From Candidatus Fermentibacterota bacterium (GTDB lineage: Bacteria; Fermentibacterota; Fermentibacteria; Fermentibacterales; JCC-6), in contig JAUVIR010000016.1 in NCBI GenBank assembly GCA_030592645.1, forward strand, positions 1 through 51,984: 51,984 nucleotides of DNA, given 5' to 3'. Of this stretch, positions 1 to 51,984 are shown piece after piece. The translations under genes were made by a program, and so were the position numbers. A model generated the notes under the pieces. It saw only the letters and a list, made by a program, of their open reading frames with translations. It searched no databases and was not told the DNA's origin. Positions within the stretch are counted from its first letter, which is position 1. Each line of letters starts with the position of its first letter.

Positions 1-519
1 AAAGAATTTCCCTCGATTGAGGAACGGTACGGTCTGCGCGCCGCTGCAGTGGCGCTGTATCCCATGTACAGAGGTGTTGCCGGGCTTGTAGGTATGGACA
101 TAATGAAATGCTCCCCGGAAGATATTACCGGGCAGAACAGGGCTGCTAAGAAAGCACTCTCCAGCGGTCATGACTTCATTTTCCTTCATCATAAACCCGC
201 TGACAGTGCTGGTGAGGATGGGAATGTTCAGGCTAAGATAAAAGCCATAGAGGAATTTGACAGGGCATTACCAGCATTCATTGAGCTCGGCTTTGATGTG
301 ATCTGTATAACAGGAGATCACAGTACTCCCTGTCCGATGAAACTCCACAGCTGGCACCCGGTACCCGTACTTATCCATGGAGGACCCCAGAGATCGGGTT
401 ACAGCTCTGAGTTTTCCGAGAGGCAGGCCTGCGCAGGAGCGCTTGGTTCGTTCATGTCAACCGATATTCTTCCCCTTCTTCTGGCAGCTGCAGGGAAACT
501 GGCTAAATTCGGCGCCTGA
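1..519 (+). CDS. apgM: 2,3-bisphosphoglycerate-independent phosphoglycerate mutase, archaeal type (C-terminal part)
   Basis: The frame is open from the first base of the window, so this is the 3' end of a gene that starts upstream; an in-frame GTG at 49 is not the real start. The visible part matches the C-terminal half of the ApgM branch of the alkaline phosphatase superfamily, which interconverts 3- and 2-phosphoglycerate in glycolysis. Supporting motifs are ALYPMYRGVAGLVGM, the metal-binding GDHSTP and the following HSWHPVPVLI. Full-length family members are about 400 residues, so roughly 230 are missing. It ends one base before mnmA. The other lower-glycolysis genes of this window lie 40 kb away. 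Confidence 0.9.
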   Translation, partial: KEFPSIEERYGLRAAAVALYPMYRGVAGLVGMDIMKCSPEDITGQNRAAKKALSSGHDFIFLHHKPADSAGEDGNVQAKIKAIEEFDRALPAFIELGFDVICITGDHSTPCPMKLHSWHPVPVLIHGGPQRSGYSSEFSERQACAGALGSFMSTDILPLLLAAAGKLAKFGA

Positions 520-520
520 T

Positions 521-1522
521 ATGAAGGTTACCGGTACACTTGTTGCGCTGTCAGGAGGGGTGGATTCCTCCTATGCGCTTAACCTGTGTATTCAGCGATA
601 CAGTCATGTAAGAGCAGGATACGTCGATACCGCAGGCCGCGGTATTCCCCCTGAAGTTAAAAACACCGCAGATGCAGCCGGAGTGGAACTTGTTATCGTA
701 AACGCTGTTGAGAGATTCAGGCGTGAAGTCATTCTCTGGTCCGAACAGATGCTGTTCAAAGGACTGACTCCAAACCCCTGCGCCAGGTGCAACGCAAGAG
801 TAAAACTTCTTTCTCTGCATGAGATTCTGAACCCTTCTGAGAAGCTTGTCACAGGTCATTATGTCCTGAAGGAGGGATATCTTATCAAACGCGGTTCTGA
901 CGATCGCAAAGATCAGAGCTATTTCCTTTCTCTTGTAGACGATGATATACTGAGAGGTTGCATTTTCCCTCTGGGAGACATGCTGAAAGAAGATGTCCGC
1001 AGAGAGGCGCTGCGTTTGAATATCCCTTTTCGTAGAAAGGAAAGCATGGATCTCTGTTTCAGCCTGTCAGCGGGAGAGGATAAGCCTGGAAGAGTGATGG
1101 ATATCACCGGAAAGGAAATCGGCAGACATGACGGAACAGGGAATTACACCATTGGGCAGAGGAAGGGACTTGGAGCCTATGGAGAGCGGATGTATGTGAC
1201 TGCTGTCAATTCTTCAGGCGGAACCGTCACAATAGGCGGAAGGAAGGATCTCCTTGTAGCGGGATGCACCGTTGTAGAAATGAACTGGCTCCTGGAGCCA
1301 TCGGGATTTCCCTCAGAAGCCCTGGTTCAGACAAGGTACAGAAAAAAAGCAGTTCCGGCGATTCTTGAATATAGAGACGGCAGCCTGCATATTGAATTCA
1401 ACAGACCCGAAGAAGCTGTTGCACCGGGGCAGGTCTGTGCTGTATATCTGAACACTTCGTTAATCGGGGGAGGGATAATCTCCTCAACAGAACAGCCTGA
1501 TTGGAAAAGTAATGCAGAATGA
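521..1522 (+). CDS. mnmA: tRNA-specific 2-thiouridylase MnmA
   Basis: MnmA adenylates and thiolates U34 of tRNA-Lys, -Glu and -Gln. The PP-loop SGGVDSS lies at residues 10-16. The first catalytic cysteine lies in TPNPCARCNARVK and the second in the SMDLCFS segment. KDQSYFL and IGQRKGLG are also typical of the family. At 333 residues it is slightly short (about 360 is usual). The reading frame is open further upstream to 377, but those codons lie inside apgM; I place the start at ATG 521, which puts the PP-loop at its normal distance from the N-terminus. The 3' end overlaps nadA by 11 bases, suggesting co-transcription. Confidence 0.93.
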   Translation: MKVTGTLVALSGGVDSSYALNLCIQRYSHVRAGYVDTAGRGIPPEVKNTADAAGVELVIVNAVERFRREVILWSEQMLFKGLTPNPCARCNARVKLLSLHEILNPSEKLVTGHYVLKEGYLIKRGSDDRKDQSYFLSLVDDDILRGCIFPLGDMLKEDVRREALRLNIPFRRKESMDLCFSLSAGEDKPGRVMDITGKEIGRHDGTGNYTIGQRKGLGAYGERMYVTAVNSSGGTVTIGGRKDLLVAGCTVVEMNWLLEPSGFPSEALVQTRYRKKAVPAILEYRDGSLHIEFNRPEEAVAPGQVCAVYLNTSLIGGGIISSTEQPDWKSNAE

Positions 1523-2417
1523 ATATGCCGGTGAGATAAAAAGACTGAAGGACAGGAAAGATGCAGTGATCCTTGCCCACAGCTACCAGCCGCCGGAAAT
1601 ACAGGATATTGCTGATCATGTAGGAGATTCCCTGGAGCTCAGCAGGATAGCGGCATCAACCGGATGCAGAGTGATCGTCTTCTGCGGGGTTAAATTCATG
1701 GCTGAAACAGCGCATATACTCTCCCCGGATAAAACTGTTCTTCTTCCTGAGCCGGATGCCGGATGCCCCCTTGCGGACTGTATTGAGGTGCCTGCCCTCA
1801 AGTCCATGCAGAAGCTGTATCCAGATGCCCTGACTGTTCTGTACGTAAATTCCCCGGCCGATGTGAAAGCGGAAAGCTACGCTTGCTGTACATCCGCTAA
1901 CGCTCTTGCTGTGGTTGAAAATGCGCCATCTGATGAAATAATATTTGCTCCGGACAGGAACCTTGGAACTTTCATTTCAAGAAAATCCGATAAAACCATC
2001 CATATCTGGAACGGAGCCTGCAGAAGCCATGCCATCGCGGATCTGCAGGATATGAAGGCCAGAATGGAAGAATGGCCGGATGCCGAATTACTGGTGCATC
2101 CGGAAACCCCTCCTGCAGCCTGGGAACTTGCACATGCCGTTCTGGGGACGGGAGGTATGATCAGGTATGTTGGAGAATCGAGCAAGCAAAGATTCATAAT
2201 CGGAACCGAAGAGGGGATGGTCTACAGACTCAAGACACTCTACCCCGACAGAGAGTTCACAACGGGAGGGAATATTTACTGCATCAATATGAAAAAGATA
2301 ACTCTGAAGAAAATACTCGATTCCCTCAGAAAGCTGGAACCGGTCATCGAACTTGATTCTGAAACCCGAGAAAAGGCTTATGCAGCTGTGGCAAGAATGA
2401 CGGAGGTAACCGGATGA
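1512..2417 (+). CDS. nadA: Quinolinate synthase NadA
   Basis: NadA condenses iminoaspartate with dihydroxyacetone phosphate to give quinolinate in de novo NAD synthesis, using an oxygen-sensitive [4Fe-4S] cluster. The 301-residue protein has the family hallmarks: AHSYQPPEIQDIADHVGDS near the N-terminus, FCGVKFMAETA, and three cluster cysteines in CCTSANA, WNGACRSHA and IYCINMKK. The length fits the compact NadA type. It overlaps mnmA by 11 bases and the next gene by 4 bases (ATGA). No nadB or nadC is present in the window. Confidence 0.95.
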   Translation: MQNEYAGEIKRLKDRKDAVILAHSYQPPEIQDIADHVGDSLELSRIAASTGCRVIVFCGVKFMAETAHILSPDKTVLLPEPDAGCPLADCIEVPALKSMQKLYPDALTVLYVNSPADVKAESYACCTSANALAVVENAPSDEIIFAPDRNLGTFISRKSDKTIHIWNGACRSHAIADLQDMKARMEEWPDAELLVHPETPPAAWELAHAVLGTGGMIRYVGESSKQRFIIGTEEGMVYRLKTLYPDREFTTGGNIYCINMKKITLKKILDSLRKLEPVIELDSETREKAYAAVARMTEVTG

Positions 2418-3127
2418 AAAAACCTGTACTAGGCGTTGCCTTCAACTGGTACAGGAATGATGAATCCCGGGCTCCGTCATACGGAAAATGGCTTTTCGGG
2501 CTGAACCAGAGTTATGCGAAATTGCTGGCTGCAGCAGACGTTATCCCTGTAGGGATCATTCCCACCTCAAAGGATCCCGGAAATGTGCTGGATATCGTTG
2601 ATATGATCCTTCTTACTGGAGGTCCTGACCCTGATCCAGAGCTCTACGGCCAGAGGAACAATGGATCCATAGGCTGCTACAGGGAAAGACCTCTGTGGGA
2701 AATGGAACTGTACAGGAATGCTCGTGCTGAGAATATCCCTGTATTCGGTATATGTCTGGGAATACAGCTTATAGCCATGGCGGAGGGGGAACAGCTCATA
2801 CAGGATATTTTAACTCAGGTGGATGATCCAGTTGATCACGATGGGAAAGCTGACGATCCGAGGAAGCATACGGTTCAGATAATGGACGGTACAATTCTTC
2901 GGGGGATCCTTGGTTCTGAGATAGAAGTCTGCAGTTTTCATCATCAGTCTATTGCCGGAATTCCGAAAGGGTATCATCAGGCGGCGGAATCTTCGGATGG
3001 CGTGATCGAGGCCATGGAATCGGATGACGGGCTTGTCGTTGCAGTTCAATGGCACCCGGAGCGGGATTTCACAGGACCCCTTATTCTTCAGAATCTTATT
3101 AGAAGGTTCTTCGGGGACAGTGACTAG
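2414..3127 (+). CDS. Class I glutamine amidotransferase-like hydrolase (peptidase C26, PuuD-like)
   Basis: The 237-residue protein has the class I amidotransferase triad: the nucleophile Cys in GICLGIQL, and His and Glu in the C-terminal WHPERD. MILLTGGPDPDPELYG and FHHQSI are characteristic of the gamma-glutamyl-GABA hydrolase (PuuD) branch, which cleaves gamma-glutamyl amides. The true substrate is not predictable, because the branch includes several gamma-glutamyl hydrolases and no polyamine genes lie nearby. It starts within the nadA stop (ATGA) and its TAG stop shares one base with the GTG start of manA, so it sits in a tight operon. Confidence 0.8.
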   Translation: MKKPVLGVAFNWYRNDESRAPSYGKWLFGLNQSYAKLLAAADVIPVGIIPTSKDPGNVLDIVDMILLTGGPDPDPELYGQRNNGSIGCYRERPLWEMELYRNARAENIPVFGICLGIQLIAMAEGEQLIQDILTQVDDPVDHDGKADDPRKHTVQIMDGTILRGILGSEIEVCSFHHQSIAGIPKGYHQAAESSDGVIEAMESDDGLVVAVQWHPERDFTGPLILQNLIRRFFGDSD

Positions 3128-3993
3128 TGCTTTACATCTCCCAACCAAGATATGTGCCACGGGTATGGGGTTCGTTTGCAGCACCGGGGCTTGAAACTCC
3201 CGTTGGAGAGATCTGGTGGCTTTTCCACGAGGAAGGTGCTTCATCATTTCTCCAGAATGCTGTAGATGGACATCCGACTACAGTTGCTGATCTGGTCATA
3301 AGCGATGAATTGCCTGGAGAATATGTCTATCCTGTTCTTCTGAAGACTCTGCACACTGCGGACAGGCTCTCAGTGCAGGTTCATCCCGGTATCGGGGGCG
3401 GCAGTCCCGCAAAGGAAGAAACCTGGATAGTTCTGTCAGCCGAAACCGGGGCATGGATGATGGGCGGGTTAAGAAATACGGATAGGAATCTGTTCCTTGA
3501 TCTTCTGCTCAATGGGAGAATAGAGGATGTTCTGCAGAGAATAGACCTTCGTACGGGTGACATTTACCACATTCCCCCCGGAACCGTTCATTCTCTGGGT
3601 CCCGGCCTGCAGATCCTTGAGGTGCAGAGCAACTGCAACATAACGTACAGGTTATACGACTGGGGAAGAACCGGAACCGACGGGAAACCGAGGGAGCTCC
3701 ATTTAGAAAAGGGTATTGAAGCTATTGACTGGTCTTCCGGGGGAAGCCCCGTCTCCGCAGGTTCGGATGGTAGAATAGATCGTTTGAAACTGAAAGCCGG
3801 TTATCGTATATCATATATTGAAGGAAAATCAAACATGGATATTCCCGGAGGCGCGCTTTTCTTTGTTTCATCCGGGAGTGCTGCATTACAGGGTCACGAA
3901 GTAGATTTCCCCGCTTGCCTGATCGCTGACATGAATGGCGGAAAGCTGACATTGAGCGGGGCAGGCTACATCATAGAACCCGGAGGTAGTTAA
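3127..3993 (+). CDS. manA: Mannose-6-phosphate isomerase, class I
   Basis: This enzyme interconverts fructose 6-phosphate and mannose 6-phosphate. The 288-residue protein shows the zinc-site cupin motif VQVHPG, followed by HIPPGTVHSLG, ILEVQSNCNITYRLYDWGR and RELHLEKGIEAI, all typical of short bacterial type I isomerases. It starts with GTG overlapping the preceding stop by one base, and its TAA overlaps the next ATG (TAATG). With manC directly downstream it would supply GDP-mannose for surface glycans; a phosphomannomutase is not seen in the window. Confidence 0.92.
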   Translation: MLYISQPRYVPRVWGSFAAPGLETPVGEIWWLFHEEGASSFLQNAVDGHPTTVADLVISDELPGEYVYPVLLKTLHTADRLSVQVHPGIGGGSPAKEETWIVLSAETGAWMMGGLRNTDRNLFLDLLLNGRIEDVLQRIDLRTGDIYHIPPGTVHSLGPGLQILEVQSNCNITYRLYDWGRTGTDGKPRELHLEKGIEAIDWSSGGSPVSAGSDGRIDRLKLKAGYRISYIEGKSNMDIPGGALFFVSSGSAALQGHEVDFPACLIADMNGGKLTLSGAGYIIEPGGS

Positions 3994-5021
3994 TGGAGTC
4001 ATCATTTTTCGGAGTGATCATGGCCGGGGGGAGGGGAACCCGTTTCTGGCCTGTTTCAACGCGTAAACTGCCCAAGCAGTTCCTCAACCTTACTGGAGAC
4101 AGAACGATGCTGCAGGAAACAGCCTCCAGGTTTGAGGGTCTCTGCGGTCATGACGAGATAATGGTAGTTACCGGCAGTGATCACAGGAAAACAGTACTGG
4201 AGCAGCTGCCGTGGATCAGAAGCGAGAACCTTCTGCTTGAACCCTCCGGCAGGAATACGGCGGCATGCATCGGCTGGGCGGCAAAAACCTTGATTGACAG
4301 GGGTTGCGGTTCGGATCTGATGGTGGTAGTACCCTCCGATCATGTTATCGACGATCCTCAGGAATTCAGAAACACTCTCATAATGGCGGCTCGACCTGCT
4401 ATAGATGGAAAACTGGTAACGATCGGGATAACACCGGATCACCCTGCAACCGGATACGGCTACCTTGAAAAAGGAAAATGCCTGTATGAGGGAATTTTCG
4501 AAGTATCATCCTTCAGAGAGAAGCCCGATCTTGAAACCGCTTCAGAATACCTTGCCGGCGGCAAGTATTTCTGGAATGCAGGTATGTTCATCTGGAGAGC
4601 GGATGTGATAATGGAAGAAATCGCCCGGAATCTTCCCGGGCTCTTCGAAGAACTGATGCAGCTCGGTCCGGGAACCAGCCCGGACACTGAGCAGTACAGT
4701 GCGCTGCAATCCATTTCTATAGACTACGGAGTGATGGAGAATGCTGATAACGTTGTAGTTGTTCCCGCCCTGTTCGGATGGAACGACATAGGAGACTGGC
4801 CCTCCGCCAGAAGATGCGGCGTGGGCCGTGGAGAGGTGCTTGCGATAGACAGCGGCAACAGTATCGTATGGAATCGCGGGAAATTGACAGTTCTTCTCGG
4901 AGTGAACGATATATCCGTAGTCGAGACCGATTCAGTAACACTGATCATGAGTGATGAGTACTCTCAGAAATTAAGGGAAGTTGTCGCAGAACTGGAAAAT
5001 ACAAAACCGGATCTTGTATAG
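3993..5021 (+). CDS. manC: Mannose-1-phosphate guanylyltransferase
   Basis: The product makes GDP-mannose from mannose 1-phosphate and GTP. The nucleotide-binding signature MAGGRGTRFWPVSTRKLPKQ is near the N-terminus, followed by LLEPSGRNTAACI, VVPSDHVI, GYLEKG, FREKPD and WNAGMFIW, all conserved in ManC/RfbM. The protein has 342 residues, so it lacks the C-terminal isomerase domain of bifunctional enzymes, consistent with a separate manA upstream. The start overlaps the manA stop by one base. Confidence 0.94.
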   Translation: MESSFFGVIMAGGRGTRFWPVSTRKLPKQFLNLTGDRTMLQETASRFEGLCGHDEIMVVTGSDHRKTVLEQLPWIRSENLLLEPSGRNTAACIGWAAKTLIDRGCGSDLMVVVPSDHVIDDPQEFRNTLIMAARPAIDGKLVTIGITPDHPATGYGYLEKGKCLYEGIFEVSSFREKPDLETASEYLAGGKYFWNAGMFIWRADVIMEEIARNLPGLFEELMQLGPGTSPDTEQYSALQSISIDYGVMENADNVVVVPALFGWNDIGDWPSARRCGVGRGEVLAIDSGNSIVWNRGKLTVLLGVNDISVVETDSVTLIMSDEYSQKLREVVAELENTKPDLV

Positions 5022-5044
5022 AGTGCATATTGCATCCTGGCCGG

Positions 5045-7120
5045 ATGAACGGATTCTATGCGAATGGCCGGGAGAGGAGTCAGCGGGTAATCGAAAATTT
5101 CGATATTCTGTCTGCCGTCTGCATTGAACTGAATTCTCATCAGGATTCATCTTCAGTATTCAAACATATTGTTGATTCAGCACCCCTGTTCGAAGGTATC
5201 GATTCAGCCGGGATATACGTTCTTGACAATAGCTCTGGAGAATTCATTCTGGGATATCATACCGGTCTTCCGGGAGACTTTGCTGAGTCCCATTCCAGTT
5301 TCAAGCGTGGTTCGGGACTGCATGAAATGCTGCATTGTAACGAGACCGTATACCCCTGCCCCTCCGAAGGGAGTTCTTTCACATACGAAGGAAGCGCTCA
5401 AGTATTCATAAAAGGGCTTTTTCCCCTAATGAGAAGTCAAGCCGCGCTGACGGTGATGTTTATCGCTTCATCGGAACCTGGAGCCCTGCCTCAGGAGATT
5501 CCCCGAATAATGGATATAATGCTTACCATGGCTGAAGCGGCTCTCTCTCGAATTGACCTTGAAAGCAGTGCCCGCAGGAGTGAAATGCAGCATTCTCTTC
5601 TGCTCGAAGGGGTCCGTGATCCGGTCTATGCTCTGGGCGATAACCTGGAAATAAAGTACTGCAACGAAGCATTCAGACAGCTTGTCTGTTTTGAAGAGGA
5701 GCGGATTGAAAAGGCTGCTTTTTCGGAGGTTGCCGGTTTGGAACTGACGAACATAATGCGCGAAAAATTCGATGAAGCTCTTGATCCAGACAACGCATTC
5801 TCCTACAGCGAATTTGAATACCGGGAAAGGATTTTCAATACATTCGTTTCCAGAACACCAGACGGTCTCTTCGTACTGATGAATGATATCACTGAAGCTG
5901 AACAAACTCGGAAAAAACTGAATTTCAGAGAAAGGTTCGAAAGCCTCCTTATCACTATCTCCACTGATTTTATTAAAATGAGGGGGAGTGCCCTGAACCT
6001 TGGAATAAACGATGCCCTTCTGAATATCGGTGTGTCGATTGAGGTTGACAGGGCATACCTTTTTCAGTTCAGTGATGCAATGAAGATCATAAATAACACG
6101 CACGAATGGTGCGCAACTAATGTTCAACCGCAGATAGATAACCAGCAGGTACTGAAAACTGACGATTATCCATGGTTGATGAACAGACTCACCAGGCACT
6201 CCGCTTTTCAGATACTCAGTATTCCCGATCTTCCGTCCTGGGCCGAGGCTGAAAGGGAGTTGTTTGAATCACGGGATATTCAATCGGTGCTTGTGGTTCC
6301 CATTGTTCACGGAAACAGTCTGATCGGTTATCTCGGCTTAGACAGTGTGAACCATGAGAGATACTGGAGCGAAGATATAATCGATCTTCTGAGAGTTGTC
6401 GGGGATGCCATCGGTAATGCACTTGTCCGGAACAGAATGGAAAAGAAGCTCATCGAGATGTACAGACGGGCAGAGAAGGAGGCTCAGATAAATGCGGTTC
6501 TTCTCAGGGAGGTTAACCACAGGGTCAAGAATAATCTGTCAGAGATAATAGGCATTCTTTACGCGCAGAGGCGTTACGCTTCAGATAACAACGATCACGA
6601 TGAATTTGTTCAGAGCCTCATCGGCAGAATACGCGGTCTGGCAACTGTTCATGATATGCTTTCCAGTTCCGGATGGAACCCGCTGGAGTTGACCAGGCTT
6701 GTCAGGAGGATCATCAATAGCGCAATTGCAAATGCCCCAGGCGGCAAAAAACTGAAAGCATCAATTTCGAAAACCTCTATCCGTGTGAATCCCAATCAGG
6801 CGCATGCCCTTGCCCTGATATTGAACGAGCTTGTCAGGAATTCGCTCAAGCATGCGCTGACAGGCCGTGAATCACTGAAGATAAAGGTCAGAATGCGCAA
6901 GCGCCGGGCAGGCCGGATTAGACTTATTTACAGTGATAACGGCCCTGGGTATCCCGAAGAAGTACTGGAGCATGACAGGAAGAATCTCGGTCTTGATCTG
7001 ATTCAGAATTTAACTATAAAGAACCTGCAGGGAGAACTGACTCTCCAGAACGATGGCGGTGCCTCTGCGAAGATAGTTTTTCGCAGGACTCGCGCGGAGG
7101 ATAAAGATGAAAGTAAGTAA
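5045..7120 (+). CDS. Sensor histidine kinase, HisKA_2 family, with GAF and PAS domains
   Basis: About 690 residues with no clear membrane segment, so probably cytosolic. The order appears to be a GAF-like domain (about 15-170), a PAS domain (about 185-295), a second GAF domain (about 305-470), a HisKA_2 dimerisation/phosphotransfer region and a HATPase domain. The phosphoacceptor His is in REVNHRVKNNLSEI (codon at 6518-6520). The N box is LILNELVRNSLKHAL, and the G boxes are SDNGPGYP and LGLDLIQNL. This histidine kinase class often signals to regulators without a DNA-binding domain. An in-frame TTG at 5030 is an alternative start; neither candidate has a strong ribosome binding site. The 3' end overlaps its response regulator by 14 bases. 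Confidence 0.88.
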   Translation: MNGFYANGRERSQRVIENFDILSAVCIELNSHQDSSSVFKHIVDSAPLFEGIDSAGIYVLDNSSGEFILGYHTGLPGDFAESHSSFKRGSGLHEMLHCNETVYPCPSEGSSFTYEGSAQVFIKGLFPLMRSQAALTVMFIASSEPGALPQEIPRIMDIMLTMAEAALSRIDLESSARRSEMQHSLLLEGVRDPVYALGDNLEIKYCNEAFRQLVCFEEERIEKAAFSEVAGLELTNIMREKFDEALDPDNAFSYSEFEYRERIFNTFVSRTPDGLFVLMNDITEAEQTRKKLNFRERFESLLITISTDFIKMRGSALNLGINDALLNIGVSIEVDRAYLFQFSDAMKIINNTHEWCATNVQPQIDNQQVLKTDDYPWLMNRLTRHSAFQILSIPDLPSWAEAERELFESRDIQSVLVVPIVHGNSLIGYLGLDSVNHERYWSEDIIDLLRVVGDAIGNALVRNRMEKKLIEMYRRAEKEAQINAVLLREVNHRVKNNLSEIIGILYAQRRYASDNNDHDEFVQSLIGRIRGLATVHDMLSSSGWNPLELTRLVRRIINSAIANAPGGKKLKASISKTSIRVNPNQAHALALILNELVRNSLKHALTGRESLKIKVRMRKRRAGRIRLIYSDNGPGYPEEVLEHDRKNLGLDLIQNLTIKNLQGELTLQNDGGASAKIVFRRTRAEDKDESK

Positions 7121-7700
7121 AAAGAGGAAGGTTCTGATTGTTGAGGATGACCATTTAGTCTCTGAGATGATCAGGGGAATGCTGGAGGAACTGGGATACG
7201 AAATTGCCGGGGAAGCCGAGGATGGACATGAAGCTCTTGGTATGATCAAGGAAGTAAAGCCCGATGTGGTAATCATGGATATTAAGATGCCGAGAATGTC
7301 CGGTATCGAAGCGTCGCTCCTTATTCAGAAGCATTTTCCAACACCTATTGTGATTCTGAGTGCCTATGAGACGGAGGATCTTGTAAAAGAAGCGTCTGAA
7401 GCGGGGGTAGGAGCTTACGTTGTCAAACCTCCTCAGCCTGCTGAGCTTTTCAGGGCGATTGAGATTGCCTGCGGCAGATTCGATGACCTGCTGGAGCTCA
7501 CTGATGTCCGTAGGAAGTACGAACAGGCTAAGAAAACAATTGATAATCTTTCAAAACTGCTGCCTGTGTGCCCGGGGTGCGGTGAGGAAAAGCGTGATGA
7601 GGATTACGCAAGGGTGCTGAATATGTTTCTCTGCAGCATACCAGTGGATGATATAGGAAAATATCTGTGTTGCCGCTGCAGAAGCAGAACAGATAAATAG
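7107..7700 (+). CDS. Response regulator with C-terminal cysteine motif
   Basis: The first 120 residues are a receiver domain: acidic pair EDD at 13-15, phosphoacceptor Asp58 in VVIMDIKMP, a Ser in VILSAY and the conserved Lys in VVKPP. A coiled segment follows (about 130-155). The last 40 residues hold CPGCG and a CCRCRS motif, resembling the C-terminal cysteine module seen after receiver domains in other sensory proteins (ICxxCKKIRD type). There is no DNA-binding domain, so output is probably through protein contact. A GGAGG site lies just before the ATG, inside the kinase gene it overlaps, and the pair almost certainly works together. Confidence 0.88.
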   Translation: MKVSKKRKVLIVEDDHLVSEMIRGMLEELGYEIAGEAEDGHEALGMIKEVKPDVVIMDIKMPRMSGIEASLLIQKHFPTPIVILSAYETEDLVKEASEAGVGAYVVKPPQPAELFRAIEIACGRFDDLLELTDVRRKYEQAKKTIDNLSKLLPVCPGCGEEKRDEDYARVLNMFLCSIPVDDIGKYLCCRCRSRTDK

Positions 7701-7704
7701 AAAA

Positions 7705-8178
7705 TTAACTAACTCTTCTCGGACTGCGGGCCTGAACTCTCACGGTTGACCCCACGCTGAGCCAATCGTAGCTCCATCTGGCTGTGATCTCTCCAAGTCT
7801 TATGCAGCCATGTGATCTTCTGGTGCCCAGAAAATTCGTACCGGATAGGAAAGTCTGATGAAGACCTATCTGGCCTGAAGGATGAATACAGAGCCAGTAA
7901 GGCATCCTGACGCCATAGGAGCTTGATACCGGTGCCCGTCTTCTGTAGAGTACCTCGAAGGTTCCAGTCGGGGTATTGTACCCGGCTCTTCCTGTGGAAA
8001 CCAGCGCCAGATTTGCTTCTCTGCCGTTCTCCAGAAAGATGATGGTCTGATAGTCAATGAGAATGACCGCTTCTCTGGATGGAGTGTCTCCCAACCCGTC
8101 AGCTGGAGCAAGGGATGCGCTCCAGGATACGGCAAGTACCCCGAAAAAAATACGGACAAGTTCTGTCAGACAAATCAA
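7705..8178 (-). CDS. Secreted L,D-transpeptidase (YkuD domain)
   Basis: The protein carries an N-terminal signal-like hydrophobic stretch and a YkuD catalytic domain. The active-site signature SHGCIRLG and the upstream conserved His in IGLHQTF are intact. Such enzymes form 3-3 peptidoglycan crosslinks or attach proteins to the wall in the periplasm. The frame is open to an ATG at 8193, but a perfect GGAGG lies between that ATG and an in-frame TTG at 8178, about 8 bases upstream of it, so I favour the TTG. It is convergent with the response regulator, 4 bases apart, and divergent from the TPR lipoprotein gene. Confidence 0.85.
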   Translation of the reverse strand: MICLTELVRIFFGVLAVSWSASLAPADGLGDTPSREAVILIDYQTIIFLENGREANLALVSTGRAGYNTPTGTFEVLYRRRAPVSSSYGVRMPYWLCIHPSGQIGLHQTFLSGTNFLGTRRSHGCIRLGEITARWSYDWLSVGSTVRVQARSPRRVS

Positions 8179-8320
8179 ATGCGTTACCTCCATAGCAATG
8201 TAAACTGAATACTTGGAGATAGAATGTCAATATTGACTTTCAGAGCATAAAAGGCAAGATTTCATAATTACCGATCACATTATTTTTGATTACTTAATTA
8301 TCATGAACGGAGGGTCAAAT

Positions 8321-9625
8321 ATGTCTGGATGGAGTCTTAACCGAAAGATATTTCTTGCCATCGTAGCTATATCTGCTTTGCTTGCAGCCTGCAGCTCACC
8401 TGTTGTAACAGGCATGAAGGTGCATATGCAGAACCAGGAGTACGATGATATCATAAATCTTGCCGACAGCGTTATCGCTCGGGGAGATTCGCTGAACGCG
8501 GAGATCTGGTTCTGGAGAGGCAGAGCTTTTACCGAGAAATCACAATGGACCGAAGCTGCCGTATCATTCATGAAGGCTTACGAACTCGATACCAACGGAG
8601 CACTGACTGTAAGCGAATATTGGTTCGTCTTCTTTAACAGCGCTTCCAATACCATGAACGATGGTGATATCGGTTCCGCAGTTGAAATGCTCAACAGTGG
8701 TATTCAGGTCGCACCGGAGAGACCGGATTTTGAGCTTATGCTGGGCGATGTTGAGCTGAACATCAACAATGATCTTCCTGCAGCCCTTGAAGGCTATAAG
8801 AGTGCTTCGCAGAAAGCGGAAGCATTAATGGCTGATGTTCAGGCTATGCTGGATGATACGGATGATCCATACATGCTGGATTACTACTCACAGAGCCTTG
8901 CGCAGGCCAGAAACCTCTTCATTCAGGCTCTCTACAACTCTGGAAGCGTTCTTACCATGATAGCCCTTGACGCTACCGAGGAAGAAATGCCGGAATACAT
9001 ACAGCAGGCAAAAGATAATTACGCCATGGCACTTCTGGTCGATCCCACGAATATTGATATGCTTGATGCTCTTGCCGGAGCATACATGCTGGAAGCCGAC
9101 TATGCTTCCGCGATCGGTATTTATGACGAAGCATTCGCCAATATTGAGCTGGGAATTGAAGAAGGCTGGCTCGAGCAGGAAGAAGCCAATGGGATCATGG
9201 CCAATATGATGGTATCCAAGGGATACGCATACATTGAAATGGAAGAATATTCTCAGGCAATATCTGAACTCAACAGCGCTCATGAGCTTATCGGAAACGA
9301 TTATGTAATTCTTTCAACTCTTGCCCATGCTAATTTCGTAATGGAGAATTACAACGAGTCTCTCTCGATTCTTGATTCCGTCATTATGATCGAAGGCCTG
9401 ACTCCTGATCAACTCTCTAACGCATACTATACAAGATACGCCTGTTTCAACCGGAAGGAACTGGATTCCGAAGCTGCCGAGGCTCTTGAAACAGCACTTG
9501 ATTTCGATCCTGATAATGCCAATTACTGGCGTTACCTTGCCAGCACCTACAGCCGTCTCGGCCGCAGGAATGATGCTATCAACGCTATGCAGAAAGCGGA
9601 GGATCTGGATTCCCAGAACGACTGA
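8321..9625 (+). CDS. TPR-repeat lipoprotein
   Basis: The N-terminus is a lipoprotein signal: basic NRK, a hydrophobic core, then the lipobox LAAC with Cys24 followed by SSP. The rest (434 residues in all) is helical with several tetratricopeptide-like units, most clearly near the C-terminus (SNAYYTRYACFNRKEL, ANYWRYLASTYSRLGRRNDA). Such proteins scaffold envelope complexes; the partner is unknown. An upstream in-frame ATG exists at 8303, but GGAGGG at 8309-8314 points to the ATG at 8321. It is transcribed alone and followed by a strong hairpin. Confidence 0.8.
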   Translation: MSGWSLNRKIFLAIVAISALLAACSSPVVTGMKVHMQNQEYDDIINLADSVIARGDSLNAEIWFWRGRAFTEKSQWTEAAVSFMKAYELDTNGALTVSEYWFVFFNSASNTMNDGDIGSAVEMLNSGIQVAPERPDFELMLGDVELNINNDLPAALEGYKSASQKAEALMADVQAMLDDTDDPYMLDYYSQSLAQARNLFIQALYNSGSVLTMIALDATEEEMPEYIQQAKDNYAMALLVDPTNIDMLDALAGAYMLEADYASAIGIYDEAFANIELGIEEGWLEQEEANGIMANMMVSKGYAYIEMEEYSQAISELNSAHELIGNDYVILSTLAHANFVMENYNESLSILDSVIMIEGLTPDQLSNAYYTRYACFNRKELDSEAAEALETALDFDPDNANYWRYLASTYSRLGRRNDAINAMQKAEDLDSQND

Positions 9626-9651
9626 AAGCAGAACCTGCAGGCGCAGTAAAA

Positions 9652-9685
9652 CAGGAGGGGAAGGGCAGTTGCCCTTCCCCTCCTG
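9652..9685. terminator. Perfect hairpin between convergent genes
   Basis: A 15-16 base-pair perfect inverted repeat (left arm starts CAGGAGGGGAAGGGC, right arm ends CTTCCCCTCCTG) has a loop of only a few bases. It lies between the TPR lipoprotein gene (+) and the biotin carrier gene (-). There is no clear U-tract on either side, so it may act bidirectionally through stem stability alone. Confidence 0.7.
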
Positions 9686-9707
9686 CATATTTACTGACGC
9701 GGAGTGC

Positions 9708-10025
9708 TTATCCGGGTATGATGAGATTTATAAGAAGCTGATTCTTCTTCACCGAATCACCCACAGAGACGTGTATCTTACCGATGAGTCCGTCCTTACT
9801 TGAACAGATCTCATTGTGCATTTTCATTGCATCAAGAAGAAGAAGAATAGCGCCGGCTTCAATACTGTCACCCTCGGAAACCTTGATTTCGACAATTGTT
9901 CCGGGGATGAACGCTTTTATCTCTGATGGATCCCCCGGACCCTCAAATGGCTTTCTGCAGTGTTCCGGAACCTCTGTGAGGTACTCGGTATCATCTATGA
10001 TGAGTTTATCCAGTTCTTTGTCCAT
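9708..10025 (-). CDS. Biotin carboxyl carrier protein of an acyl-CoA carboxylase/decarboxylase
   Basis: A 105-residue protein whose last 75 residues form a biotinyl/lipoyl domain with the biotinylation site DAMKMHNEI. The preceding segment is short and charged, without the long Ala/Pro linker of larger transcarboxylase subunits. It lies 11 bases downstream of a carboxyltransferase subunit and is surely its partner. The pair could belong to methylmalonyl-CoA decarboxylase, propionyl-CoA carboxylase or a transcarboxylase. No biotin carboxylase or membrane beta subunit is in the window. Confidence 0.88.
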   Translation of the reverse strand: MDKELDKLIIDDTEYLTEVPEHCRKPFEGPGDPSEIKAFIPGTIVEIKVSEGDSIEAGAILLLLDAMKMHNEICSSKDGLIGKIHVSVGDSVKKNQLLINLIIPG

Positions 10026-10036
10026 AATGTCCGCCT

Positions 10037-11575
10037 TTACAGAGGAATGTTTCCGTGGGGATGTCCTTTTCTGGACTGTCCTGTCCTGGAAAGCACCTTG
10101 ATCAGGGTTTCCCTGGTCATACTGGCTCTGATTATGGTATCTACATATCCTTTGTTCGCCGCTACATAGGGATTGGCGAATTTTTCTTCATACTCTCTGA
10201 TCATTTCCTGTCTGAACTCTTCCGGATTCTCAGCCGCCGCTATTTCCCTTCTGAATATGATATTGGCTGCCCCTTCAGGTCCCATCACAGCAATCTCTCC
10301 GCAGGGCCATGACGCTACGAATGTGGCTCCGAGGTGCCTGCTGCACATGGCTATGTAAGCTCCGCCGTAAGCTTTCCTCATGATAACCGTCATCTTAGGA
10401 ACAGTAGCTTCGCTGTATGCGTACAGTATCTTGGCTCCATGCCTGATGACACCGGCATGTTCCTGATCCGCTCCGGGAAGGTATCCGGGAGTATCCACCA
10501 ATGTCAGAAGCGGAATATTGAAGCAATCACAGAATCTGATGAACCTTGCAGCCTTGTCCGAGGCGTTCACATCAAGAACACCGGCCAGAACCCTCGGCTG
10601 ATTTGCGACAATCCCAATTGGCTTGCCCGCGAGCCTTGCAAAACCAACCACCATGTTAGCGGCGAAGTTCTTGTGTACCTCAAGAAAATCGGATGCGTCC
10701 ACAATACCCCTGATAATCTCTTTCACGCAATAGGCCTGCCTTCGGTTATCGGGGATAACATCGTCACCCAGAGGCTGGTCAGGGGGAATTGATTTTCTGA
10801 CAGGGGGGGTTTCACCGGAATTGGCCGGGAGGAAGGAGAGCAGTTTCTTGAGCGTGTTGAAAGCCTCAGTTTCGCTTTTCGCATAGAAATGGGCGTTTCC
10901 GGTGATGGAGACGTGGGTCATAGCCCCACCCAGTTCCTCCTGGGTTATATCTTCTCCCAGAACGGTTTTAATGACCTGCGGACCTGTTATGAACATATTG
11001 GATATTTTGTCGACAACGAAAACAAAATCCGTAAGAGCAGGAGAATAGACCGCACCGCCCGCGCATGGACCGAGAATGACGGATAACTGGGGAACCACAC
11101 CGCTGAGTTTCGTATTGCGATAGAATATCTCGCCGTAGCCACAGAGGGATTCCACCCCTTCCTGAATTCTGGCCCCGCCGGAATCGTTAATGCCTATAAG
11201 GGGTATTCCCGCATCAGCTGCACCATCCATCACCTTCACGATCTTCTTTGAGTGGGCTCTTCCGAGGGATCCTCCGGCAACTGTGAAGTCCTGTGCGAAT
11301 ACAGCAACCGGTCTGCTGTGAACCTCTCCATATCCGGTAATGACTCCGTCGCCCGCCAGTTCTTTTCTATCCATTCCGAAATCCTTAACGGAGTGCTCTA
11401 CGAAGAGATCTATCTCCAGAAAAGAACCTTCATCAAGAAGCAGATCCTCTACACGTTCTCTGGCGGTATTCTTTCCCTTTTTTTTCTGTTTTTCGATAGC
11501 CTTGTCACCGCCGCCTTTGAGCTTACTTGAAAGCCGCGTAAGGAAGTCGTTAACAGATTTCATTATTATTGACAT
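10037..11575 (-). CDS. Acyl-CoA carboxyltransferase subunit (propionyl-/methylmalonyl-CoA type)
   Basis: A 512-residue crotonase-fold carboxyltransferase. Conserved features are TARERVEDLLLDEGSFLE, DFTVAGGSLG, GINDSGGARIQEGV, GPCAGGAVYSPALTDF, LVDTPGYLPGADQEH and MRKAYGGAYIAMCSR. These fit the PccB/MmdA family, which moves a carboxyl group between biotin and propionyl-CoA. The frame opens at 11608, but AAGGGG lies before the ATG at 11575, which I take as the start. It forms a two-gene unit with the biotin carrier protein. MmdA (sodium-pumping decarboxylase) and PccB cannot be separated on sequence motifs alone. Confidence 0.9.
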   Translation of the reverse strand: MSIIMKSVNDFLTRLSSKLKGGGDKAIEKQKKKGKNTARERVEDLLLDEGSFLEIDLFVEHSVKDFGMDRKELAGDGVITGYGEVHSRPVAVFAQDFTVAGGSLGRAHSKKIVKVMDGAADAGIPLIGINDSGGARIQEGVESLCGYGEIFYRNTKLSGVVPQLSVILGPCAGGAVYSPALTDFVFVVDKISNMFITGPQVIKTVLGEDITQEELGGAMTHVSITGNAHFYAKSETEAFNTLKKLLSFLPANSGETPPVRKSIPPDQPLGDDVIPDNRRQAYCVKEIIRGIVDASDFLEVHKNFAANMVVGFARLAGKPIGIVANQPRVLAGVLDVNASDKAARFIRFCDCFNIPLLTLVDTPGYLPGADQEHAGVIRHGAKILYAYSEATVPKMTVIMRKAYGGAYIAMCSRHLGATFVASWPCGEIAVMGPEGAANIIFRREIAAAENPEEFRQEMIREYEEKFANPYVAANKGYVDTIIRASMTRETLIKVLSRTGQSRKGHPHGNIPL

Positions 11576-11755
11576 TGTATATCCCCTTACAATTATCACT
11601 GGTATCAATATTAAATATGCTTCTCCAGCTGCTGTCTGTCTTCGGTGCCGTATTCACTCCATTCGAATATGGATTCGGCTCCAAATGTAAGATAATTCAA
11701 TTGCCTTTGCAAGCGGCAGTGTTCAAGATCAGATTAAGCAGTTTCCCCCCGCTGG

Positions 11756-12517
11756 TCATAGATCAGTCCATATCGCATCGGTATCTTCCAGAATGGAAAT
11801 TGCTGGAATGATATCCGGCAGGACATCCATCCATTGCAGGCCTGCAAGAAGCCGGATGGTCGCAAAAAGACCGCTTTCGGTCAATCCGCTGGGTGTGGTT
11901 CCATTTATCCCCTCTCCGGCGAAGACACACCACCCTCTGGTGCCCGAGTCTTCCGGAAGCCAGAACATTATAATCATGTATCGGGATAGAACATCCGGTG
12001 CTGTCCAGTATTCGGCCATTCGCAGGACAGAAGAAACATCGGGAATTCTGTAATCCATCAGGATAAGATCAGGTTTGTATGTATCCAATAATCGCAGCAG
12101 AATATCCTGATGACTGATATTATCCAGCCAGCCCGGATCAAGGCTTTCATCAAGAAGTTGCTCTGGAAGAGATCTTACAGTGCCGCTGCTGTCAAACCAT
12201 ATTTGTATGTGATCATCACCTATCTGGTAATTGAGGCAGCTGTCACTTATCAAAGCAACGAACATATCGTTCTCAATAGCTTCGTAGATCAGCTGGCTGG
12301 TCACCTTGAAGGCCGGGTTATTGTCCGGATGAAGCATCGAAGCTGATACGTTAGCAAGGTTTTCTGAGATATCCCAGGGCAGACTCGAGGATACAGCAGT
12401 TTCCCTGAACTGAATTATGATAACTGGAGAATATTCCGCAACGCCGCTGTCACACTGTTCATTATCCTTTCTGCACCCGGTGATAAGGAGCAGAAGTATC
12501 AGTGTCATGTCAATCAT
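11756..12517 (-). CDS. Putative lipoprotein with a diverged phosphodiesterase-like C-terminus
   Basis: The 253-residue product begins with a very hydrophobic segment ending in a lipobox LITGC, so it is probably a lipoprotein. I do not recognise a family with certainty. The segment LLDTYKPDLILMDYRIPDV and the C-terminal GLFATIRLLAGL resemble the corresponding parts of type I phosphodiesterases of the alkaline phosphatase superfamily, but metal-ligand motifs are not evident. The annotated ATG (12517) has no ribosome binding site at proper distance. A perfect GGAGG at 12541-12545 would fit an ATT start at 12532, adding Ser-Arg-His-Leu and giving the basic N-terminus a signal peptide needs. Confidence 0.55.
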   Translation of the reverse strand: MIDMTLILLLLITGCRKDNEQCDSGVAEYSPVIIIQFRETAVSSSLPWDISENLANVSASMLHPDNNPAFKVTSQLIYEAIENDMFVALISDSCLNYQIGDDHIQIWFDSSGTVRSLPEQLLDESLDPGWLDNISHQDILLRLLDTYKPDLILMDYRIPDVSSVLRMAEYWTAPDVLSRYMIIMFWLPEDSGTRGWCVFAGEGINGTTPSGLTESGLFATIRLLAGLQWMDVLPDIIPAISILEDTDAIWTDL

Positions 12518-12583
12518 CAGATGGCGTGAAATTATGGTTACCTCCGTAGCTCGGCTTCAACTTCAGCCTTGAATATACCATAA

Positions 12584-12617
12584 AAAAGCAGGGACCCTGA
12601 AATGGATCCCTGCTTTT
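12584..12617 (-). terminator. Intrinsic terminator of the metalloprotease gene
   Basis: The arms AAAAGCAGGGA and TCCCTGCTTTT form a stem with a short loop 16 bases past the stop of the minus-strand metalloprotease gene. Read on the minus strand the right-hand arm is followed by a run of T, as expected for a Rho-independent terminator. Confidence 0.8.
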
Positions 12618-12632
12618 CCGCCAGGTTAGCGC

Positions 12633-14351
12633 TTATCTGGTCAGCAGTACTTTCCGCGTGGAGATCTGATCGTTCGCGAAGAGCATTATGAAATAGGTTC
12701 CGCTTGACAGATCAGACCCGTCAAATTGCACAGAGTGGGAACCTTCCTGCAGTTCCTCGTCAATGAGTGTGGCAGCAACTCTGCCGCTCATATCGTAGAT
12801 AAGAATGTTGGCGTTTCCGGCACTCGGTAGATCAAAGGTTACATAATCACCGATCTGGATGGGATTTGATGAGACATTCAGATTGAGAAGATCGGTATTT
12901 GAAGGGGATCCTTCTATTCCCGTACCCAGGCTGGTGATTTCGAAGGTGTAGTTGTGATTCATGGGGTAATTCGTCATGAATGCGGGGAAGAAGATAGCTG
13001 CGTCCCATCCGTCCGCACCCACAGTAAAGGTTAATTCACCGGTAGTGGGGTCGGCGCTCTCCCAGTTGAAATAGAAGTTTCCGGAATAGTCCTGCATTAT
13101 GATGCCCATGTTCCAATCAAGATTATCGTAACCGTCGAAGGACATCTGGATCCAATCGTTCTGGTAACTGCTCAGATCGACTTCGATCCAGTGGATACCC
13201 AGATAATCAGGCTTGTATGCTGTGGTCTGGTCGCCGCTGAAAGGCAGAGTGGAAGTGTAATGGTAGGGCAGGACTCTCGGCCCGGGTGTCCAGGTGGAAA
13301 CCTCCTCGTTGTACATGCCGCAGCCGGCGAACCAGTTATCGGCTGTGAACCATCTCCAGCATCCGTACTGCATGAAGATAGACTCGAAACTTGATCCATG
13401 ACCGGCGAACATTTGATCATGGGCAGGCTCCAGGTTGCTTCCGGCTACTTCGGCACAGATTTCCCAGATCTCACGAACTGATTCGTAGCCCCATCTGTCC
13501 CACATCATCCAGGGCCATGTGAAAGCTCCGTACCAGTACATTGCGGCAGAACGTATATCGTACCAGGGAGTACGAAGGGCGTTTGCACCGTATTGAACGT
13601 AGGGCAGGTAGTCGTTTACATCAGGGTATACCATCTCTTCCATCCAGACAGCGCAGTTTTCCATAAACCAGGTTCCTTCTTCGAAGCTGTAGGAGAACTG
13701 AATGGCGTGCTGAAATTCGTGAGCCACGGTACAGACTCTCTGTCCCCAGCCTGAGATGTTGCTGCCAATAACGATATGGCTTGCGCTGCAGGCCTGTGTG
13801 GAGTCGGGGGGCTGGTATTCACCGCTGGGGGAACAGTAGCCAAGAGTACCTCCGCCAAGGTATATGATGTAAATATCGTATTGATCAGAACCACCAACCA
13901 TGTTATCCGGGGGTGGGGTAATGAAATTCATTTCGGTGCATTCCACCTGCCATGACGAATCCGCCGCAACTGCAACAGTGGTTGCATAGCTTAAAGTGAC
14001 GGCATCGGCACCTGAATCGGTCCAGTGTATCTTGAAGTAACCGTCAGGGGAGTCGAACGTGTAATGGGGTCCGCTCAGGGGGGGGCGGCTGGCAAGGGGA
14101 GAGTCTATCCCCAGACGTACCGCCTCAAGCATGGCGGGTGTTCCGCAGGGTACCGATTCGGTTCCTTCCGTGAAACGGTCAGGCAGGTTATCCCAATCCA
14201 CTACACTCTGAATGAGAAGGTCCACTGCTTCCGCATTGGTGAACTCTCCTGAACCCAGAGCGGAGATTATTCTGTCCATTGCAGTATCTCCAAGGGCTAT
14301 GCTGGAGAAAACCAGCAGCAGAGAACTTACTAGAGCGAGAGATATTTTCAT
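12633..14351 (-). CDS. Secreted metalloprotease-like protein with C-terminal sorting domain
   Basis: A 572-residue exported protein. A signal peptide (about 1-21) precedes a domain with the zinc motif HEFQH at 211-215, followed by FMENCAVWMEEMVYPDVNDY, which resembles the MXAN_6640-type putative metalloproteases. The last 80 residues are a type IX secretion-like sorting domain: SSNPIQIGDYVTFDLPS, a VRxYDxxGR-like ILIYDMSGRV, GTYFIMLF and a short RKVLLTR end. It is preceded by AAAGGATG before ATG and followed by an intrinsic terminator. It is expected to act at the cell surface or outside. Confidence 0.82.
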   Translation of the reverse strand: MKISLALVSSLLLVFSSIALGDTAMDRIISALGSGEFTNAEAVDLLIQSVVDWDNLPDRFTEGTESVPCGTPAMLEAVRLGIDSPLASRPPLSGPHYTFDSPDGYFKIHWTDSGADAVTLSYATTVAVAADSSWQVECTEMNFITPPPDNMVGGSDQYDIYIIYLGGGTLGYCSPSGEYQPPDSTQACSASHIVIGSNISGWGQRVCTVAHEFQHAIQFSYSFEEGTWFMENCAVWMEEMVYPDVNDYLPYVQYGANALRTPWYDIRSAAMYWYGAFTWPWMMWDRWGYESVREIWEICAEVAGSNLEPAHDQMFAGHGSSFESIFMQYGCWRWFTADNWFAGCGMYNEEVSTWTPGPRVLPYHYTSTLPFSGDQTTAYKPDYLGIHWIEVDLSSYQNDWIQMSFDGYDNLDWNMGIIMQDYSGNFYFNWESADPTTGELTFTVGADGWDAAIFFPAFMTNYPMNHNYTFEITSLGTGIEGSPSNTDLLNLNVSSNPIQIGDYVTFDLPSAGNANILIYDMSGRVAATLIDEELQEGSHSVQFDGSDLSSGTYFIMLFANDQISTRKVLLTR

Positions 14352-14773
14352 TGATTCATCCTTTCGATGATTCCCCGAGCATCCTGTAGCCGGGCATTCC
14401 AGTTTAAGTAATTATATGTATCGTAATAACTTGCAAATATCATTCGCGAAGCTATTCTACATAAGCTTACATTGGTTGTGCAAAGATACACCCAGTATGT
14501 ATTAACGTCCATGCATCAATTCTGGTTCCCGATGTTTCATTCCCGGTCAGTCACCGTGGAGGTTGTCCGAAAATGTGCATTGAGCAGAAGAGCCATAAAG
14601 CTGAGATAGAATGGTAACATATTTGAAGAGAATACTGATTTGTATTTGATGATAATATGTTGTCATTATAGCCAGATATGTGGTTCCTTATGCCGATGCT
14701 TCATTCTCGGTCAGCCTCCAAGGTTGCCCATAGCCTGTTTCCTCATCATAGTCGGCCTTGGAGGTTGATACAA
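14352..14773. other. Intergenic region with imperfect direct and inverted repeats
   Basis: No gene is apparent in these 420 bases between divergent genes. A 45-50 base unit occurs twice as an imperfect direct repeat (14523-14570 and 14681-14730), sharing TGGTTCC, CGATG(T/C)TTCATTC(C/T)CGGTCAG and GGTTG(T/C)CC. The second copy also contains CCTCCAAGG, which can pair with CCTTGGAGG at 14756-14764, so a stem could cover the ribosome binding site of the next gene. AT-rich stretches probably hold promoters in both directions. Confidence 0.5.
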
Positions 14774-16165
14774 TTGAAAATTACTTTTTATGGAGCGGCA
14801 CAAACGGTTACGGGTTCCAAACACCTGCTTGAGATTAACGATAAGAAAATCCTTCTTGACTGCGGTCTTCATCAGGGACGCAGAAAAGAGAGCGAGAAAC
14901 TGAACAGGGAGTTTCCCTTTAACCCGGGAGATATTGACTCTATAATCCTTTCCCATGCTCATATAGACCATTCGGGCATCCTGCCCGGCGCCGTGAAGCA
15001 TGGCTTCAGCGGTATGATAACAAGTACCTTTGCCACCAGGGATCTTGCTGCCATCCTGCTTCCTGACAGCGCCCACATTCAGAAGTACGACATAGCCTAT
15101 CTCAACAAGAAAAGGAAACTGAAAGGTCTAGATCCTCTTCAACCGCTCTACGATGCTGAAGATGTCACTGAAACGCTTAAGCATTTTATGTCCATACCTT
15201 ACGACAGGGCGTTTCAGCTGTTTCCGGACATATCCCTCAGGTTCATAGAAGCCGGTCATATACTCGGTTCCGCCCAGGTGGAGCTCACAATAAAAGAGAG
15301 GGGAAAGCAGAAGGTTCTGCTTTTCTCAGGAGATCTGGGAAGACCGGGAAGACCTATTCTGAAAGACCCGGATTTCGGTGCCGCCGCGGATATACTGATT
15401 ATGGAGAGTACCTACGGCGGAAGGAATCACGGCAAGCGGGAGGAAGCCCTCCATAAGTTCAGTAAGATCATTAACGGTACATTCAGATTGGGCGGTAAGC
15501 TCATCATCCCCTCTTTCAGCGTTGGACGGACCCAGGAAGTCCTGTTCTATATCCATGAACTTCTAACGCGTAACGAGATGCCCCCCATGAAAGTCTATGT
15601 GGATTCTCCTCTATCCTTTGATGCAACCGAGGTATATAAGATTCACCAGGAGTGTTTTGACAGCCAGATGCGTGATTACCTCTACAGCAACAGAAGCCCG
15701 TTCCAGTTTGAGGGTCTTCATTTCATCCAGGGTGTTGGAGAGTCCAAAGCTCTGAATCATGATTCAAGCCCTATGATCATCATATCAGCATCGGGTATGT
15801 GCGAGAACGGAAGAATTCTTCATCACCTCAAGAACAACATTGGAGATGAGAGGAGCGCAGTGCTTGTCGTTGGGTTCATGGCCCAGCATACATTAGGCAG
15901 GAAACTGGTAGAGGGTGAAAAACTGGTGAAGATATTCGGTGAGGAATACCCTGTGAAAGCCAGTATCAATATCATCAACGGTTTTTCAGCTCATGCTGAT
16001 TCCGATGCCCTTGTGAACTACGCGGAAAAGGTCGGAGCTGACGCAGAGAGTATATTCCTTGTTCATGGTGAACCTGATCAGTCCGAAATTCTCGCGAGCA
16101 GGATTGCGGACAGGATCGGTAAAACGGCGATCATTCCCGCATTTGGAGAAACATTTGAATTGTGA
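14774..16165 (+). CDS. Beta-CASP metallo-beta-lactamase-fold RNase-like protein
   Basis: The 463-residue protein has the zinc motif SHAHIDHSG, a downstream GHILGSAQVEL, FSGDLGRPGRPIL, MESTYGGRNHG and the beta-CASP region with IISASGMCENGRILHHLK and a final VHGE. This matches the YSH1/CPSF-like bacterial family of RNA-processing nucleases. The frame is open to 14678, but the family begins at KITFYGAAQTVTGS. I therefore place the start at the TTG 14774, which has GGAGG at 14760-14764 upstream. The ribosome binding site lies within a possible stem. Confidence 0.87.
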   Translation: MKITFYGAAQTVTGSKHLLEINDKKILLDCGLHQGRRKESEKLNREFPFNPGDIDSIILSHAHIDHSGILPGAVKHGFSGMITSTFATRDLAAILLPDSAHIQKYDIAYLNKKRKLKGLDPLQPLYDAEDVTETLKHFMSIPYDRAFQLFPDISLRFIEAGHILGSAQVELTIKERGKQKVLLFSGDLGRPGRPILKDPDFGAAADILIMESTYGGRNHGKREEALHKFSKIINGTFRLGGKLIIPSFSVGRTQEVLFYIHELLTRNEMPPMKVYVDSPLSFDATEVYKIHQECFDSQMRDYLYSNRSPFQFEGLHFIQGVGESKALNHDSSPMIIISASGMCENGRILHHLKNNIGDERSAVLVVGFMAQHTLGRKLVEGEKLVKIFGEEYPVKASINIINGFSAHADSDALVNYAEKVGADAESIFLVHGEPDQSEILASRIADRIGKTAIIPAFGETFEL

Positions 16166-16240
16166 TAATACGGGAACATTATTCGCCCTGCCTGGATACA
16201 TCGGCTGATTGAAAATGAAATGTGAAACACAGGAGATCAT

Positions 16241-17341
16241 ATGACTTTGTTGCCCTGTATTGTGTTTGTTATATCGGGGATATTTTCCGTTGATTACCTT
16301 CCTCCGCCTGATGGTATCGGTTCTGAAATTCTCCCACTGAATTCGAGATCCTACGGTATGGGGGGGATCTGTGCCGGTGTGCCCGTCAGTACGGGTTTTT
16401 CCATGCTGAACCCTGCCGCTTCCGCATGGACTCTGGCGGGAGGGATCAACCTGTCTGGAAGGTACAGTGAAGGTGATCTGCAGGCCTGGGATAATCAGCT
16501 TGATTTCCCGACAGTTTCTGCTTTTGTGCCGCTTCCGGGGGGAATAGTCCTCTGTGGTGCCATTGATGCGCGAAGCAGGATCGATTCTGAGCTTCAGATG
16601 GAAGTCAGCGATGATTATATGGGGAATTTTTCCTGGACAGGCGGTCTTTCGGAAACCTATACCGGTCTTTCCTTCAGAACCAGTGACTGGCTGGCCTTTT
16701 CTGTAGGAGGGCGCTGTTCTTTCGGGAATATCCAGTCAGATGTAACTCTTACACAGACAGAATTGATCACCCCGACCTCGGACAGCTCAGTTTACCGCGA
16801 TGATGCTCATTTCCGCATGGCATGGGGAGGTGTATTCGGGATACTGGTAAAAACTGAACGATTCGGATTGGGTTTCTCCATATCAACTGACAGGAAGGGA
16901 ACCCTCGAAGTAGACAGGGATTTCCTTGCATCCTCGGAAACCGACAGCTCCCGCAGTATGTACTCTCTTCCAGGTGAAGTATCTATTGGAATATCATTCA
17001 GACCGATTGAAAGGCTTCTTATCGGTGCGGATATTTACAGTAGAAAGGTCATGGATATTCTCAGCATCCATACGGAACCGGGAAATGTGTATTCGGTTGG
17101 AGCCGAAGTATATGCTGGAAACGGCATTTCGTTCCGTTCGGGATTTTCCTATATGGATGGATTATGGAGGGACGGTTCAAAAACCGTAGCAGCGGGCGGA
17201 GGATACACTTTCAACGAGGGAAGGGCGGGGGTGGATATCGCCGCCGGTTATCAGTATTGGCGTGACGAGGAGGATATCTTCGGGGAGGAAACGGTATTAA
17301 GTATTTCAATATGGGCTACTGAGAAATGGCTGGGAGAGTAG
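16241..17341 (+). CDS. Outer-membrane beta-barrel protein (PorV/FadL-like)
   Basis: A 366-residue protein with a signal-like N-terminus and alternating strand patterns throughout, ending in aromatic SISIWATEKWLGE. The start of the mature part (LPLNSRSYGMGGICAGVPV, then MLNPAASAW) resembles the N-terminal pattern of PorV/PorQ and OmpP1/FadL-type barrels common in FCB bacteria. Function is not known: transport of hydrophobic compounds or an accessory role in type IX-like secretion are both possible. It has a good GGAG site and overlaps kdsB by 16 bases. Confidence 0.6.
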   Translation: MTLLPCIVFVISGIFSVDYLPPPDGIGSEILPLNSRSYGMGGICAGVPVSTGFSMLNPAASAWTLAGGINLSGRYSEGDLQAWDNQLDFPTVSAFVPLPGGIVLCGAIDARSRIDSELQMEVSDDYMGNFSWTGGLSETYTGLSFRTSDWLAFSVGGRCSFGNIQSDVTLTQTELITPTSDSSVYRDDAHFRMAWGGVFGILVKTERFGLGFSISTDRKGTLEVDRDFLASSETDSSRSMYSLPGEVSIGISFRPIERLLIGADIYSRKVMDILSIHTEPGNVYSVGAEVYAGNGISFRSGFSYMDGLWRDGSKTVAAGGGYTFNEGRAGVDIAAGYQYWRDEEDIFGEETVLSISIWATEKWLGE

Positions 17342-18048
17342 CAGCTTCAGCGAAAATCGTTGCCATAGTCCCTGCCAGGTTCGCTTCCCGCAGGCTGCCC
17401 GGCAAACCCCTGGCGGACATAGCAGGAGTCCCCATGATAATCAGAGTATTACAGGGTATTTCCGATTCTGTTGACAGAGCTGTTGCGGCAACCGATGATA
17501 AACGTATTATGGATATTGTTGAGGACGCAGGTTTTGAAGCAGTTTACACTGGAGAAGCCTCTTCAGGCACACAAAGGGTTTTTAAAGCCTGGAGCCTGCT
17601 GGATTTTCCAGGGGAGATCATAATAAACGTTCAGGGTGATGAACCCCTTGTGAATAAAGACTGGATCGATTCCATTGCAGCGATCCCACCGGAAAAAGAT
17701 CAGGTCGTTACCCTTGCAAGGGTAATACCGGCCGAACTTGCAGGGTCCCCCGATACGGTAAAAGTTGTTGTTAACGAAAGCATGGAAGCTCTGTATTTTT
17801 CCAGGTATCCTATTCCTTACGGCGCGGATAACCTGCTGGAACACATCGGTATTTATTCATTCAGCCCCGAGTCCCTCAAAAGCTGCGCCGCGGCGGGAAG
17901 CACCAGCCTTTCAAGGACTGAAAAGCTCGAGCAGCTTGCCTGGCTGCACAGGGGAATACGGATCCGGGTTGTAACGGGTGAATTCCATGGAATAAGTGTG
18001 GATACGGAACATGACCTGGAAAGGGCGGTGCAGTATTTCAATAAATGA
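17326..18048 (+). CDS. kdsB: 3-deoxy-manno-octulosonate cytidylyltransferase
   Basis: KdsB activates Kdo as CMP-Kdo for lipopolysaccharide inner-core synthesis. The N-terminal VAIVPARFASRRLPGKPLADI, the VQGDEPL motif and VNESMEALYFSRYPIPYG are family signatures, as is the C-terminal GISVDTEHDLERA. The length is 240 residues, normal for the family. The start at 17326 overlaps the upstream gene by 16 bases; a GTG at 17338 is an alternative. It opens a run of Kdo and LPS-export genes that continues to lptB. Confidence 0.94.
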   Translation: MAGRVAASAKIVAIVPARFASRRLPGKPLADIAGVPMIIRVLQGISDSVDRAVAATDDKRIMDIVEDAGFEAVYTGEASSGTQRVFKAWSLLDFPGEIIINVQGDEPLVNKDWIDSIAAIPPEKDQVVTLARVIPAELAGSPDTVKVVVNESMEALYFSRYPIPYGADNLLEHIGIYSFSPESLKSCAAAGSTSLSRTEKLEQLAWLHRGIRIRVVTGEFHGISVDTEHDLERAVQYFNK

Positions 18049-18826
18049 TAGAACACCCCTTTTCATAATTGGTCCGTGCAGCCTTGAATCGCGAGAAGTA
18101 TCCATGAGAGTCGCAGAATTCACAGCTTCACTCCTGGAATCGCTTGAACAATCTGTCGATTGGATTTTTAAAGGATCATTTCTGAAGGATAACCGAACAA
18201 GCCGCGGTTCCTACCGGGGCCCCGGAATGGACGAAGGCTTGAGGATACTCGAAGATATTTCGGCGGAGTTCGGTGTCAGAACCCTTACCGATATTCACAA
18301 CGCTCTGCAGGCAGAGCCTGTTGCTCAGGTTGTCGATATCATCCAGATCCCCGCTTTTTTGTGCCGGCAGACTTCGATCCTGGAGGCAGCAGGAGCTACC
18401 GGGAAACCTGTGAATATCAAGAAGGGGCAGTTCATGAATCCCCGGGATATGAAGGGTTCCGCCGCAAAGGCTGCAGCGGCTGGATGCCCTGAGATCTGGC
18501 TTACCGAGAGAGGTGCATTTTTCGGTTATGGAGATCTGGTTGTAGATTTCCGGTCGCTTTCGATAATGAGCGGTTTTTCCAAGAAGGTGATTCTGGATGT
18601 GACCCATTCGCTACAGCTTCCCGGAGCTGCCGGGGGGACAAGCGGCGGCTGCAGGGAATTCGCCCCTGCGCTTGCCCGTGCTGGTGCTGCCTGGGGTGTT
18701 GACGGACTCTTCATAGAGGCACATCCCGATCCTGCATCGGGTCTGAGCGATTCTGCCACAATGGTGGACTTCGATACTCTGGAAAGTATGGTCAGGAAAT
18801 CCATTATCCATTGGGAAGGCCGATGA
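18011..18826 (+). CDS. kdsA: 3-deoxy-8-phosphooctulonate synthase
   Basis: KdsA condenses PEP with arabinose 5-phosphate. Motifs include IIGPCSLES, FKGSFLKDNRTS, TDIHNALQAEPVA, IIQIPAFLCRQT, NIKKGQFMNPRDMK, LTERGAFFGY and DVTHSLQLPG. The Cys in GPCSLES is the metal ligand of the metal-dependent class. The start is uncertain. ATG 18011 and GTG 17996 both lie inside kdsB and add about 12 or more residues over the compact Aquifex-type enzyme. An ATT at 18035 preceded by GGAAAGGG would give the usual length. It overlaps kdsC by 4 bases. Confidence 0.93.
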   Translation: MTWKGRCSISINDRTPLFIIGPCSLESREVSMRVAEFTASLLESLEQSVDWIFKGSFLKDNRTSRGSYRGPGMDEGLRILEDISAEFGVRTLTDIHNALQAEPVAQVVDIIQIPAFLCRQTSILEAAGATGKPVNIKKGQFMNPRDMKGSAAKAAAAGCPEIWLTERGAFFGYGDLVVDFRSLSIMSGFSKKVILDVTHSLQLPGAAGGTSGGCREFAPALARAGAAWGVDGLFIEAHPDPASGLSDSATMVDFDTLESMVRKSIIHWEGR

Positions 18827-19305
18827 TCAGTCTTGAAGGAATAAAACTGCTGGCCCTTGATGTGGACGGAGTGCTTACCGATGGAGGACTGTACTACGGT
18901 CCCGATGGAGTAACTCAGAAGTTCAACTCAACGGATGGAGCCGGAATAATAGAGCTGCGGAGAAGAGGTTTTCATGTAGCTCTTGTTTCCTTCAGGGATT
19001 TTCCCGCAACAAGGAGAAGGGCGGCGGACCTGGGGATTGAACTGTTGTGTCTGGGCACCGACAAAAAGGCTGCTGCTCTGGAAAATATCTGTAGAAGCCT
19101 GTCAATCGGCTGCGAATCAGCCATATTCATGGGCGATGGCCTTCTGGACCTTCCTGCCGTCAGAGCTGCCGGTATTGGAGCCTGTCCTGCAGACGCTCAT
19201 CCTGCTGTAAAGGCTCAGTGTGATATAGTTACGAAAAACAGCGGAGGAAATGGTGCGGTAAGAGAGGTTGTTGATATGCTCCTGAAGGATCTCAGTAATG
19301 GCTGA
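18823..19305 (+). CDS. kdsC: 3-deoxy-D-manno-octulosonate 8-phosphate phosphatase KdsC
   Basis: A 160-residue HAD phosphatase that dephosphorylates Kdo 8-phosphate. Motif I is LDVDGVLTDG, motif III Lys lies in GTDKKAAALE, and motif IV is GDGLLDLP, keeping the GDxxxD pattern. Motif II reads LVSFRDF where KdsC normally has ITGRxS. The start is ATG 18823, coupled to the kdsA stop (ATGA); an in-frame TTG at 18811 is less likely. Its place between kdsA and kdsD supports the assignment. Confidence 0.88.
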   Translation: MISLEGIKLLALDVDGVLTDGGLYYGPDGVTQKFNSTDGAGIIELRRRGFHVALVSFRDFPATRRRAADLGIELLCLGTDKKAAALENICRSLSIGCESAIFMGDGLLDLPAVRAAGIGACPADAHPAVKAQCDIVTKNSGGNGAVREVVDMLLKDLSNG

Positions 19306-20257
19306 TCTTTACAAAGAAGCCTTAAGGGTTTTCAGGATAGAGTCGGAATGGCTTGAGGCAACCGCCAGGCTCGCTTGCGGTACTTTCGAAAGAGCTGTGG
19401 AGGTTCTTGCCCGGACAGATGGTAAGATAGTTATCTGCGGCATGGGTAAATCAGGTCATGTGGGCAGGAAGATAGCCGCTACCATGACAAGTACGGGCAG
19501 CCCGGCGTACTTCCTTCATCCTTCGGACGGTATCCACGGAGACCTTGGGATACTTCAGAAGAACGATGTCGCCCTTGTTCTCTCCAAAAGCGGTGAAACG
19601 GAGGAGATAGCTCTGCTTCTTCCCTGTTTTGTAAGATTGAAAATTCCGATTGTAGCCATTACCTGCTCCGCGGATTCTCTTCTTTCGAGGGCAGCTGATG
19701 TGGTTCTTCCCCTTCCCGGACTCAAGGAAGCCTGTCCGCACGATCTTGCACCTACTGCAAGCACAACCTCAATGATGGCACTTGGTGATGCCCTCGCAAT
19801 GGCACTTCTTAAAGTTAGAGATTTCTCATCCGATGATTTTGCCAAGGTTCATCCGGGCGGAACACTCGGCAGGAAACTACTGACAAGAGTGAGTGACCTG
19901 ATGGTTTCCGATTCTCTCCCGGAGATCAGTGAAACGGCTCCCCTGACGGAGGCAATCGCTGTCATGACAGCTCACAGAGGCGTATGTTTCTCAACGGATG
20001 CGCAAGGAAAACTGGCCGGGATCTTTGTTTACGGAGACCTTGGCAGGTTAATGAAAAACCGTGCGAATGTACTTGATCTTACTCTGGGAGATGTACTTAT
20101 CATGAAACCCTCAACCTGCTGTGAAGAGGAGCTTGCCACCATTGCTGTTTCCAGAATGGAAGAACTCGGCATCACCTCCCTGGTGGTTATCGATCGGGAT
20201 CGGATACCTGTTGGTATTCTCTACCTTCACGATGCCCTCCAGGCAGGTGTGAAATAA
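19298..20257 (+). CDS. kdsD: Arabinose-5-phosphate isomerase (SIS plus CBS domains)
   Basis: The product makes arabinose 5-phosphate from ribulose 5-phosphate, the first step to Kdo. The SIS domain (about 35-170) shows CGMGKSGHVGRKIAATMTST, HPSDGIHGDLG and LSKSGETEE. It is followed by PTASTTSMMALGDALAMAL and KVHPGGTLGRKLL, then two CBS motifs to the C-terminus. The 319-residue length is standard for KdsD/KpsF. It overlaps kdsC by 8 bases and completes a four-gene Kdo pathway. Confidence 0.94.
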   Translation: MADLYKEALRVFRIESEWLEATARLACGTFERAVEVLARTDGKIVICGMGKSGHVGRKIAATMTSTGSPAYFLHPSDGIHGDLGILQKNDVALVLSKSGETEEIALLLPCFVRLKIPIVAITCSADSLLSRAADVVLPLPGLKEACPHDLAPTASTTSMMALGDALAMALLKVRDFSSDDFAKVHPGGTLGRKLLTRVSDLMVSDSLPEISETAPLTEAIAVMTAHRGVCFSTDAQGKLAGIFVYGDLGRLMKNRANVLDLTLGDVLIMKPSTCCEEELATIAVSRMEELGITSLVVIDRDRIPVGILYLHDALQAGVK

Positions 20258-20264
20258 ACCGATA

Positions 20265-21176
20265 ATGGCATCCCGTCTTCCTTTCCGCCGATTAAGACAT
20301 TCACTCCTTCTTCCTCTGGTGAAGTTCTTTGCTGCAGTGGCCCGGGTTATGCCCAGAAAACTGATCTGGGTGTCTGCCGTTTTTTTCGGGTCAGTTGTTT
20401 CCCTGATTCCGGGCAGATCCAGAAGGATATTCAAGATAAATGAGAAGCACATCATCCATCCCTGCGGTTTGAAAGTGCGGCTGAGTCATGTTTACAGGAA
20501 CATCATCTCAGGGATGAGTGATTTTATCAATCTCAGTTACAGATCAGACGATGAGTTCCGCAAGGCAGTTGAAATTCGCGGCGGGGAACACATGCAGGCC
20601 GCCCTCTCCCTTGGAAAAGGAGTCATTGCCATTACAGCGCATTACTCTGCCTGGGAACTTATACCGAGAGCCATAATGCTTCTCGGTCATAAGGTAGGAA
20701 TAGTTTCAAGAGAACTCTCTCACAGAGAAACGTCCGAGTATTTCAACAACCTCAGAGCCCGTTACGGAACGGAGCTTATCGACAGGGGAGGCGGTATAGC
20801 AAGGCTTATGAGAGTACTGCGGGACAATACCGCCGTTGGTATTCTGATAGATCAGGATACCCTGGGAGTGGAAAGCGATTTCGTCGATTTTATGGGTCTG
20901 CCCGCCAAAACACCTGTCGGCCCGTCACAGCTTGCCGTGAGGTTTGGAATTCCCGTTCTTACACTGCATATATCGAGAGGGAAAGAGGGTAGATATACGC
21001 TTCATATAGATGAGCCTCTTGATCTCTCCGTATACTTGGGGGACAAAGGTTATATTAAACTGACAGCCGATCTTACCGGAAGGATTGAGGAGTGGGTACG
21101 TGAAGATCCTGAACAATGGGTCTGGATTCATGAGCGCTGGGCTCGCCGTCCTGACTGGGCTCCTGGCCTGCGGTAG
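20265..21176 (+). CDS. Lipid A acyltransferase (LpxL/HtrB family)
   Basis: A 303-residue inner-membrane-associated acyltransferase. The catalytic HX4E-type motif is in TAHYSAWELIP, followed by IVSRELSHRE, IDRGGGIARLMRVL, GILIDQD and the conserved VGPSQLAVRFGIPV. A basic N-terminus and a hydrophobic segment (about 17-50) fit membrane anchoring. It probably adds a secondary acyl chain to Kdo-lipid A; which chain or position cannot be told. It lies between kdsD and lptC; the lptC start lies inside its 3' end. Confidence 0.85.
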   Translation: MASRLPFRRLRHSLLLPLVKFFAAVARVMPRKLIWVSAVFFGSVVSLIPGRSRRIFKINEKHIIHPCGLKVRLSHVYRNIISGMSDFINLSYRSDDEFRKAVEIRGGEHMQAALSLGKGVIAITAHYSAWELIPRAIMLLGHKVGIVSRELSHRETSEYFNNLRARYGTELIDRGGGIARLMRVLRDNTAVGILIDQDTLGVESDFVDFMGLPAKTPVGPSQLAVRFGIPVLTLHISRGKEGRYTLHIDEPLDLSVYLGDKGYIKLTADLTGRIEEWVREDPEQWVWIHERWARRPDWAPGLR

Positions 21177-21669
21177 CGCAGATCCTGTCGACATGGATCC
21201 CGACGGGGAGCCTTTGCAGATCGTTGAGGATTTTACTCTGGTACAATCCAGGGATGGTTATCGCTCCTGGCGCCTTCTCAGTGAAGAGGCAATATACACT
21301 GAAGGCGACAGCCTGTTTCTTCTCTCCGTAGTCGATCTGATCTTTTTTGAAGATGATATCCCAACAACGATCCTCAAAGGCGATTCAGGACTGGTTGAAT
21401 TGAAATCCGGTCTCATGAGAATCTGGGGCAATGTCAATGCTGAAACTGACGATGGCAGATATCTGGAAACAGAGGAAATCATCTGGGACGATGAAATGGA
21501 GATATTCCACAGTGACTGTCTTGTAGTCCTGACCATTCCGGATTCAACAGGGGAGACGGTGCTTTCCGGACGAGGTGTTGACCTTGATACCGGTCTGGGA
21601 GCTGTTGATGGTGTGGATATTGAAGAGGACTTCACTGCGGTATACGAAGGGGATCTGGAACTTGAGTAA
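21100..21669 (+). CDS. lptC: LPS export protein LptC-like lipoprotein
   Basis: The 189-residue product has an N-terminal hydrophobic segment ending in LLACGS, a lipobox-like site, and a beta-rich OstA-like body (VEDFTLVQSRDGYRSWRLLS, then GLMRIWGNVNAET). This fits LptC, the periplasmic bitopic link between the LptBFG transporter and LptA. The start is GTG 21100 with GAGGAG at 21087-21092, inside the acyltransferase gene. A TTG at 21085 also opens the frame. The lipoprotein form instead of a membrane anchor is as seen in some other phyla. Confidence 0.8.
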   Translation: MKILNNGSGFMSAGLAVLTGLLACGSADPVDMDPDGEPLQIVEDFTLVQSRDGYRSWRLLSEEAIYTEGDSLFLLSVVDLIFFEDDIPTTILKGDSGLVELKSGLMRIWGNVNAETDDGRYLETEEIIWDDEMEIFHSDCLVVLTIPDSTGETVLSGRGVDLDTGLGAVDGVDIEEDFTAVYEGDLELE

Positions 21670-22717
21670 TCTTCTGCCGGTAATCTGTTCGGTGCTGATA
21701 GCGGGCGCCGGTGTTTTCACAACAACTGCGGACAGGGCTGTGAGCAGGGATACAGGCTCGGGTGAACTGGTTATAGACCTTATCGGCAATGTTGTAGTAA
21801 CCGATGGAGAAGTAACAGTAACCTCCGACAGCGGAACCGTCTGGCAGGAGTCCGGTAACGCGGTATTCTACAGTAATGTTACCGTTGAAACTGATTCCCT
21901 TGCAGGAACTTCCCATTACCTTGAATATCTCAAGGAGGCGGGAATGATAACCATGACAGGTAACGTTGTACTTACCGATGGAGAAACGGTCCTCGAAGCG
22001 GGAGAAGTGGTGTATTTCCGGGAATCCGGCAAGGCGACAGCAAAAGAGGATGTTCTCATGACTGGTCCCCGGATCGGAAGGGTTGAGGGACAGTATGCGC
22101 TTTACGACAGAAGTAGAGGCAGCCTTTTCATAACTGTTGATCCCATTCTAAGGAGGGTGGAAGGCGACGACAGCCTGATCGTTACCGCTGACAGGCTGGA
22201 GTTCTTTCCCGATGATAACTCGGCGGAGGCTCAGGGCAACGCTTCAGTTTCAATGCCCGGTATGGATTTTTACTCAACATCCGAATATCTGAGATACTTC
22301 GGCGACGAAGACAGATTCGAGCTTTTTGGCTCGCCGGTACTGAAGTCGGAGGATAGTGAGATCTCCGGCGACTGGATGGAGATACTCCTGGAATCCTCCG
22401 GCGATCCGCGTTCCATCAGAGTAGAGGGGGGGGCTTCCGGCTATTTTCTTGACACAGGAGTCGACCCTCCTGCCGAGACATGGTTTTCATCCGAGAGGGC
22501 TTACTTTGAATTTCAGAACGGTGAACCCGATTCCGTGATGCTTGCGGGTTCTGCAACACTCAGGATGAAATCCGGCGGCTCGGCCGCATCAAGAAATGAA
22601 ATGAACACGGTCAGGGGAAATACTCTTAGTATCAGTTTTGAAAACGGTGAGGTTATGGAAGTCATCGTGTCGGGCAATGTAACCGGAACGTACAGCTACC
22701 TCGGAGGTAATCCATGA
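21662..22717 (+). CDS. OstA/LptA-like periplasmic LPS transport protein, long form
   Basis: The 351-residue protein has a signal peptide and then repeated OstA-type beta strands (LIGNVVVTDGEVTVTSDSG, MTGNVVLTDGETVLEAGE, AQGNASVSMPGMDFYS), at least two consecutive LptA-like modules. LptA is normally about 180 residues, so this may form a longer bridge or combine LptA with an LptD-N-like part. The frame opens at 21575, but TTG 21662 has AAGGGG upstream and places the signal peptide at the N-terminus. It overlaps lptC by 8 bases and lptB by 4. Confidence 0.8.
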   Translation: MSNLLPVICSVLIAGAGVFTTTADRAVSRDTGSGELVIDLIGNVVVTDGEVTVTSDSGTVWQESGNAVFYSNVTVETDSLAGTSHYLEYLKEAGMITMTGNVVLTDGETVLEAGEVVYFRESGKATAKEDVLMTGPRIGRVEGQYALYDRSRGSLFITVDPILRRVEGDDSLIVTADRLEFFPDDNSAEAQGNASVSMPGMDFYSTSEYLRYFGDEDRFELFGSPVLKSEDSEISGDWMEILLESSGDPRSIRVEGGASGYFLDTGVDPPAETWFSSERAYFEFQNGEPDSVMLAGSATLRMKSGGSAASRNEMNTVRGNTLSISFENGEVMEVIVSGNVTGTYSYLGGNP

Positions 22718-23466
22718 TCGCGGGCATGATCAAAAAAACAGATCCGGAGATCCTGAGAACGGACAAGCTTGTTAAAAGGTACAGGAAACGGGCTGTTGTA
22801 AACGGCGTTTCTCTTTCGGTATCCAGAGGTGAGATAGTAGGGCTGCTCGGGCCTAACGGTGCAGGAAAGACAACCACTTTCAATCAGATCGTGGGGTTCA
22901 TAAGACCGGATTCGGGCGATGTTTTCATGGATGATATCAATCTGACCCATCTGCCCATGTACAGAAGATGCAGGTTGGGAATTGGCTACCTGCCTCAGGA
23001 ATCAAGCGTATTCAGGAAGATGACAGTTGCCGATAATCTCATGAGTATTCTGGAAATAACCGGACTCCGAAAGAAGGAAAGGAAGATCAGGCAGGCTCAG
23101 CTTCTAGCTGATCTGGGCATTGAGAAAGTGGCTGATCAGAAAGCGTACACCCTGTCCGGAGGGGAGAGAAGAAGGGTTGAGATTGCAAGAGCTCTCGTGA
23201 CAGATCCCGCTTTTCTGCTTCTTGATGAACCGTTTGCCGGTATTGATCCCATAGCCGTTGATGATATTCAGAGTATCATAATGGAACTCAAAGCAAGGAA
23301 TCTCGGCGTTCTAATTACCGACCATAACGTAAGGGAAACCCTGGAGATCACTGACAGGGCGTACATCATGTACGACGGAAAAATACTGATATCCGGATCG
23401 GCACAGGAGCTGGCCGAAGATCCCGAAGCCAGAAAGATCTACCTTGGAGAAAGGTTCAAGCTGTAG
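22714..23466 (+). CDS. lptB: LPS export ABC transporter ATP-binding protein
   Basis: A 250-residue ATPase with Walker A GPNGAGKTTTF, Q-loop YLPQE, signature LSGGERRRVEIARAL, Walker B FLLLDEPFAGIDP and the H-loop ITDHNVRE. LLGPNGAGKTTTFNQIVGFI and PMYRRCRLGIGYLPQESSVFR are LptB-specific. It powers LPS extraction with LptFG, which are not in this window. ATGA coupling to the upstream gene supports one operon. Confidence 0.95.
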   Translation: MIAGMIKKTDPEILRTDKLVKRYRKRAVVNGVSLSVSRGEIVGLLGPNGAGKTTTFNQIVGFIRPDSGDVFMDDINLTHLPMYRRCRLGIGYLPQESSVFRKMTVADNLMSILEITGLRKKERKIRQAQLLADLGIEKVADQKAYTLSGGERRRVEIARALVTDPAFLLLDEPFAGIDPIAVDDIQSIIMELKARNLGVLITDHNVRETLEITDRAYIMYDGKILISGSAQELAEDPEARKIYLGERFKL

Positions 23467-23467
23467 C

Positions 23468-24907
23468 ATGCCGGATTTAAGGCTTAGCCAGAACCTTCGG
23501 ATGGTCCAGACCCAGAAACTTGCGCTTACACAGAAGATAAGACAGGCTCTGGAGATCCTGCAGGTTCCCTCTATGGACATGGAAAACCTTATCAAACAGG
23601 AGCTTCAGGATAATCCTCTCCTTGAACAGTCAGGACCCGAGATCAAGGGCGAGAACGAAAAGACCGAAGGTGATGAAACCCGTGAAATAGAAGATTCATG
23701 GGATGAGGAACCGTCGAGAAGCGACAGCAACGAGAATGATACCCTGGACATCCTTAAAAAGCTGGATGAGCATTCAGGGGACAGCTATACGGGATCCTAT
23801 CGCGGTGACGAGGATCCATGGATACCCGAACCTCCCAGCGAGCCCACACTATACGAGTATCTTCTTGATCAGGTCTGGTCTCTTATGCTCCCGGATGATC
23901 TGGAGGAGGCTGTGATCTATGTTGTCTATTCCCTAAACAGGCACGGACTGCTTTCCCTGCCTGACCAGGATCTGCAGACAGCCTGGGAAGGCGACCCGGA
24001 TCTCCTTCCTCAAGCTCTGAAGATCGTCCGGACTCTCGAACCCACAGGTGTAGGCTCGATCAGTGCGAGCGGCGCACTTGAAATGCAGCTGGACAAGCTG
24101 GGTTACGATCATGACAGTCTTGAATACAGGATCGTGGCTGAACATTTCAATGAACTAGCCGAGAGAAAGATAAAGGCCATCGCGGCAGCCGAAAGAGTAT
24201 CACCCCATAAGGTTCAGGAAGCGATCGACAGGATATCAATCCTTAAACCCTGGCCCGGCAACGAATTTTCATCTTCAACCAATGCCGCTGTCATACCCGA
24301 TATTATTATCTTCAAGATAGATGATCATTTCGAGGCGATCCTGAATGACAACAGGTTTCCGCATCTCATGATCTCCACACGGAACAGACGTATCCTCGAA
24401 TCCCCCAGCACCTCACCGAAGGAGAAGGAATACGTTAAGAGAAAATTCCAGAAGGCTTCATGGTTTATCAAGGCCATAAGGCAGCGTCAGGAAACTGTGA
24501 CAAGGATAGGTGAGTTCCTGGCGGAGTATCAGAGGGATTTTTTCGAGCACGGAATAGAGGGAATGCGGCCCCTTACACTCCAGATGGTGGCCGATGCTCT
24601 TGGATACAACCAGTCCACCATAAGCAGGGCCATCAATGGCAAGTACGTTCAGTCCCCAGGCGGTATTCATGAGATGAGGTTCTTCTTCAGCAGAGCGCTC
24701 CCAGGTGATGGAGGGGACATATCCACCAGAACAGCCAAGGACGAACTGAGAAAACTCATAGGGTCGGAGGACAAGACCAGGCCTCTGTCCGATGCGAAGC
24801 TTGTTACTGCCCTGGAAGCTGCTGGCATTGAAGTGAAAAGGCGTACAGTGGCTAATTACAGAGCTGATATGGACATACCCTCGGCGAGTAAACGAAAGAG
24901 ATACTGA
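23468..24907 (+). CDS. rpoN: RNA polymerase sigma-54 factor
   Basis: The protein (479 residues) has the N-terminal activator-interacting region (SQNLRMVQTQKLALTQKIRQ, ALEILQ), an acidic linker, the core-binding region and the C-terminal RpoN box RRTVANYRADMDIPS that reads the -24 element. LGYNQSTISRAINGKYVQSP is the helix-turn-helix region. The open frame begins at 23444, but ATG 23468 gives the canonical N-terminus, one base after lptB. An lptB-rpoN order is common in other diderms. Confidence 0.95.
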   Translation: MPDLRLSQNLRMVQTQKLALTQKIRQALEILQVPSMDMENLIKQELQDNPLLEQSGPEIKGENEKTEGDETREIEDSWDEEPSRSDSNENDTLDILKKLDEHSGDSYTGSYRGDEDPWIPEPPSEPTLYEYLLDQVWSLMLPDDLEEAVIYVVYSLNRHGLLSLPDQDLQTAWEGDPDLLPQALKIVRTLEPTGVGSISASGALEMQLDKLGYDHDSLEYRIVAEHFNELAERKIKAIAAAERVSPHKVQEAIDRISILKPWPGNEFSSSTNAAVIPDIIIFKIDDHFEAILNDNRFPHLMISTRNRRILESPSTSPKEKEYVKRKFQKASWFIKAIRQRQETVTRIGEFLAEYQRDFFEHGIEGMRPLTLQMVADALGYNQSTISRAINGKYVQSPGGIHEMRFFFSRALPGDGGDISTRTAKDELRKLIGSEDKTRPLSDAKLVTALEAAGIEVKRRTVANYRADMDIPSASKRKRY

Positions 24908-24928
24908 TCGTAATGAAAGGCGGTACCC

Positions 24929-25420
24929 GTGGACAGACCTGGAATTGAGCTTGTAGAACTTGATTTTCCCGAAGGCTGTAACATCATCCTGGGACAGTCT
25001 CATTTCATTAAGACCGTTGAAGATCTATACGAAGCAGTATCGGGTACTGTACCGGGAGCCCGTTTCGGGCTTGCATTCGCAGAAGCCTCCGGTCCGAGGC
25101 TTGTCAGAAGTGACGGCACGGATCTTGAACTGAGAGCGATCGCCGAGAAGAACATCCTCAAGCTCCAGTGCGGTCATGTGTTCATGATAGTGCTTCATGG
25201 TGTTTTCCCCATACAGATCCTGAATCAGGTGAAGAATGTCCCAGAGGTGTGCAGGATATTCTGCGCCACCGCGAACCCCGTGCAGGTCATCGTTGGGCGT
25301 TCCGATAAGGGCGGCGGCATAATGGGTGTTATCGACGGAGAACCCCCCTTTGCCGTTGAGATCGAAGAGGATATCGAGAACCGAATAGAACTCCTGAAAA
25401 GGATAGGATACAAAAGGTAG
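24929..25420 (+). CDS. Adenosine-specific kinase family protein
   Basis: A 163-residue compact protein matching the Adenosine_kin (PF04008) family: FGLAFAEASGPRLVRSDG, CGHVFMIVL, ILNQVKNVPEVCRIFCATAN and VIVGRSDKGGGIMGVIDG. Family members have been described as adenosine-specific, but the cellular role is poorly known. It starts with GTG at 24929 with an AAAGGCGG site upstream, 21 bases after rpoN. Confidence 0.85.
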   Translation: MDRPGIELVELDFPEGCNIILGQSHFIKTVEDLYEAVSGTVPGARFGLAFAEASGPRLVRSDGTDLELRAIAEKNILKLQCGHVFMIVLHGVFPIQILNQVKNVPEVCRIFCATANPVQVIVGRSDKGGGIMGVIDGEPPFAVEIEEDIENRIELLKRIGYKR

Positions 25421-25422
25421 GG

Positions 25423-25455
25423 AAATCCAGAGAGTCTTCCTGGATTCAGTTTTCT
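25423..25455 (+). terminator. Weak hairpin after the adenosine-kinase-family gene
   Basis: The arms AATCCAG and CTGGATT form a short stem with a 9-base loop a few bases past the stop, followed by CAGTTTTCT. The T-run is short, so termination is likely partial. Confidence 0.4.
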
Positions 25456-25467
25456 GAAGGAGTGAGA

Positions 25468-25548
25468 ATGGCTGCAAGTGATCAGCTGCACGATCCCACC
25501 GGTTTAAACACCAGAGTCATTCTTATTAAGATGCGAGGATCATATTGA
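25468..25548 (+). CDS. Possible 26-residue leader peptide
   Basis: ATG 25468 follows an AAGGAG site at the right distance and opens a 26-codon frame ending in TGA at 25546-25548, which overlaps the TTG start (25545) of the membrane protein gene. The overlap suggests translational coupling. The peptide has no recognisable motif, and its coding status is uncertain. Confidence 0.35.
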   Translation: MAASDQLHDPTGLNTRVILIKMRGSY

Positions 25549-26993
25549 GCGGAGAGCGAACCGGTAGAGCAGACTATCTGATAGCTGTCGCTATTGCCGT
25601 CTCGCTGTTCTACTGTCTTGCGCTGGTAGTTGATCTTCCAGTTGTGTCAGACTTTATTAAAGAAGTCCTGTCCGCAAGAATGAAACCAGCCCCCGGACTC
25701 TGGCTTTCAGCTCCCCTGGCGTTGATTCTGATCTTCGTTGTGCGACTTATCTTCCGCTCCAGTCTCAGACTGAGCAGAAAGATAGCTCTGATCGTATTGA
25801 CCGGTTATCTGATACAGGTTGTATTCTTCTCCGCTGGATGGCAGGGTTTCACGGAAAGGCGCAACTCCTGGATGCGCAGCGGTCAAGTCACTTTCCTTGA
25901 GCCAGTCGGCTCAAGTATCGCCAGGATGGCAAAACACTACGAGGAGATCGTTACCTTCTCCGAAGAAATGGACCCTTTGCATGTTACCAAGCCACCCGGT
26001 ACTGTTCTTTTCTATATGGCTTTCGGAGAGGGTGTAAGGCAGATTTCAGGTATTCTGCCGGAAAGCTCAATTGAACACAGGATTATTCATGCAGGCAGCT
26101 TTCTATTCCCCCTGATAGCTGTGCTGGCAGCGGTGCCCCTGATTCTATTGTGCAGAAACCTGGGTAATACTGAGATTGGTCTTGCAGCTTCACTGATGTT
26201 GATATCATCACCTTACTTCGTACTCATCTTTGCCCATGCCGACAAGTTTCTCTATCCCCTGATCGGACTGTCTGCGATATATCTGGCAACACTCTCCATT
26301 CGCATGAAAAGCATCCTCATGGTGGTGCTTGCAGGTATCATGACCCAGGTTACTCTGTTTTTCTCTTTCTCCCTGATTCCCATTGCAATACTGGTGTTCT
26401 TCGTGCTTAGCACAGACTGCAGCCTCTTCCGAAACGGCATACCCGGGCGTAAGGGTCTGAGTGTAAACTCAATGAAGTATCTGGTATTCGGACTTATCGG
26501 TTTTACAACCTGCTACATCCTCTTCAGAGTTATCCTGGGATATGATGCTCTTAGACATTTCATCACTGCCATTGGGAGACACAGCCAGTGGAAGTATGAG
26601 TGCCTGGGTTTCAGCTGGAATCCCGGCTATGTGATCCTATTTGCCGGCAGAAACTTCGCAGAGTTTGGTTTCGCCATCGGAGCAGGATTAGTGCTCCTGT
26701 CAGCAGCAGGATGCATAAAAGCGGGAAGAGATCTTCTGCGGAAGCAGTCTTCCCGTATTGCGGTCTTCAGTATTCTTGTGGCGTTTCTTCTGCTGGTAAC
26801 TGGATTTCTGGGAAGAACCGCAGGAGAAGTAAGCCGGCTCTGGATATTCTTCCTTCCCCTTCTGTGTATTCCGGCTGCTTATCTGATCACAGGCAGCGTT
26901 TCCGGGAAGCGGCTTTCTCTGAGAGTGACGATCGTAGTGTTGTTCCAGTTGTTCACTACAGCATTCATCAAACATTTTCAGGATTTCTTTTAA
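25545..26993 (+). CDS. Polytopic membrane protein, GT-C glycosyltransferase-like
   Basis: The 482-residue product has about ten to twelve hydrophobic helices. A loop after the second or third helix contains DPLHVTKPPGTVLFYMAF; a KPP motif at this place is typical of lipid-linked-sugar glycosyltransferases of the GT39/ArnT type, which act on the periplasmic face. No close family is identified. The TTG start has GAGGA upstream and overlaps a small open frame. Its neighbours (LPS genes upstream, sphingolipid-type genes downstream) suggest glycosylation of an envelope lipid; this is inference. Confidence 0.6.
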   Translation: MSGERTGRADYLIAVAIAVSLFYCLALVVDLPVVSDFIKEVLSARMKPAPGLWLSAPLALILIFVVRLIFRSSLRLSRKIALIVLTGYLIQVVFFSAGWQGFTERRNSWMRSGQVTFLEPVGSSIARMAKHYEEIVTFSEEMDPLHVTKPPGTVLFYMAFGEGVRQISGILPESSIEHRIIHAGSFLFPLIAVLAAVPLILLCRNLGNTEIGLAASLMLISSPYFVLIFAHADKFLYPLIGLSAIYLATLSIRMKSILMVVLAGIMTQVTLFFSFSLIPIAILVFFVLSTDCSLFRNGIPGRKGLSVNSMKYLVFGLIGFTTCYILFRVILGYDALRHFITAIGRHSQWKYECLGFSWNPGYVILFAGRNFAEFGFAIGAGLVLLSAAGCIKAGRDLLRKQSSRIAVFSILVAFLLLVTGFLGRTAGEVSRLWIFFLPLLCIPAAYLITGSVSGKRLSLRVTIVVLFQLFTTAFIKHFQDFF

Positions 26994-27034
26994 GGGACAA
27001 GGATATGGGCTCTTCGCGGAACCCCGGAAGACAA

Positions 27035-27982
27035 CTATTCCTTGATACGGTTTTTCTGTGCCTTGACCCACTGAAGCGTTATTTTCATGGCTGCCTCGAC
27101 TGGAATCGCAGGTTCCCATCCTGTGAGTCTGTGAGTCAGCCCTTCCTCGAGGGGCCATTCATTTGCCAGCAGTTCTCTGCATTTATCCCTGCAGAAGAAA
27201 GGCGTTCTTCCGGTGAGGGAAGCCAGGGCTTCGGACATGAATCCCGCTGTATGTATAAGGACCGGTGGTATGCGCAGATGCAGTATCCTTCGTCCGGCGG
27301 CTTTTTCGAGTATCTCATGAAAATCCTTCCATGAGAAAAGCCTTCCGTAGGATGGTTCGAGAGTTCTGCCTGCAGTATCCGGATGATCGGGAAGCTCCGC
27401 TATCAGCCTGGCGAGGTCACGTACATAAACAAGACAGAATCCGCCTCTGTTCATCCACGGGGAGGCGAAAAATCCTCTCAGTGCCAGTTTCATAACCGGC
27501 GTGGATGCGGGATCCGCGGAGCCGAAAATTGCGGGAGGGCGCACGATTACCCAGTTATCAGTATCTCTGACCGCGAATTCACCCAGCAGTTTGCTTCTGC
27601 CGTAATCTGTTACGGGTCCGTTTCCTGCAGGTCCCGATGCAGCCTGGCTTGAGATATAGATGAATAGTGCGTTCTTTGCGTACCTGTCTCTTGCGGTCAG
27701 CAGGTTTTTCGTTACAAGGGCGTTTGCTCTGTCGAAATCCTCCTGGCTTGCAGCGCTCGTAGCGCCTGCGGCATGGATTATCAAATCTGCTCCCGTAAGA
27801 TCCTCAGCCATGGAATCAGGGTTCATGAAGTCTACGCGGGAGATTCTGCATTTATCGGACAGGTTCGAAAGCGATGAAGACTGCCTGAGAAGGGCATGAG
27901 CCAGTATTCCTTTTTCCAGCAGGATGTCTATAATATGACTTCCGAGGAAACCTGAAGCACCGGTGATAATTGTTTTATTCAT
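27035..27982 (-). CDS. Extended SDR (NAD-dependent epimerase/dehydratase family), candidate ceramide-pathway reductase
   Basis: A 315-residue Rossmann protein with GASGFLGSHI at residues 8-17, the active-site pair in TDYGRSKLLGE (YxxxK) and VIVRPPAIFG. It is divergent from a serine palmitoyltransferase-like gene with a short shared control region. In Caulobacter the oxidised sphingoid intermediate is reduced by an SDR annotated in this same family and encoded near the palmitoyltransferase gene (CerR). That parallel is my reason for proposing a keto-reductase role. On sequence alone it could equally be a sugar-nucleotide or sterol-type SDR. Confidence 0.75.
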   Translation of the reverse strand: MNKTIITGASGFLGSHIIDILLEKGILAHALLRQSSSLSNLSDKCRISRVDFMNPDSMAEDLTGADLIIHAAGATSAASQEDFDRANALVTKNLLTARDRYAKNALFIYISSQAASGPAGNGPVTDYGRSKLLGEFAVRDTDNWVIVRPPAIFGSADPASTPVMKLALRGFFASPWMNRGGFCLVYVRDLARLIAELPDHPDTAGRTLEPSYGRLFSWKDFHEILEKAAGRRILHLRIPPVLIHTAGFMSEALASLTGRTPFFCRDKCRELLANEWPLEEGLTHRLTGWEPAIPVEAAMKITLQWVKAQKNRIKE

Positions 27983-28071
27983 ATTTACCGGATTCCGTTG
28001 ACTTTTGAAGGTATACTGATTAATTTCCTTCGCAATGCTACATAGTGATTAAACCAATGACAAGGTGTAAT

Positions 28072-29265
28072 ATGAATAACACGCCCAACGATGTATTTCA
28101 GAAGTGCTACGAGTACGAAAGACTTGAACAGGTTATGAAATCGGGACTCTACCCGTATTTCATTCCCCTCGGCGGGCATGTCGGAGCTGAGATGGAGATC
28201 GATGGACACAGCATAATCATGCTCGGTTCCAACAATTACCTGGGGCTTACGGATCATCCAAAAGTAATGGAGAAGGCGAAGGAAGCCATAGACAAGTACG
28301 GTACGGGCTGTACTGGCAGCAGGTTCCTCAACGGAACCCTTGACCTTCATATCGAACTTGAGGATAAACTTGCTAAATTTCTTAACAAGGAAATGGCTAT
28401 AACTTTCAGTACGGGATTTCAGGCAAATCTTGGTGTTATTTCAACTATTGCGGGTCGAAACGATATAATCTATCTGGACAGGCTGAATCATGCTTCAATA
28501 ATCGATGGGGCCAGGATGAGTTATGCCAGGAATCTCAAATACAGGCATAACGATCACGAGCATCTTCGTTACCTGCTTGAGAACAACAGGGATAATCCGG
28601 GTGTGATAGTCACCGACGGTGTTTTCAGTATGGAGGGAGATCTGGCTGACATTCCGGGATTGATCGAGATCAGCAAAGAATTCGGAGCCCGGCTGATCAT
28701 TGATGATGCTCATGGTATCGGAGCCATGGGTTCAACCGGCAGGGGAACTGCCGAGCATTTCGGGTGTCATGATGAAGTTGACATTCTGGTGGGCACTTTC
28801 AGTAAATCGTTTGCGTGCATCGGGGGTTTTGCCGCAGGACCGGCAAAGGTAATGGATTATATCAAGCATACCGCAAGGACGATGATATTCTCCGCCAGCC
28901 TCCCGCCTGCCGCTGTGGCAACCGTGATTGCCGTATTGGAAACACTCGAGAATGAACCGGAACTTATAGTGAATTCCCACAGGGCGGCGGAGAGAGCCAG
29001 GCAGGGGCTTGCGTCTCTCGGATTCAATGTTGGTAATTCTGAAGCCCCGATTATCCCGATAATCGTGGGAGACGAAGCCCAGACGCTTATGTTCTGGAAG
29101 CAGCTGTTCGGGGAGGGGGTCTTCACAAATCCCGTTGTAAGCCCGGCTGTTGCAAGCGGCGGCGAACTGCTGCGAACCAGCTATATGGCTACCCACACCG
29201 ATGACATGATAGATCGTGCTCTGGACATTTTCGAGAAGTGCGGCAGGGAACTCGGTATTATTTAA
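28072..29265 (+). CDS. spt: Serine palmitoyltransferase-like alpha-oxoamine synthase
   Basis: A 397-residue PLP enzyme of the family that joins an acyl thioester to an amino acid. Key features are GSNNYLGLTDHPKV, KYGTGCTGSRFLNGTLDLH, LNHASIIDGARMSY (stacking His), DDAHGIGAMG and the PLP lysine in GTFSKSFACIGGF. The N-terminal GLYPYFIPL and the overall pattern resemble Bacteroidetes serine palmitoyltransferases more than BioF or glycine C-acetyltransferase. There is no biotin or threonine pathway gene nearby. The frame opens with GTG at 28045; I favour ATG 28072, which follows AAGGTG. It would make 3-ketosphinganine, with the next gene as acyltransferase. Confidence 0.82.
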   Translation: MNNTPNDVFQKCYEYERLEQVMKSGLYPYFIPLGGHVGAEMEIDGHSIIMLGSNNYLGLTDHPKVMEKAKEAIDKYGTGCTGSRFLNGTLDLHIELEDKLAKFLNKEMAITFSTGFQANLGVISTIAGRNDIIYLDRLNHASIIDGARMSYARNLKYRHNDHEHLRYLLENNRDNPGVIVTDGVFSMEGDLADIPGLIEISKEFGARLIIDDAHGIGAMGSTGRGTAEHFGCHDEVDILVGTFSKSFACIGGFAAGPAKVMDYIKHTARTMIFSASLPPAAVATVIAVLETLENEPELIVNSHRAAERARQGLASLGFNVGNSEAPIIPIIVGDEAQTLMFWKQLFGEGVFTNPVVSPAVASGGELLRTSYMATHTDDMIDRALDIFEKCGRELGII

Positions 29266-29278
29266 TTCTGGAGGTTCA

Positions 29279-30403
29279 ATGTCTTTCTCAATAGAAGAGG
29301 TAGACAGCAGAGGTCAGCTGCGTGAGTTTATTGACCTTCCTTTCAGGCTCTACAGGGATGATCCTTACTGGGTGCCTCCCGTGAAGTACTTTCAGAAGGA
29401 ACTTTTCGACAGGCGGAAGCATCCTTTCCATGAGCACAGTGATGTAACGGTATTCCTTGCCAGAAACGGCGGGGGCAGGCCTGTCGGCCGCATCGTATCC
29501 ATCGTGAATCATGTTCATAACGATTACCATAATGAAAAAACGGGATTCTTCGGATTTCTCGAGGGAGAAAAGGACGAAGAGCTTTTCAGGCTCCTTCTGA
29601 GTGCCGTTGAAGGTAAGCTGAAGGCAGCCGGTATGGAAAAAGTAAGAGGACCGATGAATTTCTCGACCAATGAGGAGTGCGGACTGCTGGTTAAGGGATT
29701 TGACTCATGCCCTCTTATCATGATGACCTACAATCCGCCCTGGTATAAGGATATGCTTGAGGGAACAGGTTACGGGAAGCTGAAGGATCTCTTCGCCTAC
29801 TATCTTGATTCCGGTGTTCTGGATTATTCGAAAGTATCCAGGGTTGCGAACCTTGTAGTGAAGAGAACCGATGCTGTCATCAGAAATATTTCCGTGAAAC
29901 ACATTCACAGGGAAGTCCCCGTGATCATGGATATATACAATGAATGCTGGGAGGATAACTGGGGATTCGTCCCCATGACTCAGCGTGAAATGGATATGAT
30001 GGCGGATGAGCTCAAGCTGATAATGCTCCCCCAGCTTGCCCCCCTGGTTGAAATCAACGGAGAACCTGTCGCGTTTGCCATTTCACTTCCGGATGCCAAC
30101 CAGGCTTTCCGGCGGGCCGGAGGAAACCTGATAAAGGCCGTACTGGCGCTGAAAGTGCCGCTCTTCAGAACTCGAATCACCCAGGTGAGAGTGATGCTGC
30201 TGGGAGTCAGAAAGGCATTCCGGGGACGCGGCCTCGAAGCTCTTCTGATTGACAGGGTGATCAGTTCCAGTATCGAGATGGGGATGGGACGGGGAGAGCT
30301 TTCATGGATACTTGAAGACAATATGCCCATGAGAAAGATACTCGAAAACGATCTTAAAGCTGATCCGTATCGAATCTACAGGATATACCAGAAGAACATT
30401 TAA
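29279..30403 (+). CDS. GNAT-family acyltransferase, candidate bacterial ceramide synthase
   Basis: The 374-residue protein has the N-terminal LPFRLYRDDPYWVPPVKYFQ segment, GFFGFLEGEKDEELFRLLL, then RGPMNFSTNEECGLLVKGFD and MMTYNPPWY, with a second GNAT-like half ending in VRKAFRGRGLEALLIDRV. This two-part GNAT family is often unannotated. Bacterial ceramide synthases described in Caulobacter are GNAT-type acyltransferases. The direct position 13 bases after the serine palmitoyltransferase gene, with a GGAGG site, makes N-acylation of the sphingoid base the best guess. An amino-acid or other N-acyltransferase remains possible. Confidence 0.7.
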   Translation: MSFSIEEVDSRGQLREFIDLPFRLYRDDPYWVPPVKYFQKELFDRRKHPFHEHSDVTVFLARNGGGRPVGRIVSIVNHVHNDYHNEKTGFFGFLEGEKDEELFRLLLSAVEGKLKAAGMEKVRGPMNFSTNEECGLLVKGFDSCPLIMMTYNPPWYKDMLEGTGYGKLKDLFAYYLDSGVLDYSKVSRVANLVVKRTDAVIRNISVKHIHREVPVIMDIYNECWEDNWGFVPMTQREMDMMADELKLIMLPQLAPLVEINGEPVAFAISLPDANQAFRRAGGNLIKAVLALKVPLFRTRITQVRVMLLGVRKAFRGRGLEALLIDRVISSSIEMGMGRGELSWILEDNMPMRKILENDLKADPYRIYRIYQKNI

Positions 30404-30420
30404 CAATCAGAAGGACTGGA

Positions 30421-32208
30421 ATGACTGCGGAAGAACTCAGACATCTCTATTTCGATTTTTTTGCCGGGAAAAACCATACACTTATTCAGGGAGCTTCGCT
30501 TATTCCACAGGAGGACTCCACCATTCTCTTCACTCCCGCTGGAATGCAGCCGCTGGTACCCTATCTGCTCGGAGAGAAACATCCTGCCGGAAAAAGGCTT
30601 GTAGATGTTCAGAAGTGCATCCGAACCGGTGATATCGAGGAGGTCGGAGACTCTTCCCACCTTACCTTCTTCGAGATGCTTGGAAACTGGTCACTTGGGG
30701 ATTACTTCAAGCGGGAAGCCATCATCTGGAGCTTCGAGTTTCTCACAGACCGGAAATGGCTTGGTTTCAAACCGGAGCAGCTTCATGTAACGGTTTTTGC
30801 GGGGGAAGGAGAGATTCCTCCGGATGAGGAAGCTGCCGCGCTCTGGGAAGAGGCGGGCATTTCCTCGGATCGTATCTATTTCCTCGGCAGGGCAGACAAC
30901 TGGTGGGGACCAACAGGAAATACCGGACCCTGCGGCCCCGATACGGAGATATTCATCGATACCGGATTACCGCCCTGCACCCCCGAGTGCAGGCCCGGCT
31001 GCGGCTGCGGGAAGTACTTCGAAATTTGGAACGATGTTTTCATGGAGTACCGCAGAACTGCTGATGGCCAGTACGTTCCTCTGGAGCAGAAGAACGTGGA
31101 TACCGGTATGGGTGTTGCCAGGACAGTTGCGATGATGAACGGCTGCTCCACCATTTACGATATTCCCCAGTTCGAGCTCCTGTTCGGATTTCTGAAAAAA
31201 CTGTCAGGTCTGGGAACGGAACCCGACGACCAGGCGCTCCGCTCACTGCGGATAGTATCCGATCACATCAGAACGGCTACCCATATTCTGGGGGATGATC
31301 AGGGTATTCCACCATCAAATCTGGACAGAGGGTACGTACTGAGAAGGCTTATCCGGCTTGCTGTCAGGCACGGCCGGAAACTTGGCATAGATGAGCCCTT
31401 CACTCACAGGCTTGCAGAATTTGTCATCGATGTTGAGTCACCTGTTCACGAGGAACTGGCACGAAACCGGAAGTTCATCCTTGATGAGCTTTCCATGGAG
31501 GAATCAAGGTTCGAGAAAACACTGCAGTCCGGTCTGCGGGAATTCGAGAAGATCCTTCCCAATCTTATGAAGAATCCCGCGAAAATCATACCCGGAAGAA
31601 TCGCTTTCAGGCTATACGATACCTACGGATTCCCGGTCGAATTCACAGCCGAGCTTGCCTCTGAGCATGGCATGACAGTCGATATGGAAGGTTACGGTAA
31701 AGCATTCGACAAGCATAGAGAGCTATCCAGACAGGGTGGGGATCAGAAGTTCAAGGGTGGTCTCGCCGACAACAGTGAAATTGTAACCAGGCTTCACACC
31801 GCGACCCACCTTCTTCATCAGGTTTTGAAGGATGTACTCGGTGATCAGGTGGAGCAGAAGGGAAGCAACATCACTGAGAAGAGGCTCCGGTTCGATTTCA
31901 GCTATCCTGAGAAAATGACGCCTGAACAGATCGCTCTGGTGGAAAAGAAGGTTAACGAGATCATCAAGGCAGACCTGTCCGTCAGCTCCGAGGAGACAAG
32001 CCTTGAGCATGCTCTTGAAGATGGCGCTATCGGGCTGTTTCGTAGTAAGTATGGTGACAAGGTAAAAGTCTACAAAATAGGGGATTTCTCCCTGGAGATC
32101 TGCGGGGGACCCCATGTCGGCAGAACCGGAGAACTCGGGATATTCAGGATTGTGAAGGAGATGAGTTCCTCAAGAGGCATAAGAAGAATAAGGGCGGTAC
32201 TTGAATGA
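30421..32208 (+). CDS. alaS: Alanine--tRNA ligase, short form without the C-terminal domain
   Basis: The 595-residue protein has the class II catalytic core (LFTPAGMQPLVPYL, DVQKCIRTGDIEEVGDSSHLTFFEM, TGNTGPCGPDTEIF, and TGMGVARTVAMMNG), the tRNA-binding region and an editing domain with HTATH at 459-463 and C561...H565 in CGGPHV. The usual editing motif is CGGTH. The roughly 875-residue family normally continues with a DHHA1/C-Ala domain that is absent here; the gene ends with a clean stop coupled to the next start (ATGA). Similar short forms exist in reduced-genome lineages. Confidence 0.92.
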   Translation: MTAEELRHLYFDFFAGKNHTLIQGASLIPQEDSTILFTPAGMQPLVPYLLGEKHPAGKRLVDVQKCIRTGDIEEVGDSSHLTFFEMLGNWSLGDYFKREAIIWSFEFLTDRKWLGFKPEQLHVTVFAGEGEIPPDEEAAALWEEAGISSDRIYFLGRADNWWGPTGNTGPCGPDTEIFIDTGLPPCTPECRPGCGCGKYFEIWNDVFMEYRRTADGQYVPLEQKNVDTGMGVARTVAMMNGCSTIYDIPQFELLFGFLKKLSGLGTEPDDQALRSLRIVSDHIRTATHILGDDQGIPPSNLDRGYVLRRLIRLAVRHGRKLGIDEPFTHRLAEFVIDVESPVHEELARNRKFILDELSMEESRFEKTLQSGLREFEKILPNLMKNPAKIIPGRIAFRLYDTYGFPVEFTAELASEHGMTVDMEGYGKAFDKHRELSRQGGDQKFKGGLADNSEIVTRLHTATHLLHQVLKDVLGDQVEQKGSNITEKRLRFDFSYPEKMTPEQIALVEKKVNEIIKADLSVSSEETSLEHALEDGAIGLFRSKYGDKVKVYKIGDFSLEICGGPHVGRTGELGIFRIVKEMSSSRGIRRIRAVLE

Positions 32209-33140
32209 GAGCATCCCTGGTTACTTTAATTTCAGTGCTTCTATTTCCACTGTTACTGGCGGCTTCGGAGCTGCCGGATTTTTCCGGAACCTGGGAAACC
32301 ACCTACGGCACACTTTTTCTGCAGCAGGACAATTCTGTCGTAAGCGGGTACTATACACTTGATGGTTATTCAACAGTCGAGGGTACAGTCGACCGGAACG
32401 GAAAGCTCATATTCACATACAGCGAACCAACCGCTTCAGGTGAGGGCTGGTTCGAACTCTCCGATGATTCCATGAACATAAGTGGTATGTGGCGTCCGGA
32501 CGGTGGAGGGCAGTGGTTAGAATGGGAAGGGTACAGGGCAGGCGTCGGGGTCGCTTCATCCAAATGGCTTGTAATTCTCGAATCCGAATGGCAGACGTCC
32601 CTTGCAGAGGAGGAATATTCGTTCGGTGAAATGCTGGCAGCCTGGTTTGCAAGGGTGCCGGGTGTAACCGTCAGGCACAGGTTCATCCATGATGCGGATG
32701 ATCTTAAAACCTTCTGCCTTGAATCATCAGGTCTTCCCGGTGAGCTTTACCTGGTGATCGCTTCCCACGGATCGTCTTCGGGTATCGAACTGACGTCCGG
32801 AAACGTATCTTCAAGGGAGTTCGTCGATGCCATAAGACCGCTGCACAATCTCGCCATGATACATTTCAGCTGCTGTGAGATAATGGCCGGGCGAATGCCG
32901 CAGGCGATCGTATCGTCCAGGAGCAACTGGCCTGCGGATTTCATCGTTTCGGGGTATTCGCACAGTGTGGACTGGGGGGCAAGCGGTCTTATAGAGATAT
33001 TCTATTTCAATCAGATACTTGAGAACGGTTTTTCACCTTCCGATGCGGCAAACAGCGTACTTGAAGACATTGATTTTGCAGGGCAGTCTTCCACCAGATG
33101 GATGGACGCGGCTGGATTCAGCTGGATTGAAGCCGAATAA
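32205..33140 (+). CDS. Secreted protein with caspase-like His/Cys motif
   Basis: A 311-residue product with a signal peptide (about 1-20). Residues 24-110 form a beta-rich domain with repeated GTWETTYGTLFL and SGMWRPDGG elements, lipocalin-like in rhythm. Residues 118-305 look like a caspase/CHAT-type fold: LYLVIASHGSSSG places a His at 188, and IHFSCCEIMAG places Cys 223/224, the order and spacing expected of clan CD peptidases. The family is not recognised with certainty. It overlaps alaS by 4 bases. Confidence 0.6.
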   Translation: MRASLVTLISVLLFPLLLAASELPDFSGTWETTYGTLFLQQDNSVVSGYYTLDGYSTVEGTVDRNGKLIFTYSEPTASGEGWFELSDDSMNISGMWRPDGGGQWLEWEGYRAGVGVASSKWLVILESEWQTSLAEEEYSFGEMLAAWFARVPGVTVRHRFIHDADDLKTFCLESSGLPGELYLVIASHGSSSGIELTSGNVSSREFVDAIRPLHNLAMIHFSCCEIMAGRMPQAIVSSRSNWPADFIVSGYSHSVDWGASGLIEIFYFNQILENGFSPSDAANSVLEDIDFAGQSSTRWMDAAGFSWIEAE

Positions 33141-33174
33141 ACTGCTGGAGATAATTTGAAAGGATGTTGATCTG

Positions 33175-34209
33175 ATGGACCTTCTGAGGAAACTTTGTGA
33201 AGCTGATGGTATTTCAGGATATGAGGACAGTATAGTGTCGTTATTCAGAGATGCTCTGGAGGGCTTTGCCGATACTTTTGAAATCGATGCGATGAAGAAC
33301 ATCATCGCATTTAAATCGGGAGCTCTCGGAGATTCAAGGCTCAAGGTCATGCTTGCCGGGCATATCGATGAGATCGGTTTCATCGTCTACAATCTTGATG
33401 ATCAGGGTTTCGCTTCGGTGGTTCCGATCGGAGGATGGGATCCCGCCAATATTCTGGGTCATACCGTCAGGGTGCATACCAGGAACGGCGGTATTATGCC
33501 GGCTGTAATGCACAGGAGGTGGGAACCCACAGAGAAATTGCGCGGAACCACTCCGAAATACGACAAGCTCTACCTTGATTTCGGACTGCCCGCAGAGGAC
33601 GTTAAAGATAAGGTCAGCCGCGGCGACTGGGTATCGATGGATACGGTTTTCAAAGAACTTGGTAACTGCTTCGTCGCGAAAGCGTTCGATGACAGGGTCG
33701 GGGCGTTCATAATAATTGAAGCGATGAAAAGGTACGATAACCCATCAATCGATGTCTACGCTGTGGGTACGTCACAGGAAGAGGTGGGGCTTCGCGGTTC
33801 CACCGTCGCCGCTCAGACAATAAAACCAGATATCGGTATAGCTGTGGATATCACTGGTTCGGGAGATACACCGGGATTCCCCGCCAGGATGAAGATAGCT
33901 GAGCTTGGAAAAGGTGTAGCCATCAAGCAGATGGATTCCAGTGTGATCTGCTCGACATCCCTTGTGGAGTATATAAGGAAACTGGCCGAGAAAAACGGGA
34001 TAGACCATCAGATGGAGATACTTGTCCGTGGGGGCACCGATACATCCAGTATGCAGAAATTCAGCCCCGGAGCCCATTCGACATGTTTATCAATTCCTAC
34101 AAGGTATGGTCACAGCCCTGTAGCTGTCATCAGCAGACATGATGTTGAATGCGCAATCGATCTCCTGGTTGCATTCCTGAACGACATAGGTCCGGATATC
34201 AATCTCTGA
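33175..34209 (+). CDS. M42 family metallopeptidase
   Basis: The 344-residue protein matches the dinuclear-zinc M42 aminopeptidases (FrvX/YsdC-like), cytosolic dodecamers that trim peptides. Motifs are MLAGHIDEIGFIV, VAKAFDDRVGAF, GTSQEEVGLRGS, and IAVDITGSGDTPG, with late RGGTDTSSMQ and STCLSIPTRYGHSPV. The ATG at 33175 is supported by AAAGGA upstream. It ends just before an inverted-repeat element. Confidence 0.92.
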   Translation: MDLLRKLCEADGISGYEDSIVSLFRDALEGFADTFEIDAMKNIIAFKSGALGDSRLKVMLAGHIDEIGFIVYNLDDQGFASVVPIGGWDPANILGHTVRVHTRNGGIMPAVMHRRWEPTEKLRGTTPKYDKLYLDFGLPAEDVKDKVSRGDWVSMDTVFKELGNCFVAKAFDDRVGAFIIIEAMKRYDNPSIDVYAVGTSQEEVGLRGSTVAAQTIKPDIGIAVDITGSGDTPGFPARMKIAELGKGVAIKQMDSSVICSTSLVEYIRKLAEKNGIDHQMEILVRGGTDTSSMQKFSPGAHSTCLSIPTRYGHSPVAVISRHDVECAIDLLVAFLNDIGPDINL

Positions 34210-34210
34210 T

Positions 34211-34323
34211 TAAATAGGGACGGAGGCTTTTTATTCGTAGAACGCAAATAACTGGCACCTCAGTATCTGTGTAATGTAAGATTATTTGCTGGATTTGAAT
34301 AAAATACCCTCCGTCCCTATTTA
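34211..34323. repeat. MITE-like element with 16-base perfect terminal inverted repeats
   Basis: TAAATAGGGACGGAGG at 34211-34226 is repeated in perfect inverted orientation at 34308-34323, enclosing about 81 bases with no coding frame. After the perfect part the two ends stay similar (runs of T and A). It sits between the M42 gene and a minus-strand gene, whose stop codon it overlaps. The form fits a miniature non-autonomous element or REP-type sequence. No transposase is in the window. Confidence 0.65.
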
Positions 34324-34671
34324 TTTCGGTGAACCGGTTCCCGATGCTAATCCTACCAGGAAGAGTACGGTCAATACAGCCGCTATTATCATTGCGGCTC
34401 TGGCCTTCCGCGGGGAGGAATCCCTGTACAGGAAGTAGATAATCCAGCCCAGAGGAAAGAAGAAGAAGCAGAGGCACCCCATCCCAACAGACAGTTTGTC
34501 CGTTGTTTCCTGGTGATGGTAATGGTGAATTTCGCTGACATTCGGGGTGTCCTGATCGTGATTCCAGCCAGGGTCGAATTCACTTGCATGGAATGTTGAG
34601 AGGCAATATTTGCATGTATAGGTCTCGCTGTCGAACTTTCCGATCTCCGCTCCGCAGTTGGGGCATTTCAT
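34321..34671 (-). CDS. Small zinc-ribbon membrane protein
   Basis: A 116-residue protein starting with a zinc ribbon (CPNCG then CKYC, residues 3-23), a polar His-rich linker (HHYHHQ), and two hydrophobic segments (about 62-80 and 93-110). No function can be assigned; such proteins are widespread with unknown roles. It is transcribed alone between two plus-strand genes, and its stop codon lies in the end of the inverted-repeat element. Confidence 0.7.
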   Translation of the reverse strand: MKCPNCGAEIGKFDSETYTCKYCLSTFHASEFDPGWNHDQDTPNVSEIHHYHHQETTDKLSVGMGCLCFFFFPLGWIIYFLYRDSSPRKARAAMIIAAVLTVLFLVGLASGTGSPK

Positions 34672-34766
34672 ATCATATTCCTTTCGAATTACTGTAATCT
34701 ATTCCGGTAGGATTAAAGTGTCCATCCGGACTATGAAATACGTGTACCATCTGCTATCTTTTCGAT

Positions 34767-36440
34767 ATGAGTTCAAGAATCAGGCTTCTCTATCGCATCA
34801 AAGCCTCCAGCCTGAGGGGGGCAGCGGTTTCCGAATGGCAGACCAATAAGCTTAAGCTCATTGCCGGAGCTATAACCATCGCCGTTCTGGTTCCCGGCAT
34901 ATTTATCCTCTTTCGTTTTCTTTTCTCATACATCTACAGTCTTGAGGAGACGTTTGCCGGATTCGGGACCGCTCTTGCCATGAGGCTGCTTGCGATGACC
35001 TTCATGTCCTTCGGGATTTTCATAGGAATATCCTCTTTCATCAGCGGGGTTTCCGTGGTTTTCAGATCCTGGGAAACTTCTTTCCTGCTTACATTGCCGA
35101 TGAGGGACGGACTCACCGCTTTCTACCGTATGCTGGAGAGCTGGTTCAACGCTGGCTGGGCGACCCTGCTTCTTGGAATTCCAATAGTTGCAGCCTTCTG
35201 CATATCGCTTGAAGTCAGTTTGACTGCTACTGTAATCTCTGTGCTTCTTTTTCCACTTCTTATTGCCATCTGGCTATCGTCCGGGACGATTCTTCTGGGA
35301 GCTGTTATCAGGCTCAACCGGCGCGACGGCCGGTTATGGAAAACAGCAGGCATTCTGGGCATGGTGATTGCCGCGGGGATTTTCGTAATACTGAAAAGCT
35401 CAGGACCCGAAGGTATGATAGCACAGGAGAATTCAGCCCTTGATGCCGTGCAGAGTTTCGTAGCGGAGCTGCCGGTTGTCAGCGGCGGATTATGGCCGCA
35501 TACGATTTTCAGCAACACTATATCCTCTATCGACAGCGGTGCATGGCCGCAGGCTTCAGGATATATTGGAAGCCTTCTGATCGAGGCTATCCTGGCCTGT
35601 TCACTTGCCTGCTTCATGATATGTCCTGGATTCCGCAGAAGTTACGGTAGAGTATCCTCCGCATCCGGACGAAGGAGGAGCAGCAGGCATTTCCTTCGAT
35701 CCGGGGGGCGCTTCCGGACCATGCTTGGAAAGGATATCCTGCTCTTCTTAAGAGACCCCGTTCAGTGGAGTCAGCTGCTGCTTCTAACCGGGCTATTCCT
35801 GGTTTACGCACTCAACATCAACCGGTTTCAGACTGATGTCGGCAATGCATTCTGGCGTACTATCGTCGTATACCTGAATTTCTCATTCTCCTGCTTTGTT
35901 ACGGCTACCCTTCTAGTGAGGTTCACATTCCCCTCGATAAGTCTTGAAGGACCCGGTCTGAGTTACATTCTTCAGCTACCCGGGGGTAGAAGGATGCTTA
36001 TAGGGACGAAATGGGTTGAATCCTTCATATTCATATTGCCATTCATTGTAGGAGTGGGTATATGGTCTACACTGCGGATAGGAGCGGGATGGATGCTTGT
36101 ATTCATGTCCACCGTTTCTCTTTCGCTGATGTGCACCGCTCTTGTAAGTATAAATGTAGGACTGGGTGCTATCTTCCCTAAATTCGAGAAGGGAAGCGCA
36201 GCGAATATTGCCAGCGGTCAGGGGGGGATAATAGCAGCTTTCATATCTATGGGATACGTCCTTGTATCCATAATGGTTCTGGGATTGACCCTGCGGAGGT
36301 CATTTGTCATGGCATCGTCTGTTCAGGTACTTGCAGGACCGCTCAGTCAGGCTCTGATCTTCCTGACCGTGCTGACTGTATTCATGGCGTTCTTATTCCT
36401 TCGGACAGGATATCGAAGCCTTTTAAAGAGGGATTTCTGA
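34767..36440 (+). CDS. ABC-2 type transporter permease-like protein
   Basis: The 557-residue protein has about twelve hydrophobic helices in two similar halves, separated by a basic loop (RRRSSRHFLRSGGRFR). LGKDILLFLRDPVQWSQL after the loop resembles ABC-2 exporter permeases with large fused forms. No ATPase gene is adjacent, so the partner and substrate are unknown. It ends one base before ruvX. Confidence 0.65.
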   Translation: MSSRIRLLYRIKASSLRGAAVSEWQTNKLKLIAGAITIAVLVPGIFILFRFLFSYIYSLEETFAGFGTALAMRLLAMTFMSFGIFIGISSFISGVSVVFRSWETSFLLTLPMRDGLTAFYRMLESWFNAGWATLLLGIPIVAAFCISLEVSLTATVISVLLFPLLIAIWLSSGTILLGAVIRLNRRDGRLWKTAGILGMVIAAGIFVILKSSGPEGMIAQENSALDAVQSFVAELPVVSGGLWPHTIFSNTISSIDSGAWPQASGYIGSLLIEAILACSLACFMICPGFRRSYGRVSSASGRRRSSRHFLRSGGRFRTMLGKDILLFLRDPVQWSQLLLLTGLFLVYALNINRFQTDVGNAFWRTIVVYLNFSFSCFVTATLLVRFTFPSISLEGPGLSYILQLPGGRRMLIGTKWVESFIFILPFIVGVGIWSTLRIGAGWMLVFMSTVSLSLMCTALVSINVGLGAIFPKFEKGSAANIASGQGGIIAAFISMGYVLVSIMVLGLTLRRSFVMASSVQVLAGPLSQALIFLTVLTVFMAFLFLRTGYRSLLKRDF

Positions 36441-36441
36441 A

Positions 36442-36828
36442 ATGAATGAAATAGCAGTTGATTACGGCAGAAAGAGAACTGGATTTGCTATCTGCCTTGC
36501 CGGTATTGTTCTGCCGCTTCCTCCACTTGTCGAAACCACCTGGAATGGTATTGAGGAAAGATTGAAAAGCATTCAGAATGAAAATGGAACCGGTATGGTT
36601 ATTCTTGGCCTTCCCCTGAGTGCCGCTGGAAATCCTACAGAACTCTCTTTAGAAGTCGGGAAACTAGCGGAATACCTGAAGACCGGAGGATTCATTGTTG
36701 AACTTGTCAGAGAAACCGGTTCAACCGCTGAAACGGAGGGAGAAGCCCTGTTTAACAGCCGGCGGGACGGGAAGAGGGATTCCCTTGCCGCAATGGTCAT
36801 TCTTAAACGTTACCTGGGTATGCCATGA
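36442..36828 (+). CDS. ruvX: Holliday junction resolvase-like protein RuvX (YqgF)
   Basis: The 128-residue RNase H-fold protein begins with the active-site IAVDYGRKRTGFAI, has VILGLPLSAAGNPTE in the middle and ends with DSLAAMVILKRYL, the expected catalytic Asp positions. YqgF family members process pre-16S rRNA or resolve junctions. The usual ERxTT motif is replaced by RETGSTAE. It overlaps mltG by 4 bases, a common pairing. Confidence 0.85.
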   Translation: MNEIAVDYGRKRTGFAICLAGIVLPLPPLVETTWNGIEERLKSIQNENGTGMVILGLPLSAAGNPTELSLEVGKLAEYLKTGGFIVELVRETGSTAETEGEALFNSRRDGKRDSLAAMVILKRYLGMP

Positions 36829-37823
36829 AGCGTAAAATACTGATGATATCGGTCCTGATTCTGATGCTTGCTCTTCTGGGAATAGCCGTTCTTTATTGGT
36901 GCAGTCAGTCTCCCGGCGTTGGAAAGGAATGCATATTCACCGTTGAGAAGGGGTGGGGAGCAAGCAGGATCTCGCAGGTTCTGGCCGATTCGGGACTTGT
37001 CCGGTGCAGACTCTACCTTCTCTGGAGGTATTCCCGTATGGATGACTTACTGCCATTGCAGGCAGGCATCTATTGTTTTGATGATTCGATGTCTCCCGAT
37101 TCAATACTTGGGATAATGACGAGAGGGGATGTTCTGCCGGTGCAGACCAGCTGGGTGACTATCTCCCCCGGGCTGACCCTCGCACAGTCTCTGGGTCTTA
37201 TATCGGAGGATACCGGTATCCCGGAAACCGTTCTTGACAGCCTTTCAGCGGATTCCGCATTTCTCGCATCTAACAGCGTACCCGTCCTTGAGGGTTACCT
37301 TTTCCCGGAAACCTACGAATTTGCCGATACCCTGGATGCTTCAGAGATTCTCTCCAGGATCATCGAAACCGGGAAAACCAGATGGCCCGGCGAAATTGAC
37401 GAACTCCTGGAGAGTACCGGTCTGACGCTTCACGAAACGATAATACTCGCATCCATTGTTGAGAGGGAAGCCAGAGTTGATTCGGAAAGGGCAGTCATTG
37501 CAGGTGTTTTCCTTTCCAGAGTGAGAAGCGGAATGAAGCTTGAAAGCTGTGCGACTGTCCAGTACGCTCTTGGTGAGGTTAAGGAAGTCCTGCTCTACAG
37601 CGACCTTGAGATCGAAGATCCCTACAATACGTACATTTACGAGGGGCTGCCCCCGGGCCCGATCTGCTCCCCCGGGCTGCCTTCCATTGATGCTGCGTTC
37701 AGTCCTGATACAGAAGAGGGCTACCTGTATTTCGTAAGCAGGGATGATGGAACAGGCATGCATCTTTTCGCCAGAACGTACAGAGGGCATCTTTCCAACA
37801 TAAGATCGACAGCCGGCAGGTGA
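36825..37823 (+). CDS. mltG: Endolytic murein transglycosylase MltG
   Basis: A 332-residue inner-membrane protein with a single N-terminal membrane helix (about 5-24) and a periplasmic YceG domain. The catalytic region is ASIVEREARVDSERAVIAGV, followed by LESCATVQYALG and NTYIYEGLPPGPICSPG, all conserved. MltG cleaves nascent glycan strands and sets chain length. It is coupled to ruvX by an ATGA overlap. Confidence 0.93.
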   Translation: MKRKILMISVLILMLALLGIAVLYWCSQSPGVGKECIFTVEKGWGASRISQVLADSGLVRCRLYLLWRYSRMDDLLPLQAGIYCFDDSMSPDSILGIMTRGDVLPVQTSWVTISPGLTLAQSLGLISEDTGIPETVLDSLSADSAFLASNSVPVLEGYLFPETYEFADTLDASEILSRIIETGKTRWPGEIDELLESTGLTLHETIILASIVEREARVDSERAVIAGVFLSRVRSGMKLESCATVQYALGEVKEVLLYSDLEIEDPYNTYIYEGLPPGPICSPGLPSIDAAFSPDTEEGYLYFVSRDDGTGMHLFARTYRGHLSNIRSTAGR

Positions 37824-37828
37824 CCTGA

Positions 37829-37857
37829 TTGACATAGTTTATTAGTATTATTCTTAT
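37829..37857 (+). promoter_or_regulatory. Candidate promoter for the SPFH gene pair
   Basis: A perfect TTGACA (37829-37834) is followed after 17 bases by TCTTAT (37852-37857), in an AT-rich gap before the next gene. It matches the sigma-70 consensus 6/6 and 4/6. Lineages in this part of the tree can use other promoter forms, so this is a prediction only. Confidence 0.45.
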
Positions 37858-37902
37858 ATTGGGGTTTTACAGGTTCAGATACTATCAGCGAAAGGACAGA
37901 AC

Positions 37903-38427
37903 ATGAGTGAAGGAAGAGATCTGGGATTTCTGGAGAAGGCCATGCGGCTCATTCCGGGGTACAAGGGCTACAAGAGCAAGGAAGAGCGGAGAGATAACGA
38001 TCAGCTTTTCAGAACTGGTCTTGTAAGCAGGCTTGAGCGGCTCAGAACCGATATCAACGAAATACCTGCAACCCTCAGAGGACCCTCAGCGCTCAAATCG
38101 ATTACCGATTTTGATAGAATTCTCAAGAGGCTCGAAAGGGTAACGGACGAGATCCGTTTTGCAGCAAGAGGATACAGGGGCTGGTTCGATATGCATAAGG
38201 TTCGTGAGGATGAACTGGATCAGCTCTACGCGTTTGATGTGAGTCTGATGGAGAACATCGATGAGCTTGATGAGTCATTCGCGGTCCTCCAGGCTGCTGC
38301 AGCTGCCGATTCCGATATGAAGCAACCGATTGATAATATGGTTGCGATCCTCATCGAATTCAGCAGCAAAATGTCTCTTCGCAGCGAGCTGATGATCGAT
38401 CTTGAAAACAATACCCCGAATGATTAG
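37903..38427 (+). CDS. Helical protein of unknown function, partner of the SPFH protein
   Basis: A 174-residue helical, charged protein starting with FLEKAMRLIPGYKGYKSKEERR. I recognise this opening pattern as one that occurs beside SPFH/virion-core-like genes in many bacteria, but no biochemical function is known to me. There is no signal peptide or membrane segment. Coiled-coil stretches run from about 40 to 95. It has a candidate promoter upstream and lies 22 bases before the SPFH gene. Confidence 0.65.
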   Translation: MSEGRDLGFLEKAMRLIPGYKGYKSKEERRDNDQLFRTGLVSRLERLRTDINEIPATLRGPSALKSITDFDRILKRLERVTDEIRFAARGYRGWFDMHKVREDELDQLYAFDVSLMENIDELDESFAVLQAAAAADSDMKQPIDNMVAILIEFSSKMSLRSELMIDLENNTPND

Positions 38428-38449
38428 ATAGAAGAAAGGTTAACTGACC

Positions 38450-39571
38450 ATGTTCAAGAAACTTGAAATCGTAGAATGGATGGATGACAGTGGAAAACAA
38501 ATAGTCCACAGGATTCCTCAGAGCGGCTCCGGCGAATTCCGCCTGGGTACCCAGGTCATAGTAAGAGAAAGCCAGGACGCAATTTTCTTCCGGGATGGAA
38601 AGGCGATGGATACCTTCGGACCCGGAAGACACACTATCACTACAGAGAACATCCCGATCCTGACCGGTCTCGTCAGTACCCTTTTCGAGGGTAAGGATTC
38701 CCCGTTCAGAGCAACGATGTTCTATGTGAATAAGAAGACCTTCACCGATATGAAATGGGGTACCAAGGAACCCATAATATTCAGGGACAAGGAACTCTCG
38801 ATGGTGAGGTTAAGGGCTTTCGGCAGCTTTTCCATGAAAGTTGAACAGAGCCATCTCTTCCTCAACAAGTTAGTCGGAACAGAGGGGAAATTCTCAACCG
38901 ATGAGATCGAGGGTTTTCTGAAGGGCATGATAATATCAAGACTGTCAGATCTCCTTGGAGAGACGATCGAGACGATATTTGATCTTGCGCAGTACTACGA
39001 TGAAATAGGTACCCTCGCAAAATCAAGGCTGGGCGATGATTTCGGGAAATACGGAATACAGCTGGTTGATTTCTACGTTCAGGCGATTACACCCCCAGAG
39101 GAAGTACAGAAAAGGATCGACGAGCGCAGTGCCATGGGAGCGCTTGGCGATATGAACCAGTACCTTCGCTTCAAGACTGCCACCGCAATGGGTGATGCGG
39201 CTGCGAATGAAGGCGGCGGCGGAGCTGCCGGCGCCGGCGTTGGTATGGGTGCAGGACTCGGAATGGGTATGACAATGGCCAACATGATGGGCCAGACTAT
39301 GGCGGGAGGCGGCCAGGGTGCTCCCGAAGCGGCTGCTCTGGTTGCATGCCCTGCATGCGGTGAAAACGTAGCTCCCGGTAAATTCTGCCCCGAATGCGGC
39401 AAACCGCTCGGTCTGACGTGTTCAAAATGCGGTGCTGTAGTAGCACCCGGAGCGAAGTTCTGCCCCGAGTGCGGTACAAAATTCGGCGGCGGAGAACCAT
39501 GCTCCAAATGCGGAGCAGATGTTCCTGCAGATTCGAAATTCTGCCCGGAATGTGGAGAGAAAAAGGAATAG
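38450..39571 (+). CDS. SPFH-domain protein with C-terminal zinc ribbons
   Basis: The 373-residue protein has an SPFH-like domain (about 20-235, virion-core-protein/YdjI type, with GRHTITTENIPILTGL and FGKYGIQLVDFYVQAITPPEEVQ). A Gly/Ala/Met-rich linker follows (about 245-290), then three zinc-ribbon repeats: CPACG...CPECG, CSKCG...CPECG and CSKCG...CPECG. Such proteins form membrane-associated rings or scaffolds. It lacks the N-terminal membrane anchor of flotillins. It follows the helical partner gene and is immediately followed by an acyl-adenylate ligase gene. Confidence 0.8.
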   Translation: MFKKLEIVEWMDDSGKQIVHRIPQSGSGEFRLGTQVIVRESQDAIFFRDGKAMDTFGPGRHTITTENIPILTGLVSTLFEGKDSPFRATMFYVNKKTFTDMKWGTKEPIIFRDKELSMVRLRAFGSFSMKVEQSHLFLNKLVGTEGKFSTDEIEGFLKGMIISRLSDLLGETIETIFDLAQYYDEIGTLAKSRLGDDFGKYGIQLVDFYVQAITPPEEVQKRIDERSAMGALGDMNQYLRFKTATAMGDAAANEGGGGAAGAGVGMGAGLGMGMTMANMMGQTMAGGGQGAPEAAALVACPACGENVAPGKFCPECGKPLGLTCSKCGAVVAPGAKFCPECGTKFGGGEPCSKCGADVPADSKFCPECGEKKE

Positions 39572-40435
39572 ATGCCGGGGACGGTTCACGGACTACTGAA
39601 GACACGGGCATCAGGCACACCTGAAGCTGTTGCCCTTGAAGACGACCAGCGGAAACTAAGTTTTGCCGACTGGTGGCGTGTATCCTGTCATGTCGCATCT
39701 CTGCTTCAGAAAGCTGGAGTCCGGCAGGGATTTGTTGTGGGAGTTGTATCTAACCGATCCGTTTTTCTTCCGATAACCTTCACTGCAGTTTCCATGCTGG
39801 GAGCGAAATTCGTTTCGCTGAATCCGGATTGGCCGGCGCAGGAATGGATGCGGGTTTTCGGCAGATGGTCTGATCGCCTGCTTCTTACATTTAATGATAA
39901 CGGCTTCTCTTATACGGATGAGATCACCCTGTCTCTCAGCGATGATATCTTTCGGGGCAGTGAAAACCCTGTGGATCTTCCCGATCTGCAGGGCGATGAA
40001 GAGTTTTATCTGAACGTTACTTCAGCATCCACCGGTCAGGCAAAGGTTGCGCCTACAACCCATGCTCAGCTGTTGTCGAATACAGGCGGCGTTACAGAGA
40101 CCATGGGCCTGACCATCGATGATGTACACCTTTCCATCTTCGGCGTTTTCGGCCATCCGCATGAACTCTTCATGCGGGGGCTGTTCCTCGGCGGAAGGAC
40201 TGTACTGACCGAGCACAGGTATCCCCGGGATTTGCTTCATGTTATTTCAAGTACCGGGGTAACAGCCATAATGGCTCTCCCGACGCAGTTGATGAGCCTG
40301 TCGCATCTATGGAACAGAATTGATGCTGATCTGAAGTCCGTGAGGATAGCCGAAGCCGGCGGAATGTATGTTTCTGACGATTTCGCGATCAGTTTCACAG
40401 AAAGAACCGGCGTGGAGCTGATACCTGTATGGTGA
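39572..40435 (+). CDS. Acyl-adenylate (AMP-binding) ligase, N-terminal part, interrupted by in-frame TGA
   Basis: The first 287 codons of an ANL-superfamily ligase that activates carboxylic acids with ATP. The P-loop appears as TSASTGQAKVAPTTH, replacing the usual TSGTTGxPKG. The frame stops at TGA 40433-40435, exactly at the Gly of motif A5 (expected YGxTE; here VW, stop, STETAG). The frame continues without shift into 40436-41230, so this is either a pseudogene caused by a point mutation (GGA to TGA), a sequence error, or a readthrough site. The start abuts the SPFH gene stop. Confidence 0.75.
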   Translation: MPGTVHGLLKTRASGTPEAVALEDDQRKLSFADWWRVSCHVASLLQKAGVRQGFVVGVVSNRSVFLPITFTAVSMLGAKFVSLNPDWPAQEWMRVFGRWSDRLLLTFNDNGFSYTDEITLSLSDDIFRGSENPVDLPDLQGDEEFYLNVTSASTGQAKVAPTTHAQLLSNTGGVTETMGLTIDDVHLSIFGVFGHPHELFMRGLFLGGRTVLTEHRYPRDLLHVISSTGVTAIMALPTQLMSLSHLWNRIDADLKSVRIAEAGGMYVSDDFAISFTERTGVELIPVW

Positions 40436-40477
40436 AGTACCGAAACAGCGGGTGTCGTCCTTATAGGAGAGAGCGGA

Positions 40478-41230
40478 GTGCAGGGGTTCACGGTTGTTGT
40501 GGAGGGGTACGAGATAGAACTTCGTGACCTGTCAGGCAGCAGGACGAACGATAGCGGCAGCGGTGAACTATGGATTTCGGGACCCGGGGTTGTGAACAGG
40601 TACAAAGGAGACAGACCTCAGACTGAAGAAGCATTTCTTGATGGATGGTACCGTACCGGTGATATGTTCAGAACTGATAACGAAAGACTTATCTTTCTTG
40701 GCCGCAGGGGAGGACTGATAAAGGCTGCCGGTTTGAAAGTCTATCCACTTGAGGTTGAACTGGCTATACTGAAACACCCTTCAATCGTTGACGCATGTGT
40801 GGTAGGCAGGGATCACCCTTCTCGGGGCGAGATGCCTTCCGCTTACATTGTAACAAGGCCGGGATCTGAGCTAACCGTTGCGGGGATGAGGGCATTTCTA
40901 AGGCAGTTCCTTGATGAACACAAGATTCCAAGGCTCATCAATTTTGTTCACGGACTTCCGAGAACCGCAAACGGGAAGATCGACAGAAGGGCAGTGGGAA
41001 CAAGGGAGATCGTCCCTGATTTTCGGGGTGAACTTCTCAGGTCTGATGTGGAGCTTGTAAGGCTTATAAACCAGAGGGCGGAGCTGATGAACGAAATTGG
41101 AGGGGGATTTGACCCGACATGGGTGGATGACCAGGTGGATAACGCCGTAGGACATAATGCGGGTCCCGTATCCGATAGTTCTATAAGAGATTTAATCAGA
41201 TTCATTATCAGCGAGCTGGGGAAGAGGTAG
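40478..41230 (+). CDS. Acyl-adenylate ligase, C-terminal part, with chorismate-mutase-like tail
   Basis: This is in the same frame as the preceding part; if the TGA is read through it is one 552-codon gene from 39572. It contains SGELWISGPGVVNRYKG, DGWYRTGDMF, the LGRRGGLIKAAGLKVYPLEVE hinge region shown here in part, and the A10 motif PRTANGKIDRRAV. The last 65 residues (from about 41020) resemble an AroQ chorismate mutase helix (LRSDVELVRLINQRAELMNE) but lack the later Arg. A GTG at 40478 could start a separate protein lacking the ATP-binding half. DAHP synthase follows after two bases. Confidence 0.7.
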   Translation: MQGFTVVVEGYEIELRDLSGSRTNDSGSGELWISGPGVVNRYKGDRPQTEEAFLDGWYRTGDMFRTDNERLIFLGRRGGLIKAAGLKVYPLEVELAILKHPSIVDACVVGRDHPSRGEMPSAYIVTRPGSELTVAGMRAFLRQFLDEHKIPRLINFVHGLPRTANGKIDRRAVGTREIVPDFRGELLRSDVELVRLINQRAELMNEIGGGFDPTWVDDQVDNAVGHNAGPVSDSSIRDLIRFIISELGKR

Positions 41231-41232
41231 AA

Positions 41233-42024
41233 ATGGACATAAGATCCGTAAAAGTAGGTAATGTCCATATTGGCTCGGGAACATCCATCCTCATAGCCGG
41301 TCCATGTTCCGTTGAAAACATTGAAATGCTGAGGGAGATTACAGCCGCTGTGGTGGAAGCGGGTGTTGCCATGTTAAGAGGCGGTTCGTTCAAGCCCAGG
41401 ACATCTCCCTATTCCTTTCAGGGTCTTGGTATCGAAGGTTTTGAAATGCTGGATCAGGTTAGAAGAGAGTTCAATATCCCTGTGGTCAGTGAAGTACTGG
41501 CAATTGATCAGATAGAACATGCCGTGAAGTACGTCGACATGATCCAGGTTGGAGCAAGGAACATGCACAACTTCCCGCTTCTCTCCGCCCTCGGCAGGAC
41601 AGAGAAACCGATACTTCTTAAAAGGGGGTTCATGGCCACTATCGAGGAGTGGCTCATGGCGGCGGAGTATCTCGTTAAGGAAGGGAATGACAGGGTTGTT
41701 CTCTGCGAAAGAGGAATAAGAACATTTGAACCATGGACAAGGAATACGCTTGACATTTCGGCAGTCCCGCTTGCAAGAATGCTTGGTGGATATCCGGTCA
41801 TTGTAGATCCGAGCCATGCTTCGGGAAGGAGGGACCTTCTGGAACCGCTATCCCTTGCAGGGCTTGCAGCAGGGGCTGACGGCATTATGCTGGAAGTACA
41901 TCCCGATCCAGACAAGGCACTTTCAGATGGAGGACAGTCCCTTTCCATTCCTGAATTAATGGAACTTGCGAAAAAACTGCTCAAGAGAATAGCTCACGAA
42001 TATTCTGAAAACAGAGGGAATTAA
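41233..42024 (+). CDS. aroF: 3-deoxy-7-phosphoheptulonate (DAHP) synthase, type I-beta
   Basis: The 263-residue enzyme opens the shikimate pathway by joining PEP and erythrose 4-phosphate. Family motifs are LIAGPCSVEN, LRGGSFKPRTSPYSFQGLG, VDMIQVGARNMHNFPLL, LLKRGFMATIEEW, LCERGIRTFE, VIVDPSHASGRRDL and GIMLEVHPDPDKALSDG. It lacks an N-terminal regulatory domain. The chorismate-mutase-like tail of the upstream gene is what is often fused to this enzyme in other bacteria. It lies one base before the phosphofructokinase gene. Confidence 0.94.
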   Translation: MDIRSVKVGNVHIGSGTSILIAGPCSVENIEMLREITAAVVEAGVAMLRGGSFKPRTSPYSFQGLGIEGFEMLDQVRREFNIPVVSEVLAIDQIEHAVKYVDMIQVGARNMHNFPLLSALGRTEKPILLKRGFMATIEEWLMAAEYLVKEGNDRVVLCERGIRTFEPWTRNTLDISAVPLARMLGGYPVIVDPSHASGRRDLLEPLSLAGLAAGADGIMLEVHPDPDKALSDGGQSLSIPELMELAKKLLKRIAHEYSENRGN

Positions 42025-42025
42025 T

Positions 42026-43063
42026 ATGCACATAGGTTTGCTTACTGGCGGTGGAGATGCCCCTGGATTGAACGCCGTTATCCGGGGTATTACGGTTAGA
42101 GGGAAAATGCGGGATCACAGGATAACCGGTTTTCTCAGAGGCTGGAAGGGAGCCATCGAGAACGATGCCGTTGAGCTCGATCTTAACATGGTAAGAGATA
42201 TACACATGGAGGGCGGTACAATACTGCTTTCATCCAGAACGAACCCATTCAAGCTTGAGAACGGATTCGAAGGGATCAGGAAGACCTGCAATGACAGAAA
42301 GCTGGACTGCCTCATAGCAGTAGGCGGAGAGGATACTCTGGGTGTTGCCAGCCAGCTTCACAGTGAAGGGATTCCGGTTATCGGTATTCCAAAGACGATA
42401 GACAATGATCTGAGCGCTACCGATTGTACATTCGGTTTCGATACCGCGATCAATTACGTTATGAAAGCCCTTGATATGCTTCATACCACTGCCAGAAGCC
42501 ATGAAAGGATTATCGTAGTGGAGATCATGGGAAGACATGCCGGCTGGCTTGCGCTTCATGCGGGCATGGCTGGAGGCGCACATGTCATTCTCATTCCAGA
42601 ACAGGAATTCAACACTGACGAAGTGTGTGAACTCCTGAAAAAGCGTTACAGTGAAGGCAACAGGTATGCAATTGTCGCAGTGGCTGAGGGAGCCATAGAC
42701 CCCAAGCTGCAGAGACATGTTATGCATTCGGCGGAGAAGGATGCCTTCGGTCATGTCCAGCTCGGTACAGGGATCGGTATCGGTGAAGTGCTCAAGAATG
42801 AAATCGCCGACAGAACCGATCTGGAAACAAGACATGTAGTTCTGGGTCATGTTCAGAGGGGCGGCAGCCCTACGGCGTTCGACCGCGTACTCGGAACAAG
42901 ACTGGGAGTCAAAGCTGTTGAAATGGCTGAACAGGGAATGTTCGGTAAAATGGCGGCTCTCCATGGTACGGAGCTTGTATATGTTGAACTTGAGAAAGCG
43001 GTCGGAACACTGAAAACTGTACCTGTCGAGCAGTATGAAGCTGCGAAACTCTTCTTCGGATAA
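42026..43063 (+). CDS. pfp: 6-phosphofructokinase, probably PPi-dependent
   Basis: The 345-residue protein matches the PFK family: LTGGGDAPGLNAVIRG, MEGGTILLSSRTNPF, VGGEDTLGVA, PKTIDNDLSATD, VEIMGRHAGWLALHAG and HVQRGGSPTAFDRVLG. The phosphoryl-donor site has Asp103 (in GGEDT) and Lys123 (in PKTIDND), at positions where ATP-dependent enzymes have Gly and Gly. Asp and Lys at these positions are the marker of pyrophosphate-dependent enzymes. Donor choice is inference from these residues. It heads a glycolytic run of four genes. Confidence 0.9.
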   Translation: MHIGLLTGGGDAPGLNAVIRGITVRGKMRDHRITGFLRGWKGAIENDAVELDLNMVRDIHMEGGTILLSSRTNPFKLENGFEGIRKTCNDRKLDCLIAVGGEDTLGVASQLHSEGIPVIGIPKTIDNDLSATDCTFGFDTAINYVMKALDMLHTTARSHERIIVVEIMGRHAGWLALHAGMAGGAHVILIPEQEFNTDEVCELLKKRYSEGNRYAIVAVAEGAIDPKLQRHVMHSAEKDAFGHVQLGTGIGIGEVLKNEIADRTDLETRHVVLGHVQRGGSPTAFDRVLGTRLGVKAVEMAEQGMFGKMAALHGTELVYVELEKAVGTLKTVPVEQYEAAKLFFG

Positions 43064-43075
43064 CGGAGGTTTGAA

Positions 43076-44092
43076 ATGGCGGTAAAAGTCGCGATTAATG
43101 GATTCGGAAGAATTGGAAGGCTTGTTTACAGGCAGACACTTAATGAGAATGACATTGATATCGTTGCCGTGAATGATCTTACAGATCCTGCGGCTCTAGC
43201 GCACCTTCTTAAGTACGATTCGGTACACGGCCGGTTTCCAGGTGACGTTAAAGTGGACGGAGACATTATCCAGGCGGGTCGTGACAGTTTCAGGGTTTTC
43301 TCTCAGCCGGACCCATCGAAGCTCCCCTGGAAGGAACTCGGTGTAGAAATTGTTATAGAGTCCACAGGATTTTTCCGGACGCGGGAAAAAGCGATGCTGC
43401 ATATAGAATCAGGTGCGAAGAAAGTGATTCTCAGCGCCCCCGCGAAGGGAAAACCGGGAGCAGACCTCACCGTTGTTTACGGTGTGAATCATAAGCTTTA
43501 CGATCCCCTCAAGGATGAAGTGATATCAACCGCAAGCTGCACGACCAACTGTCTTGCGCCGGTTGCGAAGGTACTGAACGATACATTCGGGATTGTTAAT
43601 GGTATCATGACAACTATCCATGCCTATACTAACGATCAGAAAATTCTTGATCTGCCGCACAGTGATCTCAGACGCGCGAGGGCGGCAGCTGTTAATATCA
43701 TCCCAACAACAACAGGCGCGGCTGCGGCTGTTGCACTGGTGATTCCCGAACTGAGCGGTAAGCTTGACGGTATAGCCGTCAGGGTTCCCGTTAAGGATGG
43801 ATCACTGGTGGATCTGGTTTGCGTACTTCGAAGCGATGCCACTGTTGATTCTATAAACAGCGCTATGCTATCCGCTTCAGAAGGCAGTCTCAAAGGAGTG
43901 CTGCAGTACTCCGATGAACCCATTGTATCCAGTGATGTAATAGGCAATCCCTATAGCTCGATCTTCGATTCCCTCGTAACCAAAACAATGGGTACAAGAA
44001 TGGTGAAGATACTTTCCTGGTACGACAACGAATTCGGTTATGCTGCCAGAATGGTGGACTTCATGCGGTACATGATAGAAGTCGGACTGTGA
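43076..44092 (+). CDS. gap: Glyceraldehyde-3-phosphate dehydrogenase, type I
   Basis: The 338-residue enzyme has the NAD site INGFGRIGR at the N-terminus, the catalytic [13 protein letters not shown] (Cys155) and [15 protein letters not shown] at the end. It catalyses phosphorylating oxidation of glyceraldehyde 3-phosphate. GGAGG precedes the ATG. It overlaps pgk by 4 bases (GTGA). Confidence 0.97.
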
Positions 44093-45285
44093 AATACCCT
44101 GAACTGAAAGATGCTGAGCTCAGGGGCAGAAAAGTATTTCTCAGGGCGGATCTTAATGTCCCCCTGGAGGATGGCGTAATTGCCGACGATACCAGGATAA
44201 AAGCGATTATCCCAACGGTGGAGTATCTGCTCGCTAATGGAGCGTCAATCATTATTGCAAGCCATCTGGGCAGGCCAGGCGGTACAATACACCACGAACT
44301 GTCGCTGGCGCCTGTAGCGGACAGGCTTACTGAATTGCTCGGGAAGAAAGTCTCCTTCGCCCCTGACTGTATCGGAGCGAGAGTGAATACCCTTGCCGCC
44401 TCTCTTCAACCGGGAGACATTCTACTTCTCGAGAACCTCCGTTTTCACCCGGAAGAAAAAAAGAATGATATTGATTTTGCCCGGAAGCTGGCATCCAACT
44501 CAGATATCTATGTCAATGACGCGTTCGGAACGATCCATAGATCCCATGCATCCCTGACCGGAGTCCCGGAAGTTCTCAAAGGAGGCTACATAGGACTTCT
44601 CGTTGAGAAGGAACTGAAGGTTTTCCTGGAGATGCTTTCATCTCCTGCAAGACCATTCTCCCTGCTTATCGGAGGCGCTAAGGTATCAGATAAGATCCCC
44701 GTGATAGAGAATCTTCTTCCCCGGCTTGATCACCTGATGATAGGGGGGGCGATGGCTTTTACTTTCATGAAGGAAAAAGGACTGAATGTTGGTACAAGTC
44801 TTCTGGAGCATGACAGGCTGGGAGCTGCAAGGAAGCTGTTTGATGATGCGGAAGAATTCGGTGTGGATATCCACCTTCCGGTTGATATTGTAACTGCACC
44901 TTCCACAGGCAGACCGGATCTGGCTCAGACCGTTCCGGCCGATGCGATACCTTACGATATGGCAGGGCTGGACATAGGATCCGAAACGATTGAGGAGTTC
45001 GGGAAGATCATCAGGAAAAGCTGCACCGTCGTCTGGAACGGACCTATGGGAGTATTTGAGATTCCACCATTTGATTGCGGCACAAGAGGCATAGCTATGA
45101 CACTCGCTGAAGTCACAGGCAACGGCACGGTCACAGTTGTCGGCGGCGGCGATTCTGTGCGGGCTGTTGTGGAGGCGGGTCTTTCGGAAAAGATAACCTT
45201 CGTTTCAACCGGAGGTGGCGCATCTTTGAAGCTTCTGCAGGGTGTGGAACTGCCCGCCCTTACCGTTCTTGGAGGTAACCAGTGA
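44089..45285 (+). CDS. pgk: Phosphoglycerate kinase
   Basis: The 398-residue enzyme has [78 protein letters not shown] and [11 protein letters not shown], all family signatures. It makes ATP and 3-phosphoglycerate in glycolysis. The GTG start is coupled to the gap stop, and the stop overlaps the tpiA start by 4 bases. Confidence 0.97.
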
Positions 45286-46043
45286 AACAGATCATCGGCG
45301 GAAACTGGAAAATGAACGGTTCGGGACTTGCAGCTCTTGAATTCCTGAGGGAGATGAAAAGGCTCGGCTCCGGATCCGTATCCACGGAAATAGTCCTTTT
45401 CCCGCCTTTTACAATTCTTCCTCTTATTGCAGATGCCGCAGCCGACGCGGGCATCGAAACCGGCGGGCAGGATATTTTCTGGCTTGAGAAAGGCGCATTT
45501 ACAGGCGAGATCAGCCCTTCTTTGCTTCTGGACGCCGGAGCTTCCTGGTTCCTGGCGGGCCACAGCGAACGGAGACACGTGATCGGCGAGACCGATGACA
45601 TCGTCAGGAGAAAGCTTCAAGCCGGCCTTTCGAGCGGACTTCGCGGAATTCTCTGCGTTGGTGAACTCATAGAGGAGAGAGATGCAGGCAGAACGGAAGA
45701 AGTTGTTAAAAGGCAGGTCGAATACGCCCTGAGGGATCTTGAGTGCGTTTCCAATGAAAACTTTGTGATCGCGTACGAACCGGTATGGGCAATAGGCACA
45801 GGGCTCACAGCAACTCCCGATGAAGCTCAGCGGATGCACTCGCTGATAAGGGAGTGGGTTGCCGGAATATCGGGTAGCGATTTTGCAGATAACACGAGGA
45901 TACAGTACGGTGGAAGCGTGAAGCCTGACAATGCTGCTGAAATACTTTCCATGCCATCTATCAACGGAGCACTTGTGGGCGGGGCAAGCCTTGATGCTGA
46001 GAACTTCATGGATATTGTAAGAGCGGTTCCGCTCCAGGATTGA
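45282..46043 (+). CDS. tpiA: Triose-phosphate isomerase
   Basis: The 253-residue enzyme begins with GGNWKMNG and has WFLAGHSERRHVIGETD, the catalytic Glu in AYEPVWAIGTG and the phosphate loop YGGSVKPDNA, then GALVGGASL. It interconverts dihydroxyacetone phosphate and glyceraldehyde 3-phosphate. It uses a GTG start coupled to pgk. Confidence 0.97.
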   Translation: MKQIIGGNWKMNGSGLAALEFLREMKRLGSGSVSTEIVLFPPFTILPLIADAAADAGIETGGQDIFWLEKGAFTGEISPSLLLDAGASWFLAGHSERRHVIGETDDIVRRKLQAGLSSGLRGILCVGELIEERDAGRTEEVVKRQVEYALRDLECVSNENFVIAYEPVWAIGTGLTATPDEAQRMHSLIREWVAGISGSDFADNTRIQYGGSVKPDNAAEILSMPSINGALVGGASLDAENFMDIVRAVPLQD

Positions 46044-46060
46044 TGAGCTGAAGACCCCGC

Positions 46061-47206
46061 ATGAATATCGGGTTCGACGCTACAAATATCCTCGGCCACG
46101 GAGGGATAAAGACATACGCCAGGGAACTGGTGCGGGGTCTTGCGGAAGAGTATCCCGAAGACAGGTTTACGCTGCTTTCAACCTTCAGCAGTTCAAAAAC
46201 GAGAAAGCTTGAAGAGCTTTTTGATCACCTTCCAAACGTAACTGTACGCAGAGCCGTCCCTCACAGGAACATGCTCGGAGATGGGCTTTCGGGTATCACG
46301 AAAATTGTAAGCGGTATCCTCTGGCGGTGGGCATCCCGCAATCTGGATATAGTACACCTGACTGATCCCTATGGATCCGTGGTGCTGCCCCGAAAATTCG
46401 TTGCCACAGTGCATGATATTTTCCCGATTACTCTGGATGAATTCAAGAATTCTGCGCTGAGACGTTTCTACCTGAGTCGAACTCCCCGAATACTGAAAAA
46501 AGCAAGAGCCATTATTACGCCTTCAGCTTACGTGCATAGAAGCCTGCAGAAACACTTCCCCGAATCGGGCTGTCCCGTCACTGCTGTACCCGAGGCTGCC
46601 TCAGGTGAATTCCATCCCCGCATCAGGGACAGGGAAATACTGGAGCGCTACGGTCTTTACGAAAAACCGTACTTCATCTTTGTCGGAAGGGTGGATCCGA
46701 GGAAGAACATTCCCAGGCTTTTAGAGGCTTACATGGAACTTCCCCGGGGGATCAGATCGAGCAACCTTCTCGCGCTTGTTCTTTCGGGCCGTCCTCCGGA
46801 TTTAGAGGAGTTCAGAAACCGTTACGGTCACCTCCTCACCGGTAACGGGATAATATACCTCAGGGATGTGCCTCAGAAGGATCTTTATTACCTTTATTCT
46901 TCTGCCCTCGCATTCGTATTTCCAACCCTGGATGAGGGTTTCGGACTGCCGGTTTTAGAAGCCATGCAGAGCGGCTGTCCGGTTATAGCTTCTGATCTGT
47001 CCTGCATACCGGAAATCGCGGGTAAGGCGGCAATTCTTGTCGATCCCCGCAGCACAGCCGCACTTATTAATTCGATGGGGCTTCTGGCTGGGTCACTGGC
47101 TAAGAGGGAGGAATACATGAGAAAGGGGCTGGAACGGGCTTCATGTTTTTCCTGGGCAAGGGCAGCAAGAGAGACCATGGAAGTGTACAGGTCGGTCATT
47201 TCGTGA
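46061..47206 (+). CDS. Glycosyltransferase, GT4 family
   Basis: A 381-residue GT-B enzyme. The N-terminal half opens with MNIGFDATNILGHGGIKTYARELV. The C-terminal half has FIFVGRVDPRKNIPRLLEAY and the nucleotide-sugar-binding FPTLDEGFGLPVLEAMQSGCPVIASDLSCIPEIAG (only partly conserved in length), typical of mannosyl- or glucosyl-transferases acting at the cytosolic face. The substrate is not predictable; GDP-mannose from the manA/manC genes is one possible donor. Its stop overlaps the CPBP protease start. Confidence 0.88.
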   Translation: MNIGFDATNILGHGGIKTYARELVRGLAEEYPEDRFTLLSTFSSSKTRKLEELFDHLPNVTVRRAVPHRNMLGDGLSGITKIVSGILWRWASRNLDIVHLTDPYGSVVLPRKFVATVHDIFPITLDEFKNSALRRFYLSRTPRILKKARAIITPSAYVHRSLQKHFPESGCPVTAVPEAASGEFHPRIRDREILERYGLYEKPYFIFVGRVDPRKNIPRLLEAYMELPRGIRSSNLLALVLSGRPPDLEEFRNRYGHLLTGNGIIYLRDVPQKDLYYLYSSALAFVFPTLDEGFGLPVLEAMQSGCPVIASDLSCIPEIAGKAAILVDPRSTAALINSMGLLAGSLAKREEYMRKGLERASCFSWARAARETMEVYRSVIS

Positions 47207-48027
47207 AAATGCATGGTAGAACTGCACCATTTCTTGAGTGGCGATGCCCCTCTCTTGCCAGACCTTTTCTAAGGCTTGGTATAACCCTGGCGGGTTTTCT
47301 ACTCTGGGGGATCGCTCAGGGATTTCTTTCCGATGTTTTCGGTCTGGAAGAGTTCAGTATTCCGGGCTGGGCAATACTTAGTTTTACCTCATTGATAGTA
47401 TTGTTTCCCCTCTGGAGACTGGTGCCCCGGGTCGCCGGATGGTTTGGAAGGAAGAACGGCAGGATAGCACTTGCATCTTCTGCGGTTCTATTCATTCCCT
47501 TTACTGTCATCGCCCTTCGCTCCGGTCTTCAATACCTCGGTTTCTCTTCGGAGTGGTTTCTCTTTGCAGGAGCACTGCTGCTGCTCGCTGCGTCGGAAGA
47601 GATAATCTGCAGAGGTTTTATGATGGATACGCTCGGTTTCAGAAAGAGCAGGCTCACAGGACTGTTGCTCTCTTCGCTGGCATTTTCCATGCTGCATCTG
47701 GGGAACTGTCATGCCGCCTTTGCAGGTATTGCGAACATTTTCCTGGCTGGAGTCCTGTTCGGTTTCCTGAGGCTGGTAACGGACGGGCTGTTCTACCCGA
47801 TACTGGTGCACTGGTTATGGAACCTTGCAACCGGGATGATCTTCGGATGGAACGTAAGCGGCCACACGCTTCTGCCCTCGATTTTCAGGACTGCAGGTCA
47901 CCCGCCCTGGGGAGCTTTCGGACCGGAGGAATCCATCCTCATGACGATAGGCACGCTCGGAGCAATCGCCGTACTGGTAAAGAAGCTGAATCTATTTGAT
48001 TGTAAGGTGCATCCACTTGTACGTTGA
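47203..48027 (+). CDS. CPBP family intramembrane metalloprotease
   Basis: A roughly 275-residue membrane protein with about seven hydrophobic helices. The CPBP motifs are ASEEIICRGFMMDTL (EExxxR), FSMLHLGN with a His, and FYPILVHWLWNLATG with a His, all expected zinc ligands. Family members cleave substrates within the membrane or act in peptide maturation; the substrate is unknown. The frame is open to 47143, but GTG 47203 overlaps the upstream stop (GTGA), so it is the likely start. Confidence 0.82.
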   Translation: MKMHGRTAPFLEWRCPSLARPFLRLGITLAGFLLWGIAQGFLSDVFGLEEFSIPGWAILSFTSLIVLFPLWRLVPRVAGWFGRKNGRIALASSAVLFIPFTVIALRSGLQYLGFSSEWFLFAGALLLLAASEEIICRGFMMDTLGFRKSRLTGLLLSSLAFSMLHLGNCHAAFAGIANIFLAGVLFGFLRLVTDGLFYPILVHWLWNLATGMIFGWNVSGHTLLPSIFRTAGHPPWGAFGPEESILMTIGTLGAIAVLVKKLNLFDCKVHPLVR

Positions 48028-48069
48028 TTGATCCTTTGAATCAGATCTCAGTTTTTTCCATTTTTCTTC

Positions 48070-49104
48070 TCAGATCTTGGATATCTCGTTGTTGAACCTG
48101 CCGGAGATCTCCGGGCATACGGCGCAGTTGCCGATGAATACACCCTCCCTGATCCTGTTCCGCAATTCCTGATATGCCGGACCTTCCCATATTTCATTGA
48201 AACTCTGGCTGTTCAGATTGCCCAGAGGCTCCGCCGTATCCCAGTGGGGACACGGATTGATCCTTCCATCGGGATCTATGTAAACCCAGTTTTCGAGATA
48301 ATGACAGGAAACCTTTCCATCGGTATCCGGGATGGATGGCGGATTGAAGATCAGTCCAAGATCTGCCGCTGTGTTCGATGCAAGTCTGATCTGTTCCGAT
48401 ACTGCAGGAGAAGCCGGGTCAATGGTCTCCCCGGTCAGGTCCAGCCCTTCGTACGGCACAAGGGGTACCGCGCCGATAGATACAGCTCCGACTGCGTGCG
48501 CAAGCCTGACTATATCAGGCAGCTCCATGAAGTTCTTTCTCTGCAGAGTGACACTGAATGAAAGCATGGGGAATTTCATGCCTCTTTTATCCCGCTCGGA
48601 TACAAGAGCCTTCATGTTCTCAGTTATCAGGTTCAGATCAGCGCCGCCTCTTATCTCTGCATGGGTCGAAGGGGTAGCTCCATCTATCGAGACAAAGAGG
48701 GAGGTAGGGGGAGTATCAAGGATGATGGATATATTCTCGGCAGAGAGCAGAATGCCGTTGGTAACAATGTCTCTGACAGGGACATCAGCCCTGTACAGGC
48801 GCTCAAGGTATGTGCGGAAATCCGGGTTAACCAGAAGCTCGGCACCGCAGGACAGTCCTACAACAGATGCTTGAGGGAATACTTCATCAGCTATCCTGTT
48901 GAATAAGACAGGATCGATATCATGCCATTTTCGCTGCGGGTCCAGATCTGCAAGCCGCATCGAGCACATCGAACATCCAAGATTGCACCTGTTTGTTGTG
49001 TCCATCCGTACTATCAGATACCTGCTGCCCCTAAGCCGAACCCAGGGAAACCTGTGTGATCTTTGAAGATATCTTCCGAGGATTCTTTTGATAGTCAATA
49101 TCAT
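48070..49104 (-). CDS. Radical SAM protein with SPASM-like C-terminus
   Basis: The 344-residue protein has the [4Fe-4S]/SAM motif RCNLGCSMC (CxxxCxxC) near residue 40, then TNGILL, SIDGATPSTH and a late Cys set (INPCPHWD, IGNCAVCPE) typical of SPASM auxiliary clusters. The reaction is not known; many members modify peptides or cofactors. The ATG at 49104 lies only one base after GGGAG, so an in-frame TTG six bases in, which has GGGAG at the usual spacing, may be the true start. It is convergent with the CPBP gene. Confidence 0.88.
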   Translation of the reverse strand: MILTIKRILGRYLQRSHRFPWVRLRGSRYLIVRMDTTNRCNLGCSMCSMRLADLDPQRKWHDIDPVLFNRIADEVFPQASVVGLSCGAELLVNPDFRTYLERLYRADVPVRDIVTNGILLSAENISIILDTPPTSLFVSIDGATPSTHAEIRGGADLNLITENMKALVSERDKRGMKFPMLSFSVTLQRKNFMELPDIVRLAHAVGAVSIGAVPLVPYEGLDLTGETIDPASPAVSEQIRLASNTAADLGLIFNPPSIPDTDGKVSCHYLENWVYIDPDGRINPCPHWDTAEPLGNLNSQSFNEIWEGPAYQELRNRIREGVFIGNCAVCPEISGRFNNEISKI

Positions 49105-49200
49105 ACTCCCGCTGCTTGCTTTTCAGATCGCCTCTGATCTGAGTTTCCGGTTGCTCAAACATAAACAAAAGGGGCCGTGACTGTTTATGTTAACATTATC

Positions 49201-49333
49201 GGGGTCGATTATCGTTATCGGGGTCGTATCTTGAATTTTGGCATTTCATTTGTTAAGACATTCACGAATGCCAAAATTCAAGATACGACCCCTATAAGAC
49301 GATAACGCTAAATCAAATGTCAGGCCCGACCCC
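49201..49333. repeat. REP/MITE-like element with a 26-base perfect stem
   Basis: GGGGTCGTATCTTGAATTTT onward (49220-49245) pairs perfectly over 26 bases with 49267-49292, around a 21-base loop. A further GGGGTCG/CGACCCC pair lies at the outer ends (49201-49207 and 49327-49333). The element is noncoding and fits a palindromic repeat moved by an IS200-like/REP transposase, which is not in the window. Confidence 0.7.
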
Positions 49334-49345
49334 AGGCTCATACAC

Positions 49346-49375
49346 TTGACATTGTTATTTGATTCCGGTCATTAT
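49346..49375 (+). promoter_or_regulatory. Candidate promoter of the secreted-protein gene
   Basis: TTGACA at 49346-49351 is followed after 18 bases by CATTAT at 49370-49375 (6/6 and 4/6 matches to the sigma-70 consensus), 43 bases before the start codon. Confidence 0.45.
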
Positions 49376-49417
49376 TGCTATGAAGACATTTAATTTATTG
49401 CTCGAAAGGGGGTAGTG

Positions 49418-50857
49418 ATGAAAAATCTACTATTGGTCATGCTGATTACTCTCCCCGTTTACGCTAACGTGGAAGTAGTTCCCCGTGGAAATACAGATAC
49501 ACTTTTCGTAAGCTGGATCAGCACTTCAGGCGATGCCTGCCTTGCCAGGTACTATGGAAGCTCGATTCAGGATCAGACGATATTCAACGACAAGATGATG
49601 GCTTCAGTGGGTCTATTTGATGACGGGGGAGATTCGTATCATGTTCTATTTGTGACATCGGAGGAAAACACATTATATGATTCCCTGTATACCCTTCATT
49701 CCGATAGCCTAACAGTGCAGGATTTTGTCGAAATAGAGCGGTATTTTGGAGCTGAGGTGGCTCAATATGGACTACTGAAGTACCCTGATGAGAGATGGGA
49801 CGGCTTTCTGACTGGCTTCTACTATACATGTTTCAGCAGCGGAGTCGCAGTATACTGGTTTTCAACCGAGTTCGATGTTGATGCTGACGGTTCCATCAGT
49901 CTGGGAACCACTCTTTTCGAGGAGGATCCTTATCCTCTTCAGATGATGGATGATCCCTTCTTCAACCGTCTTGTCGGACCTGTTGTAAATCAGGATGGCT
50001 GGCCCGTATTCGCCACTGATATGAAATATCCCGGGTACAGTCCATTTCAAATCCCAGGTTACACACACCTGACTTCCTTTACGCATAATCCCCCTTCTGA
50101 CTCACTTAACCTGCTTTCAGATATTTTCCATTCAGCCGTCGATACACTTCCGTACGATCCATGTGTAATGGCGTTTGGAAGCTGTTCTGCAAAAGGGCTC
50201 CTCATGTGGGCAGACGAATGGGGTGATGTGATGTACTCAGGCTTCGATTGTGAGGATCCTGTTCCGCTGTCAACTCAGATCTATCAATGGAGTGAGCCTT
50301 CAATATCTTCGCCCTGCGCTATGTCGGGCAATCCTGAGGATGAGGGGCTTCTTCTAGTCTGGCGCCATGCCGGTGAGATCAGGTGCAGGCACTTCGAGGG
50401 TGAATGGAACGGGTTCGATCATATCGTCCAGACAGGAGTGAGTACCGTTGCTGAAGGAAACATCGCTGTCTGCAGTGTTGAAGACGGATACTGGGTAGCC
50501 TGGCTTGCAAGCGGAGCGACAGAACCTGAGCTGGTCTTCGTGTCACGGGATGTGGTCACCGGGATTGAAAGCGAAGAGGGATCCCATGCCGATGACCTCT
50601 CTTTTGTGCTTTCACCGAATCCCTGTTCTGGAAGTCTCACTATCTCCCTGTTCGGGATATCGGGAGAAGCTGTATCAGATATTCTGATCTATAGTACTGA
50701 TGGCAGGTTAATCAGAGCTTTGACTTTACAGGCATGCAATGGGCCGGTCATCTGGGACGGCTGTGATTTATCCGGGGACTTGGCTCCGTCCGGGACGTAC
50801 CTGGTCCGCAGTATTGTTGGAAACAGGTCAGTTTCAGCGAGGTTCGTAAAGATATGA
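49418..50857 (+). CDS. Secreted protein with C-terminal sorting domain, function unknown
   Basis: A 479-residue product with a signal peptide (MKNLLLVMLITLPVYA) and a long beta-rich body without a recognised family. The last 80 residues have the pattern of a type IX secretion-like sorting domain: LSPNPCSGSLTISLFG, ILIYSTDGRLIRAL, SGTYLVRSIV and a short C-terminal SARFVKI. GTG 49415 and ATG 49418 are adjacent; GGGGG at 49407-49411 spaces better with the ATG. Confidence 0.7.
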   Translation: MKNLLLVMLITLPVYANVEVVPRGNTDTLFVSWISTSGDACLARYYGSSIQDQTIFNDKMMASVGLFDDGGDSYHVLFVTSEENTLYDSLYTLHSDSLTVQDFVEIERYFGAEVAQYGLLKYPDERWDGFLTGFYYTCFSSGVAVYWFSTEFDVDADGSISLGTTLFEEDPYPLQMMDDPFFNRLVGPVVNQDGWPVFATDMKYPGYSPFQIPGYTHLTSFTHNPPSDSLNLLSDIFHSAVDTLPYDPCVMAFGSCSAKGLLMWADEWGDVMYSGFDCEDPVPLSTQIYQWSEPSISSPCAMSGNPEDEGLLLVWRHAGEIRCRHFEGEWNGFDHIVQTGVSTVAEGNIAVCSVEDGYWVAWLASGATEPELVFVSRDVVTGIESEEGSHADDLSFVLSPNPCSGSLTISLFGISGEAVSDILIYSTDGRLIRALTLQACNGPVIWDGCDLSGDLAPSGTYLVRSIVGNRSVSARFVKI

Positions 50858-50899
50858 TCAAGCCGGAAGCCTGATCCCGAATGCTATTCTGAGATTATC

Positions 50900-51984
50900 T
50901 CACAGAACAAGGCACTTTCCGGTATCCACGGAACCTCCTGATTCCAGCCTCAGGAAATACACCCCCGGGGTCAATTCATCAGTTTCCAGTACAGCTGCGT
51001 GGTTTCCCGAAGGCATGGGTTCGTTGATGAGCATGCGTGCAAGCCTTCCGTCAATACTGTAAAGTGACAGGCTTACAGGCCCTTCAGTGATAATGGAAAA
51101 GACTATTGAAGTGTTTGAGGTCATGGGGTTGGGGTAGTTGTCAAATATTCCAAAACTGATTCCTCCGGAGGATCCCTCAATGCCTGTTATTGTCCAGTTG
51201 ATGGTGGCAGTATCCGCTAAGGATACTCCAAACTCGTTTCCAATCGTAACAACCTCAATAGTGGTACTTGCTTCGGGTATTTCCCGGATAATCTCAGGTA
51301 CGAAACAGGCATTATTGGGCGTGGACCAGAGCCAGGTACGGGAATCGTCAGCATTTATCCTGTAGACATTGTACATGTAGGCGAAGTTCGATGAATGATT
51401 CCATCTGAGCCTGATCGTTCCGTGATTATCATCGATCTGTTGAAAATCCTCCACATAGAAGTTCGTTGGCGGGGCAGGGGTGTTCTGTACTCCGTTGATG
51501 ATGCCCAGCTGTCCTACCTTTATTTCGTAGCCTGTTACTGTTGATGTAGCGTCGAATTTGAGTGCTATCACCGAAAGCGGTCTGCCGGAGTATGCTGACA
51601 GGTCGGTTGTTACCGTATTCCAGCCTTCCGTTGTACTGTTGCCCATTTCGAAATATTCGAACGTTTCCGGATCCTCAAAAGCCAGACCCACTTCAAGGTT
51701 CGATGGTGTACCGCTGCTGCCCGTGGTGTATGCTGCTATCAGGTTATCTCCAGATGAAAGTGTCACGTCCGTCTTGTAGAGGTACAGAATGGTCGGGGTT
51801 CCAGGATAAAGATCCCCCGAAACCGAGAGGCATGTACCTCCCCAGTATGCGTCAGTCCAGTCGAGTTCGGGGTAGAGGGCTGTTCCACTGCAGTCAGTTA
51901 CCCATCGCCAGGTCGGGAGAATATCCTGGAGGCTTCTGTTGTTCCAGTTGGTACTTCCCATCTCTGAACCGCTTACAGAGAAGA
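50900..51984 (-). CDS. Probable GH85 endo-beta-N-acetylglucosaminidase, C-terminal part
   Basis: The frame is open to the window end, so the gene starts outside it (an ATG at 51961 is internal). The first visible residues, LQDILPTWRW, DWTDAYWGG and LSVSGDL, followed by a lectin-like beta sandwich, resemble the segment after the catalytic barrel in GH85 enzymes, which cut the chitobiose core of N-glycans. A fibronectin-like domain follows, and the last 80 residues are a sorting domain (NYPNPMTSNTSIVFSI, LSLYSIDGRLARML, GVYFLRLESG). The catalytic domain is not in view, so the assignment rests on the flanking region. Confidence 0.6.
   Translation of the reverse strand, partial: FSVSGSEMGSTNWNNRSLQDILPTWRWVTDCSGTALYPELDWTDAYWGGTCLSVSGDLYPGTPTILYLYKTDVTLSSGDNLIAAYTTGSSGTPSNLEVGLAFEDPETFEYFEMGNSTTEGWNTVTTDLSAYSGRPLSVIALKFDATSTVTGYEIKVGQLGIINGVQNTPAPPTNFYVEDFQQIDDNHGTIRLRWNHSSNFAYMYNVYRINADDSRTWLWSTPNNACFVPEIIREIPEASTTIEVVTIGNEFGVSLADTATINWTITGIEGSSGGISFGIFDNYPNPMTSNTSIVFSIITEGPVSLSLYSIDGRLARMLINEPMPSGNHAAVLETDELTPGVYFLRLESGGSVDTGKCLVL

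Follow-up and report, generated by a model that had tools for sequence, protein, structure and literature searches.

Three neighbouring genes in the genome of an uncultured anaerobe of the phylum Fermentibacterota, which belongs to the same genus as Candidatus Aegiribacteria MLS_C, probably encode the central enzymes of a bacterial ceramide pathway, in which a divergently transcribed SDR would serve as the reductase. This reading of the window (the whole stretch of 51,984 nucleotides that was analysed) is built on the observed genes, their homology, active-site residues and conserved linkage. It upholds the original prediction of ceramide-like lipid synthesis, for which the tree of serine palmitoyltransferase (Spt)-like enzymes, a diagnostic alanine residue, the kinship of the GNAT protein and the linkage of the genes all argue, with the lipid as the predicted product. 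The features of the locus are as follows.

27035..27982, minus strand: extended SDR of 315 aa, candidate CerR, predicted to reduce the 3-oxo group of an oxidised ceramide or of 3-ketosphinganine
27983..28071, no strand: intergenic region common to the divergent SDR and PLP genes, presumably with promoters
28072..29265, plus strand: Spt-like alpha-oxoamine synthase (PLP enzyme); ORF open from GTG 28045
29279..30403, plus strand: tandem-GNAT N-acyltransferase, candidate bacterial ceramide synthase (bCerS/CerS); ORF open from 29216

The three ORFs lie at the stated positions, and the predicted divergence of the SDR gene from the PLP gene, with a common intergenic region of about 90 bases, was borne out. 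The PLP gene more likely starts at ATG 28072, with AAGGTG before it, than at GTG 28045; the GNAT gene more likely starts at ATG 29279, which has GGAGG before it and lies 13 bases past the PLP stop codon, than at the open end at 29216. A consensus promoter scan of 27983..28071 found no site on the plus strand and one weak site on the minus strand (28063-28035, 9/12 matches), and the whole scanned region held 6 promoter-like sites against a shuffled mean of 2.9. By sequence consensus, such a scan gives no real evidence of a promoter between the divergent genes. The LPS genes claimed upstream are real and comprise kdsB, kdsA, kdsC, kdsD, an LpxL-like acyltransferase gene, lptC, lptA and lptB, followed by rpoN; a scan of ORFs from 17326 to 40435 revealed neither lptF nor lptG. 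The stretch 27035-33140 leaves no room for an ACP gene, since it is filled by the SDR, Spt and GNAT genes, alaS and ORF 32205. A GT-C-like gene, also considered as a part of the pathway, was rejected: it had relatives in 0 of 56 loci searched and therefore lies outside the conserved unit.

Affiliation of the PLP enzyme

The window PLP enzyme is very probably, as judged from its sequence, a serine palmitoyltransferase-like enzyme with serine and a long-chain acyl thioester as predicted substrates. Its best-scoring Spt family is SerpalmtaseCFB (NF047600), with 510.3 bits against a cut-off of 640, and the cut-offs of the two other NCBIfam Spt equivalogs were likewise missed (NF047599, 393.3 of 500; NF047603, 307 of 670). 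With all three scores below the curated cut-offs, the enzyme was not filed under these equivalogs. The NF047600 cut-off was exceeded by only one of 14 control genomes, even though Caulobacter and a Bacteroides were among them. The three other alpha-oxoamine synthases of the genome score 295-325 bits with SerpalmtaseCFB, compared with 510 for the window enzyme. In pairwise comparison, the enzyme reached 419.7 bits with the Sphingobacterium Spt, 259.2 with E. coli Kbl and 210.8 with the best plain BioF; its best PDB match is the Bacteroidota-type Spt (8guh and 3a2b).

The tree was built without HemA, CqsA and SulA rows, and it omitted any sequence shorter than 280 aa, any GNAT locus lacking Spt and near-identical copies among the Fermentibacterota loci. 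In this tree, the window enzyme falls in a clade of 67 rows with 100/100 support, which also holds the Sphingobacterium and Sphingomonas Spt (PDB 8guh and 2x8u) and those of Parabacteroides, Roseomonas and Rahnella, and within which Fermentibacterota form a clade of their own. All nine Kbl, BioF and own-paralogue rows lie outside it. The enzyme has the active-site residues H149, D221, H223, K254 (the PLP lysine) and R377 (ORF numbering from 28045, here and for A284). A284 sits 30 residues past the PLP lysine, the same spacing as Lys281 of SulA. Lysine at the latter position marks cysteate acyltransferase and alanine marks Spt (as described in PMC9304779); alanine is found in 67/67 rows of the Spt clade, including the Sphingobacterium Spt, and threonine or asparagine in the nine others.

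These results bear on a competing explanation, in which the enzyme is a Kbl (glycine C-acetyltransferase) or a BioF, and the GNAT and SDR encoded next to it have unrelated roles. The superfamily is common to all of these enzymes, the window protein shares about 40% identity (39.8-40.8%) with plasmid proteins annotated as Kbl or BioF, and its second-best NCBIfam model is TIGR01825, of the BioF/Kbl family (402.9 bits). This score and that of the glycine C-acetyltransferase model (385 bits), both under the models' own cut-offs, are above or near those of the second and third Spt models. However, the tree and the residue at A284 argue against a Kbl or BioF identity, which was rejected on these grounds, the conserved linkage points the same way, and two of the three further alpha-oxoamine synthases of the genome group with Kbl in the tree; we consider this explanation highly improbable. 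The expectation that the enzyme is Spt-like and stands apart from BioF and Kbl thus passed the tree test.

Alpha-oxoamine synthases can be promiscuous, which counts in favour of a second alternative: the cluster may make a sphingolipid analogue from alanine or glycine (1-deoxyceramides) or from cysteate (a sulfonolipid of the capnine type), with GNAT and SDR acting as in the ceramide pathway. Euxinic Black Sea water has been described as rich in sphingolipids, including 1-deoxysphingolipids (PMC11334938), and the named congener MLS_C is reported from euxinic Mahoney Lake (PMC4846661). The cysteate version, in contrast, is disfavoured by alanine instead of lysine at the SulA Lys281 position and by a score of 244.9 bits with cysteate acyltransferase as against the 419.7 bits with Spt, the tree having had no SulA row. 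Taken over all its versions, we regard an analogue as unlikely.

The tandem-GNAT protein, the divergent SDR and their linkage

The protein encoded downstream of the Spt gene had rightly been predicted to be a two-part GNAT: in its AlphaFold2 model (mean pLDDT 94.5), the closest structural matches are solved tandem-GNAT proteins, 7q3a being the best in the PDB. It is kin to the GNATs of the spt clusters of Roseomonas, Rahnella, Rubrobacter, Streptomyces and Aureispira. With those of Roseomonas and Rahnella, which belong to complete proteobacterial sphingolipid clusters, it shares 36% identity. In a quick tree, from which sequences shorter than 300 aa and near-copies were omitted, it lies with these two and away from the genus's own paralogue, so that the proposed placement check ended in a grouping with spt-linked relatives. 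The protein thus combines the two features by which a candidate bCerS was recognised here, a tandem GNAT architecture linked to spt and homology to the GNATs of complete proteobacterial clusters.

A GNAT orthologue was found in 38 of the 42 genomes of the order, its own included (60 genomes were searched in all). Of 35 fetched Fermentibacterota loci, 30 carry the complete set of three genes and five are truncated by contig ends; two loci with broken frames were counted as gene-bearing (L054, with Spt in two ORFs, and L063, with many breaks). The presence of the cluster in related genomes, which had been named as a check, was thereby confirmed, and since the arrangement recurs in loci of three families of the order, it is no chance juxtaposition. 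The set is stable in Fermentibacterota and, in the reading that we favour, inherited there. For 80 GNAT relatives, six of them from Fermentibacterota, a search within 5 kb gave Spt for 49, an SDR for 37 and both for 35. The 31 relatives without Spt at this distance (17 of 54 among those with more than 2 kb on both sides) mean that the GNAT family may not act on sphingoid bases only.

The SDR carries TGASGFLG at positions 7-14, S111/S112 and Y127-K131, and its model (pLDDT 94.7) has an extended-SDR fold, with matches including complex I NDUFA9-type chains. It therefore has what was looked for in a candidate CerR: an extended SDR fold, an NAD(P) motif, the Ser-Tyr-Lys residues and genetic linkage to spt and cerS. 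In the SDR tree, which omitted two short Fermentibacterota rows and one duplicate, it falls in a 100/100 group with all 43 linked SDRs, two of which (L086 and L101) are linked to GNAT only within the stretch fetched. The same group includes four non-linked long-branch rows (RfbD, two own paralogues and a Haloterrigena SDR). The hopanoid-associated HpnA identity was rejected (81.6 bits against a cut-off of 367.65). The loss of a loop of about 10 residues before YGRSK was dropped as a lineage signature because the Roseomonas and Rahnella cluster SDRs also lack this stretch.

It is conceivable, at a low probability, that only Spt and GNAT belong to the pathway. The SDR would then act elsewhere, for example as an envelope sugar epimerase by the LPS genes, and the ketone would be reduced by another enzyme. 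The SDR gene is divergently transcribed, its product weakly matches many SDR families, and the deep forks of the SDR tree are poorly supported. It is also the least conserved of the three proteins, with 35-48% identity to other genera of the family and order (GNAT 50-57%, Spt 63-75%) and 24-34% to SDRs of other phyla. Furthermore, the Bacteroides SDR BT_0972 has been reported to have ketosphinganine reductase activity (PMC9278070). Against this, SDR, Spt and GNAT occur together in every fetched Fermentibacterota locus that is long enough to judge (30) and, as given above, in a substantial part of the wider set. With a profile of the linked SDRs, which included the window protein, the window SDR scored 429.8 bits and the next-best SDR of the genome 102.9. 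Plasmid matches point in the same direction: four of the top six listed for the SDR are encoded no more than 5 kb from a GNAT relative, and of the best 40 of 59, 25 have a listed GNAT match within 20 kb (many of these from Roseomonas mucosa strains) and 12 within 5 kb.

Proposed pathway and comparison with known systems

For the ceramide pathway that we favour, substrates, order of steps, location and lipid are predicted from the enzyme classes, as follows: (i) the cytoplasmic PLP enzyme would convert L-serine and a long-chain acyl thioester to 3-ketosphinganine; (ii) the tandem-GNAT enzyme would N-acylate 3-ketosphinganine at the inner membrane; (iii) the SDR would reduce the 3-oxo group, yielding a dihydroceramide-type lipid; (iv) this lipid would then reach the outer membrane of the LPS-bearing anaerobe. 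A simple hydropathy scan of the SDR found no hydrophobic segment; Caulobacter CerR has been placed in the periplasm although no transmembrane region is predicted for it (PMC11087976). The acyl donor is likely acyl-CoA or a general acyl-ACP, because no close relative of aasR was found in the draft genome (best match to Rahnella AasR, 45.6 bits) and no acpR is linked.

The original prediction took the Caulobacter pathway as its model. In C. crescentus, the ceramide genes are aasR-cerR-acpR-spt (CC_1165-CC_1162) and cerS (CC_1154), and by enzyme class, as reported in PMC11324152 and PMC11087976, this system and the window alike have an Spt, a GNAT-type N-acyltransferase and an SDR. This part of the comparison stands, but the nearest match is another type of cluster: the linkage of AcpR and AasR to spt that characterises Rhodobacteria-type clusters is absent from the window locus, its Spt is closer to the Bacteroidota type (NF047600; PDB 8guh and 3a2b), and its layout is that of Ignavibacteriota, Zixibacteria, Gemmatimonadota and Aureispira. 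The Bacteroidota-type Spt differs too, as the window enzyme remains below the curated cut-off and the Fermentibacterota enzymes branch separately. Unlike in the window, the three genes are reported not to be close together in sphingolipid-producing Bacteroidota (PMC11334938).

The pathway had further been said to extend to a lineage where it is little described. This can apply to Fermentibacterota only, since Spt-like proteins of many uncultured phyla were published earlier: Ding et al. 2024 (PMC11334938) report them in 38 phyla and describe 'clade B' Spt-like proteins of Black Sea MAGs from diverse phyla, in part with bCerS and CerR nearby. 'Fermentibacter' and 'Aegiribacteria' are absent from the main text of that paper. 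On the strength of the tree and a diagnostic residue, not of annotation, our study places a complete three-gene ceramide set in this uncultured anaerobic phylum. It adds one little-studied phylum to an already long list, leaves the picture of bacterial ceramide synthesis itself unchanged, and points lipid chemists to a specific anaerobic source. More speculatively, and with a low probability of being right, nearly the whole phylum Fermentibacterota may have received sphingolipid synthesis by vertical descent and supply these lipids, alongside LPS, to sulfidic anoxic waters and digesters, the genes being placed after the Kdo/Lpt string. As anaerobes of euxinic lakes, they could then be among the makers of the unassigned 1-deoxysphingolipids, with an enzyme using alanine as well as serine.

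The order Spt-GNAT-SDR occurs in Rubrobacter and Streptomyces. The layout of the window locus, with the SDR gene divergent from Spt and GNAT, is shared by Aureispira and by 12 genome loci of other phyla, which come from Ignavibacteriota, Zixibacteria, Gemmatimonadota and KSB1 and include one Bacteroidetes and one Brocadiaceae MAG locus; recurring in this way, it may serve as a simple genomic marker. The proteins of the 12 loci are 45-59% (Spt), 38-43% (GNAT) and 24-31% (SDR) identical to those of the window, and those of Aureispira 44, 30 and 27%, respectively.

Gene layout and neighbourhood conservation

The window, contig 56 of a draft genome of 2.58 Mb from the genus of Candidatus Aegiribacteria MLS_C (Fermentibacterota), carries the three genes of the predicted ceramide cluster at the positions originally assigned to them, with the SDR and PLP-enzyme genes divergent as described:

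25545-26993, + strand: GT-C-like membrane protein, 482 aa, about 12 hydrophobic segments
27035-27982, - strand: extended SDR (candidate CerR), 315 aa
28072 (ATG)-29265, + strand: PLP enzyme (Spt-like alpha-oxoamine synthase), reading frame open from GTG 28045
29279 (ATG)-30403, + strand: GNAT (candidate bCerS), 13 bases past the end of the PLP-enzyme gene
30421-32208, + strand: alaS, directly after the GNAT gene, 595 aa

For the PLP enzyme, ATG 28072, preceded by AAGGTG, is the likelier start compared with GTG 28045. The LPS genes said to lie upstream of the trio were recovered as kdsB, kdsA, kdsC, kdsD, an LpxL-like acyltransferase gene, lptC, lptA and lptB, together with rpoN and a gene of the adenosine-specific-kinase family. 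The GT-C-like protein had no match in Pfam and NCBIfam searches, and a search of 56 loci, among which the gap between the adenosine-kinase and SDR genes differs in length, yielded no relative. The alaS product is a short alanyl-tRNA synthetase of the PRK01584 type (903 bits), encoded in the same place in all 35 fetched relatives.

A GNAT orthologue is present in 38 of the 42 genomes of the order, the window's own included. In the remaining four drafts (G004, G014, G019 and G028; 61-88% complete) a full Spt orthologue is missing as well: the matches there are Kbl/BioF-like proteins of 34-38% identity and a single fragment of 31 residues with 61%. The neighbourhood proved conserved among the 35 fetched loci: GNAT and alaS occur in all of them, Spt in 33 and the SDR in 30, and in the five loci without an SDR the contig ends exactly there. 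Among the best 80 GNAT relatives listed in named genomes (six from Fermentibacterota), 49 have an Spt gene no more than 5 kb away and 37 an SDR gene; 35 have the two together and 29 have neither. The window's layout recurs in 15, three of them Fermentibacterota. Of these 80 loci, 54 extend for over 2 kb to both sides; 37 of the 54 have Spt and 30 have Spt and SDR.

MAGs of 38 phyla have been reported to encode Spt-like proteins, part of them close to bCerS and CerR (Ding et al. 2024, PMC11334938); the terms Fermentibacter and Aegiribacteria are both absent from the main text of that paper. No open-licence PMC paper contained both 'Fermentibacter' and 'sphingolipid', and the paper on Candidatus Aegiribacteria MLS_C, a member of the same genus (PMC4846661), contains neither 'ceramide' nor 'sphingo'.

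Assignment of the PLP enzyme

The best NCBIfam model for the PLP enzyme is SerpalmtaseCFB (510.3 bits, cut-off 640), followed by the BioF/Kbl subfamily TIGR01825 (402.9, cut-off 535.4), a second Spt model (393.3, cut-off 500), glycine C-acetyltransferase NF005394 (385, cut-off 460), BioF (378.2, cut-off 426.45), Kbl TIGR01822 (319, cut-off 493) and a third Spt model (307, cut-off 670); since every cut-off is missed, the models alone settle only the lead of SerpalmtaseCFB. Three further alpha-oxoamine synthases of the genome, 34-38% identical to the enzyme, reach 295-325 bits with that model. The top solved structure is Sphingobacterium Spt (419.7 bits), ahead of a BioF/Kbl protein (304.5), Sphingomonas Spt (282.8), E. 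coli Kbl (259.2) and cysteate acyltransferase (244.9).

Phylogeny argues for Spt over BioF or Kbl. A tree of 76 rows places the enzyme inside a 67-row Spt clade (support 100/100) that takes in the two solved Spt structures together with the Parabacteroides, Roseomonas and Rahnella enzymes; all nine Kbl, BioF and own-paralogue rows lie outside; most clade rows were collected through GNAT linkage, the PDB, Parabacteroides and Priestia rows excepted. Fermentibacterota Spt rows form one clade (100/99), the deeper forks within the Spt clade are weak, and its phyla include Ignavibacteriota, Zixibacteria, Gemmatimonadota, Planctomycetota, Acidobacteriota, Binatota and Bdellovibrionota. The clade also contains an enzyme with an FSAS motif, 48.7% identical, from a Priestia megaterium plasmid (L178, 4998-6212; Gram-positive host, typed mobilizable), where the annotation shows neither a GNAT nor an SDR in the 5 kb on either side.

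An Spt-type enzyme could also serve sulfonolipid synthesis from cysteate or 1-deoxy products from alanine. The cysteate acyltransferase SulA is reported to carry Lys281 where Spt has Ala (PMC9304779). At that position, equally distant from the PLP lysine, the window enzyme has A284, and Ala occurs in 67/67 Spt-clade rows, with Thr (5/9) or Asn (4/9) outside. This disfavours the sulfonolipid reading; the residue leaves serine and alanine undistinguished as substrates.

The GNAT and SDR partners

The GNAT has a weak Pfam match (Acetyltransf_1, 22 bits, nothing else) and no NCBIfam match, and its sequence matched no PDB entry in a search that allowed E values as high as 1. Its AlphaFold2 model (mean pLDDT 94.5, pTM 0.91) bears out the description of a two-part GNAT, the closest fold being the tandem GNAT MAB_4324 (7q3a, E 3.3e-15), followed by other tandem GNATs. 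Relatives occur in 44 plasmid records, some within recognisable spt clusters: spt-GNAT-SDR in Rubrobacter and Streptomyces, a divergent SDR with spt and GNAT in Aureispira, and clusters with fatty acyl-AMP ligase, SDR, ACP and spt in Roseomonas and Rahnella, whose gene content resembles the set described for Caulobacter (PMC11324152). A quick tree (SH-aLRT only) places the window GNAT with these cluster GNATs and puts a second GNAT paralogue of the genus on a separate branch. This paralogue (G000:C70:5765-6844 = L084; L090 7488-8654) is 31-33% identical to the window GNAT, occurs in 16 of 19 genus genomes and has no Spt on the stretches fetched around its gene.

Spt-linked and Spt-less relatives are intermixed in the GNAT tree, so family membership alone is no proof of function. 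Near relatives without Spt within 5 kb (L102, L121, L127, L129, L130, L133, L142, L147, L156 and others) come from Chloroflexota, Cloacimonadota, Ignavibacteriota and other groups; for Cloacimonadota the converse case, Spt-like genes with no bCerS or CerR nearby, has been reported (Ding et al. 2024, PMC11334938).

Within the trio, the SDR assignment is the least secure. The protein has the motifs TGASGFLG, S111/S112 and Y127xxxK131, and its model is a confident extended-SDR fold (pLDDT 94.7) matching numerous epimerases and NDUFA9-type chains of complex I. NDUFA9 homology has been reported for CerR (PMC11087976), and the fold matches agree with it without being specific to it. A profile of linked SDRs scores the window SDR at 429.8 bits and the next SDR of the genome at 102.9, a gap inflated by the window protein's inclusion in the profile. 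All 43 cluster-linked SDRs and the window SDR fall in one 100/100 group, which also holds RfbD, two own paralogues and a Haloterrigena SDR on long branches. Among the 40 of 59 SDR plasmid matches listed, the highest scores are from Rubrobacter (126 bits), Aureispira (120), Phocaeicola (115), Bacteroides finegoldii (108), Streptomyces (107) and an E. coli record (107); a GNAT relative lies at most 5 kb away in four of these six, and the two Bacteroidota ones have none within that distance. A listed GNAT match lies within 5 kb in 12 of the 40 and within 20 kb in 25 (two across the record origin), a large share of the 25 being Roseomonas strains.

Proposed reaction sequence and acyl supply

By analogy with the Caulobacter model, in which Spt forms 3-ketosphinganine, bCerS N-acylates it and CerR reduces last (PMC11087976; an alternative step order was proposed earlier, PMC11324152), we propose that (i) Spt would make 3-ketosphinganine; (ii) the GNAT would N-acylate it; and (iii) the SDR would carry out the final reduction. 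The draft genome holds no close relative of AasR (best match 45.6 bits) and no ACP gene is linked to the trio; the acyl donor is therefore probably acyl-CoA or a general acyl-ACP.

Further along the window, an AMP-binding ligase gene (39572-41230, + strand) is split by a single in-frame TGA (40433-40435, IPVW*STET), which is either a genuine nonsense mutation or an error of assembly. The gene's orthologues in congeners (14 full-length and one partial) are all open, so within the searched genomes the TGA is confined to this draft. In eight congeners the ligase and GNAT genes share a contig, about 6-12 kb apart, and the ligase may have a part in supplying acyl groups.
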